Part shown: in pieces, positions 1 through 60,079 of the stretch
Position numbering within the stretch: position 1 is the first letter of the stretch
Layout: the number at the start of each line of letters is the position of its first letter
Source of the DNA: Deltaproteobacteria bacterium
Lineage (GTDB): Bacteria; Bdellovibrionota_B; Oligoflexia; Oligoflexales; CAIYRB01
Direction: 5' to 3'
DNA: 60,079 nucleotides
Assembly (NCBI GenBank): GCA_016874735.1
Contig: VGTI01000021.1
Location: forward strand, 1 to 60,079
Translations under genes and position numbers: made by a program
Notes under the pieces: model-generated
What the model saw: the letters and a program-made list of their open reading frames with translations, nothing else
What the model was told of the DNA's origin: nothing
Database searches by the model: none

Positions 1-1144
1 GTCCGACCGCCGCGAGGCGTGCCAAAGCGGCAGCAATGGATGGGTGTGATGCTGCCGGGACGTCACTCAGGCGGTAGCTAAAGCGTGGGTCCGCTAGCGC
101 CTTAGGTCGCAGATCGAGAAACCAGCGGCCTCCTACCTGACACTGACCAATCTCCCACAAGCTGCTACGGGGATCGTTCACTAACTCTGGAACAGCATCG
201 GACAGCATCTTAACGGCCTGCCACTTGGCTGCATTGCTTAACTGAGGCAGCTGCAAGCGGTAACGAACGGGACCATCTGTCAACGCACTGAGGAGGGCGA
301 TCACAGGTTTGGCTCCCAGCGTAGTCGCTAGCGCCGCCAAAGATCCATCAGGCGTCATAAACGGTACTGGTAAACTAAAAGTAATGCTTATACGGCAGCC
401 CCAGAGTTTATCTAAATTCCCGTCGTGACTTATCTGAACGATACCCTCACCTACCTTAGACGCATCGAGCCAACCTTTTTCCCGTGCTTCTGCAACAAGC
501 AAATCTTCTAGACCGCGACGACACCGCAGCCATACAGGTACGGCGCTCGGTAGTTGAAGATCGCCCCGTATGCGGCCGCCTTCCTGCCGCTTGACCTCGC
601 GTTGAATGATCAACTGAGCTTTTGCTGCGAGTCCCTGAAAAGCATCGCTACTGACAGATTCCATATGGCGTGCGGCATCTTCGCGCCCCACTTTGGCGAG
701 TGCGCGGATAACCGCTTTTTTTACCTCATCACGCTGACCTGGGGTGGCAAGTAGGCGTAGCAACGCCGCCTCACTCTCTGGTCCAGGTAGTCGACCAAGC
801 GCTGCTATCGCATTCAACTTAGCCTTGAAATCCTTATCACCGAGCAGGCTGAAGATAAGGGCGCGCAGGACTGGGTCTTCGTGCTGTGCTAGTAGTTTGC
901 CAGCCAACTCCGTCAATCTCGATCTTGCCGGCCTCACGCTTGCACTTAGGTGACGCACGACTGCGGCCACAGCGGCAGCCCCTGCACGCAATAGGGCCCG
1001 CGCGACGAACGTCGCCTCGGGCTCCTCCACCACTCCGAGGAGTAGGCAGAGTTGATCGATGTCGCGCGCTCCCGGGGTGAAGCCCGGGTGTTTGACCTTA
1101 CTCAGAAGATCATGGTTTTCTGGACTAACCTGAGAGAGCCTCAT
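1..1144 (-). CDS. HEAT-repeat / THUMP-type RNA methyltransferase, C-terminus outside the window
   Basis: This reading frame is open from an ATG at 1144 to the left edge, about 381 residues without a stop. The first ~185 residues are Leu/Ala-rich helical repeats (for example LRALIFSLLGDKDFKAKLNA and KAVIRALAKVGRED) and look like HEAT repeats. Near residue 200 the segment VWLRCRRGLEDLLVAEA resembles the start of a THUMP domain. The last visible residues, FSYRLSDVPAASHPSIAAAL, match the region just before the SAM-binding motif of UPF0020/THUMP-type RNA methyltransferases. The catalytic domain itself would lie outside the window. The likely role is base methylation of rRNA or tRNA. The start codon lies 2 bases after the stop of the upstream radical SAM gene, so the two are probably cotranscribed. 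The family call is inferred from motif memory. Confidence 0.7.
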   Translation of the reverse strand, partial: MRLSQVSPENHDLLSKVKHPGFTPGARDIDQLCLLLGVVEEPEATFVARALLRAGAAAVAAVVRHLSASVRPARSRLTELAGKLLAQHEDPVLRALIFSLLGDKDFKAKLNAIAALGRLPGPESEAALLRLLATPGQRDEVKKAVIRALAKVGREDAARHMESVSSDAFQGLAAKAQLIIQREVKRQEGGRIRGDLQLPSAVPVWLRCRRGLEDLLVAEAREKGWLDASKVGEGIVQISHDGNLDKLWGCRISITFSLPVPFMTPDGSLAALATTLGAKPVIALLSALTDGPVRYRLQLPQLSNAAKWQAVKMLSDAVPELVNDPRSSLWEIGQCQVGGRWFLDLRPKALADPRFSYRLSDVPAASHPSIAAALARLAAVG

Positions 1145-1146
1145 GT

Positions 1147-3126
1147 CTATACTCGCTGACTGCGTTTGGGCGCGAGCGCACGACGCACAAGATTGCGTGG
1201 GACTGAAGCCTTCGGAACGGAAAAATCAAACCAGAACCGGACATCCTCGTCCAACCCTACCCCGTGCATAAAGTTGTAGACGGCCTTGCGCAGGGCGATG
1301 CCTAGTGCATCGTGATCGACTCCGGTTGGATCGTGGAAGTCGAGATCATTGTGAGCGAAGGTGACATGCGGCATGGGTAGGAGATTGATGCCGAATTTTT
1401 CTGGATCGCGTCCGATGGGGCTATGCGCTGTTACCGAGAAGCGGTGCCAAAATGCTGAAGTTAGACAACCCGCAGCGAATAGTTGACGGACCCTCTCGAG
1501 AGCATCGACGGTCTCCGCAACTGTTTGCGTTGGAAAGCCGTACATCAAATAGGCATGCACTAAAATCCCGGACTGGGCCAGGGCATGGGTGACCCGGGCC
1601 ACTTGCTCGACCGTCACGCCTTTATTCATGAGTTTTAGCAAACGATCCGACGCAACTTCAAGGCCACCACTGACGGCAACGCACCCAGCTGCCCGGAGCT
1701 TTGCTGCTACTTGGGGCTGCGCAAACGTTTTTTCAAACCGGACATTGCCCCACCACGTACAAGTAATGTCGCGGGCTAGCAACCGTTCCGAGAGCGCGAG
1801 CAATGTTTTGGGAGGCGCCGCTTCGTCGACAAAATGAAATCCGGATTGACCCGTCTCCTCGATCAGAGAGACCATGCGGTCAGCAATAAGCTCAGCCGAT
1901 TGTTCTTCATAAACACCGATATAATCGAGACTCGTATCGCAAAAATTACAGGCTTTCCAGTAGCACCCATGGGCCAGGGTTATTTTATTCCAGCGCCCGT
2001 CTGACCACACCCGATGCATCGGATTTAGCATCTCGAGCAGTGACAAATAGCGATCAACAGGTAGCCCGTCGTAGGTGGGGGTACCAGTATCGCGCAGCGG
2101 AATATCATGTTCCATGGGCGATGATTTAAGTACGACCCGCCCCTGCTCTCTCACATAGGTCCGCAGCAGTTGTACTTGGCCTCTCTTTCCCTCCAGATGA
2201 TCGAGCAGACAAAGTAGCGGACGCTCACCATCATCGAGGGTTATGAAGTCGACGTAATCAAAGATTCTCGGATCGGACAGGGAGCGCAGTTCCGTGTTAA
2301 CGTACCCACCGCCCATGATGATCTGAATGGATGGATCCAGTTGGCGTAGGGTCTCAGCAATGCGGAGACCACCGTAGACGTTGCCGGGGAACGGGACGGT
2401 GAGACCGACCACAGTCGGCTTGTGCTGTTGAAATAACTCTACCGTAATCTCACGCAACAACTCATCAACTAGCGTCGGAGCTGCTGTCAGAGCTGCCGCT
2501 AGAGGGTCAAAAGTTGGCACACTGGCGGCTAGCTTCTCTCCGTAGCGAGACAAGGTGAAATGCTCGTCCACACCATCATGGATGACATCGGCCAGGTCGT
2601 CGAGATAAAGCGTCGCCAGATGCTTAGCGCGATCTTGGACGCCAAGTGCACCAAAGGCCCAAGCGAGAGCATCTGCATGTCCGTCTCCGTAGGCACCGTC
2701 ACCAGGGGCGAACTGCGCTAAGGCCGCCTGCATACGCGGCCCCTCGGGCAAGAAGTCACCACCCGCTATGCGCATGGCTAGGGTGGGATCGCCCCCTTGG
2801 AGAAACCGCACGACTGGCTCAACGGTCCGCAAGTAATCGGGAAGGTTGTCTAAGAAATGGCGCACCGCTACCGAAGGCTCCGAAAGCTCCGCAGGCTTCG
2901 ACCGTTTCTTGCCGCCAGATTTTGATCCGGAGCTGAGGCGTGCCCGGGCGAGTTCGGCCACCCTAGTAAGCCCGTCGCGCGAGAACAGTCTGAGCACTAA
3001 TGCCAGGGCTGGATCCGCTTGATGAGTCTCGTACCCTCGTGCACGCAGAAAGCCGGTCAAGTAGGCCGTCGCTGGGTACGGGGTATTGAGTTGGGTCATT
3101 GGTGGGGTAAGAAGCAAGATGCGCAT
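1147..3126 (-). CDS. B12-binding-domain radical SAM protein
   Basis: The 659-residue product starts with a Rossmann-like segment (MRILLLTPPMTQLN) followed by a region around residues 210-330 with GLTVPFPGNVYGGLRIAETL and IIMGGGYVNTEL, typical of the cobalamin-binding N-terminal half of this family. A cysteine cluster, HGCYWKACNFCD near residue 386, should ligate the [4Fe-4S] cluster that cleaves SAM. Its spacing is CX4CX2C rather than the textbook CX3CX2C. GGLEVASDRLL and YLMYGFPTQT fit the rest of the radical SAM barrel. Residues about 60-180 are an extra insert with a Lys/Ser-rich linker. The substrate cannot be told from the sequence. Relatives act in cofactor, lipid or natural-product methylation. 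Confidence 0.85.
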   Translation of the reverse strand: MRILLLTPPMTQLNTPYPATAYLTGFLRARGYETHQADPALALVLRLFSRDGLTRVAELARARLSSGSKSGGKKRSKPAELSEPSVAVRHFLDNLPDYLRTVEPVVRFLQGGDPTLAMRIAGGDFLPEGPRMQAALAQFAPGDGAYGDGHADALAWAFGALGVQDRAKHLATLYLDDLADVIHDGVDEHFTLSRYGEKLAASVPTFDPLAAALTAAPTLVDELLREITVELFQQHKPTVVGLTVPFPGNVYGGLRIAETLRQLDPSIQIIMGGGYVNTELRSLSDPRIFDYVDFITLDDGERPLLCLLDHLEGKRGQVQLLRTYVREQGRVVLKSSPMEHDIPLRDTGTPTYDGLPVDRYLSLLEMLNPMHRVWSDGRWNKITLAHGCYWKACNFCDTSLDYIGVYEEQSAELIADRMVSLIEETGQSGFHFVDEAAPPKTLLALSERLLARDITCTWWGNVRFEKTFAQPQVAAKLRAAGCVAVSGGLEVASDRLLKLMNKGVTVEQVARVTHALAQSGILVHAYLMYGFPTQTVAETVDALERVRQLFAAGCLTSAFWHRFSVTAHSPIGRDPEKFGINLLPMPHVTFAHNDLDFHDPTGVDHDALGIALRKAVYNFMHGVGLDEDVRFWFDFSVPKASVPRNLVRRALAPKRSQRV

Positions 3127-3179
3127 AGCGCCGGCCTTACCATAAAGCCTGGCCTCGCGTCCATGCCGACCTGCGCGCT

Positions 3180-3222
3180 AAACAACTGAATACGCAGCGC
3201 TTTAGTAAAGCGTTCGTTGTTT
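3180..3222. promoter_or_regulatory. Nested inverted repeat between divergent genes
   Basis: An inner inverted repeat CGCTTTA-G-TAAAGCG (3198-3212) is enclosed by AAACAAC (3180-3186) and GTTGTTT (3216-3222). It lies in the spacer between the radical SAM gene (minus) and the chemoreceptor gene (plus), upstream of the sigma28-like promoter. It could be an operator or an RNA hairpin. No regulator is identifiable. Confidence 0.35.
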
Positions 3223-3250
3223 AAGAAAAATAAGCTGGAGTTACAGCATC

Positions 3251-3277
3251 TTAAGTTGATCACTGGGGAACCGATAC
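3251..3277 (+). promoter_or_regulatory. Sigma28 (FliA)-like promoter of the chemoreceptor-flagellin operon
   Basis: TTAAGTTG, 11 bases, then ACCGATAC. Compared with the enterobacterial FliA consensus TAAAGTTT-N11-GCCGATAA this is 6/8 and 6/8 with exact spacing. It ends 35 bases before the ATG at 3313. Its position supports 3313 as the start rather than the in-frame codon at 3217, which would lie upstream of the promoter. Chemoreceptors and flagellins are classical FliA targets. Confidence 0.6.
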
Positions 3278-3312
3278 GCCGGGGGGAGCATTCTCACCTC
3301 GGAGGAAATCGC

Positions 3313-4998
3313 ATGGACGTAGGTCACAGGCAGGGGGACAAGCAGTCCGTAGTCCCAACCGCCGCCCTTACCGCCACGGGGATCACCACATCCCTATTGG
3401 CGGCCGGATGCCTCTGTCTATTGGCCGACGTCGCCAGTATCGACTGGTTAGGACTTGGTCGCTCTAGCGAGTTCCGTTCCTTGGCGGAGCGCCTGGCAGC
3501 ACTGCCACAAAACTTTACACTCGCCACGAGCGAATCGGTGCGCACGACAGTCGACGAATTTCTCAACTATCTAAACGTCACGGTCTTAGTTCCGCGCCTG
3601 GTCGTCCAGGTGCTGATCGGGATTAATGGCTTGATCCTTCTTGCTACGGTGCTCTCGCAGTTTCTGATCTGGACGTCGCGCCACCGATTAAAGTCAGACG
3701 CCCAGCGAGCGCGGCAAAGCCATGCAACAAATAGCCAGAAGAGTCTAGAAAAGACGACCTTGGACTCGACGGTCGATGATGTGCGGCTTTTTGATCCGAG
3801 CGCTGGTGACAACTACACTCCCGAAACTGCTACCAGTCCAGCTCTGTGTGATGCCGCCAATGCACTCCTGGAAGCTAATCGGCGGTTATGCGGCGTCAAA
3901 CAGCAGTGCCAAGATTATGCGAACCAGACAGCATCAGCCCGCGGGGAATGGTATGCCATCGGCACGCAACTCTGGCATATCCGGCAGCTGCAGGACCGTG
4001 GCCTCGAGACCGTGCGCAGTCTGCGCAAGGCTACTTCGTCGATGATGCTCTCCTTCAAGGATACGCTCAAACTAGAGGCCGCTCTAGCCGGTAGGATTGA
4101 CGTCGTTTCCATGCACATAAGAGACCTCGAAGATCGCTCGCGGTCAACAGACGACCTGATTAAAGAGACTGACCAAGCGCTAACGAATTGTCGCAGCGAG
4201 GTCAAGAATGCCGCTTCGTTAGTCACGAGTCTCTCCGATCGTGCCAAAGAAATCGTCAGCATCATTGGCGTTATCGACGATATCGCCGAGCAAACGAATC
4301 TCCTGGCACTCAATGCATCAATTGAAGCGGCGCGTGCCGGAGAGGAAGGCCAAGGCTTCGCTGTCGTGGCAGACGAAGTTCGGAAACTAGCGGTACGCGC
4401 CAGTGCCGCTACGCGGACCATTACATCTCTACTCATGACCATCCAGTCAGAGGCTGTCGAGGCGTCGGGCCGGCTCAGCAGCGGTCACATGACTGTGGGC
4501 GACGCCGTTCATTCGCTGCAGAACCTCGGCAGTGCTCACACGGGGAGTAGCGGCATTGTCACGAGAATGATCGACGACGTCACCATCATCGAACGCGAAC
4601 TCGAGCAATTGGTAGACACTTTAGCAACCACGCAAAAAGAATGTGTCACCATCAATGCTAATACGGACACTCTATCGAAGACGCAGCAGGTCTGCACGGA
4701 AACCAGTGCCAAAATCGGTAGCGAAATTCGTCATGCAGCGGCGAGTATGGACCGCGTGTCGCGGATCTTATCACGTCAGTATCACTCGCTTGCGCACTGC
4801 GAAAGCCTTATTGAGGGCGCCACAGTTGCGGCGCGGAGCGCCACTCCGAAAGCGAGCAGCCTGCGTGCCTTGGGAGAAGTCTTGACCAGCGATGAGCCGG
4901 CGGTAACGCCTAAACAGGCCTTTCATATTATTCGTAACGAGCCGACCCTGCATTTGGATAAGCTGAAGCCAACGTTGACGATCAGTAACGAGGTTTGA
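3313..4998 (+). CDS. Methyl-accepting chemotaxis protein
   Basis: This is a 561-residue membrane chemoreceptor that should signal to CheA/CheW. I chose the ATG at 3313 because GGAGG lies at 3300-3304 and a promoter-like element lies between it and the upstream in-frame codon at 3217. TM1 spans about residues 17-40 and TM2 about 93-119, with only ~50 periplasmic residues between, so there is no large ligand domain. A long cytoplasmic coiled coil follows, with no obvious HAMP domain. The conserved hairpin tip is at about 317-363 ([20 protein letters not shown] and [15 protein letters not shown]). The gene ends one base before the flagellin start, so they form an operon. The signal sensed is unknown. 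Confidence 0.93.
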
Positions 4999-4999
4999 A

Positions 5000-5935
5000 T
5001 TGTCGTTCAACATTAAAGATCGTTCGTTAGAGCTGCGCCTTGAGCGTCACCTCAGTGACGCGCAACGCGATGTGTCTGACGCATTTGAGCGTCTGAGCTC
5101 AGGAACGATCTTTACCTCGAACGAACCCAGACCGTCTGAACGCGCCCTAGCTGAAGGCCTCGAATTTAAGTTACGCGGACTTTCGGCCGCCAAGCGAAAC
5201 GTTAACACGGCGATCAACCTGATCCAAACGGGCGAGGCGAGCTTGTCTGAAGTCAGTAATGTTATTCAGCGCCTCAAGGAAATAAATATCTCGGCAGCCA
5301 GTACGACGCTCAGCGACCGCGATCGCGCCTTCCTTTTTATTGAGTATCAGGCACTCCACGACGAGATCAACCGGATCGCTGAGACCACCGAGTTTAATGG
5401 TATTCCACTACTCAACGGGATTTCGGATAAAGTCCCTGAACGACTTGTACTACGGGTAGGTGATCCGAGTCGCTCTGGCAATCAGGGCGATAAGGGCACT
5501 GATCTAAACGTCATTGAGTTTAACGAATTAAAATCAATCGTAGCAACTACTTCGGGACTTGGTCTTAGATCAGCGGCTGACATCCTTGGCGGCGTCGACG
5601 AAGACGGTGTCAGCCTGGACGACGCGCAGGAAATGTTGGAGCCGGAGGATAGCGATCAATTTGCCACAGTTTACGACGAGGCCTTGAATCGTCTGGCCTC
5701 GCATCGTGCTCTTTTCGGCTCTATTCAGACCCGACTCAACCGGGCCGTGGATTTTATCGATGTTTACCAAGAGAACATTGCGGCCGCGAAATCATCCATT
5801 GCTGACGTCGACTATGCAGAACAGGCAGCGGCCTTGACTGAGTCACGCATCAGACTGCAAGCCAGTACAGCCATGCTTGCGCAGAGTAACATCAATTCAA
5901 CTCAAGCACTCAACCTACTCAATAATTTGCGTTGA
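5000..5935 (+). CDS. Flagellin-like protein, TTG start
   Basis: A 311-residue protein with both conserved flagellin ends. The N-terminal part has FERLSSGTIFTSNEP and AAKRNVNTAINLIQTGEASL. The C-terminal part has RIRLQASTAMLAQSNINSTQ and ends ALNLLNNLR. The central variable region is short. It differs from ordinary flagellins in starting MSFNIKD and in the degenerate segment after LSSG. The start is TTG one base after the chemoreceptor stop, with AACGAGG just upstream; no ATG fits. Pairing one flagellin with a chemoreceptor away from a flagellar cluster suggests a minor filament or hook-junction-like subunit. HAP3/FlgL-type protein is the alternative, but the C-terminus favours flagellin. Confidence 0.85.
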   Translation: MSFNIKDRSLELRLERHLSDAQRDVSDAFERLSSGTIFTSNEPRPSERALAEGLEFKLRGLSAAKRNVNTAINLIQTGEASLSEVSNVIQRLKEINISAASTTLSDRDRAFLFIEYQALHDEINRIAETTEFNGIPLLNGISDKVPERLVLRVGDPSRSGNQGDKGTDLNVIEFNELKSIVATTSGLGLRSAADILGGVDEDGVSLDDAQEMLEPEDSDQFATVYDEALNRLASHRALFGSIQTRLNRAVDFIDVYQENIAAAKSSIADVDYAEQAAALTESRIRLQASTAMLAQSNINSTQALNLLNNLR

Positions 5936-5952
5936 CAAGGCGAGCCACGCCG

Positions 5953-7059
5953 TTACCGTGCCGCGCTTAGGGCCTCTTGCCACCGCTTGGCACATTGGAT
6001 AAGCGCTGACTCCGATTGGAGACTTAAGGCACCGCCGTCGCAGTTTAGACTGTGAGCGAAGGTTTCCGCCAACTCCGGCCGCACGGCCTCATCAGCATGT
6101 AAACGCTCGATGGCCTGCGTACCCGCCACACCGAGTGCACAGTCAGCCCCAACTTTGTCGACCAGTGCCTTTAACATGACAATCAGCTGTGACTGGGTCA
6201 TCCCGTGCTGGTTGTGAAAATGGCGTGTGAGTTGCCAGAGGCATTCTTCGGGAACGATGCCAATTTGCATGAGGAGCAAGGCGGCTTGATAAAAGTTGTC
6301 AAATTGCTGCACGATGCCACTTAGCGGCGCAGATTCCGGTAGCTGATAGCCGGGCACATTTCTAATCAAAACGGCGACGACTTTTGCGCCATTTTTTAAA
6401 GGCAGACCTTGCGCCAGATCAGCTGCCACCTCCGGTTCGACGCCGGCGTGCTCCAAGTAGCGACGGTAGCCCGAAGGACTCAATTGCCCGTCGGCAAGTA
6501 GTTTGATGCCAGAGTAGATGTAGGCATCTTGCTCCGCGTTGTCGCCAATGAGCACGAATTGCGCGCCTGGTCCGGCACCAGCTAACAGATTTAAGATGGC
6601 GAGAGACTTATAAGCGACATGCTGCCGCAAAAGGTCCATCCGCCCCATCATCAAATTGTAAGCTTGGTCCTTAAAGGTGTCCGAGCTCCAGTCCAGTCCA
6701 TCGAGCATCATCTTCTCAGTCAGGACTGACCTAAGTTGCGGCGGCGATGAGGACACAAAATGGAGGCAACGCGGAAATCCCCCGGCCTCTGGGAGCGGCG
6801 CATCGTATTGCCCCCATCTAGCTAACTGCAAGACCTCTGAGGCTCCTGTTACCGTCACTTTGTCAGTGGCGTCCTCGAAGGCGATCCGCGCCATCCTGAT
6901 GACGCTCTCGAATTCCGTTTCCAGGTAGGTTTTATCGATATCACAGACGATATGAACCCCACCCAGGTCACAGCGCTCCAGTTGGCGCGAGTCTACGAGC
7001 TTGGCCAACTTGTAGCCTTGCTGCCTAGGTCGCCTTAAACTCCGCCAAAAGCTCACCAT
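5953..7059 (-). CDS. App1-type phosphatidate phosphatase domain protein (HAD-like)
   Basis: The 368-residue protein carries the HAD-type catalytic motif HIVCDIDKTYLETEF near residue 36, with DxD aspartates. FVSSSPPQLRSVL, FKDQAYNLM and FVLIGDNAEQDAYIY follow. This order matches the App1 phosphatidate phosphatase catalytic domain (formerly DUF2183), which removes phosphate from phosphatidate or a related lipid. The C-terminal ~150 residues are helical and unassigned. No signal peptide is visible, so it is probably cytoplasmic. It converges on the flagellin gene (17-base gap). Confidence 0.75.
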   Translation of the reverse strand: MVSFWRSLRRPRQQGYKLAKLVDSRQLERCDLGGVHIVCDIDKTYLETEFESVIRMARIAFEDATDKVTVTGASEVLQLARWGQYDAPLPEAGGFPRCLHFVSSSPPQLRSVLTEKMMLDGLDWSSDTFKDQAYNLMMGRMDLLRQHVAYKSLAILNLLAGAGPGAQFVLIGDNAEQDAYIYSGIKLLADGQLSPSGYRRYLEHAGVEPEVAADLAQGLPLKNGAKVVAVLIRNVPGYQLPESAPLSGIVQQFDNFYQAALLLMQIGIVPEECLWQLTRHFHNQHGMTQSQLIVMLKALVDKVGADCALGVAGTQAIERLHADEAVRPELAETFAHSLNCDGGALSLQSESALIQCAKRWQEALSAAR

Positions 7060-7128
7060 GGTGACCCTAGCCCTCCCCTTTTATGATGACCCGAGGCGAT
7101 CCACATAGGAAGGGTAAAGTGCAAAAAA

Positions 7129-8730
7129 TCACCTCATCACCGTGTCCTTGCACCACTCGAGATCTCTGGGTTCTGGGCAGTCGATATTGAAATGAATGCC
7201 GCGCGACTCCTTCCGCGCGATCGCACAGCGGATCGTCAAGGCCGCTACCAGCGCCAGGTTGCGGACCTCTAGCAGGGCATCTGTGACACGGTAGTCCCAG
7301 TAGTAGGTGTCGAGCTCGTCGCGCAGGGCATTGATGCGACTGAGCGCTCTTTTAAGCCGCTTATCGCTGCGGACAATACCAACGTAGTGCCACATCAGGC
7401 GTCTGATTTCGTCCCACACATGGGAGAGCACCACCAGTTCATCCGCCGGCGCTGTGCCCTGGGGATGCCAGGCTGGCACATGAATCGACGTCAACTCACT
7501 CACGGTCGGATCGTAAGTCTGACCTAGTACATCCTCGGCCACGCGATCGGCGAACACCAAGGCCTCGAGTAGGCTATTCGAAGCCAGACGATTGGCGCCG
7601 TGCAGCCCCGTGCAGGCCGTCTCCCCGAGCGCATAGAGTCCCGTAACCCCTGTGCGTCCGTAACTGTCGGTGACAATGCCGCCGCAGCTATAATGCGCGG
7701 CCGGAACCACCGGGATCATGTCGGTCACCATGTCGATGCCGAATTTTTTACAAGTGGCATGAATCGTCGGGAAGTGCCGCAGAATAAAGGCTTCGCCCAA
7801 ATGACGAACATCGAGGTAGACGTTCGTTTCGCCCGTCTGCTTTAGCTCGCTGTCGATGGCACGCGCCACGATGTCGCGAGGCGCTAGCTCGGCCAGCGGG
7901 TGATAGTCGCGCATGAATTCGATGCCACGCCGATTTTTTAACTTGCCGCCCTCTCCGCGCACCGCCTCCGAGATCAAGAAGTTCTTGGCTTGGGGATGAT
8001 AAAGGCAGGTCGGATGAAATTGCATGAATTCTAAATTGGCTACCCTACAGCCAGCCCTCCACCCCATGGCTAGGCCATCACCTGTCGCGGCGTCCGGGTT
8101 GGACGTGTAGAGGTACACTTTGCCGTGTCCACCTGTGCAGAGAAAGGTGTTGCGGCTGCGAATCGTCGCAATTTCCTGATTGCCGCGGTCGAGGACGTAG
8201 GCGCCTAGACAACGATTTTGCGCAAAATCAGGTGCGTACTTGTCGGTGGTCAGCAGGTCGACAGCCATGGCGTTTTCGATGATGGTGATATTCGGCTCGG
8301 CTTTTGCCCTCTCGATCATGGTCGCTAGGACGCCCCTACCCGTAGAATCGTCGACGTGAATCACGCGGCGGTGCGAGTGTCCGCCCTCTTGTGTCAAGTG
8401 ATATTGCCCGACCCCACCATCATCGGCTGAGAATGGGACCCCCCAATTAATGAGTTCCCGGATTAGACGCGGACCCGAGTTGACGACCAGTGCGACCACA
8501 TCGCGGCGGCACAGACCGGCTCCTGCGACCAGAGTATCGTCGATGTGGCGCTCGAATGAGTCCGACTCATCGAGAACGCTTGCTATGCCGCCTTGCGCCC
8601 ACCAGGTGTTACTCTCCGTCAGACCGCCCTTAGCAATCACGGTGACACGCTGCTGCCGCGCCAACTTGAGAGCAAGCGTCAGACCAGCGATGCCCGAACC
8701 GATGATCAGATTCTCTGTAAAGCTTTCCAC
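7129..8730 (-). CDS. nadB: L-aspartate oxidase
   Basis: The 533-residue flavoprotein oxidises L-aspartate to iminoaspartate, the first step of de novo NAD synthesis. The FAD dinucleotide fold is IIGSGIAGLTLALKLA at residues 9-24. GGHSHRRVIHVDDSTGRGV, GHGKVYLYTSNPDAATGDGL and FMQFHPTCLYHP are hallmark segments of NadB. AHYSCGGIVTDSYGRTGVTG distinguishes the succinate dehydrogenase flavoprotein superfamily. The start is GTG at 8730 with GAGG five bases upstream. nadA and nadC are not in the window, so the gene appears to be single. Length is normal for the family. Confidence 0.95.
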   Translation of the reverse strand: MESFTENLIIGSGIAGLTLALKLARQQRVTVIAKGGLTESNTWWAQGGIASVLDESDSFERHIDDTLVAGAGLCRRDVVALVVNSGPRLIRELINWGVPFSADDGGVGQYHLTQEGGHSHRRVIHVDDSTGRGVLATMIERAKAEPNITIIENAMAVDLLTTDKYAPDFAQNRCLGAYVLDRGNQEIATIRSRNTFLCTGGHGKVYLYTSNPDAATGDGLAMGWRAGCRVANLEFMQFHPTCLYHPQAKNFLISEAVRGEGGKLKNRRGIEFMRDYHPLAELAPRDIVARAIDSELKQTGETNVYLDVRHLGEAFILRHFPTIHATCKKFGIDMVTDMIPVVPAAHYSCGGIVTDSYGRTGVTGLYALGETACTGLHGANRLASNSLLEALVFADRVAEDVLGQTYDPTVSELTSIHVPAWHPQGTAPADELVVLSHVWDEIRRLMWHYVGIVRSDKRLKRALSRINALRDELDTYYWDYRVTDALLEVRNLALVAALTIRCAIARKESRGIHFNIDCPEPRDLEWCKDTVMR

Positions 8731-8866
8731 GGTACCTCACTAGCCTCGTTCAAGATTCACCGTCCACAATAGTGGTCGGACTATAGCCGGACCCAGCAGC
8801 AGTTGGTTGACATTCGTACGCAGCACAGCCAAATTGGTCTAGCGTTACCTGATTACAAAGGTTGAT

Positions 8867-9436
8867 ATGTCGACTATTTCTGCTACTGGTCAATGGCTTA
8901 AGCACCTGCCAAACAAGCTGACGATCGCTAGAATCCTGGTGATTCCGTTGCTGCTGGGGCTCTATCCGCTGACCAATACGCTGCACATTCCCTGCGCCGT
9001 GCTTTTTGCTCTGGCGGCAACTACCGACCTGCTTGATGGCTATTTAGCGCGAAAGTACAGTAATGTCACGCCACTTGGTGCCCTGCTAGATCCCATTGCT
9101 GACAAGATGCTGGTTGCGGCTAGTTTGGTGTTGTTGGCCAACTCTGGCGCCGTGCCAGCCCTACTCGCTGGGCTTCTTGTATGCCGCGATATTGGCGTCA
9201 ATGGCATCCGTCTCATGGCGCTGGAAAAGCACATGCGCATTGAGGTTAGCGAGTTTGGCAAACTGAAGACTCTGGTGCTCCTGTGGGCCATCTTCTGCCT
9301 GATGATCAATCAACCGCTCTGGGGTATCCCGTTCCGCGAGATCGGGATGGTATCACTCTGGATTGGCCTCCTAATCTCACTATATTCGGCCTGGAATTAC
9401 GGTGAGCGCTTTTTGCAAATGAGCAAAAACGCGTAA
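8867..9436 (+). CDS. pgsA: CDP-diacylglycerol-glycerol-3-phosphate 3-phosphatidyltransferase
   Basis: A 189-residue integral membrane enzyme that makes phosphatidylglycerophosphate, the precursor of phosphatidylglycerol and cardiolipin. The CDP-alcohol phosphotransferase motif is present at about residues 60-85: LLDGYLARKYSNVTPLGALL followed by DPIADK, giving DG(x)2AR(x)8G(x)3D(x)3D. NKLTIARI at the N-terminus is also typical of PgsA. At least four hydrophobic helices are visible. The start ATG has AAAGG upstream. It is divergent from nadB. Another CDP-alcohol transferase is possible but less likely given NKLTIARI. Confidence 0.92.
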   Translation: MSTISATGQWLKHLPNKLTIARILVIPLLLGLYPLTNTLHIPCAVLFALAATTDLLDGYLARKYSNVTPLGALLDPIADKMLVAASLVLLANSGAVPALLAGLLVCRDIGVNGIRLMALEKHMRIEVSEFGKLKTLVLLWAIFCLMINQPLWGIPFREIGMVSLWIGLLISLYSAWNYGERFLQMSKNA

Positions 9437-9567
9437 CCACCTCCAGTGATGATAGCCAACTAGGCCGGCACCGCCTCTTGGATCCGGGGAGTATCCCTAG
9501 GCTATAACTAACATTTTTCCCCAACCCACCGATGCAAAGACGACGACCCGGGAGAACCGCCGGGACG

Positions 9568-10458
9568 ATGGGAGAGCACGCGACTTTGCAACTTTCACTG
9601 CGCAGAAATTTAGAAATAAAGCTTCTGACGACCTCTAAGGAGGTCAGTCTCAGGCGTCTGCGCGGTTTTTCGGCTCCCGTTGGGGCCAAAGCCGACGTCA
9701 TTAATTCCGTCGATGAATTACTCGTTAAGCTCAGTGCAAGCCCCGACGAAAAGTCTGAGCATATTGTTCTGCACGATCTATCGATACCGTTAACTGACGA
9801 TCAGCTTAGGACGCTCTCGTCGTTAGCCAGAGTCTATAGGATCGGTCCGGTTGGGTCGGTTGGCAGCGCCAACACCATCCCTGGGACGCAGGCTGAACTG
9901 CAGGCCGAATGTAGGCTTGCCGACTTTTTCGAGTCGATCATCGTGCGCCGCGCTCTGCCGCACATATGGTCCTGGCCTCCGACGATGCGACCGGAAAATC
10001 TCCTTGGGTGGGGCCACGCCGTCACTCAGTGGCAGCCCAAGCACGGGACGGAACTGGCCGAGGTGGGCCGGAGTTTCCACGAGAGCCTAGCTCTCACTGG
10101 CAACGGCCGCCGTCTCATCGAGCTACTCACGCATCAGGCGCTGACGCGCCTACCTATTCTGGATCTTGAGGTCAGCGAGGCCACATTCGGCTGTGACGGG
10201 GCCGTCATCTTGATGAGTCTTACCTGCGAATTCACAGGCGCCGGGGACATCAATTTACCAGCCATCGCGGCCGAAATACGGGCCTACCAGCTACCACTCG
10301 CAACGCTGACGAATCACGGCGCCAATCAAATCGAGATCATGGGCGTTGCCGCTGGTAATCCCAATCTGCCCATTGCTGGTGCTGGTATGCTACTGCTCCT
10401 GGACCGCGAAAAAAGGTTGAGCACGCCGCCATCCGCGACCTTACCACGGGCCGTCTAA
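9568..10458 (+). CDS. Unknown protein
   Basis: I do not recognise this ~296-residue product. The frame extends to an ATG at 9532. I prefer 9568 because GGGACG precedes it, whereas nothing resembling a ribosome binding site precedes 9532. No signal peptide or membrane helix is visible. An N-terminal region (about 1-130) with VINSVDELLVKL and HIVLHDLSIPLTDDQL might be receiver-like or a small alpha/beta domain. It is followed by a second domain with RLIELLTHQALTRLPIL. The coding frame is clean for 900 bases. It lies between pgsA and a PfkB kinase with no overlap. Confidence 0.6.
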   Translation: MGEHATLQLSLRRNLEIKLLTTSKEVSLRRLRGFSAPVGAKADVINSVDELLVKLSASPDEKSEHIVLHDLSIPLTDDQLRTLSSLARVYRIGPVGSVGSANTIPGTQAELQAECRLADFFESIIVRRALPHIWSWPPTMRPENLLGWGHAVTQWQPKHGTELAEVGRSFHESLALTGNGRRLIELLTHQALTRLPILDLEVSEATFGCDGAVILMSLTCEFTGAGDINLPAIAAEIRAYQLPLATLTNHGANQIEIMGVAAGNPNLPIAGAGMLLLLDREKRLSTPPSATLPRAV

Positions 10459-10534
10459 CAACTCGCCGGTGACAAGTAGGGCATTGCTCGGTACATTAAC
10501 CGGCTCAAATGGCTTTTTATGCGGAGTGAGCGCC

Positions 10535-11509
10535 ATGAAAAATCTGGACGTGGTCGGTATTTGTAATGCACTTGTGGACATTTTGATTCATGTCGATGAC
10601 GCTGACCTGGTCGAGTTGGGCCTCCGTAAGGGCGTCATGCATCTGGTTGACGGTCCGCGTCAGGCCGAGGTTCTGCACCACTTTAAAGATCGTCCTCATG
10701 CCGTCGAGCTTGGTGGGTCAGCCATGAATGCGATCCGCACTCTGGCTCAGCTTGAAAAGCGCACCGCCTTTGCCGGCATGGTTGGTCCCGATAGCTTTGG
10801 CGAAAAGATTTCGGCTCGCATGCATCAACTCGGCATCAAGGCGCACCTCGGCAAGAGCGGGGAGCCAACGGGCTCCTGCGTCATTCTGATTACGCCCGAT
10901 GGTGAGCGCACGATGAACACGCACCTTGGGGCGAGCCGTCTTTACGGTCACGCCGAAGTCCCACACAAGGAGATCGAGCACGCACGCGTCCTCCACTTCT
11001 GCGGCTACCAGTGGGACACTGATGACCAAAAGACAGCTATCACGCAGGCTATTGCTACCGCTAAGACACATGACACCCTGGTCTCTTTTGACGTTGCTGA
11101 CCCCTTTGCCGTGGAGCGCAGCCGCGACGCCTTTGTGAGCGTGATCAAGGACCACGCTGACATTGTTTTCGCCAATCGGGAGGAGGCCAAACTACTTTAC
11201 GGTACTTCGGCAGAGGACGCAGCTGAGCGCATTGCAGCGACTGGTGCTATCGCCGTCGTCAAACTGGGAGCCGACGGCGCTCTCGTCCAGAAGGGCCGTG
11301 AGCAACATCGCATACACCCCGTGCCCACCCAGGTGGTTGACACGACGGCCGCCGGTGACATGTTTGCGGCTGGTTTCCTGTACGGCTTCACATCCGGCAA
11401 GTCGCTGGATGTCGCTGGCCGTATTGCCGCCACTTTGGCCAGCGATGTTATCAGCCGCGTGGGCGCTACGGTGTCCGATGTGGCCTTGGGCACGGCTGCC
11501 AAAATCTAA
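10535..11509 (+). CDS. PfkB-family kinase, adenosine kinase-like
   Basis: The 324-residue product has both PfkB signatures. The N-terminal one is VELGGSAMNAIRTLAQL, a GG substrate motif. The C-terminal one is VVDTTAAGDMFAAGFLYGF, containing the catalytic Asp and the anion hole. The start NLDVVGICNALVDIL and the form DTTAAGD are like adenosine kinases and related sugar kinases. I chose the ATG at 10535 because GGAGTGAGCGCC precedes it and homology begins there; the frame is open upstream to 10469. The protein is cytosolic and should phosphorylate a nucleoside or sugar with ATP. The exact substrate is inferred. Confidence 0.85.
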   Translation: MKNLDVVGICNALVDILIHVDDADLVELGLRKGVMHLVDGPRQAEVLHHFKDRPHAVELGGSAMNAIRTLAQLEKRTAFAGMVGPDSFGEKISARMHQLGIKAHLGKSGEPTGSCVILITPDGERTMNTHLGASRLYGHAEVPHKEIEHARVLHFCGYQWDTDDQKTAITQAIATAKTHDTLVSFDVADPFAVERSRDAFVSVIKDHADIVFANREEAKLLYGTSAEDAAERIAATGAIAVVKLGADGALVQKGREQHRIHPVPTQVVDTTAAGDMFAAGFLYGFTSGKSLDVAGRIAATLASDVISRVGATVSDVALGTAAKI

Positions 11510-11538
11510 ACTGTACCCATATTGTACCCATTTCATCG

Positions 11539-11844
11539 CTACCACGGCTCGGGACTGAGCGGCTGCTGACTAAAGCGCCGCTCGGTGGCCTGGGGCGGGA
11601 AAAAATCTGCACCTTTGACCAGGTCCCAGTAGAGTGCCTCGGCTTCAGACTTCTTGACGAACTCGACGTGGGACTCCCTGAGCTCCTTGAGTTCGGGAAC
11701 GGTGTAGACGACGTTAACGCGGTAGCGGCCGGTGGCTAGGAATTCAAACCAGACTTTATTAGCGGTGTAAGCCATACCAACGTCTGGCCCAGCGCCAATC
11801 CAGCCGCCGACCAGGGTGCAGAGTTTGCATATCAATCGCCGCAC
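11539..11844 (-). CDS. Small unknown protein, GTG start
   Basis: A 101-residue frame starting at GTG with AGGAGG seven bases upstream, one of the best ribosome binding sites in the window, which is the main reason to believe the gene. The first ~25 residues are mildly hydrophobic with two Cys (CKLCTLVGGWIGAG). The middle (FEFLATGRYRVNVVYTVPEL) and the Pro/Arg-rich end do not suggest a family. It converges on the PfkB gene. Confidence 0.55.
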   Translation of the reverse strand: MRRLICKLCTLVGGWIGAGPDVGMAYTANKVWFEFLATGRYRVNVVYTVPELKELRESHVEFVKKSEAEALYWDLVKGADFFPPQATERRFSQQPLSPEPW

Positions 11845-11977
11845 AGATGCCTCCTATCATCTGCCTATCGGCAGGAGCCTGGGTCGGCTTGAGGCCCAGG
11901 AATTCGCGGGTGACATCGTAGCAACTGTGGTATATCAAAAGACTTCTTAAACACTGTCAGCGGAGCCGCAACAGCCG

Positions 11978-12772
11978 ATGTCGACCACGCCAAGTAATGT
12001 CCAGGAGCTTAGCCCAGGTAGTGACGCCACCCCCCTACCGCAACATCTCAGCGCTAAGCCGGGTTTTTTCAGTTTTGACAATTTACGCAGCTTAGGTGTC
12101 CTCCTGGTAGTCATTCTGGCGCTACGCTGGTCGATAGCATCGCCCTACCATGTGCCGACCGCTTCGATGGAGCCGACCATCAAGGTGGGCGACCGCCTGC
12201 TCGCTTTCAAGCTTGCCTATAACCTCAAGGTCCCCTTTACCGAGATCACTTTGGGCCATTGGGGTACGCCAAAACGGGGCGACATCATCGTCTTCAAATA
12301 CCCTCGCGATCCGGATGTCGATTACGTCAAGCGTGTGGTCGCAGTGGGAGGCGACGAGGTCAAAATTGTAGATGACATTCTCTATGTCAACGATGAGCCG
12401 CAGGCACGCACCGGGGTCATTGACGACCGCGCCGTGCTCGACGATATCGACGACCAAAAAGACATCAAACTCCTCTACAAGGAGAACCTCTTCGGCACCG
12501 AGCACTACGTGATGCAAAACGTCGCGCAAGCGCGTCACTTCAATCACAGCAACTGGCCGTCACCTGCCATGGCACCTTATAAGGTGCCTGAGGGGTCGGT
12601 GTTCTGCATCGGTGACAACCGCGACAATTCGACCGACTCTCGGGTCTGGGGCCAGGTTCCCCTGGATTACGTCCGTGGCAAGGCTCTGTTTGTGATCTGG
12701 AGCGTCTACACGCCGCGTGAGGCTACGTTGCCAGTGTTCAGGTTTAGTCGTTTTGGCAAATGGCTCTACTGA
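11978..12772 (+). CDS. lepB: Signal peptidase I
   Basis: A 264-residue inner-membrane protease that cleaves Sec signal peptides. One membrane helix lies at about 38-53. The catalytic serine is S63 in PTASMEPTIKVGD. The catalytic lysine is K118 in DYVKRVVAVGGDEV. The conserved box GDNRDNSTDSRVWG lies at about residues 208-221. The single N-terminal helix and ~40 residues before the active Ser are in the normal range. The many secreted proteins and lipoproteins nearby fit a genome with heavy export, but there is no operon link. A potential AT-rich hairpin (TTTATTTATTT with AAATAAAT) follows the stop. Confidence 0.96.
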   Translation: MSTTPSNVQELSPGSDATPLPQHLSAKPGFFSFDNLRSLGVLLVVILALRWSIASPYHVPTASMEPTIKVGDRLLAFKLAYNLKVPFTEITLGHWGTPKRGDIIVFKYPRDPDVDYVKRVVAVGGDEVKIVDDILYVNDEPQARTGVIDDRAVLDDIDDQKDIKLLYKENLFGTEHYVMQNVAQARHFNHSNWPSPAMAPYKVPEGSVFCIGDNRDNSTDSRVWGQVPLDYVRGKALFVIWSVYTPREATLPVFRFSRFGKWLY

Positions 12773-12849
12773 GGTTGCGCCGGACTATGCGTTTTATTTA
12801 TTTATTTCGGATAGTTAAAATAAATCCCTGACAATAATCGAGAGCCGTT

Positions 12850-12876
12850 TAAACTGTTGCCGCTTTGTACCGATAA
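12850..12876 (+). promoter_or_regulatory. Sigma28 (FliA)-like promoter
   Basis: TAAACTGT, 11 bases, then ACCGATAA. The -10 box matches 7/8 of GCCGATAA and the -35 box starts with the invariant TAAA. It ends 52 bases before the ATG at 12929 and so favours that start over the ATG at 12893. Confidence 0.55.
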
Positions 12877-12928
12877 GTGGGTATAGCCGTGAATGGGACT
12901 CGCAACTGTGGGCTCTGCGAGGTGTACA

Positions 12929-13231
12929 ATGGAAACCACTCAAGACGTTATTTTTGTTAGGGAATATTGGACCGGCGATTCTCGTGACGGGGCAGTCGTC
13001 AATGGCGATGGCTATCATTATTACCGCATGTCCAAATCCGGCCTGATCTTCGAAGCCTACGAGTTCTACGAGACCGACGATGGGTTGGAGGTCGCGTCAC
13101 CCCTGCCCGAAATGCAAAATGTAGACTGGCTCAACGATTTGGGCTTTGAGGATATGGATGCTTTGGACTTCATTGACGAGCATGAGTTTCAAAGGATTCG
13201 CGTGCTGACGCAGCCGCATCTGAGGACCTGA
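12929..13231 (+). CDS. Small acidic protein of unknown function
   Basis: A 100-residue protein beginning METTQDVIFVREYW. I chose the ATG at 12929 because GCGAGG precedes it and a sigma28-like promoter lies just upstream; the frame also contains an ATG at 12893. The product is strongly acidic in its second half (LNDLGFEDMDALDFIDEHEF). It has an aromatic-rich centre (GDGYHYYRMSKSG and EAYEFYET) and no signal peptide. No family is recognised. If the promoter is real, it would be a motility-associated cytosolic protein. Confidence 0.6.
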   Translation: METTQDVIFVREYWTGDSRDGAVVNGDGYHYYRMSKSGLIFEAYEFYETDDGLEVASPLPEMQNVDWLNDLGFEDMDALDFIDEHEFQRIRVLTQPHLRT

Positions 13232-13347
13232 GAGGCGGAAAGTAGCCTTCAGTCGAAGCTTTAAGCAGAAGACCTGAAAAGGACGGTACGTCCCTGGCAA
13301 AGCAGTTGCTTGGGGGGCAAACTTTTACATGGCGGACTGACTGAGCG

Positions 13348-13578
13348 TTAGACGCTCGCCTCTTCATCCTCAAAGTCTGTGCCATCGTATTCACGACGTC
13401 GCTGCGCGAGGACGTAACGGTACCAGCTCACCGTTTGCTCGACGAGCCACTGATTGGCGGTAAACTGTGCAGGAGGAATTAGCTCTTCACAGTAATCGGC
13501 AAGATCAGCTTCCGTCCCGTCTGGATGCGCGCGCATCCACTCCTTTACTGACTTTTTAAATCGGTTTGCATCAAACAT
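13348..13578 (-). CDS. Small unknown protein
   Basis: A 76-residue frame starting MFDANRFKKSVKEWMRAHP with AAGGG upstream. It is predicted mostly helical, with conserved-looking Trp residues (KEWMRAHP, NQWLVEQTVSWYRY) and an acidic tail (EYDGTDFEDEEASV). The Trp/Tyr-rich helices and charged ends look like a real small cytosolic protein. No family is recognised. Confidence 0.5.
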   Translation of the reverse strand: MFDANRFKKSVKEWMRAHPDGTEADLADYCEELIPPAQFTANQWLVEQTVSWYRYVLAQRRREYDGTDFEDEEASV

Positions 13579-13742
13579 GCAGAGCCCTTCCCGAGTAGAT
13601 GGCTTTCTTCACCTTCCTGGTATAGATTGCCGTACCGGCCTGCTCCTCCGGCAGGCAAAAGTCGCACCGTTCCCTATGTCACCCTTCGGCATTTTTTGCC
13701 GAGGCTTTAGGCAGTGGATTCCGATTGAGGCACCTTACACGT

Positions 13743-14420
13743 ATGACGACTGGCCAAATTGCGCTCTCATCATTTGTCGATTTGGCGGCTTGCACGCACG
13801 GCAGCCGTCTCCTCGAAACTAATGCCTTCGCCTATGTTGGCAAGGCCCTAGGCGTCTGGGTTGAGCAGTTACTCGACGATCTCGGTGTTGGTACAGAACC
13901 AAAGATTCACGGCAACGTCAGTCCTGGGGCCTACGTGCAAGGTCGCGTCTATATCGACGAGGGTGCCGTCGTCGAGCCCACGGCCTTTATTCAGGGTCCG
14001 TGCTACATAGGACCGGGAGCGGAAGTGCGCCACGGAGCTTACATTCGAGGGCAAGTTTACATAGGTGCCAAGGCTGTCGTCGGGCACACGACCGAGGTTA
14101 AGGGATCCATCTTTTTCGATCACGCTAAGGCTGGCCATTTCGCTTACGTAGGCGACAGCATTCTCGGGCGCGACACCAACTTGGGAGCAGGTACCAAGCT
14201 GGCCAATCTGCCCTTGCGGCGGTCCGTGATCAAAGTTAAGGATCCCGTTACCGATCAGTGGGTCAGTAGCGAGCTGCAAAAGTTTGGTGCCATCATGGGT
14301 GACAAAGCCCAGACCGGCTGCAATGCCGTCCTTTCTCCCGGTACGCTCTTACTACCAGGGACTGCAGTGCTGCCATGCGTCCATTACCGCGGAACCCTAC
14401 GCCAGGGGTTTGCGCGCTAG
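13743..14420 (+). CDS. Left-handed beta-helix (hexapeptide repeat) acyl/nucleotidyl-transferase-like protein
   Basis: About 225 residues. From residue ~50 there is a run of hexapeptide repeats (NVSPGAYVQGRVYIDEGAVV, CYIGPGAEVRHGAYIRG, VGDSILGRDTNLGAG) forming a left-handed parallel beta helix, as in the C-terminal acetyltransferase half of GlmU. KLANLPLRRSVIKV and NAVLSPGTLLLPG fit GlmU-like, transferase-only proteins. No N-terminal nucleotidyltransferase domain is present. The likely role is acyl transfer to a nucleotide sugar, but the substrate is unknown. The start is uncertain: ATG 13743 with GAGG 14 bases upstream, or TTG 13725. Confidence 0.75.
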   Translation: MTTGQIALSSFVDLAACTHGSRLLETNAFAYVGKALGVWVEQLLDDLGVGTEPKIHGNVSPGAYVQGRVYIDEGAVVEPTAFIQGPCYIGPGAEVRHGAYIRGQVYIGAKAVVGHTTEVKGSIFFDHAKAGHFAYVGDSILGRDTNLGAGTKLANLPLRRSVIKVKDPVTDQWVSSELQKFGAIMGDKAQTGCNAVLSPGTLLLPGTAVLPCVHYRGTLRQGFAR

Positions 14421-14474
14421 GTCCAAGACGCTGCCGCCTCTTAGGTAATAAGAATTTATTTACATAATTTTCAC

Positions 14475-14504
14475 ACTCAGATATTCTGAGTCATATCTTT
14501 TTTT
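14475..14504 (+). terminator. Possible weak intrinsic terminator
   Basis: ACTCAG, a 5-base loop and CTGAGT form a short perfect stem at 14475-14491, followed by a T-rich run to 14504. The stem is only 6 bp and AT-containing. The rest of the 14421-14599 gap is AT-rich, with no confident promoter for the protease gene. Confidence 0.35.
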
Positions 14505-14599
14505 ATCAAATTCCAACAATTCCTCGGTTTCGGAGTCGAATCAGCGGTGACACCTAAGGTTGCCGCTTCAGTATCTAATTTTTGGCAAGGAGGCCACTA

Positions 14600-16144
14600 G
14601 TGACTAGATACCTCGGTTCACGGATCGCATTTGTAGTCGCCACAGTATTCAGTGCCACACAGGCCTATGCCAAGGACTACATCGTCAAGTTTAAGTCGGA
14701 TACTAGTGCTAGCACAGCCGCTAGTTTCGCCTTTTTTGAGGGTGGCGAAGTCAAGGATAGCTATGCGCGCGCGGGGCTCATCAAGGTCGATCTAGGCACG
14801 ACCGAGAGTTTAGCCGACGAGGCCAAAACAATAACAAGATTACTCGCGCGTCCTGATGTTGAGTATGTCGTCGAGGATTTTAAACTCCATAGCATTGGCA
14901 CCATCGGTGAACGAAGCGGCATCACTGATGCCCAGCGCCAATGGGCGCTAGATAAGGTCAACGCCGCCGGCGCGTGGTCTATTGGCAAGGGGTCACGCCA
15001 AGTGACGGTTGCCGTAATAGACACTGGCGCCGACTACACGCACAGCAATCTTAAAGACAATATGGTGCCTGGCTACAACTTCATCGAAAACAACGATGAC
15101 CCGCAGGATATCGTTGGGATCGGTGGCAACCCTGGTCACGGTACTCATTGCTCAGGCATCATCGGCGCCCGCGGCATCGAGGGCGGCACCATCGGCATCA
15201 CGCCGCACGTCTCCATCATGCCGCTGCGTTTTCTTGATGAAAACGGCCAGGGCGACTTGCTTAATGCCATCAGAGCTATCGACTATGCCGTTGCCAAGAA
15301 GGTGGACGTCGTCAGCGCTAGCTGGGGCGCCAGCGTCAGCGAGAGCCAGGCACAACCATTGATCGAAGCTATCGGTCGTCTTAACGATGCCGGCATCGTC
15401 TTTGTCGCCGCTGCTGGTAACGAGGGCGCTAACAACGACCGCACCAATTCTTTTCCTAGCAACGCACGCCTACCTAACGTGATTGCTGTAGCCGCATCTA
15501 ACTCCGGTGACGGCAAGCCCTACTGGTCCAACTACGGCCGCACCAAAGTTGCGCTCGCGGCACCTGGCGATGACATCATCAGCACCTTACCTGGTGACCA
15601 GCATGGCTCGCTCTCCGGGACCTCGATGGCCACGCCATTGGTTGCGGGACTTGTCGCCCTACTTAAGTCTCAATACGACGGCACCCTTGGACCGGCCGAA
15701 GCCAAAGCGTTGCTCCAGACTACTGGCGAAAAGGTGAAAATCGAATCGGCATGTAATTGCCGCATTAACGCTGCCGCGGCAGCCGATGCACTGCACAACC
15801 ACAGCCTAACTCTGGTGCCGACGGCTCATACGTTTACGCTTGGCGATAAGGGCAAGTTTGCCGCGTTTGGCGGTAGCGGCATCTACACCTATAGTTCGGA
15901 TACTCCGGATATCTTGGCGGTCAAAGAAGACGGTACTCTGGAGGCGAAAGCCCTCGGCGACGCCATCGTCAAGGTTACCGACTCTCGCGGCGAGGCAAGC
16001 ACGTCGATCTCCCTGCGCGTCGTGAATGACAAGGGCGCTGACGGTAAATGCCCATTCATCGGAGCGATCTGCCAGATCACTTGCACTATCAACCCAAACG
16101 TGCACTGGTGCCCAGCCAAGAAGAGCCCTAAATTCGGGGCCTGA
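14600..16144 (+). CDS. Secreted subtilisin-like serine protease (S8) with C-terminal Big-like domain
   Basis: About 514 residues, starting at GTG 14600 with AAGGAGG at the right distance; the frame is open to a TTG at 14582. A Sec signal peptide ends near ATQAYA-KDYIVKF. An I9-type propeptide follows (residues ~25-100). The catalytic triad is D141 (AVIDTGAD), H180 (GHGTHCSG) and S342 (GTSMATPLVAG), with AAAGNEGAN as the oxyanion region. After residue ~395 there is a bacterial Ig-like (Big2-like) domain (FTLGDKGKFAAFGGSG to ITLRVV-like strands) and a Cys-rich tail (GKCPFIGAICQITC and HWCP). It is probably an extracellular or periplasmic protease that matures by propeptide removal. Confidence 0.94.
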   Translation: MTRYLGSRIAFVVATVFSATQAYAKDYIVKFKSDTSASTAASFAFFEGGEVKDSYARAGLIKVDLGTTESLADEAKTITRLLARPDVEYVVEDFKLHSIGTIGERSGITDAQRQWALDKVNAAGAWSIGKGSRQVTVAVIDTGADYTHSNLKDNMVPGYNFIENNDDPQDIVGIGGNPGHGTHCSGIIGARGIEGGTIGITPHVSIMPLRFLDENGQGDLLNAIRAIDYAVAKKVDVVSASWGASVSESQAQPLIEAIGRLNDAGIVFVAAAGNEGANNDRTNSFPSNARLPNVIAVAASNSGDGKPYWSNYGRTKVALAAPGDDIISTLPGDQHGSLSGTSMATPLVAGLVALLKSQYDGTLGPAEAKALLQTTGEKVKIESACNCRINAAAAADALHNHSLTLVPTAHTFTLGDKGKFAAFGGSGIYTYSSDTPDILAVKEDGTLEAKALGDAIVKVTDSRGEASTSISLRVVNDKGADGKCPFIGAICQITCTINPNVHWCPAKKSPKFGA

Positions 16145-16162
16145 GTTACTTCTCTACACGAG

Positions 16163-16206
16163 AAAGCCGCGGTGGCACTTATGACACTTACCACCGCGGC
16201 TTTTTT
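16163..16206 (+). terminator. Strong intrinsic terminator after the S8 protease gene
   Basis: AAAGCCGCGGTGG and CCACCGCGGCTTT form a 13-bp GC-rich stem with a ~15-base loop, followed by six T. It lies between two convergent genes and may also stop transcription of the minus-strand lipoprotein gene. Confidence 0.9.
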
Positions 16207-16238
16207 CATGGATCTTAGAGCTCGTAGAGCATTCCCGT

Positions 16239-16943
16239 TTAGAATCCGTTCACGATATCAAACATACCAGCGGTCAATGCGCTGGTGCCGTCCGGGTGCA
16301 CCGCCTGGGCAGGACCCACGACGTTAAGCCACCCCTCAAAGGTACTCCCGTCGTCGAGCTTCACCACTTCGTCTCCTTTGGGGAACGACATCACGCTGAA
16401 GTCCATGATGTCAAAGTCCTGCAGCGTAAACTCCAGACTCGCCATTCGCGGATCCGTCAAGTCATCGGCTATGACTTTAATCTTATTCAGCCCGTAAAAG
16501 AACTTTTCCTTCCAAGCGGGGTTGGTCGGGTAAAACGACACGCGGACCTTACCGTCGTCCGTGGCCAAGAGCGAGTGGGTGCCGCGGTCAACCAAGCCCA
16601 GCCCATCACCTGGGACCTCTTCAGTCACCAATTGAACCGCCTTGCCGTCATCGTCGCCAGACTTAGTCACGTTGAGGAGTAGAAACTTAGGCGCACCCTC
16701 GATCACTTCCTTCTCAATTTCCACCGTGATCGTCTCTCGGGTCTGGAAGAACTTCTTCAGTCCCTGCAGCTTCATACCACCCGGTGTGTCAGTCGGTAAC
16801 TTGGCGCTCTTCATCCGTGACGAGAGGGTTGAACCCACCGTTTTGACGTCCATTTTGGACCGACAGGCCGTCGTAGTTGCGAGTGCCACAGCTAGCAGGG
16901 CACACGCTAAACCTCGCGATTTTAATGTCATAATCGAGTCCAT
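16239..16943 (-). CDS. Lipoprotein of unknown function
   Basis: A 234-residue protein with a lipoprotein signal peptide (GLACALLAVALATTTAC, Cys about residue 27). The ATG at 16943 has GGAGG at ideal spacing. The mature part looks beta-rich (TVEIEKEVIEGAPKFLLLNV, LEFTLQDFDIMDFSVMSF), with no second Cys. A motif such as KLDDGSTFEGWLNVVGPAQA does not identify a family. It is probably anchored in the outer or inner membrane facing the periplasm. Confidence 0.75.
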   Translation of the reverse strand: MDSIMTLKSRGLACALLAVALATTTACRSKMDVKTVGSTLSSRMKSAKLPTDTPGGMKLQGLKKFFQTRETITVEIEKEVIEGAPKFLLLNVTKSGDDDGKAVQLVTEEVPGDGLGLVDRGTHSLLATDDGKVRVSFYPTNPAWKEKFFYGLNKIKVIADDLTDPRMASLEFTLQDFDIMDFSVMSFPKGDEVVKLDDGSTFEGWLNVVGPAQAVHPDGTSALTAGMFDIVNGF

Positions 16944-16999
16944 GTTGACCTCCGTAGCCGGATAGGACCGCCATGGGCAATCCGGAATCTACATAGACC

Positions 17000-17026
17000 C
17001 CTTCGGCACCTTAGGAGAAAAGTTGA
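17000..17026 (-). promoter_or_regulatory. Weak sigma28-like promoter candidate for the 16239-16943 lipoprotein
   Basis: On the minus strand, TCAACTTT, 11 bases, then GCCGAAGG. The spacing is exact, but the -10 box matches only 5/8. It ends 57 bases before the ATG at 16943. The 308-base gap 16944-17251 is AT-rich and otherwise holds only the strong sigma28-like site at 17190. Confidence 0.3.
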
Positions 17027-17189
17027 GGACTTTTTTCAATCGCGGCATAAACATAGTTTTTTTAGATATTTAGCCGACGGCTGACGCCACTATTTATCGG
17101 GGAGGCAGAGCTTCGGATTCGAAAATTGTCGCGTTGGCTATCCCAGCGCCCTCAGCATTTGAAATTATCTACACAAATCACTAAACATC

Positions 17190-17217
17190 TAAAGTTTTTC
17201 GGCTAATGCGCCGATAA
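17190..17217 (+). promoter_or_regulatory. Sigma28 (FliA) promoter, 16/16 consensus match
   Basis: TAAAGTTT (17190-17197), 12 bases, GCCGATAA (17210-17217). Both boxes equal the enterobacterial FliA consensus; the spacer is 12 rather than 11. It ends 34 bases before the ATG at 17252. The same boxes and spacing recur at 30186-30213 on the other strand. Confidence 0.85.
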
Positions 17218-17251
17218 GCACGCATCGATTTAATGGATTAGAGGTAAGTCC

Positions 17252-18457
17252 ATGAAAATGCTCGCGCGCGCACTAGTCATCATCGTGGCTGCCACATCCG
17301 CAGCCCACTGCGATAAGAACAAAAAGAAGGGTGGTCCCGAAGTCAGTAGCGGCGTGACCGCCTACAGCGAGCAAACCGGCCCTGATGAAACCGACACGGG
17401 TGAGGAGGCGCCGACTGCAGCCGCACTGCAGGGCTTCATCCCCGCACAAGTCTTACGTGGTCCAGGCAACTACCGGTCAACCAGCAGTTCTGACATCGTG
17501 TCCATAGTCAGCCTGCATTCGTACTTTTACCGCACCTCAATTGGTAGCGTTAAAGCACAAGGATGCCTGGGCCAGATCATGGCTCAGCAGAAATATACGG
17601 TGAAACAAGACAAATTTTCTGCCAAGTTTTTTGAGGCAAATCTCGTGAGCTGCTTTCAGGCTGATCCGGACTTTGCATCGCTGAAGATTACTAAGGCCAC
17701 GCTCAATTTCCTCCACGAGGGCATCTGCCCCGGTGCTGATTTAAAGCGCTTTGACGGCGCTTCAGTGGCCAACGCGCAGGCCTATGCCAAACCGGCTGAA
17801 TGTCTGTCAGAGATCTTCAATCTCTCCGTGATGATTAACGCCACGCTCATCAAAGGTAACAGCACGAGTTTGGTGACCCGCACGGTCAACATCGCGCGCA
17901 TAGGCGATGGACAAATTCCGGTTCCAGGTGTCGCAGCGGCCCCTGCAGCGCTGACTCTGACAGAAGGCGAAGCAGCTGAAAAACCAACAACCACAACCAA
18001 AGACGGCGATGGCGCCATGGGATGCCTTTACACCGCCACTGGCGACAACAAACAAACCAGTAAGGGCTGCCAGTGGATTTCGTCGACCGTGGACTACTGG
18101 GTGCCTGCAGCCTATCCCGATAACCAATACATTCAGATCGTCGATCAGGACCTCGCGATCAACTCTCCTGCCGAAGGTCCCTACTATGCTGGGGGGCGCA
18201 TGCTGTTTCTCATCAATGGATGGAAAGGTAGCATGGTCTACACTGCTCCCTATGAGCAACCAACATGGAATGCTAGCTACGGTGCCAATAACGTAGCGAG
18301 TGGCACCTTCGGTACTGCAGTACCGAAACCCACTCCTAGAGCTGATGCGACCAACCCGCCGTCGGCCGCACTCAAACTGGGCGAAGCGGCGGCTGCAGCG
18401 AATTGGAGTTTCCTGGACCTAGCGGCTAGTGCCATCTACCGCCCCTTCAAACAATAA
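17252..18457 (+). CDS. Putative lipoprotein of unknown function, sigma28-controlled
   Basis: 401 residues. The N-terminus MKMLARALVIIVAATSAAHC is a lipoprotein-like signal with Cys20 (lipobox AAHC is not ideal). A charged KNKKKGG linker follows. The mature region has paired cysteines (GCLGQI, VSCFQ, GICPGAD, AECLSEI, MGCLYTA, KGCQW) suggesting disulfides. A Thr/Ala-rich hinge near residues 230-250 separates two domains; the second has aromatic-rich strands (VDYWVPAAYPDNQYIQIV and GGRMLFLINGWKGSMVYTA). No family is recognised. AGAGGT precedes the ATG. The perfect FliA-type promoter suggests expression with flagella, perhaps as a surface factor of the swimming phase. Confidence 0.75.
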   Translation: MKMLARALVIIVAATSAAHCDKNKKKGGPEVSSGVTAYSEQTGPDETDTGEEAPTAAALQGFIPAQVLRGPGNYRSTSSSDIVSIVSLHSYFYRTSIGSVKAQGCLGQIMAQQKYTVKQDKFSAKFFEANLVSCFQADPDFASLKITKATLNFLHEGICPGADLKRFDGASVANAQAYAKPAECLSEIFNLSVMINATLIKGNSTSLVTRTVNIARIGDGQIPVPGVAAAPAALTLTEGEAAEKPTTTTKDGDGAMGCLYTATGDNKQTSKGCQWISSTVDYWVPAAYPDNQYIQIVDQDLAINSPAEGPYYAGGRMLFLINGWKGSMVYTAPYEQPTWNASYGANNVASGTFGTAVPKPTPRADATNPPSAALKLGEAAAAANWSFLDLAASAIYRPFKQ

Positions 18458-18493
18458 GGCGGTAACGACACCGACGACCTAAATCGGTCATGT

Positions 18494-20653
18494 TTAGCTA
18501 GCTGGCGCAGCTTGACTAACGCGCCCGAGGCGTTGCAGATGCCCCCAGCCCACTGCACGTCCGTGCATGGCGGCTACAAAAGCTTTGAATAGTGGTACGA
18601 AGACAAAGTACCGGTAACCAAACTTTTGCGTCACTAACATGCCGCTTAAGTAAGGTAGACGTTTTCCCTCCCCAGCCAGCACCAGGGCAACCCCAGCGGC
18701 CGCGCAATCTATGGCCAAGAACATGAGGCCGTAAAGCACGACGTCCCAGCCCGCGCCACCGGCGATGCTGGCAATCAAGACGATATCGGCAAGCGGCACC
18801 AGAAATGGCAGGAGGAGCTGAAAGATCAAGACCTGAGGTAGCGTGAACCAAGCAAAGCCAGGACATTTCCAGTCTAAAAGTGCGCCACGATGCTTCCACA
18901 CCGTTTGCAACGCACCGTAGGACCACCTAAATCTCTGGCGTAAAAGCTGCTTGATCGTCTCCGGCGCTTCGGTCCAGGCAATGGCTTTGGGGGCGTAGGC
19001 TACATGGTAGCCGCGACGGAGAATGCGGATCGTAATGTCTGTGTCCTCGGCCAGAGTATCAGGCTGGTAGCCACCGACCTCTTTGATGATTTCGCGCCTG
19101 AAGGCACCGAGGGCACCGGGGACCGTGTTCATCCCGTTGACGTATTCGAGCGCTTGGCGGTCCAGGTTCTGACCGATCATGTACTCAACTTCTTGCCACC
19201 GCGTCAGGAGATTGCGCGGGTTGGCTACCTTGACACATCCAGCGACAGCCGCGACGCGTGGATCGACAAATTTGAACAGCAGCTCGCCTATTGTGTCCGG
19301 CTGCATGAGCGTGTCCCCATCGATACTGACGATAAAGTCACCCGTCGCAAAGCGCAGGCCGTAATTGAGGGCCGAGGCCTTGCCGCCATTGGGCTTGCGC
19401 AGTAGACGCACTTGCGGATGATTGCCGTATGCCGCACTGGCGACAGCAAAAGTATCGTCGGTAGACCCATCGTCAATCATGATGATTTCGAGATTGCGAT
19501 ACTTGCTGGCGAGAACGTGCGAGATAACATTGGTGATCGCCAACACCTCATTGTAGGCCGGGATCATCACGCTGACCTTACCCCAATCCTGCTGCTTGTC
19601 ACCAACCAGTGCCTCAGTCCGCTTGTTGCGACGATGCTGCAACAGCGCAAACGACACCATAAAGACGGTCCGTACCATCGCCAAAAACGCACCCACGGCG
19701 AAGGTCCATTCTAGGATGTCGTGCCAGGTGTCGCCACTGCTACCAATGCTCACCATCTTGAGCACCAAACGATTACCTTTAGCATAAAGACGGTCGAGCC
19801 ATGAGCTGACGACTGGCATTACGTCTTCTCGGTGTTTACCCAGCAAGCCGGACAGTGTCGTGAAAGAGTAGCCGCGCCCACGCATGTCACTGATCAACTG
19901 GGGCAGAATAGTTGCGAGCTGCTCACCAGCACGCTCTGTCAGCACGAGGACAAAACCACCCTTGGCTGCCTGCACCTCGACACAAGAGCGGTCGAGTCCG
20001 AGTCTATCGAGCGTCATGCGCCGGCTCTCGCCGGTGGCAACGATATATTCGCCATTCGGATCGGCTGCGCCCACTACCGGCTGCAGCTGCAGCTGGCTCA
20101 TCGGCGCGTTAGCCGTGTCGACTTGCAACCTGGTACTGTGGCCGGTCACCGCTTCGACAATCCGTAAGGTGGATTTAGCGTCTAGATAATCGGCTAGATT
20201 GGCAGCCTTGATCGTCGCGGGTCGGCGCGACTGGCCGATTTCATGCCCCTCGGCGAAAATCCGCCGGACTAGGTCGGACTCGGTCAGCGCCTGGTGGCCC
20301 TTGGGTACAAACGTGGCTGGTACCTTGAAGCGGGCCAGGATATCGAGCACATGCGGAGTTGTCTCGTCGTTGGGCCCACCCTCAATGAGCAGGGCCAGCT
20401 GTTTAGGCGCGAGCTTAGCGCCCTTGGAGCCGGCGACTTTAAGAGGGCCACTGATCACCGGAGCTGCCACCGCAACAGTCGGCGGTACAGCCGTTTTGGG
20501 CGCTTGGACTAAAGATAAAACCGAACAGACCAATAGACCAGCCATCAGGCCAAGAATCCCGCCTACGGTGGCTCCTAAAATGCGCCCACGCTTGCGGTTA
20601 GCAGCAAAAAATACCGGCTTGGTCATGACAGAGTCGTAGCTCGTATGGTGCAT
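18494..20653 (-). CDS. Processive family 2 glycosyltransferase fused to a decayed polysaccharide deacetylase domain
   Basis: 719 residues. One TM helix is near residue 30. Residues ~80-290 align in order with a NodB deacetylase domain (TTPHVLDILARFKVPATFV, RIFAEGHEIG), but the catalytic parts are lost: LLIEGGPND replaces TFDDGP, and no HxxxH follows GHEIG. After TM helices near 315-340 comes a GT-A domain: VMIPAYNE (~360), IIMIDDGSTDDT, IDGDTLMQPD, LAEDTDIT and QRFRW (~569). C-terminal membrane helices follow. The organisation is like PgaC or hyaluronan synthase relatives, so it probably polymerises and exports an exopolysaccharide. The start is uncertain: ATG 20653 or ATG 20626, neither with a clear binding site. 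Confidence 0.88.
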   Translation of the reverse strand: MHHTSYDSVMTKPVFFAANRKRGRILGATVGGILGLMAGLLVCSVLSLVQAPKTAVPPTVAVAAPVISGPLKVAGSKGAKLAPKQLALLIEGGPNDETTPHVLDILARFKVPATFVPKGHQALTESDLVRRIFAEGHEIGQSRRPATIKAANLADYLDAKSTLRIVEAVTGHSTRLQVDTANAPMSQLQLQPVVGAADPNGEYIVATGESRRMTLDRLGLDRSCVEVQAAKGGFVLVLTERAGEQLATILPQLISDMRGRGYSFTTLSGLLGKHREDVMPVVSSWLDRLYAKGNRLVLKMVSIGSSGDTWHDILEWTFAVGAFLAMVRTVFMVSFALLQHRRNKRTEALVGDKQQDWGKVSVMIPAYNEVLAITNVISHVLASKYRNLEIIMIDDGSTDDTFAVASAAYGNHPQVRLLRKPNGGKASALNYGLRFATGDFIVSIDGDTLMQPDTIGELLFKFVDPRVAAVAGCVKVANPRNLLTRWQEVEYMIGQNLDRQALEYVNGMNTVPGALGAFRREIIKEVGGYQPDTLAEDTDITIRILRRGYHVAYAPKAIAWTEAPETIKQLLRQRFRWSYGALQTVWKHRGALLDWKCPGFAWFTLPQVLIFQLLLPFLVPLADIVLIASIAGGAGWDVVLYGLMFLAIDCAAAGVALVLAGEGKRLPYLSGMLVTQKFGYRYFVFVPLFKAFVAAMHGRAVGWGHLQRLGRVSQAAPAS

Positions 20654-20821
20654 ATTTGATTGGACCTTTGTGCGGACTGGCAGACGACGTCAGCAGCGAA
20701 TGCAGGCGCAGTGTAGCACAGGCAGATTGCCGATTTCTACCTTTTGTCAAGACCAACCGTGCAACTTTCTAATAGTTATGGATAATTGTTTAAAATAAAG
20801 CCTGGGATTTTAATGATTTTC

Positions 20822-20849
20822 TCAAGCCAGTAATCACAATTGCCGATAC
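20822..20849 (+). promoter_or_regulatory. Moderate sigma28-like promoter candidate
   Basis: TCAAGCCA, 12 bases, then GCCGATAC. It resembles the Pseudomonas-style consensus TCAAG...GCCGATA. It ends 22 bases before the ATG at 20872. No other promoter is evident in the 218-base gap 20654-20871. Confidence 0.4.
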
Positions 20850-20871
20850 AGCGGTTAATGGTAACCACCGG

Positions 20872-21492
20872 ATGGCAGGCAAGATGGCGTATCGTCAAAG
20901 TCTTTTGCTGGATCTGCGTAGGCCGCTACCCAGGCTGCTGACGGCGCTCCTGTTTTTTAGCCTAACCGTTTTGGTTTTCAGTAAGTCCATGGGCGCGTTC
21001 CAAAGGCGCCAGGGTCATGTATTCCCTGACCCGCTGCTCCAGTTGTGGCAGCCCGTGTCTCTAAGTCTGCCGCTTTTTGCCCTCACCTGGGGCACCGTGA
21101 TCGTCTGTGTCGCGGCGCTAGCACGCGACATACCGCGCCTAACCCATGTAACCGTAAGCTATTCCCTACTCGAACTCATGCGCATCGCGGCTATCTGGCT
21201 GGTACCGCTGGAACCGCCCCAGTCCATGATTTTGCTGAACGACCCGGTGAATGATGTTCTGATTTTTGACCAGATCGTCACTAAAGATCTCTTCTTTTCC
21301 GGCCATGTGTCGGCTATCTGGCTCCTATCTTTTTACTTCGGTCCACCGTGGCGCCTAGCCGTTCGCGTTATTGCCGTAGCCGTGGCGGGCATGCTACTTG
21401 CGCAGCATGTGCATTACTCGTTCGATGTGGCCGCAGCACCAGTTTTTGCTGCGATGGCCTTCAAGGCTGGTGGCCGCTTTCTCGCGCGCTGA
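20872..21492 (+). CDS. PAP2-related membrane phosphatase/phosphotransferase (sphingomyelin synthase-like)
   Basis: 206 residues with about six membrane helices. DLFFSGHVSAIWLL (~150) and QHVHYSFDVAAAPV (~185) correspond to the two histidine motifs, SGH and HYxxDV, of the PAP2_C / sphingomyelin synthase-like family, which transfer or remove a phospho-headgroup on the outer face of the membrane. The start may be ATG 20872 or ATG 20884. It lies beside the glycosyltransferase but is divergent from it. The substrate is unknown; a lipid phosphate is expected from the family. Confidence 0.7.
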   Translation: MAGKMAYRQSLLLDLRRPLPRLLTALLFFSLTVLVFSKSMGAFQRRQGHVFPDPLLQLWQPVSLSLPLFALTWGTVIVCVAALARDIPRLTHVTVSYSLLELMRIAAIWLVPLEPPQSMILLNDPVNDVLIFDQIVTKDLFFSGHVSAIWLLSFYFGPPWRLAVRVIAVAVAGMLLAQHVHYSFDVAAAPVFAAMAFKAGGRFLAR

Positions 21493-21666
21493 AATTTTTG
21501 AAAAGCGAGCGTCCGCTGATCAACTGTGTCTAGTTTATAAACACAATATCGCGCATGCCGTAATGACTAAGCATCCTAAACTAATCGATATTTTGCTACA
21601 ATAAGGCATGGCACGATTAATGCTCAGGCGCCACTGAATGATTTTTTAGCCTCGTGGAATCTCAAC

Positions 21667-22761
21667 ATGAAACACACGTCGATGATTATAATGTCATTAG
21701 CCCTACTCGCAACCACCGTGGTCGGCTGCATGCCTAAACAGCGGTCACACAGCAGTGAACTAGCCAACGCGCATGGCGGCTCCAAGCCGAAGGGCTACGC
21801 CGATAGACTGGTTAAGACCACCTATTTCGGTGGTAACAAAGATTGGCGCAACGGTCCTGGACCAGGCAACTTCGCCTGCATGGGCCTTCAAGGCGTGAAC
21901 GAATGGTATATCGCCCCGAGCGATACCTTTGGTGACCCAGAGATATGGGACGGTGAGGAGTGTCCCGCCAACCCCGCTACGGGGATCCCCGAATGTACGC
22001 GGATTATGCAGGATAAAAAGATCTGCGGCCGTAAGGTCAAAATTAAATGCGGCGATAACTGCCGCGCCGATGCTCCTGAAATCGTACTCATGATCACAGA
22101 TGCCTGTCCTAAAAATCATAAATCTAATGTAGGCGGAGCGTGCCAAGGTGGCCCGGCTTTCGATATTGCGCAAGCGGCCTGGGAGCGCATGCATCAGCGT
22201 GACGACAACATCAGTGTTTACTATCAGCGCGTCGACGACGCGACCCCAGTGGGTATCGTTACGCAATCGTCTACTAAGGCATCGGAAAATGTCGATGGCG
22301 AAGTTGCCTCGGACGGCAAGTTTTATCCCTTCTGTACCAACGGTAGCAACACAGGCGGCGGCTTTGGTTGGCAGCCTGATCTCGGCGGCCCCAACGGCGG
22401 ATCGTGCAAGGTGCGCGGAGCGAGCACCGCACCGACGCCGTCAGTCAGCGGTGGTTCCGGCAATCTGGTTGCGACCATTAAAGTGAAGTCTAGTTGGCAG
22501 GACGGCTACTGTGCCGACATCGTCATCGAAAATCGCGGCAACGCCACCACCAATTCCTGGTCGCTCCAGCTGAATACCAACGGGTCCAAGATCACACAAA
22601 CCTGGAACCTTGTCGGCGACACCTCAGGCAGTAACCCCACGCTCAAACCCAGCGCCGACTGGGCCGCTAAAATTAGTGCGGGCGCTTCAACCAGCGGGCA
22701 AGGCTTTTGCGCGAGCCGCTCCGGGAGTGAGATCAGTGTCGGCTCTGTCAATGCCAATTAG
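21667..22761 (+). CDS. Expansin/barwin-like lipoprotein with C-terminal CBM2
   Basis: 364 residues. Lipoprotein signal with Cys21 (LLATTVVGC). The mature N-terminal half is a double-psi beta-barrel like expansins, barwin and GH45 enzymes: VKTTYFGGNKDW, EIVLMITDACPKNH and AFDIAQAAWERM, with many Cys. After a Thr/Ser/Gly linker, residues ~265-364 form a family 2 carbohydrate-binding module (VKSSWQDGYCADIVIENRGN, NSWSLQLNTNG, ITQTWN), with terminal Cys residues and exposed Trp. This points to binding of cellulose or chitin at the cell surface. Whether it loosens or hydrolyses the polymer cannot be decided. Confidence 0.85.
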   Translation: MKHTSMIIMSLALLATTVVGCMPKQRSHSSELANAHGGSKPKGYADRLVKTTYFGGNKDWRNGPGPGNFACMGLQGVNEWYIAPSDTFGDPEIWDGEECPANPATGIPECTRIMQDKKICGRKVKIKCGDNCRADAPEIVLMITDACPKNHKSNVGGACQGGPAFDIAQAAWERMHQRDDNISVYYQRVDDATPVGIVTQSSTKASENVDGEVASDGKFYPFCTNGSNTGGGFGWQPDLGGPNGGSCKVRGASTAPTPSVSGGSGNLVATIKVKSSWQDGYCADIVIENRGNATTNSWSLQLNTNGSKITQTWNLVGDTSGSNPTLKPSADWAAKISAGASTSGQGFCASRSGSEISVGSVNAN

Positions 22762-22764
22762 TGA

Positions 22765-24144
22765 TTAGCCATGGTCGACTTGCATAATGTTGGCGATGAC
22801 AAAAGCCATCTCCAAGCTTTGGCTGTAATTAAGGCGCGGGTCGCAAAAAGTCTCGTAGTTGCGACTTAAGTCACCCTCGCCTATGCCCTCGGCACCGCCG
22901 GTACATTCCGTCACATCTTCGCCCGTGAGTTCAAAGTGAACCCCACCCAGGCGACTGCCGTACTTCTTGTGCCCTTGAAAGCACGCCTTCAGCTCAGTCA
23001 AGATGGCATCGAAATCGCGCGTTTTGATCCCGTTCTTGGTCTTGATGACGTTGCCATGCATAGGATCTGAGCTCCACAGCACGTTGAGTCCAGCCTCACG
23101 CACAGCTGCAATCGCGGCTGGCAGGCATTTATCGACCTGACTCGCGCCGAAGCGCGTGATGATGGTGATGCGGCCGGGCTCGTTGCCTGGGTCGAGGGCT
23201 TTGATGATTTTGACCATGTCAGCAGGGTCGGCGGAGGGCCCCCATTTGATCCCGATAGGATTGGCGATACCGCGACAATATTCAATATGAGCTCCGTCCA
23301 GTGACCGGGTCCGATCACCAATCCAGAGCATATGGGCGCCGAGATTATAGTGCCTGCCCAGATGCGGGACGTAACGCGTCATCGCCTCTTCAAAGCCAAG
23401 GAGCAGTCCCTCGTGCGAGGTGAAAAAATCCACACTGCCCAGGGTCTCTTCGCGCACCCCACCAAACGATTCCATGAACGCTACGGCATCGCGGATGTTG
23501 GCCACAACCTGCTCGTAGCGCTGGCGATGACTACTCTTCGAAACGAAGCTGAGATTCCAATTTTCCGGATGGTGCAAGTCGGCAAAACCACCGGTGATCA
23601 TCGCGCGTACGTAATTAAGTGTCATCGAGGCCGCGTAGTAACTCTGCGTGAGACGCTTGGGATCCGGCCGTCGCCCCTCGGGGTCAGGCTCGAACGAGTT
23701 GATGTTGTCACCACGAAACACCGGCATGCTGACCCCGTCGACAGTCTCAGTGTCGGCGGAGCGCGGCTTGGCATACTGCCCCGCAATGCGCCCTATGCGG
23801 ATCACAGGCTGGCGCGCGCCGTAGCTCAGGACTACGGACATTTGCAAAAGGATCTTCAGCTTGCTGGTGATAGCCTCGGGATTGCAGTCTTGGAAGCGTT
23901 CGGCGCAGTCGCCACCCTGCAGAATAAAACGTCGCCCATGAGCGGCTTCGGCCAACTGCCGCCGCAAATTCTCGACCTCACCGACGAACACCAAAGGCGG
24001 ATAGGAGGCGATCGTACTTAGGCTGTGCGCAAGCGCGTCTTGGTCCTGATAAGTGGGCTGCTGCTGAATCGGACGGCGGCGCCAGGATGAGGGACTCCAG
24101 TCAGCGGGGAGCTTGGGTACTTGGGACTCTGAATCTTTAGGCAT
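22765..24144 (-). CDS. 3-deoxy-D-arabino-heptulosonate 7-phosphate synthase, class II
   Basis: 459 residues. The enzyme condenses PEP and erythrose 4-phosphate in the first step of the shikimate pathway. WSPSSWRRRPIQQQP at the N-terminus, FILQGGDCAERF, PVIRIGRIAGQYAKPR, AHMLWIGDRTRSLDGAH and GIKWGPSADP are hallmarks of the plant/mycobacterial class II type rather than the AroFGH type. GGDC and the C-terminal HFELTGEDVTECTGG and DPRLNYSQSLE supply metal ligands. Length is normal. GGAAGA precedes the ATG. No other aromatic genes are adjacent. Confidence 0.95.
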   Translation of the reverse strand: MPKDSESQVPKLPADWSPSSWRRRPIQQQPTYQDQDALAHSLSTIASYPPLVFVGEVENLRRQLAEAAHGRRFILQGGDCAERFQDCNPEAITSKLKILLQMSVVLSYGARQPVIRIGRIAGQYAKPRSADTETVDGVSMPVFRGDNINSFEPDPEGRRPDPKRLTQSYYAASMTLNYVRAMITGGFADLHHPENWNLSFVSKSSHRQRYEQVVANIRDAVAFMESFGGVREETLGSVDFFTSHEGLLLGFEEAMTRYVPHLGRHYNLGAHMLWIGDRTRSLDGAHIEYCRGIANPIGIKWGPSADPADMVKIIKALDPGNEPGRITIITRFGASQVDKCLPAAIAAVREAGLNVLWSSDPMHGNVIKTKNGIKTRDFDAILTELKACFQGHKKYGSRLGGVHFELTGEDVTECTGGAEGIGEGDLSRNYETFCDPRLNYSQSLEMAFVIANIMQVDHG

Positions 24145-24286
24145 TTGGTCTTCCGGCTTTGGTAAAAACAGCGTAACCTAAGATTTGCACATTACTGATC
24201 ATCGCACTACCTGGGTCCCAGCGCCATGAGATTCTGGTCGGGCCAGCCGCCCGGGGTGACGGTCCAAGGCAGGAGCCAGACCTCCA

Positions 24287-25099
24287 GTGACAGCAGCTCA
24301 TATTGCCAGCAACATAGCCTTGATTAGCCTTGCCCTAGCGGCACTACTCTATCTGATTGAAGTCGGCAAAAATCGGAGCCGTAATTCATCCGGTAGCGCC
24401 GCTCTAGTAGCCTTGCTCCTAGCAGCTTTGGCCGGCACCACCAGCTTAGTCCTGCAGCTGGCGACCACGGAAGCGACTGCCTTGAGTGGCCTACTCCTCG
24501 CAGTCGCCATCAGCTGGATGGCCATAGTGGGTCACACCAAGTTTAAGCTCAGGCTCATCGGGGCCTTTGTGGCACCTCTAGCCACGCTGATCCTCCTGGT
24601 GCAGTTCTTCATAACGCCGGGACGTCCTAGCGCCATGGACGACGACGGAGCGGGCAAGATTCTCCTGCTGTTTCATGTCAGCATGGCTGTCCTCGGACAG
24701 GCCTTCGGGATACTTGCTGGCGCCGTGTCGATCTTTTATCTCTGGCAGCAAAAGTTGCTCAAAAAGAAACGGCTGAGCCAGATCCCGCAAAATCTGCCGG
24801 CGATCGATCGCATCGACGGCATGCTGCGCGTCTGTCTTTGGGCGGGTTACGGGTTGATTACCGCTGGCTTGGTCAGTGGGGCGGTGTACACCCAGCTCTT
24901 CGCCCCCCCGGCCGAGCTCATGCTCAGCGCCAAGGTCCTTTGGGCTACGGTGGTTTGGCTTTGGTACTTAACGATTCTACTGGCGCAGAACGTCTTCGGT
25001 TGGCCGTCGCGACGCGTCGCCGAGATGTGCCTAGTCGGTTTCGTCCTTATGGCCCTTAGTTATTTTGGCATCGGTTTTTTCAGACCGGGAGGCCAATAG
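24287..25099 (+). CDS. HemX/CcsA-like cytochrome c assembly membrane protein
   Basis: 270 residues with about eight membrane helices, starting at GTG 24287 with AGGAG 11 bases upstream. The helix GKILLLFHVSMAVLGQAFGI and the late segment LWAGYGLITAGLVSGAVYTQ resemble CcsA/ResC/HemX family membrane proteins. The gene sits 2 bases before hemA, the usual place for HemX, which influences glutamyl-tRNA reductase level. The alternative is a cytochrome c biogenesis protein; the heme operon context favours HemX. Confidence 0.8.
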   Translation: MTAAHIASNIALISLALAALLYLIEVGKNRSRNSSGSAALVALLLAALAGTTSLVLQLATTEATALSGLLLAVAISWMAIVGHTKFKLRLIGAFVAPLATLILLVQFFITPGRPSAMDDDGAGKILLLFHVSMAVLGQAFGILAGAVSIFYLWQQKLLKKKRLSQIPQNLPAIDRIDGMLRVCLWAGYGLITAGLVSGAVYTQLFAPPAELMLSAKVLWATVVWLWYLTILLAQNVFGWPSRRVAEMCLVGFVLMALSYFGIGFFRPGGQ

Positions 25100-25101
25100 C
25101 T

Positions 25102-26466
25102 TTGAGTCGGACTGAGCCAGTACTCTTTCTCCTTGGCGCCAATCACGTCTCGGCCCCGGTCGAGTTGCGTGAGCTCCTCTATATTGCGCCAGAGCCTTTG
25201 GCAGCATTGCTGCCAGCCTTGCGCGAGCGGCACCAATTCCGCGAGCTCGTGGCGCTCTCAACTTGTAACCGTTTTGAGTTGATCGGCATCGCCCCGCCAA
25301 CGGCTAACTTGAATGCGCTGCTTTATCAGGCATTTTTGGATCTCCATCATCAACACGGTGTGGTACGCGACAAGATCAGCGACGAGGATATTCAACGTGC
25401 GCTCTATCTGCACACCGAGAGCGACGCGGTCCGTCATTTGTACCGCGTGGCGTCGAGTCTAGACTCCCTGGTCTTGGGCGAGACGCAAATAACCGGGCAG
25501 TTCAAGGACGCGATGACGGTGGCAGCTACGTCAGGCACCATTGGACCGACGCTACAAAGGCTGGGACAAGAAGCTCTTGCTACCGCCAAAAAGATCAGAA
25601 CCCAAACGGCCATCGGCAAGAAGACCGTGAGCATCAGTCATGCGGCTCTGGAGCTAGCGGGCAAGGTGTTCGGCAAGCTCGGCGACCATTCCTTTCTCTT
25701 AATCGGTGCGGGGGAAATGTCGCGCGTCGCGGCCAAGTACGTCACCAACTATAATCCGCGTAATATATTCATCGCCAACCGCACGGTGGAGCGGGCGCGC
25801 GACTTAGTGACGGAGCTCGGCACTGGCGAGGCCTTCGGCATGGAGGAAATTCCGGGCCTGCTCACCAGCGCCGATATCGTTATCAGCTCTACAGCAGCTC
25901 CCGGCATCGTCCTCGATGCGATGACCGTGGAGCGGGCAAAATCGGCGCGGCGCGGCCGTCCTCTGATATTGCTCGATATCGCTATGCCCAGGGATATCGA
26001 TCCGGACTGTGGTGATCTAGACGATGTCTATCTATTCGACATAGACGATTTGCAGCAAGTATCGGCAGCCAATTTCGAAGAGCGCCGCAAAGCCGCTGAA
26101 GAAGCCGAAGATCTCGTCCACCGCGGTGTCGATCAGTTTAAAAACTGGCAGAAGACGTGGTCCGTTAAACCCGTGCTCGCGGCTTTCCGCAACTACGTCG
26201 GTGAGCTGATCGACCGTGAGGCTGGCAAAACTCTGGCCAAAGAACACTTTCGCGACCTCAACGCTAAACAACGCGAGAGCCTCAAAGCGTTATTCGACGC
26301 CATAGCTAGCAAAATCACCGCCGATGCTGCCAGACAAATCACCAGCCCGCCGCCAGGGTTTGAAGCCGAACAACTGGCGCAGAGCATACTCGCGCTGTTT
26401 CCCGATACAGCCGAACATAGAGCCGAGCCTAGAGCCGAGAAAACAAAGGACAAGGACTCACAATGA
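25102..26466 (+). CDS. hemA: Glutamyl-tRNA reductase
   Basis: 454 residues, TTG start. It reduces Glu-tRNA to glutamate-1-semialdehyde with NADPH, the committed step of C5-pathway heme synthesis. The nucleophile is C55 in ALSTCNRFEL. SSLDSLVLGETQITGQF and the NADPH domain LIGAGEMSRVAAKYV followed by IFIANRTVERA are present. LDIAMPRDIDP is also typical. The C-terminus has a small HRAEPRAE duplication. It overlaps hemC by 4 bases (ATGA), so translation is probably coupled. Confidence 0.97.
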   Translation: MSRTEPVLFLLGANHVSAPVELRELLYIAPEPLAALLPALRERHQFRELVALSTCNRFELIGIAPPTANLNALLYQAFLDLHHQHGVVRDKISDEDIQRALYLHTESDAVRHLYRVASSLDSLVLGETQITGQFKDAMTVAATSGTIGPTLQRLGQEALATAKKIRTQTAIGKKTVSISHAALELAGKVFGKLGDHSFLLIGAGEMSRVAAKYVTNYNPRNIFIANRTVERARDLVTELGTGEAFGMEEIPGLLTSADIVISSTAAPGIVLDAMTVERAKSARRGRPLILLDIAMPRDIDPDCGDLDDVYLFDIDDLQQVSAANFEERRKAAEEAEDLVHRGVDQFKNWQKTWSVKPVLAAFRNYVGELIDREAGKTLAKEHFRDLNAKQRESLKALFDAIASKITADAARQITSPPPGFEAEQLAQSILALFPDTAEHRAEPRAEKTKDKDSQ

Positions 26467-27491
26467 GCACGACCCCCGCTCCCAAATCTCATATCACCAT
26501 CGCCACGCGCGGCAGCGCCCTGGCTCTTTGGCAAGCTGATCACATCGCGGCACTGCTTGCCAAGCGTGGCGTCAAAAGCGAAAAGCTGATTTTAAAAACC
26601 ACGGCTGACCGCGTACAAGATCGCTTCCTCCACGAAATGGGGGGCAAAGGTCTCTTCATCAAGGAGTTAGAAGAGGCCCTACTCGCCGGCCAGGCAGACC
26701 TCGCGGTACATAGCCTCAAGGACATGCCGGTCAACATGGGCGAGCCTTTTCAGCTTGCCGCCATTTTGCCGCGGCACGCAGCGACTGATGTCATCATTTA
26801 CCGTAAAGACGTGGCTGCGCGCATCAAACCACGCCAGAGCCTTAGTGCGGCGGATCTTTGGTCCCTTGGCGCACTCACCGTCGGTACCGGTAGCCTCCGG
26901 CGCCAGAATATCATGGAGCGCATTGCCCCTGCCCTGACCTGTGTTGGTATTCGTGGCAATGTCGATACGCGCCTGAAGCGCCTGGAAGCAGGCGAGTGGG
27001 ATGCCATCATTTTGGCCGAGGCCTCGCTGGAGCGACTCGGACTTGGCGACGTACCGCATTCGCGCCTGTCGCCGGAGTGGTTTATCCCGGCGCCAGGTCA
27101 GGGGGCATTGGCCCTTGAAACCAGGGCCGGTGATCCACTGGCAGCATGGCTTGGCGCCGAACTCGGGTGTAAAGAGACGCGGCTCGCTATCTCCATCGAG
27201 CGGGATATCCTTGGGCGCCTTGGCGGCGATTGTACGCTGCCCTTCGGTTGTTATGTCCGCAGTGACAAAGCGGCATCACCCCATTTGGTGGCGCAGGCGG
27301 CCATTTTTTCGAGCCGGACGGATATTGCTGAGGCGCAGGTGTCAGCACCCTACCCTGGACCAGGCAAATTTGATGCGAAAGCTTTCTGTGACACCCTGCT
27401 GCGTAAACTTGCCGCTAGCGGCGCAGCCAAGGTTTTGACTGAACTTGGTTTGCCCGTCCCATCAGAATTAGCCGGACTGGCGCCGTGGTGA
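26463..27491 (+). CDS. hemC: Hydroxymethylbilane synthase (porphobilinogen deaminase)
   Basis: 342 residues. It joins four porphobilinogens into hydroxymethylbilane. TIATRGSALALWQADHIAA, AVHSLKDMPV, VGTGSLRRQNIM and IRGNVDTRLKRLE are family motifs. The dipyrromethane cofactor would be attached to C257 (GGDCTLPFGCYV). Length is slightly above the usual ~310. It overlaps hemA upstream and hemD downstream, in one operon. Confidence 0.97.
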   Translation: MSTTPAPKSHITIATRGSALALWQADHIAALLAKRGVKSEKLILKTTADRVQDRFLHEMGGKGLFIKELEEALLAGQADLAVHSLKDMPVNMGEPFQLAAILPRHAATDVIIYRKDVAARIKPRQSLSAADLWSLGALTVGTGSLRRQNIMERIAPALTCVGIRGNVDTRLKRLEAGEWDAIILAEASLERLGLGDVPHSRLSPEWFIPAPGQGALALETRAGDPLAAWLGAELGCKETRLAISIERDILGRLGGDCTLPFGCYVRSDKAASPHLVAQAAIFSSRTDIAEAQVSAPYPGPGKFDAKAFCDTLLRKLAASGAAKVLTELGLPVPSELAGLAPW

Positions 27492-28243
27492 GGGGTGGCA
27501 AATCACTGATTTGGACGCGGTCTCTCGCAGATTGGGCGGCGGACCGCAGCCTAACCGCTTTGGTAGCTGCAAGCGACGTTGTGCTCCATGTGCCCTGCAT
27601 TTCAATTCAAGCCATCACATTGACGGAGACCGTCAAGCCAGCCACGCATGTGGTGTTTACCAGTGTAAACGCAGCCGTCCTCAGCATGGCCATCCCTCAA
27701 TTGGCCACGATCGTCCGGGTGGCAAAAGTTGTTTACTCCCATGGCGACGCCACCGTTGAGGCACTGCGGGCTAGTGGTATTCAGGCGGTCAAAGTTCCCG
27801 TGCGCACAGCCGAGGAGTTATCCCTTTGGCTCGCTTCCCATCTACCTCCCGCGGCCCATGTGTGCATCCCAGGCGCCGAAGCCCCGGCATGGCCTATGGC
27901 TGAGTCCCTGCGTAAACTTGGATTCCAGGTCGCAAGCTACAGTGTTTACCGGACACGTGCCATCGCGTGCAACCAAGCGGGTCAGGCATGGACGCCTGCG
28001 GCTACCAAAGAGGCCACCCAGCAATGGTGCGGCGTGATCGCCTTTGCCAGCCCCTCGGCTGTCGCGGGTTTTGCCGCAGTATTTCATCCAAAAGACAACC
28101 AACTCTCAAGTAAACTGGTTGCAGTAGCCATAGGACCGACAACACGCAACGCTGCAAAGAGTCATTTTGTGCGCGTTGAAATGGCAGCGGCAAATACGGT
28201 ATCGTCGCTAGCTGCAAAGGCCCTGGAAATTCATGAAAACTAA
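27488..28243 (+). CDS. hemD: Uroporphyrinogen-III synthase
   Basis: About 251 residues. Sequence conservation in this family is low and the call rests on fold-like segments (HVVFTSVNAAVLSM, VYSHGDATVEALRASGIQAV, VCIPGAEAPAWPMAESL, VYRTRAI, IAFASPSAVAGFA, AIGPTTRNAA) and on its place directly after hemC. GTG at 27488 gives a 4-base overlap with the hemC stop; GTG at 27485 is an alternative. It cyclises hydroxymethylbilane to uroporphyrinogen III. It overlaps the next gene by 11 bases. Confidence 0.92.
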   Translation: MRGGKSLIWTRSLADWAADRSLTALVAASDVVLHVPCISIQAITLTETVKPATHVVFTSVNAAVLSMAIPQLATIVRVAKVVYSHGDATVEALRASGIQAVKVPVRTAEELSLWLASHLPPAAHVCIPGAEAPAWPMAESLRKLGFQVASYSVYRTRAIACNQAGQAWTPAATKEATQQWCGVIAFASPSAVAGFAAVFHPKDNQLSSKLVAVAIGPTTRNAAKSHFVRVEMAAANTVSSLAAKALEIHEN

Positions 28244-29492
28244 AATCGCCTTGTTTACAGTCGGTCTCATCACGCTAGGCGCCTGTAAAACTCCGGGCGG
28301 TTACCAGGGACGATTAGGCAAGCGCGGTCAACCGCGCCTTCGCGGTAGCAATGACGTATATCCCGTCGCCCCCGCCGTAGCTGGCGAGACACCCACCGGG
28401 AAAAACATCATACCCATAACGGTCAACGGCGAACTTTGCGGCCCTAAACAGGCTCCCAATCAAGCCTGCGTCAGCGTTACTATATGCGAGCCAGGAACTA
28501 GCAACTGCCAGACGATCAAAAATTTGCTCCTAGATACCGGGAGCGTCGGCATTCGGTTGTTCGCATCGGTCGTCACTCTAAAATTGCCACCGATTAGGGT
28601 GGAGCAAGGCGAGATTGCGGAATGTATCGGTTTTGCCGATCAATCAAGCCAGTGGGGGCCTATAGTCGAAGCCGACATCAAACTTGCTGAAGAACCCACG
28701 ATCAAATTGCCCATGCAGCTGATCAACTCAGCCTATGCGCAAATGCCGGGTCCATGCAGCATTGAGCAGAGCGTGCCCGATGTGTCACCAGCCCAAACGG
28801 GATTCAACGGCATCTTTGGCGTCGGTTTATTCAAGCAAGACTATCCGGCAGTCAATTCCGTGGTCGATAGCCCGTTTTACGCCTGCAAAGACGGTAAATG
28901 CACGCAGATCGTCTACGATCAAGGCCTCAAGAATCCCGTTGCTTCGTTGCCGCAAGACAATAACGGTGTTTTGATTAAACTACCGGCCATCGGTGAGGGC
29001 GGTGCAACTTCAGCAAGCGGCGTGATGATTCTCGGCATCGGCACGCAGGAAAATAATGCGCCGGGGGGGCTCACGGCTTACCCCGTGCGTTATCCGGGGC
29101 TCTATGCTGCCATGTTTACGCCGTATAGCAGCCGACCAGTCAGTAGCTTTATCGATAGCGGCACGAACCATTTGGTTTTACCTAAAATCGACGTCCTGCC
29201 GCTTTGCGATGAAAAACAAGCTTTCGTTTGCCCCGCGAGCGCCCAGAACTTTTACGCGACCACGATGGGCTCAGGCGGCAAGCCTACAGGCGAAGTAAAA
29301 TTTCAGATCGCTAATGCGGCCTCACTCTTAAACTCCGACAACATGGTCTTCGCCACCCTTGGCGCCCGCGGTACCGATGGTCTTGCCAACGTCATCGACT
29401 GGGGTCTGCCATTTTTCTTCGGTCGGACCGTAGCTATTGGTTTTGAGGGTAAAAAGTCACCGCTGGGGTCGGGCATGTACTGGGCTTACTAA
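28233..29492 (+). CDS. DUF3443-like lipoprotein with two pepsin-like Asp motifs
   Basis: 419 residues with a clean lipoprotein signal (ALFTVGLITLGAC, Cys18). The mature protein resembles the DUF3443 family: LLDTGSVGIRLFASVV near residue 105, YACKDGKCTQIVY near 215 and a second box SFIDSGTNHLVLP near 307. The two D-T/S-G-S/T segments are arranged like the paired catalytic aspartates of pepsin-type aspartic proteases, but protease activity is only a suggestion. It begins inside hemD (11-base overlap), which implies cotranscription without an obvious functional link to heme. Confidence 0.7.
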   Translation: MKTKIALFTVGLITLGACKTPGGYQGRLGKRGQPRLRGSNDVYPVAPAVAGETPTGKNIIPITVNGELCGPKQAPNQACVSVTICEPGTSNCQTIKNLLLDTGSVGIRLFASVVTLKLPPIRVEQGEIAECIGFADQSSQWGPIVEADIKLAEEPTIKLPMQLINSAYAQMPGPCSIEQSVPDVSPAQTGFNGIFGVGLFKQDYPAVNSVVDSPFYACKDGKCTQIVYDQGLKNPVASLPQDNNGVLIKLPAIGEGGATSASGVMILGIGTQENNAPGGLTAYPVRYPGLYAAMFTPYSSRPVSSFIDSGTNHLVLPKIDVLPLCDEKQAFVCPASAQNFYATTMGSGGKPTGEVKFQIANAASLLNSDNMVFATLGARGTDGLANVIDWGLPFFFGRTVAIGFEGKKSPLGSGMYWAY

Positions 29493-29515
29493 GCCAGCAG
29501 ATGCGCACCAAGAGT

Positions 29516-30154
29516 TTACTTGCTACATAACGACGACTTAAGAAAGTCCGGCAAGATCGGAAGCGTACACAGCCCGGCCGGCAGCCCACCACGTCTGTTG
29601 GTGCCGTTAGTTGGCTGAGTCGATGTTGTCGGTAATCCCGTCTGGGCCGTCGCCCCGGTGCTAGTCGTGATACCGCCACCGATGCTTGTGGGGTTAACCG
29701 CTGTGGTCTGACCGGGACAGCCCGGCACAGGAGCCACGGTCGTCGTTGCCGATGGGTTGGTCACTCCAGCGGACGCTGTCGTAGTTGTCGTTGTCGTACT
29801 GCCCGCACCGTTGGTGGTACCGACAGTCGGTTGCCAAGGATCGGCAAGTGCCAGAGCATCCTGATCGTCGACTAGTTTTATGGTGGTCGTGGCTGTTGTC
29901 CCCGAATCATTTGCCGTGGCCGTGGCCGGCTTACAGGGATCGTTCGCGACGTTAAGGGCGGGCTTGGCCGCTATTTCCGTCTTCGGTTGCGTTTTTGTCT
30001 CTTTTTTCGGATCCTCGTCGCCCACTTCCTCATCTTCGGTCGCCTCTGACGTCGACTTCTTTGGCGCCTTACTTGTGCCGCAGGCGACAGCACCAGCCGC
30101 AAAAAAGGCGGTTAATAGAAAATATAGCGGTGCATGAGATACGCATGTACTCAT
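29516..30154 (-). CDS. Thr-rich low-complexity lipoprotein, sigma28-controlled
   Basis: 212 residues. Lipoprotein signal ending AAGAVAC (Cys25). The mature chain has an acidic/basic stretch (TSEATEDEEVGDEDPKKETK), then a disordered Thr/Gly/Ala-rich region including seven consecutive Thr, and a C-terminus with paired Cys (GLCTLPILPDFLKSSLCSK). The composition suggests an extended surface stalk, perhaps glycosylated on Thr. A perfect FliA-type promoter ends 31 bases upstream. It is convergent with the DUF3443 gene (23-base gap). Confidence 0.7.
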   Translation of the reverse strand: MSTCVSHAPLYFLLTAFFAAGAVACGTSKAPKKSTSEATEDEEVGDEDPKKETKTQPKTEIAAKPALNVANDPCKPATATANDSGTTATTTIKLVDDQDALALADPWQPTVGTTNGAGSTTTTTTTASAGVTNPSATTTVAPVPGCPGQTTAVNPTSIGGGITTSTGATAQTGLPTTSTQPTNGTNRRGGLPAGLCTLPILPDFLKSSLCSK

Positions 30155-30185
30155 TTTAATTGGTCCTCTACTCCGGTTTTACCGT

Positions 30186-30213
30186 TTATCGGCAAATCGA
30201 GCGAAAAACTTTA
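30186..30213 (-). promoter_or_regulatory. Sigma28 (FliA) promoter, 16/16 consensus match
   Basis: On the minus strand, TAAAGTTT (30213-30206), 12 bases, GCCGATAA (30193-30186). It is identical in boxes and spacer length to the site at 17190-17217, and the bases CTAAAGTTTTTCG are shared. It drives the Thr-rich lipoprotein gene. The rest of the 30155-30355 gap is AT-rich with no gene seen. Confidence 0.85.
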
Positions 30214-30355
30214 GTGTTTTTCTGCTTTAGTCCTGATTTTCCTCAGTGTTTTTCGGCGCAGCCATCTAAATAAGAGTAAGCGAATCCCATGGCGCTGGGA
30301 TCCAGACTCGTGTCAATTTTCTAAAGATCGTCGCCTGCTTTTTAGAGCAGCAGTT

Positions 30356-32104
30356 TTAACGCCGCACGAACTGCATGATCTTCGAGAGCCGCAGGCGCTT
30401 GCCACTTCCGAACATATGCCAAAGGGATAACCACCCCCAGCTAAAGACTGTCGCCGCGATGAATAGACCCGCAACAAAGCCGCTGACCCGCTGAGGATCA
30501 GCAAATGCGATTAGCATCACGCTGGCAATCGTCATGGTAGCTGCGAATACCGTGAGAGTGAGACGCCCCGCAAGCTGATGCAGCATGGGTGCGATGAGAT
30601 CCAAACCGGGGGAAATAGCGCGCACGCGGATATTGCCCGTCTCGGCATCGTGCATGATCTGCTCAAACTGACTAGGCAGTTGGCGGAACATGGACGATAG
30701 CCCCATGAGACCACTAAACGAGTCAGACATGAGCTGCTCAGGGGTAAAGCGCTGCGAAACGAGGCGCTTTAGAATTGGGGTAGCAATCTCCATGATAGCG
30801 ATATCTGGGTAGAGCGTCCGCACCACGCCCTCGACCGTGGTCGCAGCTTTGACCAAAATAGCGTACTCGGGTGCCAGTCCGATCTTGAAACGCTGCGCGG
30901 CCTCCAGGATGCTCGCCGCTAACTCGTCCGTCTCAATCGCAGCCAGAGAATTCGCCACGAGCACACGGTCCATGACGACTTTGATCTCAGCTTTAAAAGC
31001 TGCGATATTGACGCGTTCTTGCGGCGCGCCCATGCGGAGCAAGATATAGGCAATGGCGGAGGCGTCTTTAGTCGAGAGAGCGATCAGCAGGGACACTATC
31101 TCTCGCTGTTGCTCAGGACTTAAACGCCCTACCAGACCGTAATCAATGAGACAAAGCTGCTTCTGGTCATTGATCAAGATGTTACCCATATGCGGATCGC
31201 CGTGAAAAAATCCGTCAATCAAGACCTGATGCAGCGCTGCGTGCAGGAGCTCCGTAACGGCGTGCTTAGCTAATTCAGAATTGGCTGATAATTTGCGCAG
31301 TGACTGTCCGGCAAAAAATTCCATCGTCAGCACAGTACGGCACGACAGCTCGGGAAAAGGCTCAGGCACGGTGATAGCTCGGTCTGGCAGTAAATAGCTA
31401 CGCGCCGTCTGGAGATGCCGAAGCTCCTCGGTAAAGTCGAGCTCGTGGATGAGCGCCTTTTCAAATTGCGCCACCGTGTCGGCCGGACGGATCAGTTGCA
31501 GCTCCTCGATCCCTACTTCCAAAAGCTTTGCCAGCATGTACAGGAGATCCAAATCCCCACGCATCACTTGTTCGATGCCTGGCCGCTGGACTTTGACGAC
31601 CACATCTTTTCCGTCATGAGTGCGGGCACGATGCGTCTGACCGATCGACGCGGTGGCTAGGGGCACATCGTCAAAGCTGGCGTAAAGCTCCTCCACCGGA
31701 CGTCCAAGACCGCGGGCAATTGTTGCCTTGATGTCCGCGGTCGGCACCACGGGAGCTTGATCCTGCAGCTCTTCGAGTGCTTCAACGTAGGCCCTTGGCA
31801 AAAGGTCAGGCCGCATGGAGAGGATTTGCCCGAATTTTATGTACGTGGGACCCAAGTCTTCGAACAGGCGGCGCAGCCTCACCGCAGGCGGTGCAGTTCT
31901 GGAGGCCCCACCACCCTCGCTATCTTGAATTTTGCCGATGACAAACTTGCTGAGCGGGGAACGCTGAATCACCTCGCCAAAACCATGCCGCGAGACAACG
32001 CTGATCACAGCCCGTAACCTTGCAATATCACGGGCAGCCACATCAAAGATCGACGTCTGGGTACCAGTCTGACCAGTCGTGGCGGAAGCGTTACGCTCGG
32101 ACAT
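30356..32104 (-). CDS. ubiB: UbiB/ABC1 atypical kinase family protein
   Basis: About 582 residues from ATG 32104, which has GGGGAG upstream; the frame is open to 32152, but that region carries the rlmN promoter. UbiB proteins are membrane-associated ATPases needed for ubiquinone synthesis. LGPTYIKFGQILSMRPDLLP holds the KxGQ motif of the N-terminal extension, ASIGQTHRA and VVKVQRPGIE the nucleotide-binding lobe, and GFFHGDPHMGNILI with LIDYGLVG the catalytic loop and DxG. Two C-terminal membrane helices lie near residues 520-570. No other ubi genes are in the window. Confidence 0.9.
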   Translation of the reverse strand: MSERNASATTGQTGTQTSIFDVAARDIARLRAVISVVSRHGFGEVIQRSPLSKFVIGKIQDSEGGGASRTAPPAVRLRRLFEDLGPTYIKFGQILSMRPDLLPRAYVEALEELQDQAPVVPTADIKATIARGLGRPVEELYASFDDVPLATASIGQTHRARTHDGKDVVVKVQRPGIEQVMRGDLDLLYMLAKLLEVGIEELQLIRPADTVAQFEKALIHELDFTEELRHLQTARSYLLPDRAITVPEPFPELSCRTVLTMEFFAGQSLRKLSANSELAKHAVTELLHAALHQVLIDGFFHGDPHMGNILINDQKQLCLIDYGLVGRLSPEQQREIVSLLIALSTKDASAIAYILLRMGAPQERVNIAAFKAEIKVVMDRVLVANSLAAIETDELAASILEAAQRFKIGLAPEYAILVKAATTVEGVVRTLYPDIAIMEIATPILKRLVSQRFTPEQLMSDSFSGLMGLSSMFRQLPSQFEQIMHDAETGNIRVRAISPGLDLIAPMLHQLAGRLTLTVFAATMTIASVMLIAFADPQRVSGFVAGLFIAATVFSWGWLSLWHMFGSGKRLRLSKIMQFVRR

Positions 32105-32134
32105 CAGATCGACTCCCCACAGTTGACGCCTAAT

Positions 32135-32163
32135 TTGACATCGATAGTACATTTCATTATAAA
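32135..32163 (+). promoter_or_regulatory. Sigma70-type promoter of rlmN
   Basis: TTGACA, 17 bases, TATAAA: near-perfect boxes and ideal spacing. It ends 34 bases before the rlmN ATG at 32198. Its overlap with the first codons of the longer ubiB frame supports the shorter ubiB start. Confidence 0.85.
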
Positions 32164-32197
32164 GGGCGCCTTATAATGATATTAAGCAGCGGATTTT

Positions 32198-33322
32198 ATG
32201 GAAAACGTCAGCCCAGACCCTAAACCTGCTAGTACAGGGCCCTTACATGCCCTTAGTTTATCACCATCGGCCCTGCAAGACTTGCTGACTGGTTGGGGGC
32301 AGCCTAAATTCCGTGCCCAGCAACTGACCCAGTGGCTATATGGCAAAAGGACCTTTGCCCTCAGTAGCATGACGAATCTGCCGCAGGCGCTACGCTCCCA
32401 ACTCGAGTCCGAACTCGTATGGGAACTACCCGAAATCGTTAGCCGTCTCGATAGTGCAGACGGTGCCAGCAAGCTGCTGCTTAAGAGCGAGCGCGGACTC
32501 ATCGAGGCCGTAATTCTTCGCTACGAGGGGCGTACCAGCCTATGTGTGTCGAGCCAAGTGGGTTGCCGCCTAGCTTGTAGTTTCTGCCAAACCGGTAGAC
32601 TTGGCTTCGTGCGCCACCTCAGTACAGCCGAGATACTGGCTCAGTTCGCTATTGCCGAGCAAATTGTCCAGCTTGAGGGGCGACGCATTTCGCACGTTGT
32701 CTTTATGGGTATGGGCGAACCACTCGACAACTACGACAACGTCGTTGCCGCGGTTAATAGGCTGACGGGCAAAGACGCCTTTGGTCTCAGCGTGCGTAAC
32801 GTGACCGTGTCCACTTCAGGACTGGCACCACAGATCCGCACGCTAGCGCGCGATGTGCAAGCGGCGCTGGCGATCTCCCTGCACGGTGCGCGTGACGAGC
32901 TACGCACCGAATTGATGCCCATCAACAGGCGCTATCCTCTAGCCGAACTCAAAGCTGCTCTGCTCGATTATCAGCGCATGACCGGTGACAAGATCACCAT
33001 CGAATACATCCTGATTAAAGACAAAAATTGCGGCACACGCGAAGCCAAAGAACTCGTTAAATTCCTGCACGGCATGCGCGCTAAGGTAAACCTTATTCCA
33101 TTTAATGCACATCCTGGCCTCCCCTACCAGCGGCCAAGCGATGAGGACATCAGAGCCTTTCAAGTATACTTGGCAGAGCGTTCCATCCCGGCACCCGTTC
33201 GCTACAGTAAGGGACTCGAAGTTTCTGCGGCGTGTGGCCAACTTGCTGCTAAAAATCTCGAGACATTGGGGGCATCACCTAAGCGCCAAGACGTCCTTAA
33301 TCGCAGCTTTACACAGGCTTAA
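32198..33322 (+). CDS. rlmN: 23S rRNA/tRNA adenine-C2 methyltransferase
   Basis: 374 residues. This radical SAM enzyme methylates C2 of A2503 in 23S rRNA, and A37 of some tRNAs. GWGQPKFRAQQLTQWLYGKR is the N-terminal RNA-binding region. The cluster motif is CRLACSFCQTGRLGF (~125), CX3CX2C. VVFMGMGEPLDNYDNV and ISLHGARDELRTELMPIN follow. The second catalytic Cys is in VSAACGQLA (~344). Length is normal. It has its own strong promoter. Confidence 0.96.
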   Translation: MENVSPDPKPASTGPLHALSLSPSALQDLLTGWGQPKFRAQQLTQWLYGKRTFALSSMTNLPQALRSQLESELVWELPEIVSRLDSADGASKLLLKSERGLIEAVILRYEGRTSLCVSSQVGCRLACSFCQTGRLGFVRHLSTAEILAQFAIAEQIVQLEGRRISHVVFMGMGEPLDNYDNVVAAVNRLTGKDAFGLSVRNVTVSTSGLAPQIRTLARDVQAALAISLHGARDELRTELMPINRRYPLAELKAALLDYQRMTGDKITIEYILIKDKNCGTREAKELVKFLHGMRAKVNLIPFNAHPGLPYQRPSDEDIRAFQVYLAERSIPAPVRYSKGLEVSAACGQLAAKNLETLGASPKRQDVLNRSFTQA

Positions 33323-33343
33323 TAAGAGTGCCGTTAGTACACA

Positions 33344-33357
33344 AACTATTAATAGTT
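33344..33357. repeat. 14-bp perfect palindrome upstream of the phospholipase-like gene
   Basis: AACTATTAATAGTT, perfectly self-complementary, 22 bases after the rlmN stop and 67 bases before the next start. It may be a dimeric regulator site. It is too AT-rich, and lacks a T run, to be a good terminator. Confidence 0.35.
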
Positions 33358-33424
33358 GAACGCTAGACAAGAGAAATCCAACTACGCATCATATTCCCAG
33401 TCATAAATGTAAGACTGAGGGAAC

Positions 33425-34648
33425 ATGATGATTCGTAGTGCTGTGCTTGTCGCTTCTTTGGCCGCTCTATGGGGCTGCGGCGAAGGCCAACGTGCAACAT
33501 CCGCGCTTAAATTTGGCGCCGGCGAACACGTTATCATAGGGGATCGCGGCTACTTGAGCGCCTGCGGCAAGCGTCGTGACTGCCAACCCAGCTTTGCCCG
33601 GGCCGATGGCATCGAGCGCTATAGCTACGGCGAGTTGATCGCTTTTAGCGCAGATTTTTACGAGACTGCCTCCGAAATTTTCCGTGAAACGCGCGAGCCC
33701 TGGTATCAATTGTTCCGCAACAACATTGACGCCACTCGCAAGCTCTTCCAGCAAGAAGTCCAAGCTGCCCAAAACCTAATGGATGGTCACAACGATACTG
33801 AGTACCCCGACTTTTCCAAAGGCTTCGCCCTCAACTACCGCAATTACATCAATCTTGCCGAACACAACGAAGATCATTTCGGCTTCTACAACATCAAGCG
33901 TTACGTAGCTGAACACGATCAAGCCTTGGCCCTTGCCAAGCACGCTCATGATCTGCGCCAACAGGGTGATGGTGCTGCCGACGCAGCATTGCGCGAGGCT
34001 CTATTTCAAGCCGCTTTTGCCGATCATTTCCTGACCGATGGCTTTGCCTCTGGCCACATCCGCAACCCACGGCGGCAAACTTTAGCTTGGGCCGAGAGTC
34101 ACGGATACTCAAGGCGCACCGCTGCCGCATTTAGTAAAATTCTCCACGATCGTGACGGCGAAATCCGTGAGTCCGGCGAGCACGGCCTGGCCGTGCGCAA
34201 TGCTCGTGGTGACGAGTGGTTTGCACGCTGCGATGCGCAACTATTTTACAAAAATGCCGGTGACAGTCGCGCCGTACAACTAGTCACCGAGGCGGTAGAG
34301 ATTTCGCTGGATGAGTTTTTTGCCGCCTACGATAGCGGCGTACTGCCCGAGGGCAAATTCCCCGCCTTAGACCTAGTGCCCTACCCTGACGAAGCATCCC
34401 TAAGTTTAACTGACGCTGTGAGGGTTGACCGGTTTTTACCGCAAAAGGCCTACGACGCCATGGCCTGGTATATGCATCCACCCTTTGTCAAAGACTTTAG
34501 TCCAGGTGCCATCACGGGCTTTTACAAAGCCCTGCCCGAAGTCATGGACATGATGCGGCAGGACATCAGCACGATCATCGACGGCAGTCCGGAGCTGGCT
34601 GGACGCTTGCCTGAGGCCTATCTTGCAGCATATCGGGATATCCGCTGA
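33425..34648 (+). CDS. Zinc-dependent phospholipase C / P1 nuclease-like lipoprotein
   Basis: 407 residues. Lipoprotein signal ending AALWGC (Cys18). INLAEHNEDHFGFYN (~142) and LFQAAFADHFLTDGFASGHIR (~197-217) carry the His/Asp/Glu ligands expected in the trinuclear zinc site of the phospholipase C / S1-P1 nuclease fold. The chain is mostly helical, as in that fold. It probably hydrolyses phospholipid or another phosphodiester outside the cytoplasm. GAGGGAAC precedes tandem ATG codons (33425, 33428). The family assignment is by motif only. Confidence 0.75.
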   Translation: MMIRSAVLVASLAALWGCGEGQRATSALKFGAGEHVIIGDRGYLSACGKRRDCQPSFARADGIERYSYGELIAFSADFYETASEIFRETREPWYQLFRNNIDATRKLFQQEVQAAQNLMDGHNDTEYPDFSKGFALNYRNYINLAEHNEDHFGFYNIKRYVAEHDQALALAKHAHDLRQQGDGAADAALREALFQAAFADHFLTDGFASGHIRNPRRQTLAWAESHGYSRRTAAAFSKILHDRDGEIRESGEHGLAVRNARGDEWFARCDAQLFYKNAGDSRAVQLVTEAVEISLDEFFAAYDSGVLPEGKFPALDLVPYPDEASLSLTDAVRVDRFLPQKAYDAMAWYMHPPFVKDFSPGAITGFYKALPEVMDMMRQDISTIIDGSPELAGRLPEAYLAAYRDIR

Positions 34649-34666
34649 GGTCGTGGTTAGATCGCA

Positions 34667-35200
34667 TTAAGGCGGACTAAACTTACGCAGTTTACGTTGC
34701 AAGCTCTGGCGATGTAGGCCCAAAACACGAGCAGCTTGCGAAATATTGCCGTTGCATTCACTGAGCACAGACTCAATATATTCACGCTCGTGCCGCGCCA
34801 GGGACGGCGCTTGAGGTTCCGGTGGTTGAGCAGACTGCACGAAGTCGCCACCGCGCAGAGCCGCTTCGATTTGTGCGACGCTTGCAGGCTTGGTCAGATA
34901 GTTGGTGGCGCCCAGCTTCACGGCTTTGATAGCCGTAGCGATACTACCGTAGCCAGTGAGCATCACGATTTGACACATGGGATACCGTTGATGAAGCACC
35001 TCAACGAGATCGATGCCGTGATCAGTGCCCAGGCGCATATCGACAATAGCGTAGTCTAGATGCGCCCACTTATGCGCGTTAAAGGCAGCCATCGAATGAA
35101 CGATATCCACGTCATAGCCACGGTCACTAAACTCTAGCATCAACGTTTCGGCAAAATTGCGATCGTCTTCGGCAATCAGTAGTCGCGGCTGCAGAGTCAT
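34667..35200 (-). CDS. regA: RegA/ActR/PrrA-type response regulator
   Basis: About 177 residues. The receiver domain has LLIAEDDRNFAETLM, the phospho-acceptor Asp near 54 in YAIVDMRLG, IVMLTGYGSIATAIKAVKLG and NYLTKPAS. The C-terminal Fis-type helix-turn-helix is NISQAARVLGLHRQSLQRKL, the characteristic end of RegA-class regulators, with no AAA+ domain between. ATG 35200 overlaps the regB stop by one base. The pair controls respiration and redox genes in other proteobacteria, and here it lies divergent from a cytochrome/MbnP cluster that may be its target. Confidence 0.9.
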   Translation of the reverse strand: MTLQPRLLIAEDDRNFAETLMLEFSDRGYDVDIVHSMAAFNAHKWAHLDYAIVDMRLGTDHGIDLVEVLHQRYPMCQIVMLTGYGSIATAIKAVKLGATNYLTKPASVAQIEAALRGGDFVQSAQPPEPQAPSLARHEREYIESVLSECNGNISQAARVLGLHRQSLQRKLRKFSPP

Positions 35201-36543
35201 CACGCCATACTCCCGCGGTCAAGTTGCAGATGCAAACTCACGACCGTCCCACCTCGAGCGCGATCGGCCACATCGAGCGATCCACCCAGGGCTTCGGCCA
35301 GTGACCGTGCCGTGTATAAGCCAAGACCAGTGCCATCAGGTCGGGAGGAAACAAACGCTTCCCCCAGCCGCTCACGCAGCAAGTGCGGCACACCGGCGCC
35401 GCGGTCACTCACGGCAATCGTCACCATGCCGTCACGAGACGTGACTGTCATTTCGATTGCTACATTCTGGTCACCTGAAGCCTCGCGCGCGTTGTCTAGC
35501 AAATCCATCAGCGACCGGGCCAAAGCTAGCGATGGCAAGCTGCAGGTGACAGCTGCGGCCGCAGTGTCGACATGAGTCCTCACCACGACGTCTGGATGTT
35601 GCTGGGACCAGGAGTCACAAACTTTAAGGACGAAGTCAGCAACCTTGAGTTCTTCAAACCGCACGTGACCCGCTTGCAACTCGGCCCCAAACATACTGCG
35701 CATGACGGCCTCACACTGCTCTATGGCGGCCAAGGCGGCATCGACATCTCCGGATCCGGATGAGTGAGGGCTCGCGTCAGCAGTTGAGCCTGCGCGCCGC
35801 TTCTGCCGCTCCAGCCGCATCTTTGCCGTATTGAGTGGGGTGGCAAATTCGTGCGTAAAACTTGCTGCCATAGCACCTAGGGCGCGGAGGTGATCTGCTC
35901 GCTGGCACTGCGCGCGCGCGAGCTCCAGGCTGGATCTCAAAGTACGCAGACGAGTCGATAGCGATAGGGTGAGCGACCAGATGACGATCACAACTAAAAG
36001 TTGAGCCACCAGGCTCACGGCATGCGGCAGGGGCCGCCCGTGCAGTCCATGGAATACGGGCTGCGAGTTTAGACAGTAGTAGCTAACTGCGAGGCCGATG
36101 GCCATGAGATAGATGAGGCCTTGGCGCCCGCGGAGCAGGAGCGGACCAAGCACGGCATGCATATAGATCAGGGCACTCATAGGATTGGCACACCCCTGCG
36201 TCATGCCTAGAGTAAACCCGAGCACCGCCAGATCGAGCAGCATCTGCAGGAGTAACGGCAAACGCTGGTAGAGGCCACCCAGCGACAGGAACACATTGGC
36301 CGCAATGAGCAATGTCACCGCTGCCACGTAGCTCGCGATGTCCTCCCCAGCAATGAGACCGTAGTGGCGGAAACCGGCAAGACCGGCGATCATCGCGGCC
36401 ACCGCTGCCCACCTGAGGCGCAGCAACCAGCGCGCCTTGGTACCATCCTCGATGCTGCTATCTCCCGCTAATGCCAGGATTATTGATGTAAACTTGGGAC
36501 GAATAGGCATGCTCGACCACGACGGTGCAACAATATGCTGCAT
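35200..36543 (-). CDS. regB: RegB/ActS/PrrB-type redox sensor histidine kinase
   Basis: 447 residues. Six membrane helices span about residues 30-185. GCANPMSALIYMHAVLGPLL between helices corresponds to the quinone-interacting segment of RegB (usually GGxxNPF). The H-box ASFTHEFATPLNT (~231) is the phosphorylated His. A Cys in IEQCEAVMRSM (~276) sits where, as I recall, the redox-active Cys of RegB lies. N-box LLDNAREASGD and G-boxes SDRGAGVP and GTGLGLYTAR complete the kinase. It should phosphorylate the adjacent RegA in response to quinone or thiol redox state. Function is inferred from family. Confidence 0.9.
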   Translation of the reverse strand: MQHIVAPSWSSMPIRPKFTSIILALAGDSSIEDGTKARWLLRLRWAAVAAMIAGLAGFRHYGLIAGEDIASYVAAVTLLIAANVFLSLGGLYQRLPLLLQMLLDLAVLGFTLGMTQGCANPMSALIYMHAVLGPLLLRGRQGLIYLMAIGLAVSYYCLNSQPVFHGLHGRPLPHAVSLVAQLLVVIVIWSLTLSLSTRLRTLRSSLELARAQCQRADHLRALGAMAASFTHEFATPLNTAKMRLERQKRRAGSTADASPHSSGSGDVDAALAAIEQCEAVMRSMFGAELQAGHVRFEELKVADFVLKVCDSWSQQHPDVVVRTHVDTAAAAVTCSLPSLALARSLMDLLDNAREASGDQNVAIEMTVTSRDGMVTIAVSDRGAGVPHLLRERLGEAFVSSRPDGTGLGLYTARSLAEALGGSLDVADRARGGTVVSLHLQLDRGSMA

Positions 36544-36649
36544 AGCGCTGCAGCGTCCTAAATCCTAGACTTGCCTAAGTAGACTATGCAAGTGCTGTCT
36601 GCAAGGCATGCGCACCGTCACCCAAAATAATCGTCACGGGACCCTAGAC

Positions 36650-37075
36650 ATGAACCTTAAAAGCCTGGTTTTAATTACATTTTTTGGCTTACAAACCGTA
36701 CACTGCGGACCGCAGTCCCAGACCGCAACGGCCAGCGCGGCTAACGGCTCGTCGACACTGCAGCACTACACAGCCAAGCTAGATTGGCAGTCTCCCCTAG
36801 CCGCCCGGACCGCCGTGAGCGCCCGGCTCACGTTCCTAGGTAGCGCCGGAGCACCGGCCCAGTCCGTCAGCGGTATCAAGTTCACGCCATGGATGCCGTC
36901 CATGGGTCATGGGACGTCGACGGCCGATCAGCGGATCACCGCTGTGGCGGGAACCTCTCACGAGTTTTTAGTGACTGGCATCTTCTTTAGCATGGGCGGT
37001 GACTGGGAGATTCAACTCGCTGCTACAGTCGACGGACAAAGCGACAGCGCCACTATCGCCGTGAGCGTGCCCTGA
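36650..37075 (+). CDS. YtkA-like domain lipoprotein
   Basis: 141 residues from ATG 36650 (the frame is open to 36608). Signal with Cys near residue 18 (GLQTVHC). The mature Ig-like domain has FTPWMPSMGHGT and FFSMGGDWEIQL, typical of YtkA-like domains found in copper and nitrous-oxide related loci. The Met/His-containing loop could bind copper. It is first in a six-gene plus-strand cluster, and its stop overlaps the next start by one base (TGATG). Confidence 0.75.
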   Translation: MNLKSLVLITFFGLQTVHCGPQSQTATASAANGSSTLQHYTAKLDWQSPLAARTAVSARLTFLGSAGAPAQSVSGIKFTPWMPSMGHGTSTADQRITAVAGTSHEFLVTGIFFSMGGDWEIQLAATVDGQSDSATIAVSVP

Positions 37076-37992
37076 TGCTCCCGATGGGTAGACAGGGAGC
37101 TACGGTGCTGATGGCGTCAACCCTCATGTGGCTCGCCCCCGTCCTTAGTGAGGCGGCATTCGGCTGCGCGTCGTGCGGCAGTGGTGGCGATGATCCACTG
37201 ATCCTCTACCCTAACGAACGCGATAAAACGTTCCTAGCTCTAGGCCGGACGGCGGGATTTCGCAACATCAACGCCAATGGCGGTCTGGCCACCGCTGGTG
37301 GCCCCCTGGAGCGCGAGAATCTGACGGTCGCCTATGGCCACAGCTTCTCTATAAGGTCCTTTGCCACGGTCACGGTGCCCACCTTCCGCAATGTGGGTGA
37401 GCACGATGCGGTATCGGGCGTGGGCGACCCCCTAGTTGTCACGCGCTACACCCTCGTCATGCCGGACTTGACTGAACCCTTGGTCCCCCAGGTGCAACTC
37501 ATCGCTGGATTCAAACAGTCCCACGCCAGGTCGGTGCATGATGCACAGAACACAAGGGATCTGCTCGACGTCTTCGGTACTGGCTTTTCCGATGCCAGAG
37601 CCGGCGTCGATTTATGGTTCGGTCAATACGCAACAAAATTCGGTTTAGCGCAAACTGTCGCTCAACCCCTGTCACGCAGCTACGATGGCATCGAGTATCA
37701 CCCTGGACTCATCGCCCGCACGACATTGACCACAGGCTATCAGTGGACATCGATGGTGAAAACTTTAGTAGGGGCTAATCGCGAACAAACGCGCGAGCTA
37801 CGCGTCGGCGACACCACGGTATCCAACTCAGGCCAAATTAATCATTCGATTTTTGTGACTCAAGATTATTATCCCAGCACGTCTCAACTTGTTCGTTTCA
37901 CGCTGTCGCAGCAGGCTGCTTTTGGCGTAAACAAAAACACCGCCCGTAGCAATACGTTCACCGTCGCCTATATGCATGCCCTAAAAAGCTAA
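37075..37992 (+). CDS. Outer-membrane beta-barrel protein with N-terminal CxxC
   Basis: 305 residues. Signal peptide ends near SEAAFG. The mature N-terminus has CASCGSGGDDPLILYPNE, a metal-binding-like CxxC box. It is followed by alternating amphipathic strands (FATVTVPTFRNVGEHDA, AGVDLWFGQYATKFGL, TTLTTGYQWTSMV) consistent with a transmembrane barrel of about 14 strands. The C-terminus ends in MHALKS rather than aromatic. The context suggests a porin or receptor for metal in the MbnP cluster. Confidence 0.7.
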   Translation: MLPMGRQGATVLMASTLMWLAPVLSEAAFGCASCGSGGDDPLILYPNERDKTFLALGRTAGFRNINANGGLATAGGPLERENLTVAYGHSFSIRSFATVTVPTFRNVGEHDAVSGVGDPLVVTRYTLVMPDLTEPLVPQVQLIAGFKQSHARSVHDAQNTRDLLDVFGTGFSDARAGVDLWFGQYATKFGLAQTVAQPLSRSYDGIEYHPGLIARTTLTTGYQWTSMVKTLVGANREQTRELRVGDTTVSNSGQINHSIFVTQDYYPSTSQLVRFTLSQQAAFGVNKNTARSNTFTVAYMHALKS

Positions 37993-38026
37993 TCATCCCT
38001 ATTCCATTGTAAAAGGAGAGATTTGC

Positions 38027-38920
38027 ATGCCGCGCCAACTGTTTGGAACTACGCCGTTTCTGTGCGCGCTATCTGGAGCCATAGCCCTACTCAGCTGCGG
38101 CAAAAAAGACACCAAAGCCACCGATGCCACGGTTGCTGCGACGCAACCTGTCACCATCAATTTTAAGGCAACCGTCGGCGACGCCCCACTTAACTGCGGT
38201 CAGAGCTACGCCGGTGTTGGCACCACAGGATCGACCATTGAGGTTCGTGACTTTCGCTTTTATGTTTATAACCCGCAGCTCCTAAAAGCCGACGGCACCA
38301 AAGTCGCTCTGACCTTGACTCAAGATGGCAAATGGCAACGTGACAACGTGGCATTACTGGATTTCACTAACGGCACGGGACTTTGCGATAGCAGCGGCAC
38401 ATCTACTAATACAGCTATAGGTGGCACCGTCCCGATCGGCACCTATACGGGACTTAGTTTCCAGTTTGGCCTACCTCCTAAACTCAACCATCTCAATGCT
38501 GCCACGGAGACCGCCCCCTTTAACGAGACTGGCATGTGGTGGACTTGGAAGGGCGGCTACAAATATTCCCGATTTGATTTTAAAACATCCGGCCAAGACA
38601 ACTTCTATATCCACATGGGAGCGACCAACTGCACGGGGACCGTTGAGGCAGGATTCACCTGCGCCTACGACTATGAACCCATCATGAGCTTTGCCGCATT
38701 TGATTCTGCCACGCAAGCCATCAAACTTGACGTGAAAACGCTACTCACAGGAAGCGATCTCGACGCCGCACCCAACACACAGGCGGGTGATTTCGTCAAA
38801 GGCTGCATGGCCTTCCCGGGCGACCAGGAATGCCCGCCGATTTTCGAAAAATTAGGCTTAGTATTTTCATCTAAAGATGCGGGTCCTGCCGCCACGGCAT
38901 TCACTGTAGTCAATCTATGA
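38027..38920 (+). CDS. MbnP-family copper-binding lipoprotein
   Basis: 297 residues with strong AAGGAGAGA before ATG. Lipoprotein signal ending AIALLSC. VTINFKATVGD, TIEVRDFRFYVYN, TGLSFQFGLP, GMWWTWKGGYKYSRFDF and NFYIHMGATNC follow the MbnP family pattern. In studied systems MbnP carries a Trp oxidised to kynurenine by the partner diheme enzyme MbnH and binds copper. A MbnH-like gene lies two genes downstream. No methanobactin precursor is present, so a copper-storage or acquisition role separate from methanobactin is likelier. Confidence 0.88.
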   Translation: MPRQLFGTTPFLCALSGAIALLSCGKKDTKATDATVAATQPVTINFKATVGDAPLNCGQSYAGVGTTGSTIEVRDFRFYVYNPQLLKADGTKVALTLTQDGKWQRDNVALLDFTNGTGLCDSSGTSTNTAIGGTVPIGTYTGLSFQFGLPPKLNHLNAATETAPFNETGMWWTWKGGYKYSRFDFKTSGQDNFYIHMGATNCTGTVEAGFTCAYDYEPIMSFAAFDSATQAIKLDVKTLLTGSDLDAAPNTQAGDFVKGCMAFPGDQECPPIFEKLGLVFSSKDAGPAATAFTVVNL

Positions 38921-38934
38921 TGGAGGTATTCTAG

Positions 38935-39468
38935 ATGAAGTCATACTGTGGATGGCTAGGTACATTATTGATCGGGACAGTCCTTTGGTCCTGCGGCAAG
39001 GAGCAAGCCAGTAGTAAGGATGTTGCAGCGTGTAACATAGGCGACAGTTGCTACGCTCGCGACACCGCGACGCTCAATGTCCCCAACATCAGCGTCTCAG
39101 GTGGCAGCAAAAGCCACAATCATGGCCAAAACTGCATGAGTTGCCACCAAGATAAAGGTCCCGGCAAAGGACTCTTTGTCATTGCTGGCAGTCTCAACAA
39201 AAATGCCAGCACGCCCTGGGTGGACGGGGCGACGATTAAACTGTTTAGCGACAAGGCGAGAACCCAGCTCGTCACCTCGGTCAGTGCAGACGCCCTCGGT
39301 AACTTCTACTCCACCGATAAGGTCACGGTGCCAGCAGCAGGACTATTCGTGTCGATCTTTGATCTAGACGACCGGAAGCTACAGGACATGGGATCACCGA
39401 AGATTTCCTTTGCCTGTAATATTTGCCATGCTGGATCGGCAAAACTAATCGTTAAGCCTGGAACTTGA
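38935..39468 (+). CDS. Cytochrome c lipoprotein with two CxxCH motifs
   Basis: 177 residues with GGAGG upstream. Signal ending TVLWSC. Two heme-binding motifs: HGQNCMSCHQDKG near residue 67 and ACNICHAG near 162. Between them is a carboxypeptidase-regulatory-like beta domain (TPWVDGATIKLFSDKA and AGLFVSIFDLDDRKL). An extra CNIGDSC precedes the first heme. It lies between mbnP and mbnH-like genes, so it may pass electrons to or from the peroxidase-like enzyme. Confidence 0.8.
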   Translation: MKSYCGWLGTLLIGTVLWSCGKEQASSKDVAACNIGDSCYARDTATLNVPNISVSGGSKSHNHGQNCMSCHQDKGPGKGLFVIAGSLNKNASTPWVDGATIKLFSDKARTQLVTSVSADALGNFYSTDKVTVPAAGLFVSIFDLDDRKLQDMGSPKISFACNICHAGSAKLIVKPGT

Positions 39469-39493
39469 ATAACAAGTGGTGAGAGTTGGTGAG

Positions 39494-40489
39494 ATGACCC
39501 TTCGTTGGCTAGGATTAACCTACAAACTCGTAACTCTTCTGACGCTCACCGCATGCGGATATCACCAGCACAAAGATGGTCAGAGTCAGAGGAGCCAAGA
39601 GCCTCCCGAGCTACGCGAGCTGGGGCGCCAGCTCTTTTCTGACCCTCGGCTGTCGCTTGATGGGAGTATGTCATGCCAAAGTTGTCACGAACCGCACTAT
39701 GCCTATACCGATCGTCGTAGCCTGCCCTTTGGTGTCACAGGTATCACGCTACCACGCAACAGTCCGTCCATACTCTACACCGGCAAGTTTACCAAGTTGA
39801 CCTGGGTCAACCCCGTCCTCGACTCCTTAGAGCAGCAGTTACTGGTCCCGCTATTTGGCGAAAATCCGCCGGAACTGCACATCGGCCCGCGCGAGGAGGC
39901 TATCTGGCGAGCCGTCTTTGCCAGTGAAGAACGAGCGCGACTGCGCGCCGCTGCTGCGTCAGCCCTTGGATCGGAAGCCGGCACTAGGACCGTCGTCCTG
40001 AAAGCGCTCGCTACCTACGTCAGCAGTTTAGCTCCCTTCGCAAGTCCGTACGACCGCTATCTTGCCGGCGAGGGACATGCGCTGAGTGACCGGCAAAAGA
40101 CGGGACTACAGCTCTTTGAAGGCAAGGCTGGATGCGTGGGCTGTCACAGCGGGCCTTTATTCAATGGTCAAACTTTTGATGCCAAGAGCAAGGCGTGGGG
40201 ATCCAATATTTTCCGCCGCAATGGGCTGAATAATCAACAACGCAGATCTGATCAGCCTCTGGGTTTAGCCGAGTTTACCTTGCAACCAGACGACTGGAAC
40301 CTATTTCGGGTCCCATCGCTACGTAATGTTGCCGAAACGGCGCCATACCTGCATGATGGTTCACGAGCGACCCTTGCCGGACTGTTGCAGGAATATAATG
40401 CAGCCAGCAAGCTAGCGCTCGACAGCAACGAATTAACGGCACTCGAGGACTTTTTAAAATCACTCTCCGATGCCGCCATACCACTCTAG
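39494..40489 (+). CDS. MbnH-like diheme peroxidase-family enzyme
   Basis: About 331 residues; ATG 39494 preferred, frame open to GTG 39476. Lipoprotein-like signal (LLTLTACG). Heme sites are SMSCQSCHEPHYAYTD (~64) and KAGCVGCHSGPLFNG (~222). ELGRQLFSDPRLS, VPSLRNVAETAPYLHDG and the intervening tyrosines match the bacterial diheme cytochrome c peroxidase/MauG superfamily. The neighbouring MbnP supports MbnH, which uses a bis-Fe(IV)-type state to oxidise a Trp on MbnP. Ordinary cytochrome c peroxidase is the alternative. Confidence 0.85.
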   Translation: MTLRWLGLTYKLVTLLTLTACGYHQHKDGQSQRSQEPPELRELGRQLFSDPRLSLDGSMSCQSCHEPHYAYTDRRSLPFGVTGITLPRNSPSILYTGKFTKLTWVNPVLDSLEQQLLVPLFGENPPELHIGPREEAIWRAVFASEERARLRAAAASALGSEAGTRTVVLKALATYVSSLAPFASPYDRYLAGEGHALSDRQKTGLQLFEGKAGCVGCHSGPLFNGQTFDAKSKAWGSNIFRRNGLNNQQRRSDQPLGLAEFTLQPDDWNLFRVPSLRNVAETAPYLHDGSRATLAGLLQEYNAASKLALDSNELTALEDFLKSLSDAAIPL

Positions 40490-40513
40490 ACTAGACTTGG
40501 AGACCTCTTGGTT

Positions 40514-41422
40514 ATGAACCGCCCCCTTTTAACTCTGTGCGCTGCGGTTGCAGCTCTGACACTTCCGCTCAAAGGTTTGGCTACAACCCAAACAGAAACC
40601 TTCTTGCAGCTCGACGCCTGCCGTCACTTTGTGCGCCTCTCAGACACCACGCTCCTGGTGGGACGTGACGACGGCCTCTCCGTCATCGATCCTAGCGGAC
40701 ACAGTTCCGTACTTAAAATTGACCACGCGGTGCGGGACGCTGTGCGCGTTGACGACCACATCGTTGCGCTGGTCGATGCGGACATCGTCCGTGTGGATCT
40801 AGCCACTGGCGCCGTCACCAACCGTGTCGCTACCCAGGCGGTAAAGCCGTCGCGCGAACTCCTGGCCCACGAGATGCCGCGAGCTCTTGCACGTCACGGC
40901 GACGCGCTGCTCGTGGCTCACGGCACCCTGGGTGTCACCATCCTCGATCCTGCAACACTCGAGTTGAGGTCGATGATCGCTATCAATGCCGGGGAAAAAG
41001 TGAAAAATATGGCACAGGACCTCGTGGTCAGTGGCGACCAGGTATTTGCCCTCGTCGACAATTATCAAATTAATCCGGTACGCCCGAATCTGCAATTCCG
41101 TGGCCTCTTGCAACTTGATAGCACCGAGGGACAAATCAGCGGCAGATTTGGTGGCCTCGATCCTGGTGCCACCGCGGTCGCTTGGCATGACGACACGTTA
41201 CTCGTCAGCTTTGGTGGGCATCCCGTGTGGCGACTGAGGACACCACTCAGCGCCGCCGTCCCGCTCGCTAAAGGATCACGGCTCATGACTAAACTAGGCA
41301 GCGACAGAAGAATCGTCGGACGATTCAGCCTTGATGACGCCCATGTTTGGGCCTGTCAGCGGAGCAACCAGGGTGCTGCTAGCGTCCCCGTTGTTTTCGA
41401 CCGAGCAAGTCTCGGCCTCTGA
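40514..41422 (+). CDS. Periplasmic beta-propeller-like protein
   Basis: About 302 residues with a Sec signal (LLTLCAAVAALTLPLKGLA). Repeating blocks such as LLVGRDDGLSVIDPSG, IVALVDADIVRVDLATG, LLVAHGTLGVTILDPATL and VFALVDNYQ have the period of WD40/YVTN-type propeller blades. There is no catalytic signature. Being last in the MbnP cluster with an 18-24 base gap, it may serve as an assembly or binding partner. Start is TTG 40508 or ATG 40514, with GGAG upstream. Confidence 0.65.
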   Translation: MNRPLLTLCAAVAALTLPLKGLATTQTETFLQLDACRHFVRLSDTTLLVGRDDGLSVIDPSGHSSVLKIDHAVRDAVRVDDHIVALVDADIVRVDLATGAVTNRVATQAVKPSRELLAHEMPRALARHGDALLVAHGTLGVTILDPATLELRSMIAINAGEKVKNMAQDLVVSGDQVFALVDNYQINPVRPNLQFRGLLQLDSTEGQISGRFGGLDPGATAVAWHDDTLLVSFGGHPVWRLRTPLSAAVPLAKGSRLMTKLGSDRRIVGRFSLDDAHVWACQRSNQGAASVPVVFDRASLGL

Positions 41423-41497
41423 GCCTGGGCACCAACTTTGACCTCCACTATCTGGCACGAAGCTTGCTTGGCTTCGATTAGAGGTAGGAGGTTGCTT

Positions 41498-42031
41498 ATG
41501 TTCACACACTCGTTTTGCAAGGCTTTCATTTATGGATTTTTTTCATCGCTAGTCCTGGCGACCTTAGCCAGGTCGCTGCCTGCACGCGGTGAGTCATGGT
41601 CCGGTACTAATGTTTACACCAACGCCTACGGCTTACCCTGCACTGTATCGCTAGATCGAGACGGGGACGGTAACGTCAAGCGCGTCATCGTGAGCGGTGC
41701 GGCCTATAGGGTCAGTCACTGGTCTGAGCCTAAGGCCGAGGTGACTGGCAGTACCATCACTGTCGGCGAACTCATCACATCGCCCGAGCTACACAGTTTC
41801 CAGAGTTTTGCCTCGGTGCCGTCGCTCGCGCACCTAGGGATGACGCGGATGGGACTGCAGATTTTGACCGGCAACCTAGATCATCCGTGGCCGGGTTTTC
41901 AGGATGTGCGCTACGTCGTGCGCAACTCTGACTTTACCGAGATCATAGCAAAATCGACGGTCTCCATGATGCTCCGCGCGATCCCACTCGGATCGGACGA
42001 GATTCACTGTAGTGACTTGCGCGCCGATTAG
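41498..42031 (+). CDS. Secreted protein of unknown function
   Basis: 177 residues from ATG 41498, which has GTAGGAGG at good spacing; the open frame begins earlier at 41438 but without a site. Signal peptide FIYGFFSSLVLATLARSLPARG. The mature part (GTNVYTNAYGLPCTVSLDRD, DGNVKRVIVSGAAYRVSHW) looks beta-rich, with only two Cys. No family is recognised. Confidence 0.65.
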   Translation: MFTHSFCKAFIYGFFSSLVLATLARSLPARGESWSGTNVYTNAYGLPCTVSLDRDGDGNVKRVIVSGAAYRVSHWSEPKAEVTGSTITVGELITSPELHSFQSFASVPSLAHLGMTRMGLQILTGNLDHPWPGFQDVRYVVRNSDFTEIIAKSTVSMMLRAIPLGSDEIHCSDLRAD

Positions 42032-42036
42032 GCCCG

Positions 42037-42786
42037 TCACGGAGCCAAAATACCGTCATCGGTCAGGATTTCATCCACGCCCGCAGCAAGGGCGGCGGCT
42101 ACCTCGTCGCGATTCTTCGGTAGGTATGCCAGGACGCGCGCCCCACGGCGATGATACCTCGCCACCACAGGCGCGCGCATCGTCCGCAGTCCTTTAAAGC
42201 TGTGGAGCAGGGCATAGGTAACACCGGACGTCACCGCGTGCGGGATCGGGAGTCGAAAGGCCATGGCAAGTCCGGCTTTAAGACATGCTGACTGACCAGC
42301 AAGGGCGACCGCACGCGGAAACTTAGCCAGCCAAAAGGCTTGCTGTTCGTCGCGCCAAAAAAGAAAGCGGCAGCGCCTGAGCAGCTCGCCTGCGTCGGGG
42401 CGATCAGCAAGCCAGCGAGCAAGCAGGGCTAAGGTCCGTTCCCCTTGCTCGGGCTTAATGTCGAAAGTGATACTAAGATGCCCAAATGCCGCCATAAATG
42501 CGTCGAAAAACAGCAGTCCCTGACCATCGGTCAGTCGTATCTTTTTTAGCAGCGCTGCAGGAGAACTCTCGATGTTGGTTGCGCTGCCCGTTAGCCGGGC
42601 GAGATCAGCATCATGAGCCAGCACGATCTGACCGTCAGCAGTGCTGCGGAGATCGGTCTCCACGTGCGTGAAGCCCGCAGCTACAGCGTCACGAAAGGCC
42701 TGCAGCGTGTTCTCAACGGCTCTTGTTTTTAAGCCACGGTGACTGATCCAAATGGGTTCTTTAGCAGGACTATGTTTAGTAACCAT
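42037..42786 (-). CDS. Glycerophosphodiester phosphodiesterase
   Basis: 249 residues. It hydrolyses glycerophosphodiesters to glycerol-3-phosphate and an alcohol. ISHRGLKTRAVENTLQAF, HVETDLRSTADGQIVLAHD and LARLTG supply the catalytic His pair and the metal-binding E.D of the GDPD TIM barrel. VDEILTDDGILAP is the usual end. No signal peptide, so it is cytosolic like UgpQ. Convergent with the upstream gene (5-base gap). Confidence 0.92.
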   Translation of the reverse strand: MVTKHSPAKEPIWISHRGLKTRAVENTLQAFRDAVAAGFTHVETDLRSTADGQIVLAHDADLARLTGSATNIESSPAALLKKIRLTDGQGLLFFDAFMAAFGHLSITFDIKPEQGERTLALLARWLADRPDAGELLRRCRFLFWRDEQQAFWLAKFPRAVALAGQSACLKAGLAMAFRLPIPHAVTSGVTYALLHSFKGLRTMRAPVVARYHRRGARVLAYLPKNRDEVAAALAAGVDEILTDDGILAP

Positions 42787-42873
42787 AAAGCTCGCAACTA
42801 GACTTAAGTGGGATGGGTCCCCAGGGCCACATCGTTATAAAATGCTCGCAACGCAAACTAGGAGGACATTAGC

Positions 42874-42960
42874 ATGAAGCGTCACGAGCTCATACTCGGT
42901 AGCGTGGCCATGCGGGCCATCTGGCAGACCTGCGCCGCAGCCTGGTTGGTAAAATCTTAA
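42874..42960 (+). CDS. Candidate 28-residue small protein
   Basis: An ATG at 42874 preceded by AGGAGGACATTAGC, among the best ribosome binding sites in the window, opens a 28-codon frame (MKRHELILGSVAMRAIWQTC then AAAWLVKS). A TATAAA-like -10 lies at 42836-42841. The product is short, basic at the start and otherwise hydrophobic-amphipathic, and could be a membrane micropeptide or a leader. The rest of the 42787-43097 gap holds a sigma28-like promoter for the next gene. Confidence 0.45.
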   Translation: MKRHELILGSVAMRAIWQTCAAAWLVKS

Positions 42961-43016
42961 CCACCCGAATTTAAGGAGCAAAATCGCCACCCGTGGCACT
43001 GACCGCATGGCCAAAG

Positions 43017-43043
43017 TAAAGCTCCATTCCAGACCTCCGATAG
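43017..43043 (+). promoter_or_regulatory. Sigma28 (FliA)-like promoter
   Basis: TAAAGCTC, 11 bases, then TCCGATAG. Exact N11 spacing, 6/8 in each box. It ends 54 bases before the ATG at 43098 of a lipoprotein gene. Confidence 0.55.
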
Positions 43044-43097
43044 GTCGCGTGACGCAAGTCATTCGTCCCCCATTTATCCACGCGTACTGGAGGTCTC

Positions 43098-44627
43098 ATG
43101 AAAACTCGTAAGGTAGTGAAACACGCGGCGGCTGCAGCAGCGGTCACCGCACTCGTCGCTGGCTGCGGCAAAAAGTCGAGCAGCAACGACGACAGCAGCG
43201 GTACCGATTCCACCGGTGGCACTACGACCGAGGCTGGTGTAAGTCCGCTGGCGGCAGCCTATCCTTCTACCTTAGCCCTCTCTATTTTCCCTCAGACCAC
43301 CACAGCGGCGGCCTTGAACTTGGCAGAAGAAGTGGACGATCCCAATGCCAAGAAGAACTTTAAAGACAAAGTGGTCGATCAGGGCAAGCGCATGAAGGGC
43401 GAAGGAGACTGTTTCAACCCGGCGCAATTTAAACCTGCGAAACCTGGGGCCAGGATTACGTGTTACCAGTTCGACAATGACATGAACCCATTCCAAAGAG
43501 CGAACCCACCTGAGAACTTTGGCACCACTACTGGTAAAGTAAGCGCCACCAACGCCGAGGCTTGTATGGTCGCCTTTGCACGCTCGGAAGTCGAAGACTC
43601 CGTGCAGCAAGTCGATAGAGCTCTCGCCATGGTGAGCGGCATGATCTGCCAGGCTAAAAAAGACGGCAAAGACACCCAGATGCCAGCAGTAGGCGAGTCA
43701 CTGGATCTTACCGCATCGTTCGATAAGGGCGGCGCAGGACTCACTGGCAGCACCGCTAAGATCACCCGCTTGGCCGATGTCGGCGGCAACCCCGTCTATC
43801 GCAGCGATATCACCACCACAGCTCCGGACGGCAAATCGTTTGAAGTACATTTGGTCCACTCTCCAGGCGCCAACGACTCTAGTAGCGGCACCCTGTCCAT
43901 TCTCCGTCCGGGCGACTCGGGAATGGGCGCGAAAGATGCCGGTCAAGGCGGCGGCGCCAACGGTGACAGCAACAAGAATGCCCTACTCAGTATCAACTAC
44001 AGTCGCGAGCAAGATGACGCCGGCAAAAAGCGGATGCGCTTTGAAGTACGCCGTGCTGCCATCGTTAAGACGGTCACGCCCTTTGACGCTAATGGACTCG
44101 TCAACCTGACTGCAGTCGCTGACAACGCTCAAAATGGGGAGCTCGGCGCTGTGCGCTACCTAGCCTTTGACATTGACCCTGATACAAATGCCGGCAATCT
44201 ATCATATTGGCAAAATCCAGGTGGCAATTTCAACGAGGCCGCGCGCGGTTTCCTCTTTAACATCACCGCTGGTACGGATGGATCGCTCAGCGGATGCGGT
44301 GTGTCTGGAGCCACGGGCGACATCAGTATACGCAAATACTTAAAGGATCCTGTCGCTGCTAACGAGCTGAAGCCGGTCAAGTGGTACCACCCGTTCCGCA
44401 ATGACAACACCTCCACTGACAAGGACAGCCGTTACACGAATGGTAACGATAACCAAGGCCCCGCCATCACGAAGCAGTGTTTCAAACAAAACGCAACTTC
44501 CGGTGTCTACGAGATCACGACGACCGATCCTAAAGGCTACGAAGTCATCCCCACGGCGCAAAATACCGTACAACCCCCGACTAAGCCTAAAGCTAAGCTC
44601 GAGGGTGACTTCCGCCCTAAAACCTAA
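43098..44627 (+). CDS. Large lipoprotein of unknown function
   Basis: 509 residues with GGAGG before ATG. Lipoprotein signal AAAAAAVTALVAGC (Cys23), then a Ser/Asp/Gly/Thr linker. The mature protein has sparse Cys (GDCFNP, RITCYQF, EACMVAF, GMICQAK, SGCGVSG, KQCFKQ) and a polar composition. No family is recognised. A charged segment near 280-300 (GAKDAGQGGGANGDSNKNAL) looks disordered. The sigma28-like promoter groups it with the other motility-linked surface lipoproteins. Confidence 0.75.
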   Translation: MKTRKVVKHAAAAAAVTALVAGCGKKSSSNDDSSGTDSTGGTTTEAGVSPLAAAYPSTLALSIFPQTTTAAALNLAEEVDDPNAKKNFKDKVVDQGKRMKGEGDCFNPAQFKPAKPGARITCYQFDNDMNPFQRANPPENFGTTTGKVSATNAEACMVAFARSEVEDSVQQVDRALAMVSGMICQAKKDGKDTQMPAVGESLDLTASFDKGGAGLTGSTAKITRLADVGGNPVYRSDITTTAPDGKSFEVHLVHSPGANDSSSGTLSILRPGDSGMGAKDAGQGGGANGDSNKNALLSINYSREQDDAGKKRMRFEVRRAAIVKTVTPFDANGLVNLTAVADNAQNGELGAVRYLAFDIDPDTNAGNLSYWQNPGGNFNEAARGFLFNITAGTDGSLSGCGVSGATGDISIRKYLKDPVAANELKPVKWYHPFRNDNTSTDKDSRYTNGNDNQGPAITKQCFKQNATSGVYEITTTDPKGYEVIPTAQNTVQPPTKPKAKLEGDFRPKT

Positions 44628-44655
44628 GCACGACATCTCCTTACTGTGAATAACT

Positions 44656-44688
44656 CTCCGCCCAGAGCCGCAAGGTTCTCGGGCGGAG
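44656..44688 (+). terminator. Hairpin terminator with GCAA tetraloop
   Basis: CTCCGCCC-AGAGCC, loop GCAA, then GGTTCT, one bulged C and GGGCGGAG. A 14-bp stem starting 28 bases after the lipoprotein stop. The T run is displaced (TTTTT about 15 bases later), so termination efficiency is uncertain, but the hairpin is strong. Confidence 0.65.
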
Positions 44689-44720
44689 TGCCATTTTAGC
44701 GGCTTTTTCTGCCTCTTTGT

Positions 44721-44749
44721 TTGACCATCGCCCCAGCTCGCGCTATTTA
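44721..44749 (+). promoter_or_regulatory. Sigma70-type promoter
   Basis: TTGACC, 17 bases, TATTTA. It ends 36 bases before the GTG at 44786 and lies within the longer open frame that begins at TTG 44717, so it argues for the shorter start. Confidence 0.55.
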
Positions 44750-44785
44750 GCTCATTGTGAAAACATCCTAAGCGCGAGGACTGCC

Positions 44786-46552
44786 GTGGGCCGTAAGACT
44801 AATCAACTGCGATTTCCGTTGCTTGCAACCCTGATCCTGAGCGCCACCGCGTTGTTACCGACCCAGGGCGCAGCCGTTGAGGCCCAAGATCTGCCGGCAA
44901 CCACTGAGGCGCGCCTCGGCGACGACGCCCTCAAGACGGCCATCATGGGCGCCCTCCTGTTCCTAGACGACACGCAGATCAGGCAGCGTCGCGGCCTGCA
45001 CGACCCGCGCTTTGACGCCTGCTCGGGTGATGGCTGTTTACCGCTTGTTCCAGGGACCGGACAGGCCTTGCCCCTACCCCTGCCGTTTACCAACAACCGC
45101 AAGGGCGAGTGGGCTAACTTCATCCACATTTTCCCCGATGTCTTAAGCCCGCATAACGGCGAGAACGAGTCGATCATTCAGATTCAAGACTCCAACATGT
45201 TTATGACCACGGCGATTACCTACCCGCTCTATCTCTTTGACGAGTCGGGACTACCCGAAGGTCAGAGGACGGTCACCGATGTGCGCCGCCAAGCTGTGGC
45301 TAGCATCCGCACCTATCAAGCTGGCGATGCTTTTACCTTCTGGCCGCACTTAGCAGGATCAAGCAGCGACAAGGACCGCGTCGGGCCGCTCAATATTCCG
45401 ATGAAAGCTGGCAGTCTACAAAACGTTTTCCCTTCACACCGCAAACCTAGCGGTGACAACTACGCCTCCTGGTCGACTGATCTCTTCAATCCGGCGATCA
45501 ATCCTTACGGCGTGGACGCACTTGCCAACATCCCGGCTGACGCTGACGACACGGCACTGGCTGCAGCGACTTTGGAATTAGCAGCGGCATTTGACGGTGA
45601 TGCGCGGCCATCAGCAGCGCTGACCGAAGAACTACTTAAGTGGCGCGACCTGGGCCGCGCCATGGAAGACGGCCGTGACACGTGGAAGGGCAAGGATTCC
45701 GCAGGATTTCTCACCTGGCTTAAAGAGGAAAATATTCCGCGCGAGGAGCGCTTTATGACACCTGAGACGGGCGTTATTCCGCTCGGTGTCAACAATGTCG
45801 ACTGTGTTGTTAATGCCAACGCCCTGTTAGCTCTTGGTCTCCAGGGACTGGCGGCATCAGCCGCAGCCAACGATGTCAGCGTGCTAATGGCCAGAGCTGT
45901 CGAGCAACACAGCTGGCCCGAGTGCGGCCTTTATTACCCGCAGCGGATGATCTTCCCCTACTCGCTCACGCGAGCCTACCGCGACGGTGGCGTCCGCACA
46001 CCAGCGATGAAGGAGGCCATGCGCCGCCTACTCTTCGATCTCCTGCGTGAGCAACGTGACCTAGCTGCAACGAATCCTAAACATGCAGGCGCCTTCTCCG
46101 GTGGCGCAGATCCGACTTATGACCTCGCCACGGGTCTGGCACTCGCGAGCCTCTTGAATATCGGTGAGTCTCTTGCGACTGAGGCTGGCGTGCTCAGTGA
46201 TTACCAAAGAGCGATCGCTAAAGCGGCTGCGTACTTGACGGCTCATCAACAGCGCGCGCAAATTAAATTTGGCACCACGTTTAATCGTGACAACGACCGC
46301 TTCCTCTTCCCAAATCCCAGGGACAAAGCGCGCAAGTGGGACTCTGGCGTCTTCTTCTCGGCCTCCAATTGGAAGCTGGCGCAATGGCGCTCGGACGCCT
46401 ATACGGTCGCCATTGTGCTCGAGGCACTGGCCAAGTATGCGCTCGCCTATGAGCAGTCGGACGAGTCGTTTTTGGAAGGCGCCAGACTGAAGGTGACCAG
46501 CTACGGACGCAACGCTGATGACGCACCGCGGAACTTGTTACTGACTAAGTAA
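44786..46552 (+). CDS. Secreted protein, probable alpha/alpha-toroid fold
   Basis: About 588 residues from GTG 44786, which has GCGAGGA upstream. Signal peptide NQLRFPLLATLILSATALLP. The mature protein is helical with repeated hydrophobic helices (VNANALLALGLQGLAASAA, LATGLALASLLNIGESLA, YTVAIVLEALAKYALAYE) as in glycoside-hydrolase-like toroids. NNVDCVVNANALLAL, WPECGLYYPQRMIFPYSLTRAYRDGG and KWDSGVFFS look conserved. No catalytic pair can be named. It may act on or bind a polysaccharide; this is inference only. Confidence 0.7.
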   Translation: MGRKTNQLRFPLLATLILSATALLPTQGAAVEAQDLPATTEARLGDDALKTAIMGALLFLDDTQIRQRRGLHDPRFDACSGDGCLPLVPGTGQALPLPLPFTNNRKGEWANFIHIFPDVLSPHNGENESIIQIQDSNMFMTTAITYPLYLFDESGLPEGQRTVTDVRRQAVASIRTYQAGDAFTFWPHLAGSSSDKDRVGPLNIPMKAGSLQNVFPSHRKPSGDNYASWSTDLFNPAINPYGVDALANIPADADDTALAAATLELAAAFDGDARPSAALTEELLKWRDLGRAMEDGRDTWKGKDSAGFLTWLKEENIPREERFMTPETGVIPLGVNNVDCVVNANALLALGLQGLAASAAANDVSVLMARAVEQHSWPECGLYYPQRMIFPYSLTRAYRDGGVRTPAMKEAMRRLLFDLLREQRDLAATNPKHAGAFSGGADPTYDLATGLALASLLNIGESLATEAGVLSDYQRAIAKAAAYLTAHQQRAQIKFGTTFNRDNDRFLFPNPRDKARKWDSGVFFSASNWKLAQWRSDAYTVAIVLEALAKYALAYEQSDESFLEGARLKVTSYGRNADDAPRNLLLTK

Positions 46553-46559
46553 GCGCCGA

Positions 46560-46628
46560 GGCAACTCAGCGATCATTGGTGGTTTGCGAGGTGTTTTTTT
46601 GCCTTAGCAAAAACCACCTACAGTTGCC
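46560..46628. other. Nested hairpin with two competing stems
   Basis: An outer stem GGCAACT/AGTTGCC (46560-46566, 46622-46628) encloses GGTGGTTT/AAACCACC (46578-46585, 46611-46618). An alternative inner stem pairs AGGTGTTTTTTTGC with GCAAAAACCACCT, sharing the AAACCACC arm. The two cannot form together. It lies between two plus-strand genes and may be a terminator or attenuator. Confidence 0.4.
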
Positions 46629-46702
46629 GCATCAAGTAATCGTGCCAACATGCCGATCCCTCTCGTGTACCCTCAGACGCAATCTAGGATCACGAGAGCC
46701 GG

Positions 46703-47798
46703 ATGAGCAAAGCCAACAAGTCACAGTTACTCACGGGTCTTCGACTCGAGCGAGCGTTAGCCTCGGGACGTTTTGCCGAAGGACGCTTTCGCAACATAGG
46801 CCATGCGTACCCGCGTCTTAAGGGGAGCCCCCTGCCATTACTGGGAGAATTTGTACGCGGCGGTAACGAACGTATCCCCAAACGAACACTCCCGGTAGAA
46901 AACCCCTTACCCCAGTGGCTCCATCGCCCAAATTCCAGCATGCGTGTCACCTGGCTGGGTCACAGCACGGTACTACTCGAGCTCGACGGCCTCCGCATCT
47001 TGACTGACCCTGTGTTTGGTGAACGCGCATCGCCGGTGCAGTTTGCGGGCCCCAAACGATTTCATCCGCCACCAGTTACGCTTGAATCCCTGCCTCCGCT
47101 CGATATGGTGATCATCTCGCACGATCACTATGATCATCTGTGTTATGCAAGTGTATATGGTCATCATCTCGCACGATCACTATGATCATCTGTGTTATGC
47201 CAGTGTAATGGCCCTAGCCAAAACCGCGGTGCCTTTTGTCACGGCTCTCGGTGTGGGGGCGCGGCTCGAAGCCTGGGGTATTCCGCAGGGGCGCATCACC
47301 GAGCTCGATTGGTGGGAGAGTCACACGGTAGCTGGTGGACGCCTCACTCTCACCGCAACCCCCGCCCAACATTTTTCCGGTCGGAGCCTTGGAGATCGCA
47401 ATGTCACCAGCTGGGCCGGTTGGGCTGTGCGTACCGACCGTCACAACGTCTTCTTTAGCGGCGACACCGGACTGACCGAGCAGTACCGCGTCATTGGATC
47501 GAGGCTCGGTCCCTTTGACCTGATTATGCTCGAAATAGGCGCCTTTCACGAACTATGGGGCGACATTCACCTCGGTCCGGAGAACGCTTTAAAAGCCGTG
47601 ACCATGCTCGGCGGCGGCCTACTACTACCTGTGCATTGGAGTACGTTTAGCCTGGCTATGCACGCATGGCACGAACCCGCTGAAACCTTGGTGGCTTTGG
47701 CCCCTCAGTACGACGTCAGAGTGATCACCCCTAAACTCGGCCAAGTTCTGGAACCGACGCTCGGTGATGCCTTACCTCCATGGTGGCGCCTCACTTAA
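46703..47798 (+). pseudogene. Metallo-beta-lactamase-fold hydrolase, frameshifted by a 52-bp tandem duplication
   Basis: The first frame (46703-47185) gives SKANKSQLLTGLRLE through VTWLGHSTVLLELDGLRILT to VIISHDHYDHLCYASV and then stops in wrong frame. The second (from about 47157) resumes at VIISHDHYDHLCYASVMALA and continues through ATPAQHFSGRSLGDRN, NVFFSGDTGLTEQY and LLPVHWSTFSLAMH. The family is the UlaG / NAPE-PLD-like group. Removing one 52-bp copy (1096 - 52 = 1044 bases) restores a 347-residue protein with a single HxHxDH metal motif, which is the very segment duplicated. As sequenced, no active enzyme is expected. Confidence 0.88.
47103..47206. repeat. 52-bp imperfect tandem duplication
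   Basis: Copies 47103-47154 and 47155-47206 agree at 50 of 52 positions; mismatches are at unit positions 8 (G/C) and 47 (A/C). 52 is not a multiple of three, hence the frameshift. Confidence 0.95.
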
Positions 47799-47868
47799 GT
47801 CGTGACACCGAAAAATAATCGAGCTACTCTGCGCCCAACTATCATCTGATCGTCATAGTGGAGCATTT

Positions 47869-49092
47869 ATGTGGCTTGGTAACAAGCGGCAGCGCCGCAT
47901 CGTATTCCCATTGGGATTTTTAGTTAGTTTGCCGTTTGCCCAGGCAACTCACGCTGCAACGGTTGAGCCTGTGGGTAGTTTCGGCATCCATAAACCGGCG
48001 TTTCTAAGCGTCCTCCCCACAGACAGCGGCGATGAGCGCCTGGTCGTATCAAGTTTTGCGCCGTTTGGAATCGGCAGAATTTTTGCGCTACCACTTAATC
48101 CAAAGGAACCAGGATGGCTCGATATCCTCAGCCATGAAGTGGCGCCAACCAGCTCCAAAGTATCATGGCCAAACCATGTGAAAACGGCCGATGCCACTCT
48201 GTTCGGACCGGGTAAACTGATCGTCGGATCGGGCTTCCTCATACCAGGTTATAAGACTGGTACCGTATCTATCGTCGATCAAAAAACCGGCTTAGCTACG
48301 CGCATCGTCAAGCCTAAGTCTGAGTATTTCTACCACCAAACCGTATTCTATGACGTCAATCAAGACGGGCAGATGGACATCATCACCGCGCGCGCCAAAC
48401 TAGGTTGGTTTGGCGGCCACGACGGCGAATTGATCTGGCTGGAAAAACCACAAGGCGATGACACCACCTACTGGACCGAACATCTGATCGCTTCAGGTCC
48501 AGACGTCAACTTCGTCGTGACGGAGCACCAGGGTGCACTGACGATTATAGCCACGGAATTTTTTAATAAGCGTCTGTCGCTGCATTGGCTCGTCAGAACT
48601 GGTTGGGAGCACCGAATTGTCGATGATACGATTGGTGCCGCGTTTGATTTATCTCTCAGCGATCTCAATAATGATGGTGTCCTCGACTTGCTAGCTACCA
48701 ATCATCAAGGTGACGCCTCTGCCTCGGTATTTGGCTACGAGCTGCCACGCGATTGGCGCAACGGCGCATGGAAGCGGCATACGCTGCTTACGGGTATCGA
48801 GACGGTCGTTAAAGGTCAGGGCGCTGCCTCTCCGGGTTCTGCCATCACGTGGCAACACACCAACGGCAAGCCCGACATTTTTGTCGCCGGTGACGGTTCC
48901 GGCAAAGTGCATTGGCTAAGTCCAGTAAGCAACGACAGCGATGATTGGCGTTACACAGCGCACGTCGTGCTCGACGTCGGATCAACGGTCGGCCAAATGA
49001 CCCTAGGGGCCAGAGACGGCGACGGCCACGCTCACCTGTTTGCTCCGGCCTATGACGCCAACCGCATTCATGTGTTTAAGCTGGTGGACTAA
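47869..49092 (+). CDS. Secreted FG-GAP/VCBS-type beta-propeller protein
   Basis: 407 residues with GGAG before ATG. Signal peptide VFPLGFLVSLPFAQATHAA. Calcium-binding loops of FG-GAP repeats are visible: DVNQDGQMDIITA (~164) and DLNNDGVLDLLAT (~265), and a weaker TNGKPDIFVAGDG (~330). The overall blade period fits a seven-bladed integrin-like propeller. The function is likely binding at the surface or in the periplasm. No enzyme signature is present. Confidence 0.8.
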   Translation: MWLGNKRQRRIVFPLGFLVSLPFAQATHAATVEPVGSFGIHKPAFLSVLPTDSGDERLVVSSFAPFGIGRIFALPLNPKEPGWLDILSHEVAPTSSKVSWPNHVKTADATLFGPGKLIVGSGFLIPGYKTGTVSIVDQKTGLATRIVKPKSEYFYHQTVFYDVNQDGQMDIITARAKLGWFGGHDGELIWLEKPQGDDTTYWTEHLIASGPDVNFVVTEHQGALTIIATEFFNKRLSLHWLVRTGWEHRIVDDTIGAAFDLSLSDLNNDGVLDLLATNHQGDASASVFGYELPRDWRNGAWKRHTLLTGIETVVKGQGAASPGSAITWQHTNGKPDIFVAGDGSGKVHWLSPVSNDSDDWRYTAHVVLDVGSTVGQMTLGARDGDGHAHLFAPAYDANRIHVFKLVD

Positions 49093-49097
49093 GATAC

Positions 49098-51409
49098 CTA
49101 CACATAAGCATTCACCGCGAGCTGCCTCTCTGCGGCAAGAACTAAGTGATCAAACACCAGCTCGCGATGTTGCTCGCTCAAGCCGTTAACCAGAGTGCCC
49201 AAGATAAAATGATCATCTGAGGTCGGCACCCCCCAGCGGACTTGTACGGTGATCACTCCTAGAAACGCCAGAGTTGGGTCGCTGATGTGGTCAGTAATAT
49301 CTAGAATCAGATCCGCCCCCTTACCGAGGAATATGCGTGATCTGACACAAAATCCATTGCGCGAGAAGTTTTGCAGAATCATATCACCGTAGGTGGTCTT
49401 CACAAGCATGGTCGCCGTCTTAGGTACGTAACGATGGTCTACACGCTGGACACCTATCGATTTCCAATAACGGCCACGCGCCTGATCGAGTGCCAGGGAA
49501 TCCTTTTCAAATGGATTAACCTCGTAGGCTTCGACTAATGCCGCCGCATTCTTAATCGGCACAAAGCGCTGATAGAACCGTTCATAAGTGCGCGTTTTCT
49601 CGTCTAGAGCTTCGTAAGTTGATTTGCCGATCGTCACCTTAAACGGTTCGCATGCTGACTCAAAACGCTGGGCCATGTTGACCCCGTCGCCATGAAGGGT
49701 GAAATCAAAACGCTGCTCGTCTCCCATATTGCCGATACAAATGAGGGCAGTATTGATGCCGATGCGCAGAGGGAACACATCGTTACTATCCGCAGGTAGA
49801 GCGTTTATCCGCTCTACCATGCGGCGCTGAATCTCTAGGGCGCAACGTACGGCAGTGCGTTCATGCCCGGAAGACTCCTTGCCCGCAAAGTTGTAGCCAA
49901 AGAAACACAGTGACCCATCACCGAGGCTCTTATCGATGATACCACCGTGACGGTGAACAATCTTACTGATGAAACCAAGCGTTTCCTTCAGAAAATGGAA
50001 GGTCTGCATCTGCGCACGGGTGCGGGCAGCGATACTGTAACCGACTATGTCGATAAACATCACGGTCACGTACCGCTCCTGCGGACCCTGGTCGAGCTGA
50101 AGCCCCTCGGAAACGATCCGCTGCACCTGGAACGGTGGGAATACTGACTGCAGACTGGCCGCTAGGGCGCGCGTCCGACGCTCCGTTCCAAGGAGCTCGC
50201 CCGCGGCAAATAGCATCATAATGATCAGAGATGACAGCGAGCTACCCCAAAAATAGCTGACCGAGTCGGGCGCGCTTCCGTGCATGAAAAAGTTGAGAAA
50301 CTCTACTAGACCGAAGACGGTAATGGGCAGTGTGCAGAACATAAAAATTAAGGTGCGACGTAAATTCACTGTAAAACCGATGCCGACTGCAAGCACCATT
50401 ACAAGGAGCAGTACCGCTAAACTAAGTCCCGTGACTGTAAGCGAATGTGGCCAAGTGAATGAGCTGAATATGGCTGCAGACAGAATCGTTGCTGAATTCA
50501 AAAGATGCAGGTACAGCAGTGGTCGGTAACGCTGGGCCCCTAAACCAAAAAAGTTGAGAACGAACATCCCAGACCCAACAACGGTGATGGCGACCGCTAT
50601 AAACCATAGCCGTACATTAGCAGCAAATGGCAGGAATCCGGTAAAATTCAGCGCACCGCTTAAACAGATCTGCAGGACCATAAGCCCGAGGGACATCACC
50701 AAAAAGTAGACCATGGTTACAGAGCGCATGTTAAACATCAGGGCGGCGTTGATCACCACCAGCGTGAGAGCCAGGGCGAAAAAAGCCGCTGTCAGCGCGA
50801 TGAAACCATGATTGAACTCGTCAAAATTAGCCTCTGATCTCAATTGAAAATGCAGGTTGCTAGGATGCTTGGCTGCATCCAGCGCCAAATAAACGACGGA
50901 CTCTCCTGGCGGAAAAGATAAGGGCTCAGCGTGAAACAGCTGCGATTTGTGAGACCGGGCTTTGCTTAAATAACCAGCCTCTCTGTAAAGCGGATGACCA
51001 AGGGTGGGGTGAACGTGCACGATTTTAATCGAGCCAAAGAAGTAGCGTGTCATCAGCACCGCGGGCACCGCTTGAACGCGCTCATTTTGCACACCGCGGG
51101 CACCGCTTGATCGCGCTCATTTTGCACGCGAAAACGAAACCACTTATCACCGTCGTTCATGAAAACTCCGTCCACTTGGACGGGCTGAAATTGGGCGGCA
51201 AATTGCGAATTGATGACGGACTGCACCGTTGGCTTGGACCCTTCGGTTTCCCTTAGTTCCTCTAAAACCGGAAACACATTAAGTTCAAACTCTCCTGTGC
51301 GGGGTATGACCACCGCGGTGGCTGTCTGATCATCTGCAAACGCGGCTGACGCCGTCAGGACCACAGTCCCGAAGACGACCTTTAAGATAAGTTGCAGATA
51401 GCGGCGCAT
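49098..51409 (-). pseudogene. 7TM receptor-adenylate cyclase-PilZ protein, frameshifted by a 35-bp tandem duplication
   Basis: The N-terminal part (51409 to 51053) has a signal peptide (VVFGTVVLTASAAFA) and a 7TMR-DISM-type extracellular domain ending WFRFRVQNERDQAVPAV, then runs out of frame. The remainder (from about 51092 to 49098) resumes QNERVQAVPAVLMTRYFF and has seven membrane helices, then a class III cyclase domain (VTVMFIDIVGYSIAA, GGIIDKSLGDGSLCFFGYN) and a C-terminal PilZ-like domain (NFSRNGFCVRSRIFLGKG). Removing one 35-bp copy gives 2277 bases, a continuous 758-residue protein. It would sense an outside ligand, make cAMP and perhaps bind c-di-GMP. A GTG at 51092 could allow re-initiation of the membrane/cyclase part. 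Confidence 0.88.
51057..51126. repeat. 35-bp imperfect tandem duplication
   Basis: Copies 51057-51091 and 51092-51126 agree at 34 of 35 positions (A at 51076 against T at 51111). The unit is not a multiple of three. Confidence 0.95.
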
Positions 51410-51587
51410 GCCACTTCCCCCTCGTCCTCATCATCGGCAATCGGGGATCAGATCTGAGAGGTTGATGGGGATTAGTATCTACGTAGACTTTTTATTTGCT
51501 TGAATAAGAATTAAAAAAACACGAAAACAGTAAGAGAAACAATGTGTGCAAAATTATAGGTACGACTTGCGTGCTGCGGGGGCCCCC

Positions 51588-53141
51588 ATGCGATTATCTG
51601 CGCTTTTATCCTTCTTTTGCTACCTAGCCTCGCTGCAACCGGCTACTTCCCTGGCTGCCACAAATCCCACTGGTCCTGCCATCGTGACCACTCACTCGAG
51701 TGACCAGATCGTGATTAGCGGCCCGCAGCCCGAAGCTGCCCTAGTGCTGATTGGGGGCGCCTTCGTCAAGCCGCAGCAGTACGTCAAATTGGCCGAAACC
51801 ATCGCCTCTACGTCTCATGGCAAGATCGCCGTCCTGGTGCCGCACTTTGTCGGTGACATCGCGGCACCGATGTTTACCCACGCCAAGATCGAGGCGGCCA
51901 TCAGTCTTCTGACCGCCCACGGAGTCAGTGACCCGAGGAGCCACGTCTTCGCCGCGGGACACTCCCACGGAGGTATCGCCGTTCAGGAGGCTCCGGTATC
52001 GATGAACTTAGGTGGCCTCATCATGTTGGCGAGCTATTTGCCACGAACTTTGGGCAGCAGCGACAGCATTGCTACTTACCCGAAACCGATATTGACGATC
52101 GGTGCCGAGCTCGACGGGCTGACGGGAGTGAATTACATCGCGCGTGACTTCATCAGTGTCGCAAGTCAGGTAACTAAAGAAGCAACCATTGCGCGCCAAA
52201 AACCGATCGTCGTCGTGCGCGGCATGAATCATATGCAATTTGCCGATGGTGAGGAACACAGTGGTGACATTTTCCCCGTCAGTATAAGTCTCAGCGATGC
52301 ACACCAGAAAATTGCTGCTCTGATTACCAATTTCATTGCTGACCAGGCTAAGTTGTCGGACGTGGACGGAGCGACGGCGCGTCAGTCGCTAGACCAAGCA
52401 GTCGCAGCAACTTCTGAACTACTCAATCCTTACGTCCGTTCTGAGTTAGAGCTTGAAAATCTATGTGCCCAAACGCAAAAACAGGCGGTGAACCTCGATC
52501 CTACGGCTTGGGACGAGATCAAAATGGAATCAAAAATTTATCGCCACGGCTGGTCAGACGCTTTGTTCATCCTCGATAAATCTAAAGTTAAAAAGATTAA
52601 TCAGGGCTTCGAGCTCCATCTGCCAGTATTGATCGACGACGGCATGAATCCAGTCGATTTGTCCAAGGATCAATCCATTGCACCGCGCTCACTCTTATGC
52701 AAGATGCGCACAGGCTCGATGCTAGCTCGTGAAACTGCCAATAACATCAGCGCTCCTGACAAAAATTGTGCGGAGTTGAACCAAGCCGTTATTGCTAATG
52801 CGCTCCAATCAATCACGGACCTGGATCAACGCTCAAGGGTTGCCGCTAAGTTTGGTGACCCGGCAACGTGGCAGTTAACGGCGCTTAGTAGCGACGATAC
52901 AGACGAGGTCAAATACGGACCGTTCTTGATACGCAGTCATCGTCAAGCGACGGGACAGGGATGGGTCGGTAGCAAGTTTGCGTTCACAGCGAGCGACGAT
53001 GGGGGCTGGGTGCTTGATACGGCGGAACTCCACACTGCTGATGACATCAGATTCAAGCTATTTGCCGGCGCTTTTTACTGCAAAATCATACCTCCTATGC
53101 GGGTTATTGAATGGGCAACGCTCTTTTCTCTGAAAAACTAA
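51588..53141 (+). CDS. Secreted alpha/beta hydrolase-like protein with unknown C-terminal domain
   Basis: About 517 residues from ATG 51588 (frame open to 51546). Signal peptide LLSFFCYLASLQPATSLAA. Residues ~30-240 follow an alpha/beta hydrolase: LVLIGGAFVKPQQY, VLVPHFVGDIA, the nucleophile elbow AAGHSHGGIA (Ser), LTIGAELDGLTG (acid) and VRGMNHMQFA (His). The C-terminal ~280 residues with several Cys are unassigned. It may act on an ester or amide outside the cytoplasm. It overlaps the next gene by 31 bases. The 51410-51587 gap is AT-rich with no clear promoter. Confidence 0.75.
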   Translation: MRLSALLSFFCYLASLQPATSLAATNPTGPAIVTTHSSDQIVISGPQPEAALVLIGGAFVKPQQYVKLAETIASTSHGKIAVLVPHFVGDIAAPMFTHAKIEAAISLLTAHGVSDPRSHVFAAGHSHGGIAVQEAPVSMNLGGLIMLASYLPRTLGSSDSIATYPKPILTIGAELDGLTGVNYIARDFISVASQVTKEATIARQKPIVVVRGMNHMQFADGEEHSGDIFPVSISLSDAHQKIAALITNFIADQAKLSDVDGATARQSLDQAVAATSELLNPYVRSELELENLCAQTQKQAVNLDPTAWDEIKMESKIYRHGWSDALFILDKSKVKKINQGFELHLPVLIDDGMNPVDLSKDQSIAPRSLLCKMRTGSMLARETANNISAPDKNCAELNQAVIANALQSITDLDQRSRVAAKFGDPATWQLTALSSDDTDEVKYGPFLIRSHRQATGQGWVGSKFAFTASDDGGWVLDTAELHTADDIRFKLFAGAFYCKIIPPMRVIEWATLFSLKN

Positions 53142-53827
53142 ATCTCGCGCGGTTAGTCCGCTACCTAGTTTGGTCTCTGACCGCGCTGTTCATCAGCAGT
53201 CACAATGTCTACAGCGCTCCGGCGGCGCGAGAAGCAGCGCCCAGTGATTTTGTCTCGCTGGCAGACATTGCTCCCGCCGTCAAAATCGACATGAAGTACG
53301 CCGGATCTGACAATTTCACAGGACGACCAGTCCCCGGTTACGAGGCCAATAAATGCTTGCTGACGCGACCAGCGGCACGGGCGCTGAGAGAGGCTCAAGA
53401 CTGGTTATCGAAGTTCCACCTTCAGCTCCAGGTTTACGACTGTTATCGACCACAGCGCGCCGTCACCGCTTTTGTCAACTGGGCCGCTGATTCTGCCGAT
53501 ACCGTGACTAAAGAGACGCATTATCCCAAAGTTCCTAAGGACCATCTTTTTGGCGATGGCTATATTGCTACGAAATCCGGTCACAGTCGCGGCAGCACTG
53601 TAGATATCGGTATCGTAGATTTAGATGCCGGAACACCATTCGACTTTTTTGATCCGTCTTCGCACACGGCAGCGGCAGGCTTGACGCCGTCGCAACGTGC
53701 CGCTCGCGCTTTATTAAGCGCGGCGTTGGAGCGTGTGGGTTTTGTTAACTACGACAAGGAATGGTGGCACTTTAGCTTGAAAGCCGAACCTCACCCTAAA
53801 AACTACTATGATGTCCCGGTGCGCTAG
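53111..53827 (+). CDS. VanX-like D-Ala-D-Ala dipeptidase (M15D)
   Basis: 238 residues. Signal sequence RYLVWSLTALFISSHNVYSA. VSLADIAPAVKIDMKYAGSD, LQVYDCYRPQRAV, SGHSRGSTVDIGI (zinc ligands His and Asp) and EWWHFSL (catalytic Glu and third ligand His) are the VanX/DdpX motifs. It cleaves D-Ala-D-Ala. With an export signal and no van regulatory genes nearby, a role in murein peptide recycling or nutrient use is likelier than vancomycin resistance. A perfect 14-bp palindrome (53827-53840) overlaps its stop. Confidence 0.9.
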   Translation: MGNALFSEKLNLARLVRYLVWSLTALFISSHNVYSAPAAREAAPSDFVSLADIAPAVKIDMKYAGSDNFTGRPVPGYEANKCLLTRPAARALREAQDWLSKFHLQLQVYDCYRPQRAVTAFVNWAADSADTVTKETHYPKVPKDHLFGDGYIATKSGHSRGSTVDIGIVDLDAGTPFDFFDPSSHTAAAGLTPSQRAARALLSAALERVGFVNYDKEWWHFSLKAEPHPKNYYDVPVR

Positions 53828-53861
53828 TTCGCTAGCGAACGATAGACAGGATGAGCCAACT

Positions 53862-54221
53862 TCAGCCGCGATAATCAACAGTGGCCGGGACACCGTCAAT
53901 TTTGAACGCGGCTGCCAGTCCGTCATCAAAATAGCACTCACTACGCGGCGCTAGCTTGGCGATGACGCGCTCGGCCGCCTTCTTCTCATCAAAGGCCGCG
54001 ATCAAGAGGGTATTCTTATCCTGAGCTTGCCGCAGATGCGTCAGACACTCGCCACACCATGAGGCGAAGAAAACTAATTTTAGGGGACCACGCTCACGCG
54101 CCAGTTTAGCTAGGCCTACTTGGTTGAGCGTCGGACACAATTGCGCCGCCCCCGCCCCAGAACTCATGAGGAGGACCCAGGCCAAGACCAGACATCTGGC
54201 ACGCGGTAACTGCCGCGCCAT
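53862..54221 (-). CDS. Secreted thioredoxin-fold protein, short C-terminus
   Basis: 119 residues from ATG 54221 with GGACGGGAG upstream; frame open to 54239. Signal peptide CLVLAWVLLMSSGAGA. LVFFASWCGECLTHLRQA has a CGEC redox pair, and KIDGVPATVDYRG provides the cis-Pro loop (GVPAT). The chain stops only eight residues after the cis-Pro, so the last strand and helix of a normal thioredoxin are missing. It follows ricT closely. It may be a periplasmic reductant or a truncated relic. Confidence 0.7.
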   Translation of the reverse strand: MARQLPRARCLVLAWVLLMSSGAGAAQLCPTLNQVGLAKLARERGPLKLVFFASWCGECLTHLRQAQDKNTLLIAAFDEKKAAERVIAKLAPRSECYFDDGLAAAFKIDGVPATVDYRG

Positions 54222-54235
54222 GTGCTCCCGTCCTC

Positions 54236-55252
54236 TCATTTGTTCCGTCGGCCTCCGCCGCCGCCGCCAGGTCGTTGCTGCCTCTGATCATGGCGTTGCC
54301 GATCGCCACCGTCGCGCGGTTTTCGCTGCGGTCGGCCGCCACCCGCGCCAGCTTCCCCGTCATCAGTAAGAGCAGCCAAGGCGGCAAAGTCTATATCCTC
54401 ACCCCAAGCCTCGGCCTCGGATCCGTCTTCACTCTGATCAGCCGCACCGGCCTCAAGCATCTCAGTCTGGGCCACAGGGACAGTGATGAGGCGTCCCTCG
54501 CTTGTTTCGATCACAATAATTTGGTTTAGGACGTCACCCTTCAACACCTGGCCCACCTGACCGTCCTCAAGTGAGCGGACACGCGTCCCGCGCGGTGGCA
54601 ACTTACGCCGCAGCTCACTGTACAGCTCGTTCTCGTAGGCCAGACAACAAAGGAGGCGACCACAGCCACCGGATACCTTATTGGGGTTGAGGGCCAGATT
54701 TTGGTTCTTCGCCATCTTGATCGAAACTGGGACAAACTCACGCAGAAAGCTCGAGCAGCAAAATTCACGACCGCAGATCCCGATGCCGCCCACCAACTTA
54801 GCCTCGTCGCGTGAGCCTACTTGTTTTAGTTCCACGCGGGCCTTGAGACCTGAGGCTAGTTCTTTGACTAACTCACGAAAATCAACGCGCCCTGGGGCGG
54901 CAAAGTAGATGATGACCTTATTACCGCCAAACTGCACCTCACTCTGCAGCACCGTCATTTTCAGGCCCAGAGTTTCAGCGCGACTGCGAGCAAATTTGAC
55001 TGCGTCGTCGGCCGTGAGTTTACGCGTTTCATCAAGATCACGTCGCGTTGCTAAACGCGTGATGGTTTTGAGATCACGTCCGCTGTCAGCGTTGTAAGCA
55101 AACCGCACAGTAGCCACTTTGGCTAGACTCGGCCCACGATCCGTTTCCACCACCACATCATCGCCAATGCGTAGATCGGTCTCGCCCGCAGCAAATTCGT
55201 AAATCCGCCCGGCTCGTCTAAACTGAACACCTACAATATTAATACCGTCCAT
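54236..55252 (-). CDS. ricT: RicT/YaaT (PSP1 family) protein
   Basis: 338 residues. MDGINIVGVQFRRAGRIYEF, RRDLDETRKLTADDAVKFAR, KVIIYFAAPGRVDFRELVKE, GIGICGREFCCSSFLREF and GGCGRLLCCLAYE define the PSP1/RicT family. Its Cys residues bind Fe-S clusters in the RicAFT complex of Bacillus, which supports RNA processing. The C-terminus has an added Arg/Gly-rich tail (after ~300, ending GGGGGGRRNK) suggestive of RNA binding. The order tmk-holB-ricT matches the tmk-...-holB-yaaT order in Bacillus. RicA and RicF are not seen here. Confidence 0.93.
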   Translation of the reverse strand: MDGINIVGVQFRRAGRIYEFAAGETDLRIGDDVVVETDRGPSLAKVATVRFAYNADSGRDLKTITRLATRRDLDETRKLTADDAVKFARSRAETLGLKMTVLQSEVQFGGNKVIIYFAAPGRVDFRELVKELASGLKARVELKQVGSRDEAKLVGGIGICGREFCCSSFLREFVPVSIKMAKNQNLALNPNKVSGGCGRLLCCLAYENELYSELRRKLPPRGTRVRSLEDGQVGQVLKGDVLNQIIVIETSEGRLITVPVAQTEMLEAGAADQSEDGSEAEAWGEDIDFAALAALTDDGEAGAGGGRPQRKPRDGGDRQRHDQRQQRPGGGGGGRRNK

Positions 55253-55264
55253 GATCGCTCACTC

Positions 55265-56308
55265 TCAAGAACGCTGCGTTAAAAGCAACGCTTCAGCTAG
55301 AAGTTGTGCATTAAGCGGTACCCGAGCTCCTCGCGCTAGGCGGCGCGCACGGCGCAGCATCTCACGACACTCGTAACGTTCCCGAAGACCGCCGATCGGA
55401 TAATCACCCTTCCTAATCATATCGTGATATTGGGCATTGATCGCGAGATCCCATTCCTCAACTAAAGCGGCGGCAGACCGCCCGGCACGGCGCGTCACCG
55501 CCTCCGCCCATCCCACCAGCTCACCGGCGCTAAGATGCGTGGGGATTGCGCCAAGGTTAGCCGCACCGCCACTGGCGCCGTCCTGCAACCGCCGCCAGGC
55601 CAGACCAGGCGCTAGACCGGCATGGCGCAGTAACTCAAGGAGCGCCTCATCATCGGGCAACACCATATCTAGGCTCCGACCGCGCTCACGCAACCAACTG
55701 AGAGACTGCGCCTGTGCCGGAGGTGGTACATGCCACCTCACTAGCCGCGACAACACCGTCGCCAACATGGCGCCCACGCGCCCAGTGCTGAAAAAAAGGC
55801 GCGCCTGGGGTGGCGGCTCTTCCATAATCTTCAAAAGACGATTGGCCGCAGCCTCGGAGAGCCTATCAGCATCGACAATACAAACGATGCGATATTTATA
55901 ACCAAGCCCCGGACTTAGCTCTAAATGATCTTGCAGAGCGCGCGCATCCTCGAGCAGGAACGCTCCATGCGCCGCCGCATCGAGCCACAGCACCTCGGGG
56001 TGACTTCCTTGCAACACCATCTGACAGGATTTGCAGGTCCCGCAACCCGTACCCGTAGCACAGAGGTGCATCGCCGCTAAAGCTAGTAGCAACGAGCGTT
56101 TGCCTATACCCTCCCGTCCAACCAAGAGTATTGGCGATGGGAACGCATCCCGCGCCATCAAAGCGCGCCACTTGTCCAGCTCACCGTCGTAGCCAACTAA
56201 GAGACGCCAATCTGGTATCGTCTCTGCACCATTTTCGGACGCGGCTACTGCCTCCAGGTCATCGTCCTGCGCGCGACGTCTTGCGCTCGCTTGTTTAGGT
56301 CTGGCCAA
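55265..56308 (-). CDS. holB: DNA polymerase III delta-prime subunit
   Basis: 347 residues. Part of the clamp loader. LLVGREGIGKRSLLLALA is a P-loop (~42). CATGTGCGTCKSCQ is the four-Cys zinc site. NRLLKIMEEPPPQARLFFST is the SRC-like sensor region. It has an extra basic N-terminus (ARPKQASARRRAQDDD). It overlaps tmk by 14 bases and is 12 bases from ricT. Confidence 0.93.
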   Translation of the reverse strand: MARPKQASARRRAQDDDLEAVAASENGAETIPDWRLLVGYDGELDKWRALMARDAFPSPILLVGREGIGKRSLLLALAAMHLCATGTGCGTCKSCQMVLQGSHPEVLWLDAAAHGAFLLEDARALQDHLELSPGLGYKYRIVCIVDADRLSEAAANRLLKIMEEPPPQARLFFSTGRVGAMLATVLSRLVRWHVPPPAQAQSLSWLRERGRSLDMVLPDDEALLELLRHAGLAPGLAWRRLQDGASGGAANLGAIPTHLSAGELVGWAEAVTRRAGRSAAALVEEWDLAINAQYHDMIRKGDYPIGGLRERYECREMLRRARRLARGARVPLNAQLLAEALLLTQRS

Positions 56309-56954
56309 CGCGCACCTCCAAGTGGTGCAACGCTGCCGTCACCATGGCCTCGGTCGAAGCAGATGCATCAATCAGGACGTGGGACCCAGGGTTGGCCTTG
56401 AGAATGGCAAGATAAGCCGCACGCCGCCGCTCATGATCGACTGCAGCAACAGCGTCGTAACGCCCCACCGCGTCTACATGGCCGCTACCCGAACGCCCCT
56501 GGAGGCGCTGCAACGAAACATCCACTGGGCAATCGAGTACAAAGGTCACATGGGGACGCAGCCCTCGCGTTGAGATAGCAATGAGCTCCTCGGTCACAGC
56601 CGGAGAAAGCCCGCCCATCTCTCCCTGATACACGCGCGTGGAGTCAGCATAGCGGTCACAAAGCACCCATTGACCAGCAGCGAGTGCAGGTCTGATCACT
56701 TGATCACAATGCTGCGAGCGTCCTGCTGAGACCATCAAAGCCTCTGTGACGATGCTGAGGCGCTCACCTTGGGGCGGATGCGCGAACAAAGCACGAAGTG
56801 CGTCCGCAACCGGCGTGCCCCCAGGCTCCCGACTCGTCACCAAATCGTGGCCCTGAGCCCGCAAGCGTACGGCAAGAGTCTTAACGAAAGATGATTTGCC
56901 AACACCTTCGCCCCCTTCTACCGCGATAAACAAGCCGCCTGCTACTTCTGCCAT
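56295..56954 (-). CDS. tmk: Thymidylate kinase
   Basis: 219 residues. It phosphorylates dTMP. FIAVEGGEGVGKSSFVKTLA is the P-loop, TSREPGGTPVADALR the DRX-like substrate loop, VLCDRYADSTRVYQG the DRY motif, and LQRLQGRSG the LID. Length is normal. First gene of the tmk-holB-ricT operon. Confidence 0.96.
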   Translation of the reverse strand: MAEVAGGLFIAVEGGEGVGKSSFVKTLAVRLRAQGHDLVTSREPGGTPVADALRALFAHPPQGERLSIVTEALMVSAGRSQHCDQVIRPALAAGQWVLCDRYADSTRVYQGEMGGLSPAVTEELIAISTRGLRPHVTFVLDCPVDVSLQRLQGRSGSGHVDAVGRYDAVAAVDHERRRAAYLAILKANPGSHVLIDASASTEAMVTAALHHLEVRVGQT

Positions 56955-57117
56955 TAAAGCTTAACCACCTAAATTTTTTATACAAAACACAGAAATCTAA
57001 CAGCCGATCCCAGCTCGGTCAAGTTAACTCCCTAAGATACATCACATGTCCAGTATTGTCAGGCATTTAGATCCGAAGCGACAGGCCACGACCAGGTCTA
57101 CCCGGCGCGAGACGTCC

Positions 57118-57144
57118 TCAGATTTGGGTCAGATTTGCCGATAG
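57118..57144 (+). promoter_or_regulatory. Moderate sigma28-like promoter candidate for the kinase gene
   Basis: TCAGATTT, 11 bases, then GCCGATAG (7/8 in the -10 box). It ends 69 bases before ATG 57214. The remainder of the 56955-57213 gap holds nothing else I can name. Confidence 0.4.
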
Positions 57145-57213
57145 GCCCGACGAGGGTCTGTAACCCTGAGTCGGAATCTAGAGAATCCTAACGAGACTCT
57201 TAATCGGAATGGC

Positions 57214-59109
57214 ATGAGCGGCACATCTCGCTACATCCTAGCTAACAAAATCGCCCGCGGCGGTATGGCCGAGATTTATCTCGGCAAACAAGTCGGCGAA
57301 GATGGGTTCCAGCGTCTAGTCGCGATCAAAAGAATCCTCCAACACTACGCCAGCGACCAAGAGTTCACACAGATGTTTCGCGATGAGGCGCACATCTGCA
57401 AGCGTCTGCAGCACGCAAACATAGTCCGCGTCGAGGGCTTCGAAGAAATCGAAGGAGCCTCGGCCATCATCATGGAGTTCGTCGATGGCGCCGACGTGCG
57501 TACGCTCCTCCATAACATCGAACAAGGTGGTCGTCGCCTTGCCGTGCCAATGGCCTGCTACATCATAGCTGAATCAGCCCGCGGACTGCATTACGCACAC
57601 ACGAAAATTGACGAAATCACGCAACAAGCCCTTGGCATCGTGCATCGGGATATTTCACCACAAAACATCCTAGTCAGTTTTGAGGGCGAAGTTAAGGTGA
57701 CCGACTTTGGGATCGCCGACGCCGAAAGTAAACTAACCGACACCAGACCCGGCGTGGTCAAAGGCAAATACTCCTACATGAGCCCCGAGCAGATCAGCGC
57801 TAAACCGGTTGATCAGCGCACCGATATCTTTGCTCTCAGCATAGTATTCTGGGAAATGCTGGCGATGAAACGCCTATTTCAGGGCGAAAATGAGGTGGAT
57901 ACCATCCAGCGTGTCAAGAGCTGCCGCATCGAAGCCGATCTGCGCCAACTCAATCCCGAGGTCGATGAGGAGCTGGATCTCATCATTAAGAAGGGCCTGG
58001 CTAAGGACCCCAAGAAACGTTACCGCTCGGCGGCCGATCTGGAAAAAGAGATTCGCCGCTACATGAGTCGTAAATACCCTGAGTTTACGCCAGAGGATTT
58101 AGGCGAGTTTTTAAAGAAGTGCATGGAAAATCGTCGGTCTGAATCTGCGGCTGAAATAAAGCGGACATTGACCGAAACCAATCAACGCCCAGGCAAGAAG
58201 CCTAGTTCAGCACCGGTATCTCTGGCTCCGTTACCTGCAGTTGGCGAAGGAGCCCTACAACTTGACTCGAGTTCATTACCAAGCGCCGAGCTAGATGCTA
58301 ATCTGATTCCCAAATTGCGCATCAGGAGCAGCGCACCGCGGCCATTATCTCATCCGGCGAGTATGATCCCAAGCCCGATGCCGGTGCCGGCAAGCGGCGG
58401 CCGCAAACTGCCAGCAAAAGACTTCAAAAGTGGCCAACGACCGCTTAGCCGCATCCAGGGAATCCCGCCGACATCGCGCTATTATAAACAAACTTCCATG
58501 ATGGCGCCGGCCCTGGCGATCGTCGCAGCCATTGCTTTGCTGTTTATCGGTGCGCGCATGTATACGACACTGACGGCCCAGAATCGACATGGCACCGTGC
58601 AACTGCGCACGCAGCCGCGGTTTGTCCGGATTACTGTCGGTGATAAACCAGTAGAAGGTAGTCGCTACATCGATACGACATCGAACAAGTTTTATGATTT
58701 GCACGTGCCTCCTGGTACACACACCTTACTAATCTCACGCGCAGGATTTATACCCGTACGCCACAAGTTCACGATCAAAGGCGGCGAAAAGCAAATCAAG
58801 GACGACGTGGTCCTGAAAAACGAGGGCCCCATTGCCGCTGTGAAAGTCACCATTAAGGGCATGTCATCCAAAGGCGCTAGTCTTGTGGTAAATGATGGCT
58901 ATTTTAGGGCCAATGTCCGCAGCACTCAACGTGATGCCATCGAAATTAAAGATTTACGGCTGGGTCCAACCTACGAAATCAAAGTGATCGATGCCAGCGA
59001 TCGCGATGACGAGTTTAAATGTAATTTCCGTCCAAAATCCACCACCTGGGTCAGCCCAGACGAGCTCATGATCGACATGCGCGATCGTAAGTGCTCGATG
59101 AAACGATAA
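57214..59109 (+). CDS. Membrane Ser/Thr protein kinase with PEGA domain
   Basis: 631 residues. Kinase domain 1-~285: IARGGMAEIYLGKQ (glycine loop), LVAIKRILQ (ATP Lys), IVHRDISPQNILV (~143), TDFGIADAE, and YMSPEQIS. A proline/serine-rich linker leads to one membrane helix at ~429-448 (PALAIVAAIALLFIGARMY). Outside the membrane there is a PEGA-type beta domain (RFVRITVGDKPVEGSRYIDT, VPPGTHTLLISRAGF). This is the layout of Hanks-type kinases common in Myxococcota and relatives. The following gene is a second PEGA protein, probably its partner. Confidence 0.93.
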   Translation: MSGTSRYILANKIARGGMAEIYLGKQVGEDGFQRLVAIKRILQHYASDQEFTQMFRDEAHICKRLQHANIVRVEGFEEIEGASAIIMEFVDGADVRTLLHNIEQGGRRLAVPMACYIIAESARGLHYAHTKIDEITQQALGIVHRDISPQNILVSFEGEVKVTDFGIADAESKLTDTRPGVVKGKYSYMSPEQISAKPVDQRTDIFALSIVFWEMLAMKRLFQGENEVDTIQRVKSCRIEADLRQLNPEVDEELDLIIKKGLAKDPKKRYRSAADLEKEIRRYMSRKYPEFTPEDLGEFLKKCMENRRSESAAEIKRTLTETNQRPGKKPSSAPVSLAPLPAVGEGALQLDSSSLPSAELDANLIPKLRIRSSAPRPLSHPASMIPSPMPVPASGGRKLPAKDFKSGQRPLSRIQGIPPTSRYYKQTSMMAPALAIVAAIALLFIGARMYTTLTAQNRHGTVQLRTQPRFVRITVGDKPVEGSRYIDTTSNKFYDLHVPPGTHTLLISRAGFIPVRHKFTIKGGEKQIKDDVVLKNEGPIAAVKVTIKGMSSKGASLVVNDGYFRANVRSTQRDAIEIKDLRLGPTYEIKVIDASDRDDEFKCNFRPKSTTWVSPDELMIDMRDRKCSMKR

Positions 59110-59122
59110 AGGAGGGCACGAC

Positions 59123-59886
59123 TTGAATCGCACAAATCGGCGCCTGATCCTTATATCGCTTACTATTTGTGTGTGGACTGCGGCCCTTGCTATCGGCAGC
59201 CAAAAACAACAGCTCATGGCGCGCGGTCCTGCAACTCTGACCATCGAAACTGAGCCTAAGGCCGTACGCATCCTCATTGATGGGGAAAAACTCGAGCAAG
59301 GCGCCTACATCAACACTCCCACGGAAATCAATGTACGCACCGGACGCCATCGCCTGACGATCCAACGGGATGGTTACCTACCTCAGGATCGGACAGTGGA
59401 TTTGGTGGCAGGCGAAACGGAGAATTTAGACGATATCGTCCTAGTGCCTACATCAACACTCCCACGGAAATCAATGTACGCACCGGACGCCATCGCCTGA
59501 CGATCCAACGGGATGGTTACCTACCTCAGGATCGCACAGTGGATTTGGTGGCAGGCGAAACGGAGAATTTAGACGATATCGTCCTAGTGCGCCGCCAAGG
59601 GCTTGAACTCGCCACCGCGGAGATCATCTCCACCGAGGCTAACGTCACGTGCGAAGTGGACGATGGCATTGGACGCGGTCAAACGCCTCTCACGGTCAAC
59701 GAGCTAGTCGTTGGCCAAACTCACGTGCTCACCTGCTATCCCAAATGGCCTGCACGAGAGGGCGGCGCTAGGTGTAAGTTTACAGCCCAAGTTGGCGGCG
59801 ACGACGCTCCGCCTTTGAAGCTCAAGTTATGGAATAAACAAGGCAAAATAAAAATCAGTGGTTGTGACAAGAAGGCCGCGCCGTAG
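59123..59886 (+). pseudogene. PEGA-domain membrane protein, frameshifted by a 143-bp tandem duplication
   Basis: Starts at TTG 59123 with GGAGGG 8 bases upstream, 13 bases after the kinase stop. One N-terminal membrane helix (LILISLTICVWTAALAIGS) then a PEGA domain (TIETEPKAVRILIDGEKLE, GRHRLTIQRDGYLPQDRTVD). The frame is broken after the first copy and resumes as RRQGLELATAEIISTEANVT. Removing one copy (764 - 143 = 621 bases) gives a continuous 206-residue protein. It resembles the C-terminal half of the adjacent kinase and may be its binding partner. Confidence 0.88.
59304..59589. repeat. 143-bp imperfect tandem duplication
   Basis: Copies 59304-59446 and 59447-59589 agree at 142 of 143 positions; the one difference is GATCGGACA against GATCGCACA. 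The unit is not a multiple of three. Confidence 0.95.
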
Positions 59887-59978
59887 GGCACTCGCCGTTG
59901 TTATCAATCAGTTGACAGGAGTTCTGCACCCTAAGTAGGCTCGGGATCCCTTGTGGCGCCGACTTACGGAGAGCGAGC

Positions 59979-60079
59979 TTGAGCATCCACTACCGACGGC
60001 AGGGCAGCGCTATCGTTGTTCTGGGCAATACCTACGCCTATCGCGACCAACTGAAGGCGCTTGGCGCGCGCTTTAGCGG
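59979..60079 (+). CDS. Start of an unidentified gene, cut by the window edge
   Basis: TTG at 59979 with CGGAGAG five bases upstream opens a frame to the right edge (33 codons visible): SIHYRRQGSAIVVLGNTYAY then RDQLKALGARFSG. The segment VLGNTYAYRDQLKALGARF resembles small domains in which a residue is followed by GxxWxxxx..., seen at the N-terminus of some nuclease- or topoisomerase-associated proteins. This is too short for a call. TTGACA at 59912 has no good -10 partner. Confidence 0.45.
   Translation, partial: MSIHYRRQGSAIVVLGNTYAYRDQLKALGARFS

Follow-up and report, generated by a model that had tools for sequence, protein, structure and literature searches.

A candidate redox-switched copper-handling locus in a deltaproteobacterium, with a diheme cytochrome between MbnP and an MbnH-like enzyme

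Introduction

The copper protein MbnP and its partner enzyme MbnH are the closest described counterparts of the genes analysed here. In work by Manesis et al. in PNAS in 2021, the first Trp of a WxW motif in MbnP was reportedly found to be converted to kynurenine, with a His and a Met binding Cu(I). MopE of methanotrophs also holds a Trp-derived kynurenine in its copper site, and in the SACCP/MopE and CorB/CorA systems, as in MbnP/MbnH, a diheme enzyme adjoins a copper protein; the partner proteins of those systems differ in having no marked sequence similarity to MbnP (PMC3621798). The MbnP/MbnH pair itself is conserved far outside methanobactin producers (PMC3621798).

Regulators and other maturation systems have also been tied to copper. 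RegA of R. capsulatus binds copper, and its Cys156 disulfide forms with Cu(II) and O2 (PMC9147068). Bufferins, the products of a copper-linked maturation cassette built on MNIO enzymes, chelate copper and aid growth under copper stress (PMC12452194). Here we describe a locus in which an MbnP/MbnH-like pair, with a diheme cytochrome between its members, lies in one run with a YtkA-like protein and an outer-membrane barrel, divergent from a RegB/RegA-like pair.

Results

Organization of the locus

The window is a 60,079-nucleotide stretch (contig VGTI01000021.1 of assembly GCA_016874735.1, our contig C21) from a draft genome of 4.65 Mb in a small phylum, represented here by 58 genomes. A sequence-only reading of this DNA had listed a RegBA pair opposite six genes, running from a YtkA-like lipoprotein to a propeller protein; this inventory was borne out, with eight ORFs arranged in two tight, divergent runs.

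34667..35203, minus strand: RegA-like response regulator (ORF and best NCBIfam match)
35200..36543, minus strand: RegB-like sensor kinase (ORF and best NCBIfam match)
36544..36649, no strand: divergent control region, from RegB to the probable YtkA start (arrangement alike in genomes G002 and G005)
36608..37075, plus strand: YtkA-like protein, probable lipoprotein (likely true start 36650)
37075..37992, plus strand: 12-strand channel-like outer-membrane barrel with CxxC (predicted structure)
38027..38920, plus strand: MbnP copper protein with lipoprotein signal LLSC (TIGR04052, PF20243)
38486..38548, plus strand: predicted copper-site codons N154-H155 ... M170-W171-W172-T173-W174 (alignment to 7l6g)
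38935..39468, plus strand: diheme c-type cytochrome lipoprotein (two CxxCH; MbnP-fused in other genomes)
39476..40489, plus strand: MbnH-like MauG-type diheme enzyme (TIGR04039 best match; residues kept)
40508..41422, plus strand: weakly propeller-like secreted protein (weak Pfam matches)
41438..42031, plus strand: small protein, no family assigned

The minus-strand RegB and RegA genes overlap each other. On the plus strand YtkA and the barrel overlap by 1 base, and the later gaps are 34, 14, 7 and 18 bp; the small protein gene starts 15 bp past the propeller-like gene and is possibly the last member of the run. The propeller-like protein has only weak matches (Glu_cyclase_2 and PQQ_2, E about 3e-4), and in the compared loci its sole relative lies beside MbnH in G004. 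Adjoining RegA at 33425-34648 is a 407-residue lipoprotein-like protein with no significant Pfam or NCBIfam match. A simple promoter scan gave nothing exceeding chance.

MbnP and the MbnH-like enzyme keep the residues of a modified copper site

MbnP passes the cut-offs of both TIGR04052 (253 bits against 140) and PF20243 (134 bits against 27). Aligned to Methylosinus MbnP (7l6g), it keeps H155 of an 'NH' pair, M170, two residues ahead of the WxW motif, W172 and W174. The Trp foreseen by the sequence-only reading as the kynurenine site is thus present, together with the flanking His and Met; we predict that W172 is the residue to be oxidized and that H155 and M170 are Cu(I) ligands. The predicted structure of a fused relative has the 7l6g fold in its MbnP half (E 7e-19).

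The neighbouring enzyme has TIGR04039 as its best match (E 2e-67), at 227.8 bits against an NCBI cut-off of 362.85, and is therefore called MbnH-like. Its closest solved structure is 6e1c; haem motifs lie at C67 and C220, an inter-haem Trp is found at position 110, and Tyr307 stands where the peroxidase 1iqc has Met. The two proteins thus resemble the described MbnP/MbnH pair (TIGR04052/TIGR04039; 7l6g, 6e1c) in lying in one run and in keeping the copper-site and MauG-type residues, which suggests that MbnH may act on MbnP; they differ from it in the enzyme score, in the diheme cytochrome placed between them or fused to MbnP, and in the added RegBA, YtkA and CxxC barrel. Membership of the bCcP/MauG superfamily (PF03150) and the RegBA linkage would also fit a system in which cytochrome and MbnH dispose of peroxide or electrons and copper is incidental, but we regard this as very improbable, given Tyr instead of Met at the ligand position and the constant pairing of MbnH with an MbnP in which the copper-site residues are retained.

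The cluster had further been read as free of methanobactin genes, and this stands: it contains no MNIO/MbnB gene, and a methanobactin link was rejected. The single MNIO gene of the genome lies on contig C100 (L146), apart from the cluster, in a bufferin-like set with DUF2063-like and DoxX-like genes and a probable sigma and anti-sigma factor. A second MbnP-like subfamily was seen at L018:12059-14262, L020:7245-9727, L021:5441-7756 and L022:5553-7857. Its members score under the TIGR04052 cut-off and carry 'APSDMGWMW' in place of NH...MWWxW; each has its own diheme enzyme and adjoins a canonical MbnP/MbnH pair.

A diheme cytochrome family occurs with MbnP

The cytochrome encoded between MbnP and MbnH is a 177-residue lipoprotein with two CxxCH motifs that matches no curated family in Pfam or NCBIfam. 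In this genome and its sister it carries a separate lipoprotein signal; elsewhere the domain is found at the C-terminal end of MbnP, within one polypeptide. In the phylum, a profile of the domain matches exactly 7 of 56 genomes, and MbnP is present in all seven. Among 284 Myxococcota genomes there are nine strong matches (E 3e-41 to 3e-24), each of which either has its gene between those of MbnP and MbnH or is an MbnP fusion. MbnP is present in 77 of these 284 genomes, which makes the cytochrome type the less common one. The weaker Myxococcota matches (E above 1e-13), of which the single one inspected (L211) lacks MbnP, are probably other cytochromes. Strong members of the family were found only with MbnP.

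In eight of the genomes with strong members the domain is fused to MbnP; we infer the fusion in G050, because its two parts fall on different contigs. In the MbnP tree the cytochrome-bearing members form one clade (support 97/96), within which there are three changes between the fused and split states. A fold search of the fusion gave only weak transthyretin-like matches for the cytochrome part (E about 0.006). The cytochrome was absent from an MbnP genome scan, which is weak evidence because the seeds drew mostly cyanobacterial MbnP. The fusions show that cytochrome and MbnP act together.

The gene set recurs in distant bacteria

The sequence-only reading had expected the association to be conserved in other genomes, and it was found in four lineages of two phyla: in each, the triad of MbnP, cytochrome and MbnH is flanked by RegBA and the CxxC barrel, and usually by the YtkA lipoprotein. 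The proximity of RegBA to the MbnP set is likewise repeated outside this lineage. One lineage is the genus of this locus. In a second, three genomes of family f12 have the order YtkA-barrel-TrxL-RegB-RegA-MbnP::cytochrome, where TrxL is a small thioredoxin-like gene, and MbnH follows in both of those whose contigs continue; the f12 genomes are relatives, and we therefore count lineages. In the Myxococcota genome G192, barrel and YtkA are divergent from RegB-RegA, which is followed by MbnH and MbnP::cytochrome; G221 has the triad, barrel and RegBA, with YtkA undetected.

Across 16 cytochrome-type MbnP loci, RegB is near 6, YtkA near 6 and the barrel near 7, compared with 1, 1 and 0 for 35 other MbnP loci of similar length (Fisher P 0.0025, 0.0025 and 1e-4, with the related genomes G048, G050 and G052 each counted separately). 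The association is far beyond chance, and the recurrence of the set in such distant bacteria suggests one working copper-handling unit. Many MbnP/MbnH pairs occur without the cytochrome, barrel or RegBA, which are therefore unnecessary for the basic chemistry.

At L024:2727-5458, directly upstream of the related G052 cluster, DUF2796-like, COG0523-like GTPase and Fur-like genes, named by eye, hint at zinc. The metal of the core may therefore not be copper alone.

The RegB/RegA-like pair keeps its redox cysteines

Both regulators have the redox family as their best NCBIfam match, at scores under the cut-off: ActR/PrrA/RegA (NF033791) for RegA (E 2.7e-41; 141.4 bits against 250) and ActS/PrrB/RegB (NF033792) for RegB (E 1e-33; 116.8 bits against 350). 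Rhodobacter RegB has a redox-active Cys and a quinone motif, each with a role in its function. The RegB studied here has the H-box THEFATPL and, after it, Cys277, equivalent to Cys265 and invariant in five aligned rows; the quinone motif GGxxNPF is degenerate (QGCANPM), compared with GGAWNPF in the f12 relatives. In RegA, Cys150 (equivalent to Cys156) lies in SECNGNIS, just ahead of a Fis-type helix-turn-helix. The arrangement resembles RegB-SenC-RegA of Rhodobacter (PMC9147068) in linking a redox two-component pair to a copper/thioredoxin-fold protein; it differs in its neighbours and in the degenerate quinone motif.

In the RegB tree the cluster-linked kinases form one clade in this genus and another in family f12. 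A single clade was not supported, as the tree requires two changes; the two clades, which track the two families, may reflect recruitment on more than one occasion or else ancient inheritance. Contig C92 carries another RegBA pair of this genome (L108:3328-5179); adjoined by membrane proteins of which one has CxxCH, it is probably the general redox regulator.

A YtkA-barrel core extends beyond MbnP

The YtkA-like protein scores 25.3 bits with PF13115, under the gathering cut-off of 25.9; its probable start at 36650 is taken from the start position in the sister species. The barrel at 37075-37992 has no Pfam match. Its predicted structure (pLDDT 90) resembles 12-strand outer-membrane channels, namely the COG4313 channel (4rl8) and FapF (5o65), which are alike in fold (TM about 0.62-0.69) but with sequence identity of about 10%; the N-terminal CASCG is a trait of the barrel family seen here. 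Cys31 and Cys34 of this motif, in a flexible N-terminus, are invariant across 31 relatives.

Within the phylum the barrel occurs in 39 of 56 genomes, and MbnP in 11 of 58. At 35 barrel loci a YtkA gene is near 31, a small thioredoxin-like gene with CxxC near 24, RegBA near 6, MbnP near 5 and an MNIO cassette near 3. Related barrels in Myxococcota have YtkA adjoining, and in one case RegB and RegA flank both sides. No barrel was found in plasmids or, in a search without a positive control, in 17 genomes of other phyla. The YtkA-barrel core is wider than MbnP and usually includes the thioredoxin-like gene.

This composition raises the possibility of respiratory oxidase assembly, with MbnP as the copper donor for a YtkA protein like CtaK, a TrxL like Sco/SenC, and RegBA. 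YtkA/CtaK partners Sco in assisting CuA assembly (PMC13344008); SenC, which takes part in assembling the cbb3 oxidase, shows a link to RegA in Rhodobacter (PMC9147068); and the genome has one COX1 gene. That gene is on another contig, C34, however, and inspection of core loci, where most neighbours were judged by eye, revealed no adjacent gene for an oxidase subunit; TrxL is missing from this cluster, and an outer-membrane barrel is unexpected for such a role. We consider this explanation improbable.

MNIO cassettes occupy the position of MbnP in related genomes

In G002 and G005, of the same genus, RegBA is divergent from YtkA-barrel as in the MbnP cluster, and the genes after the barrel encode a monohaem cytochrome rich in Cys, an enzyme of the MNIO family (PF05114, E 4e-95) and a DUF2063 protein. 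By analogy with bufferin/MNIO clusters (PMC12452194), this cassette, which fills the slot equivalent to that of MbnP, would perform bufferin-like copper chemistry; the MbnP cluster differs in having no MNIO and in chemistry of the MauG type. MNIO/DUF2063 genes also lie beside the core in G007, and in G053 RegBA, an MNIO cassette and YtkA are grouped, with two MbnP/MbnH pairs further on. In G011 (L106:6686-11031) the gene directly after the YtkA-barrel-TrxL core encodes a P-type metal ATPase with an HMA domain. As the core is wider than MbnP and its slot can hold an MNIO cassette, there are at least two interchangeable effectors, of which MbnP/MbnH is one.

At six loci (L089:5561-6292, L088:6536-7258, L100:3617-4342, L020:15338-16186, L153:6482-7282 and L155:7205-7930) a protein combines a Cys-rich domain, with motifs of the CKG type, and a monohaem cytochrome c; MNIO and DUF2063 genes adjoin it in all six. 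It is likely a cytochrome-type MNIO substrate.

These neighbours bear on whether the system acquires copper, with scarce metal captured at the outer membrane and imported by the barrel, as is thought for MbnP/MbnH, MopE and CorA of methanotrophs. The core does include an outer-membrane channel, MbnP/MbnH genes are found within methanobactin operons, and copper lowers the expression of the analogous CorA/CorB genes (PMC3621798). The cluster, however, lacks a TonB-dependent receptor, an importer and any methanobactin gene, and the bufferin-like exchangeable cassette and the G011 ATPase indicate excess copper; we therefore favour buffering and judge acquisition unlikely.

Discussion

We consider it reasonably likely that the locus is an envelope copper-handling unit switched by a RegBA-type redox system, with interchangeable protein-maturation cassettes in its effector slot. 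In the mechanism we propose, the YtkA-like lipoprotein and the CxxC outer-membrane channel would either hand copper on or bind it at the envelope; MbnH would oxidize Trp172 of MbnP to kynurenine, after which His155 and Met170 would help MbnP to hold Cu(I). The diheme cytochrome would be a dedicated redox partner of MbnP, and two tasks are plausible for its electrons: reduction of incoming Cu(II) to Cu(I) at MbnP, or supply to the MbnH reaction. RegB may respond to redox state, whether of respiration or of thiols, with RegA possibly sensing copper, so as to switch the divergent genes. The net role is most likely envelope copper binding and buffering.

More tentatively, RegBA-YtkA-CxxC barrel(-TrxL) may constitute an unrecognised envelope copper module whose effector slot takes unrelated cassettes, either of the MauG type (MbnP-cytochrome-MbnH, with kynurenine) or of the MNIO type (Cys-rich cytochrome-MNIO-DUF2063). 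Both would join a modified copper binder to a c-type cytochrome, with redox coupling in cis as the common principle.

The MbnP/MbnH pair was already known; the cytochrome partner, the fusions and the cassette exchange look new. A literature search, which did not cover the 2021 neighbourhood analysis of MbnP, gave no account of these three or of the linkage to RegBA and the barrel. MbnP/MbnH pairs are widespread, and the cytochrome, as a conserved third component with MbnP fusions in several lineages, provides a concrete candidate for their redox partner. The link of the cytochrome-type MbnP to RegBA and an outer-membrane channel offers a candidate regulator and a candidate route, and the exchange with MNIO cassettes, if true, would mean that two unrelated tailoring chemistries serve one copper task.
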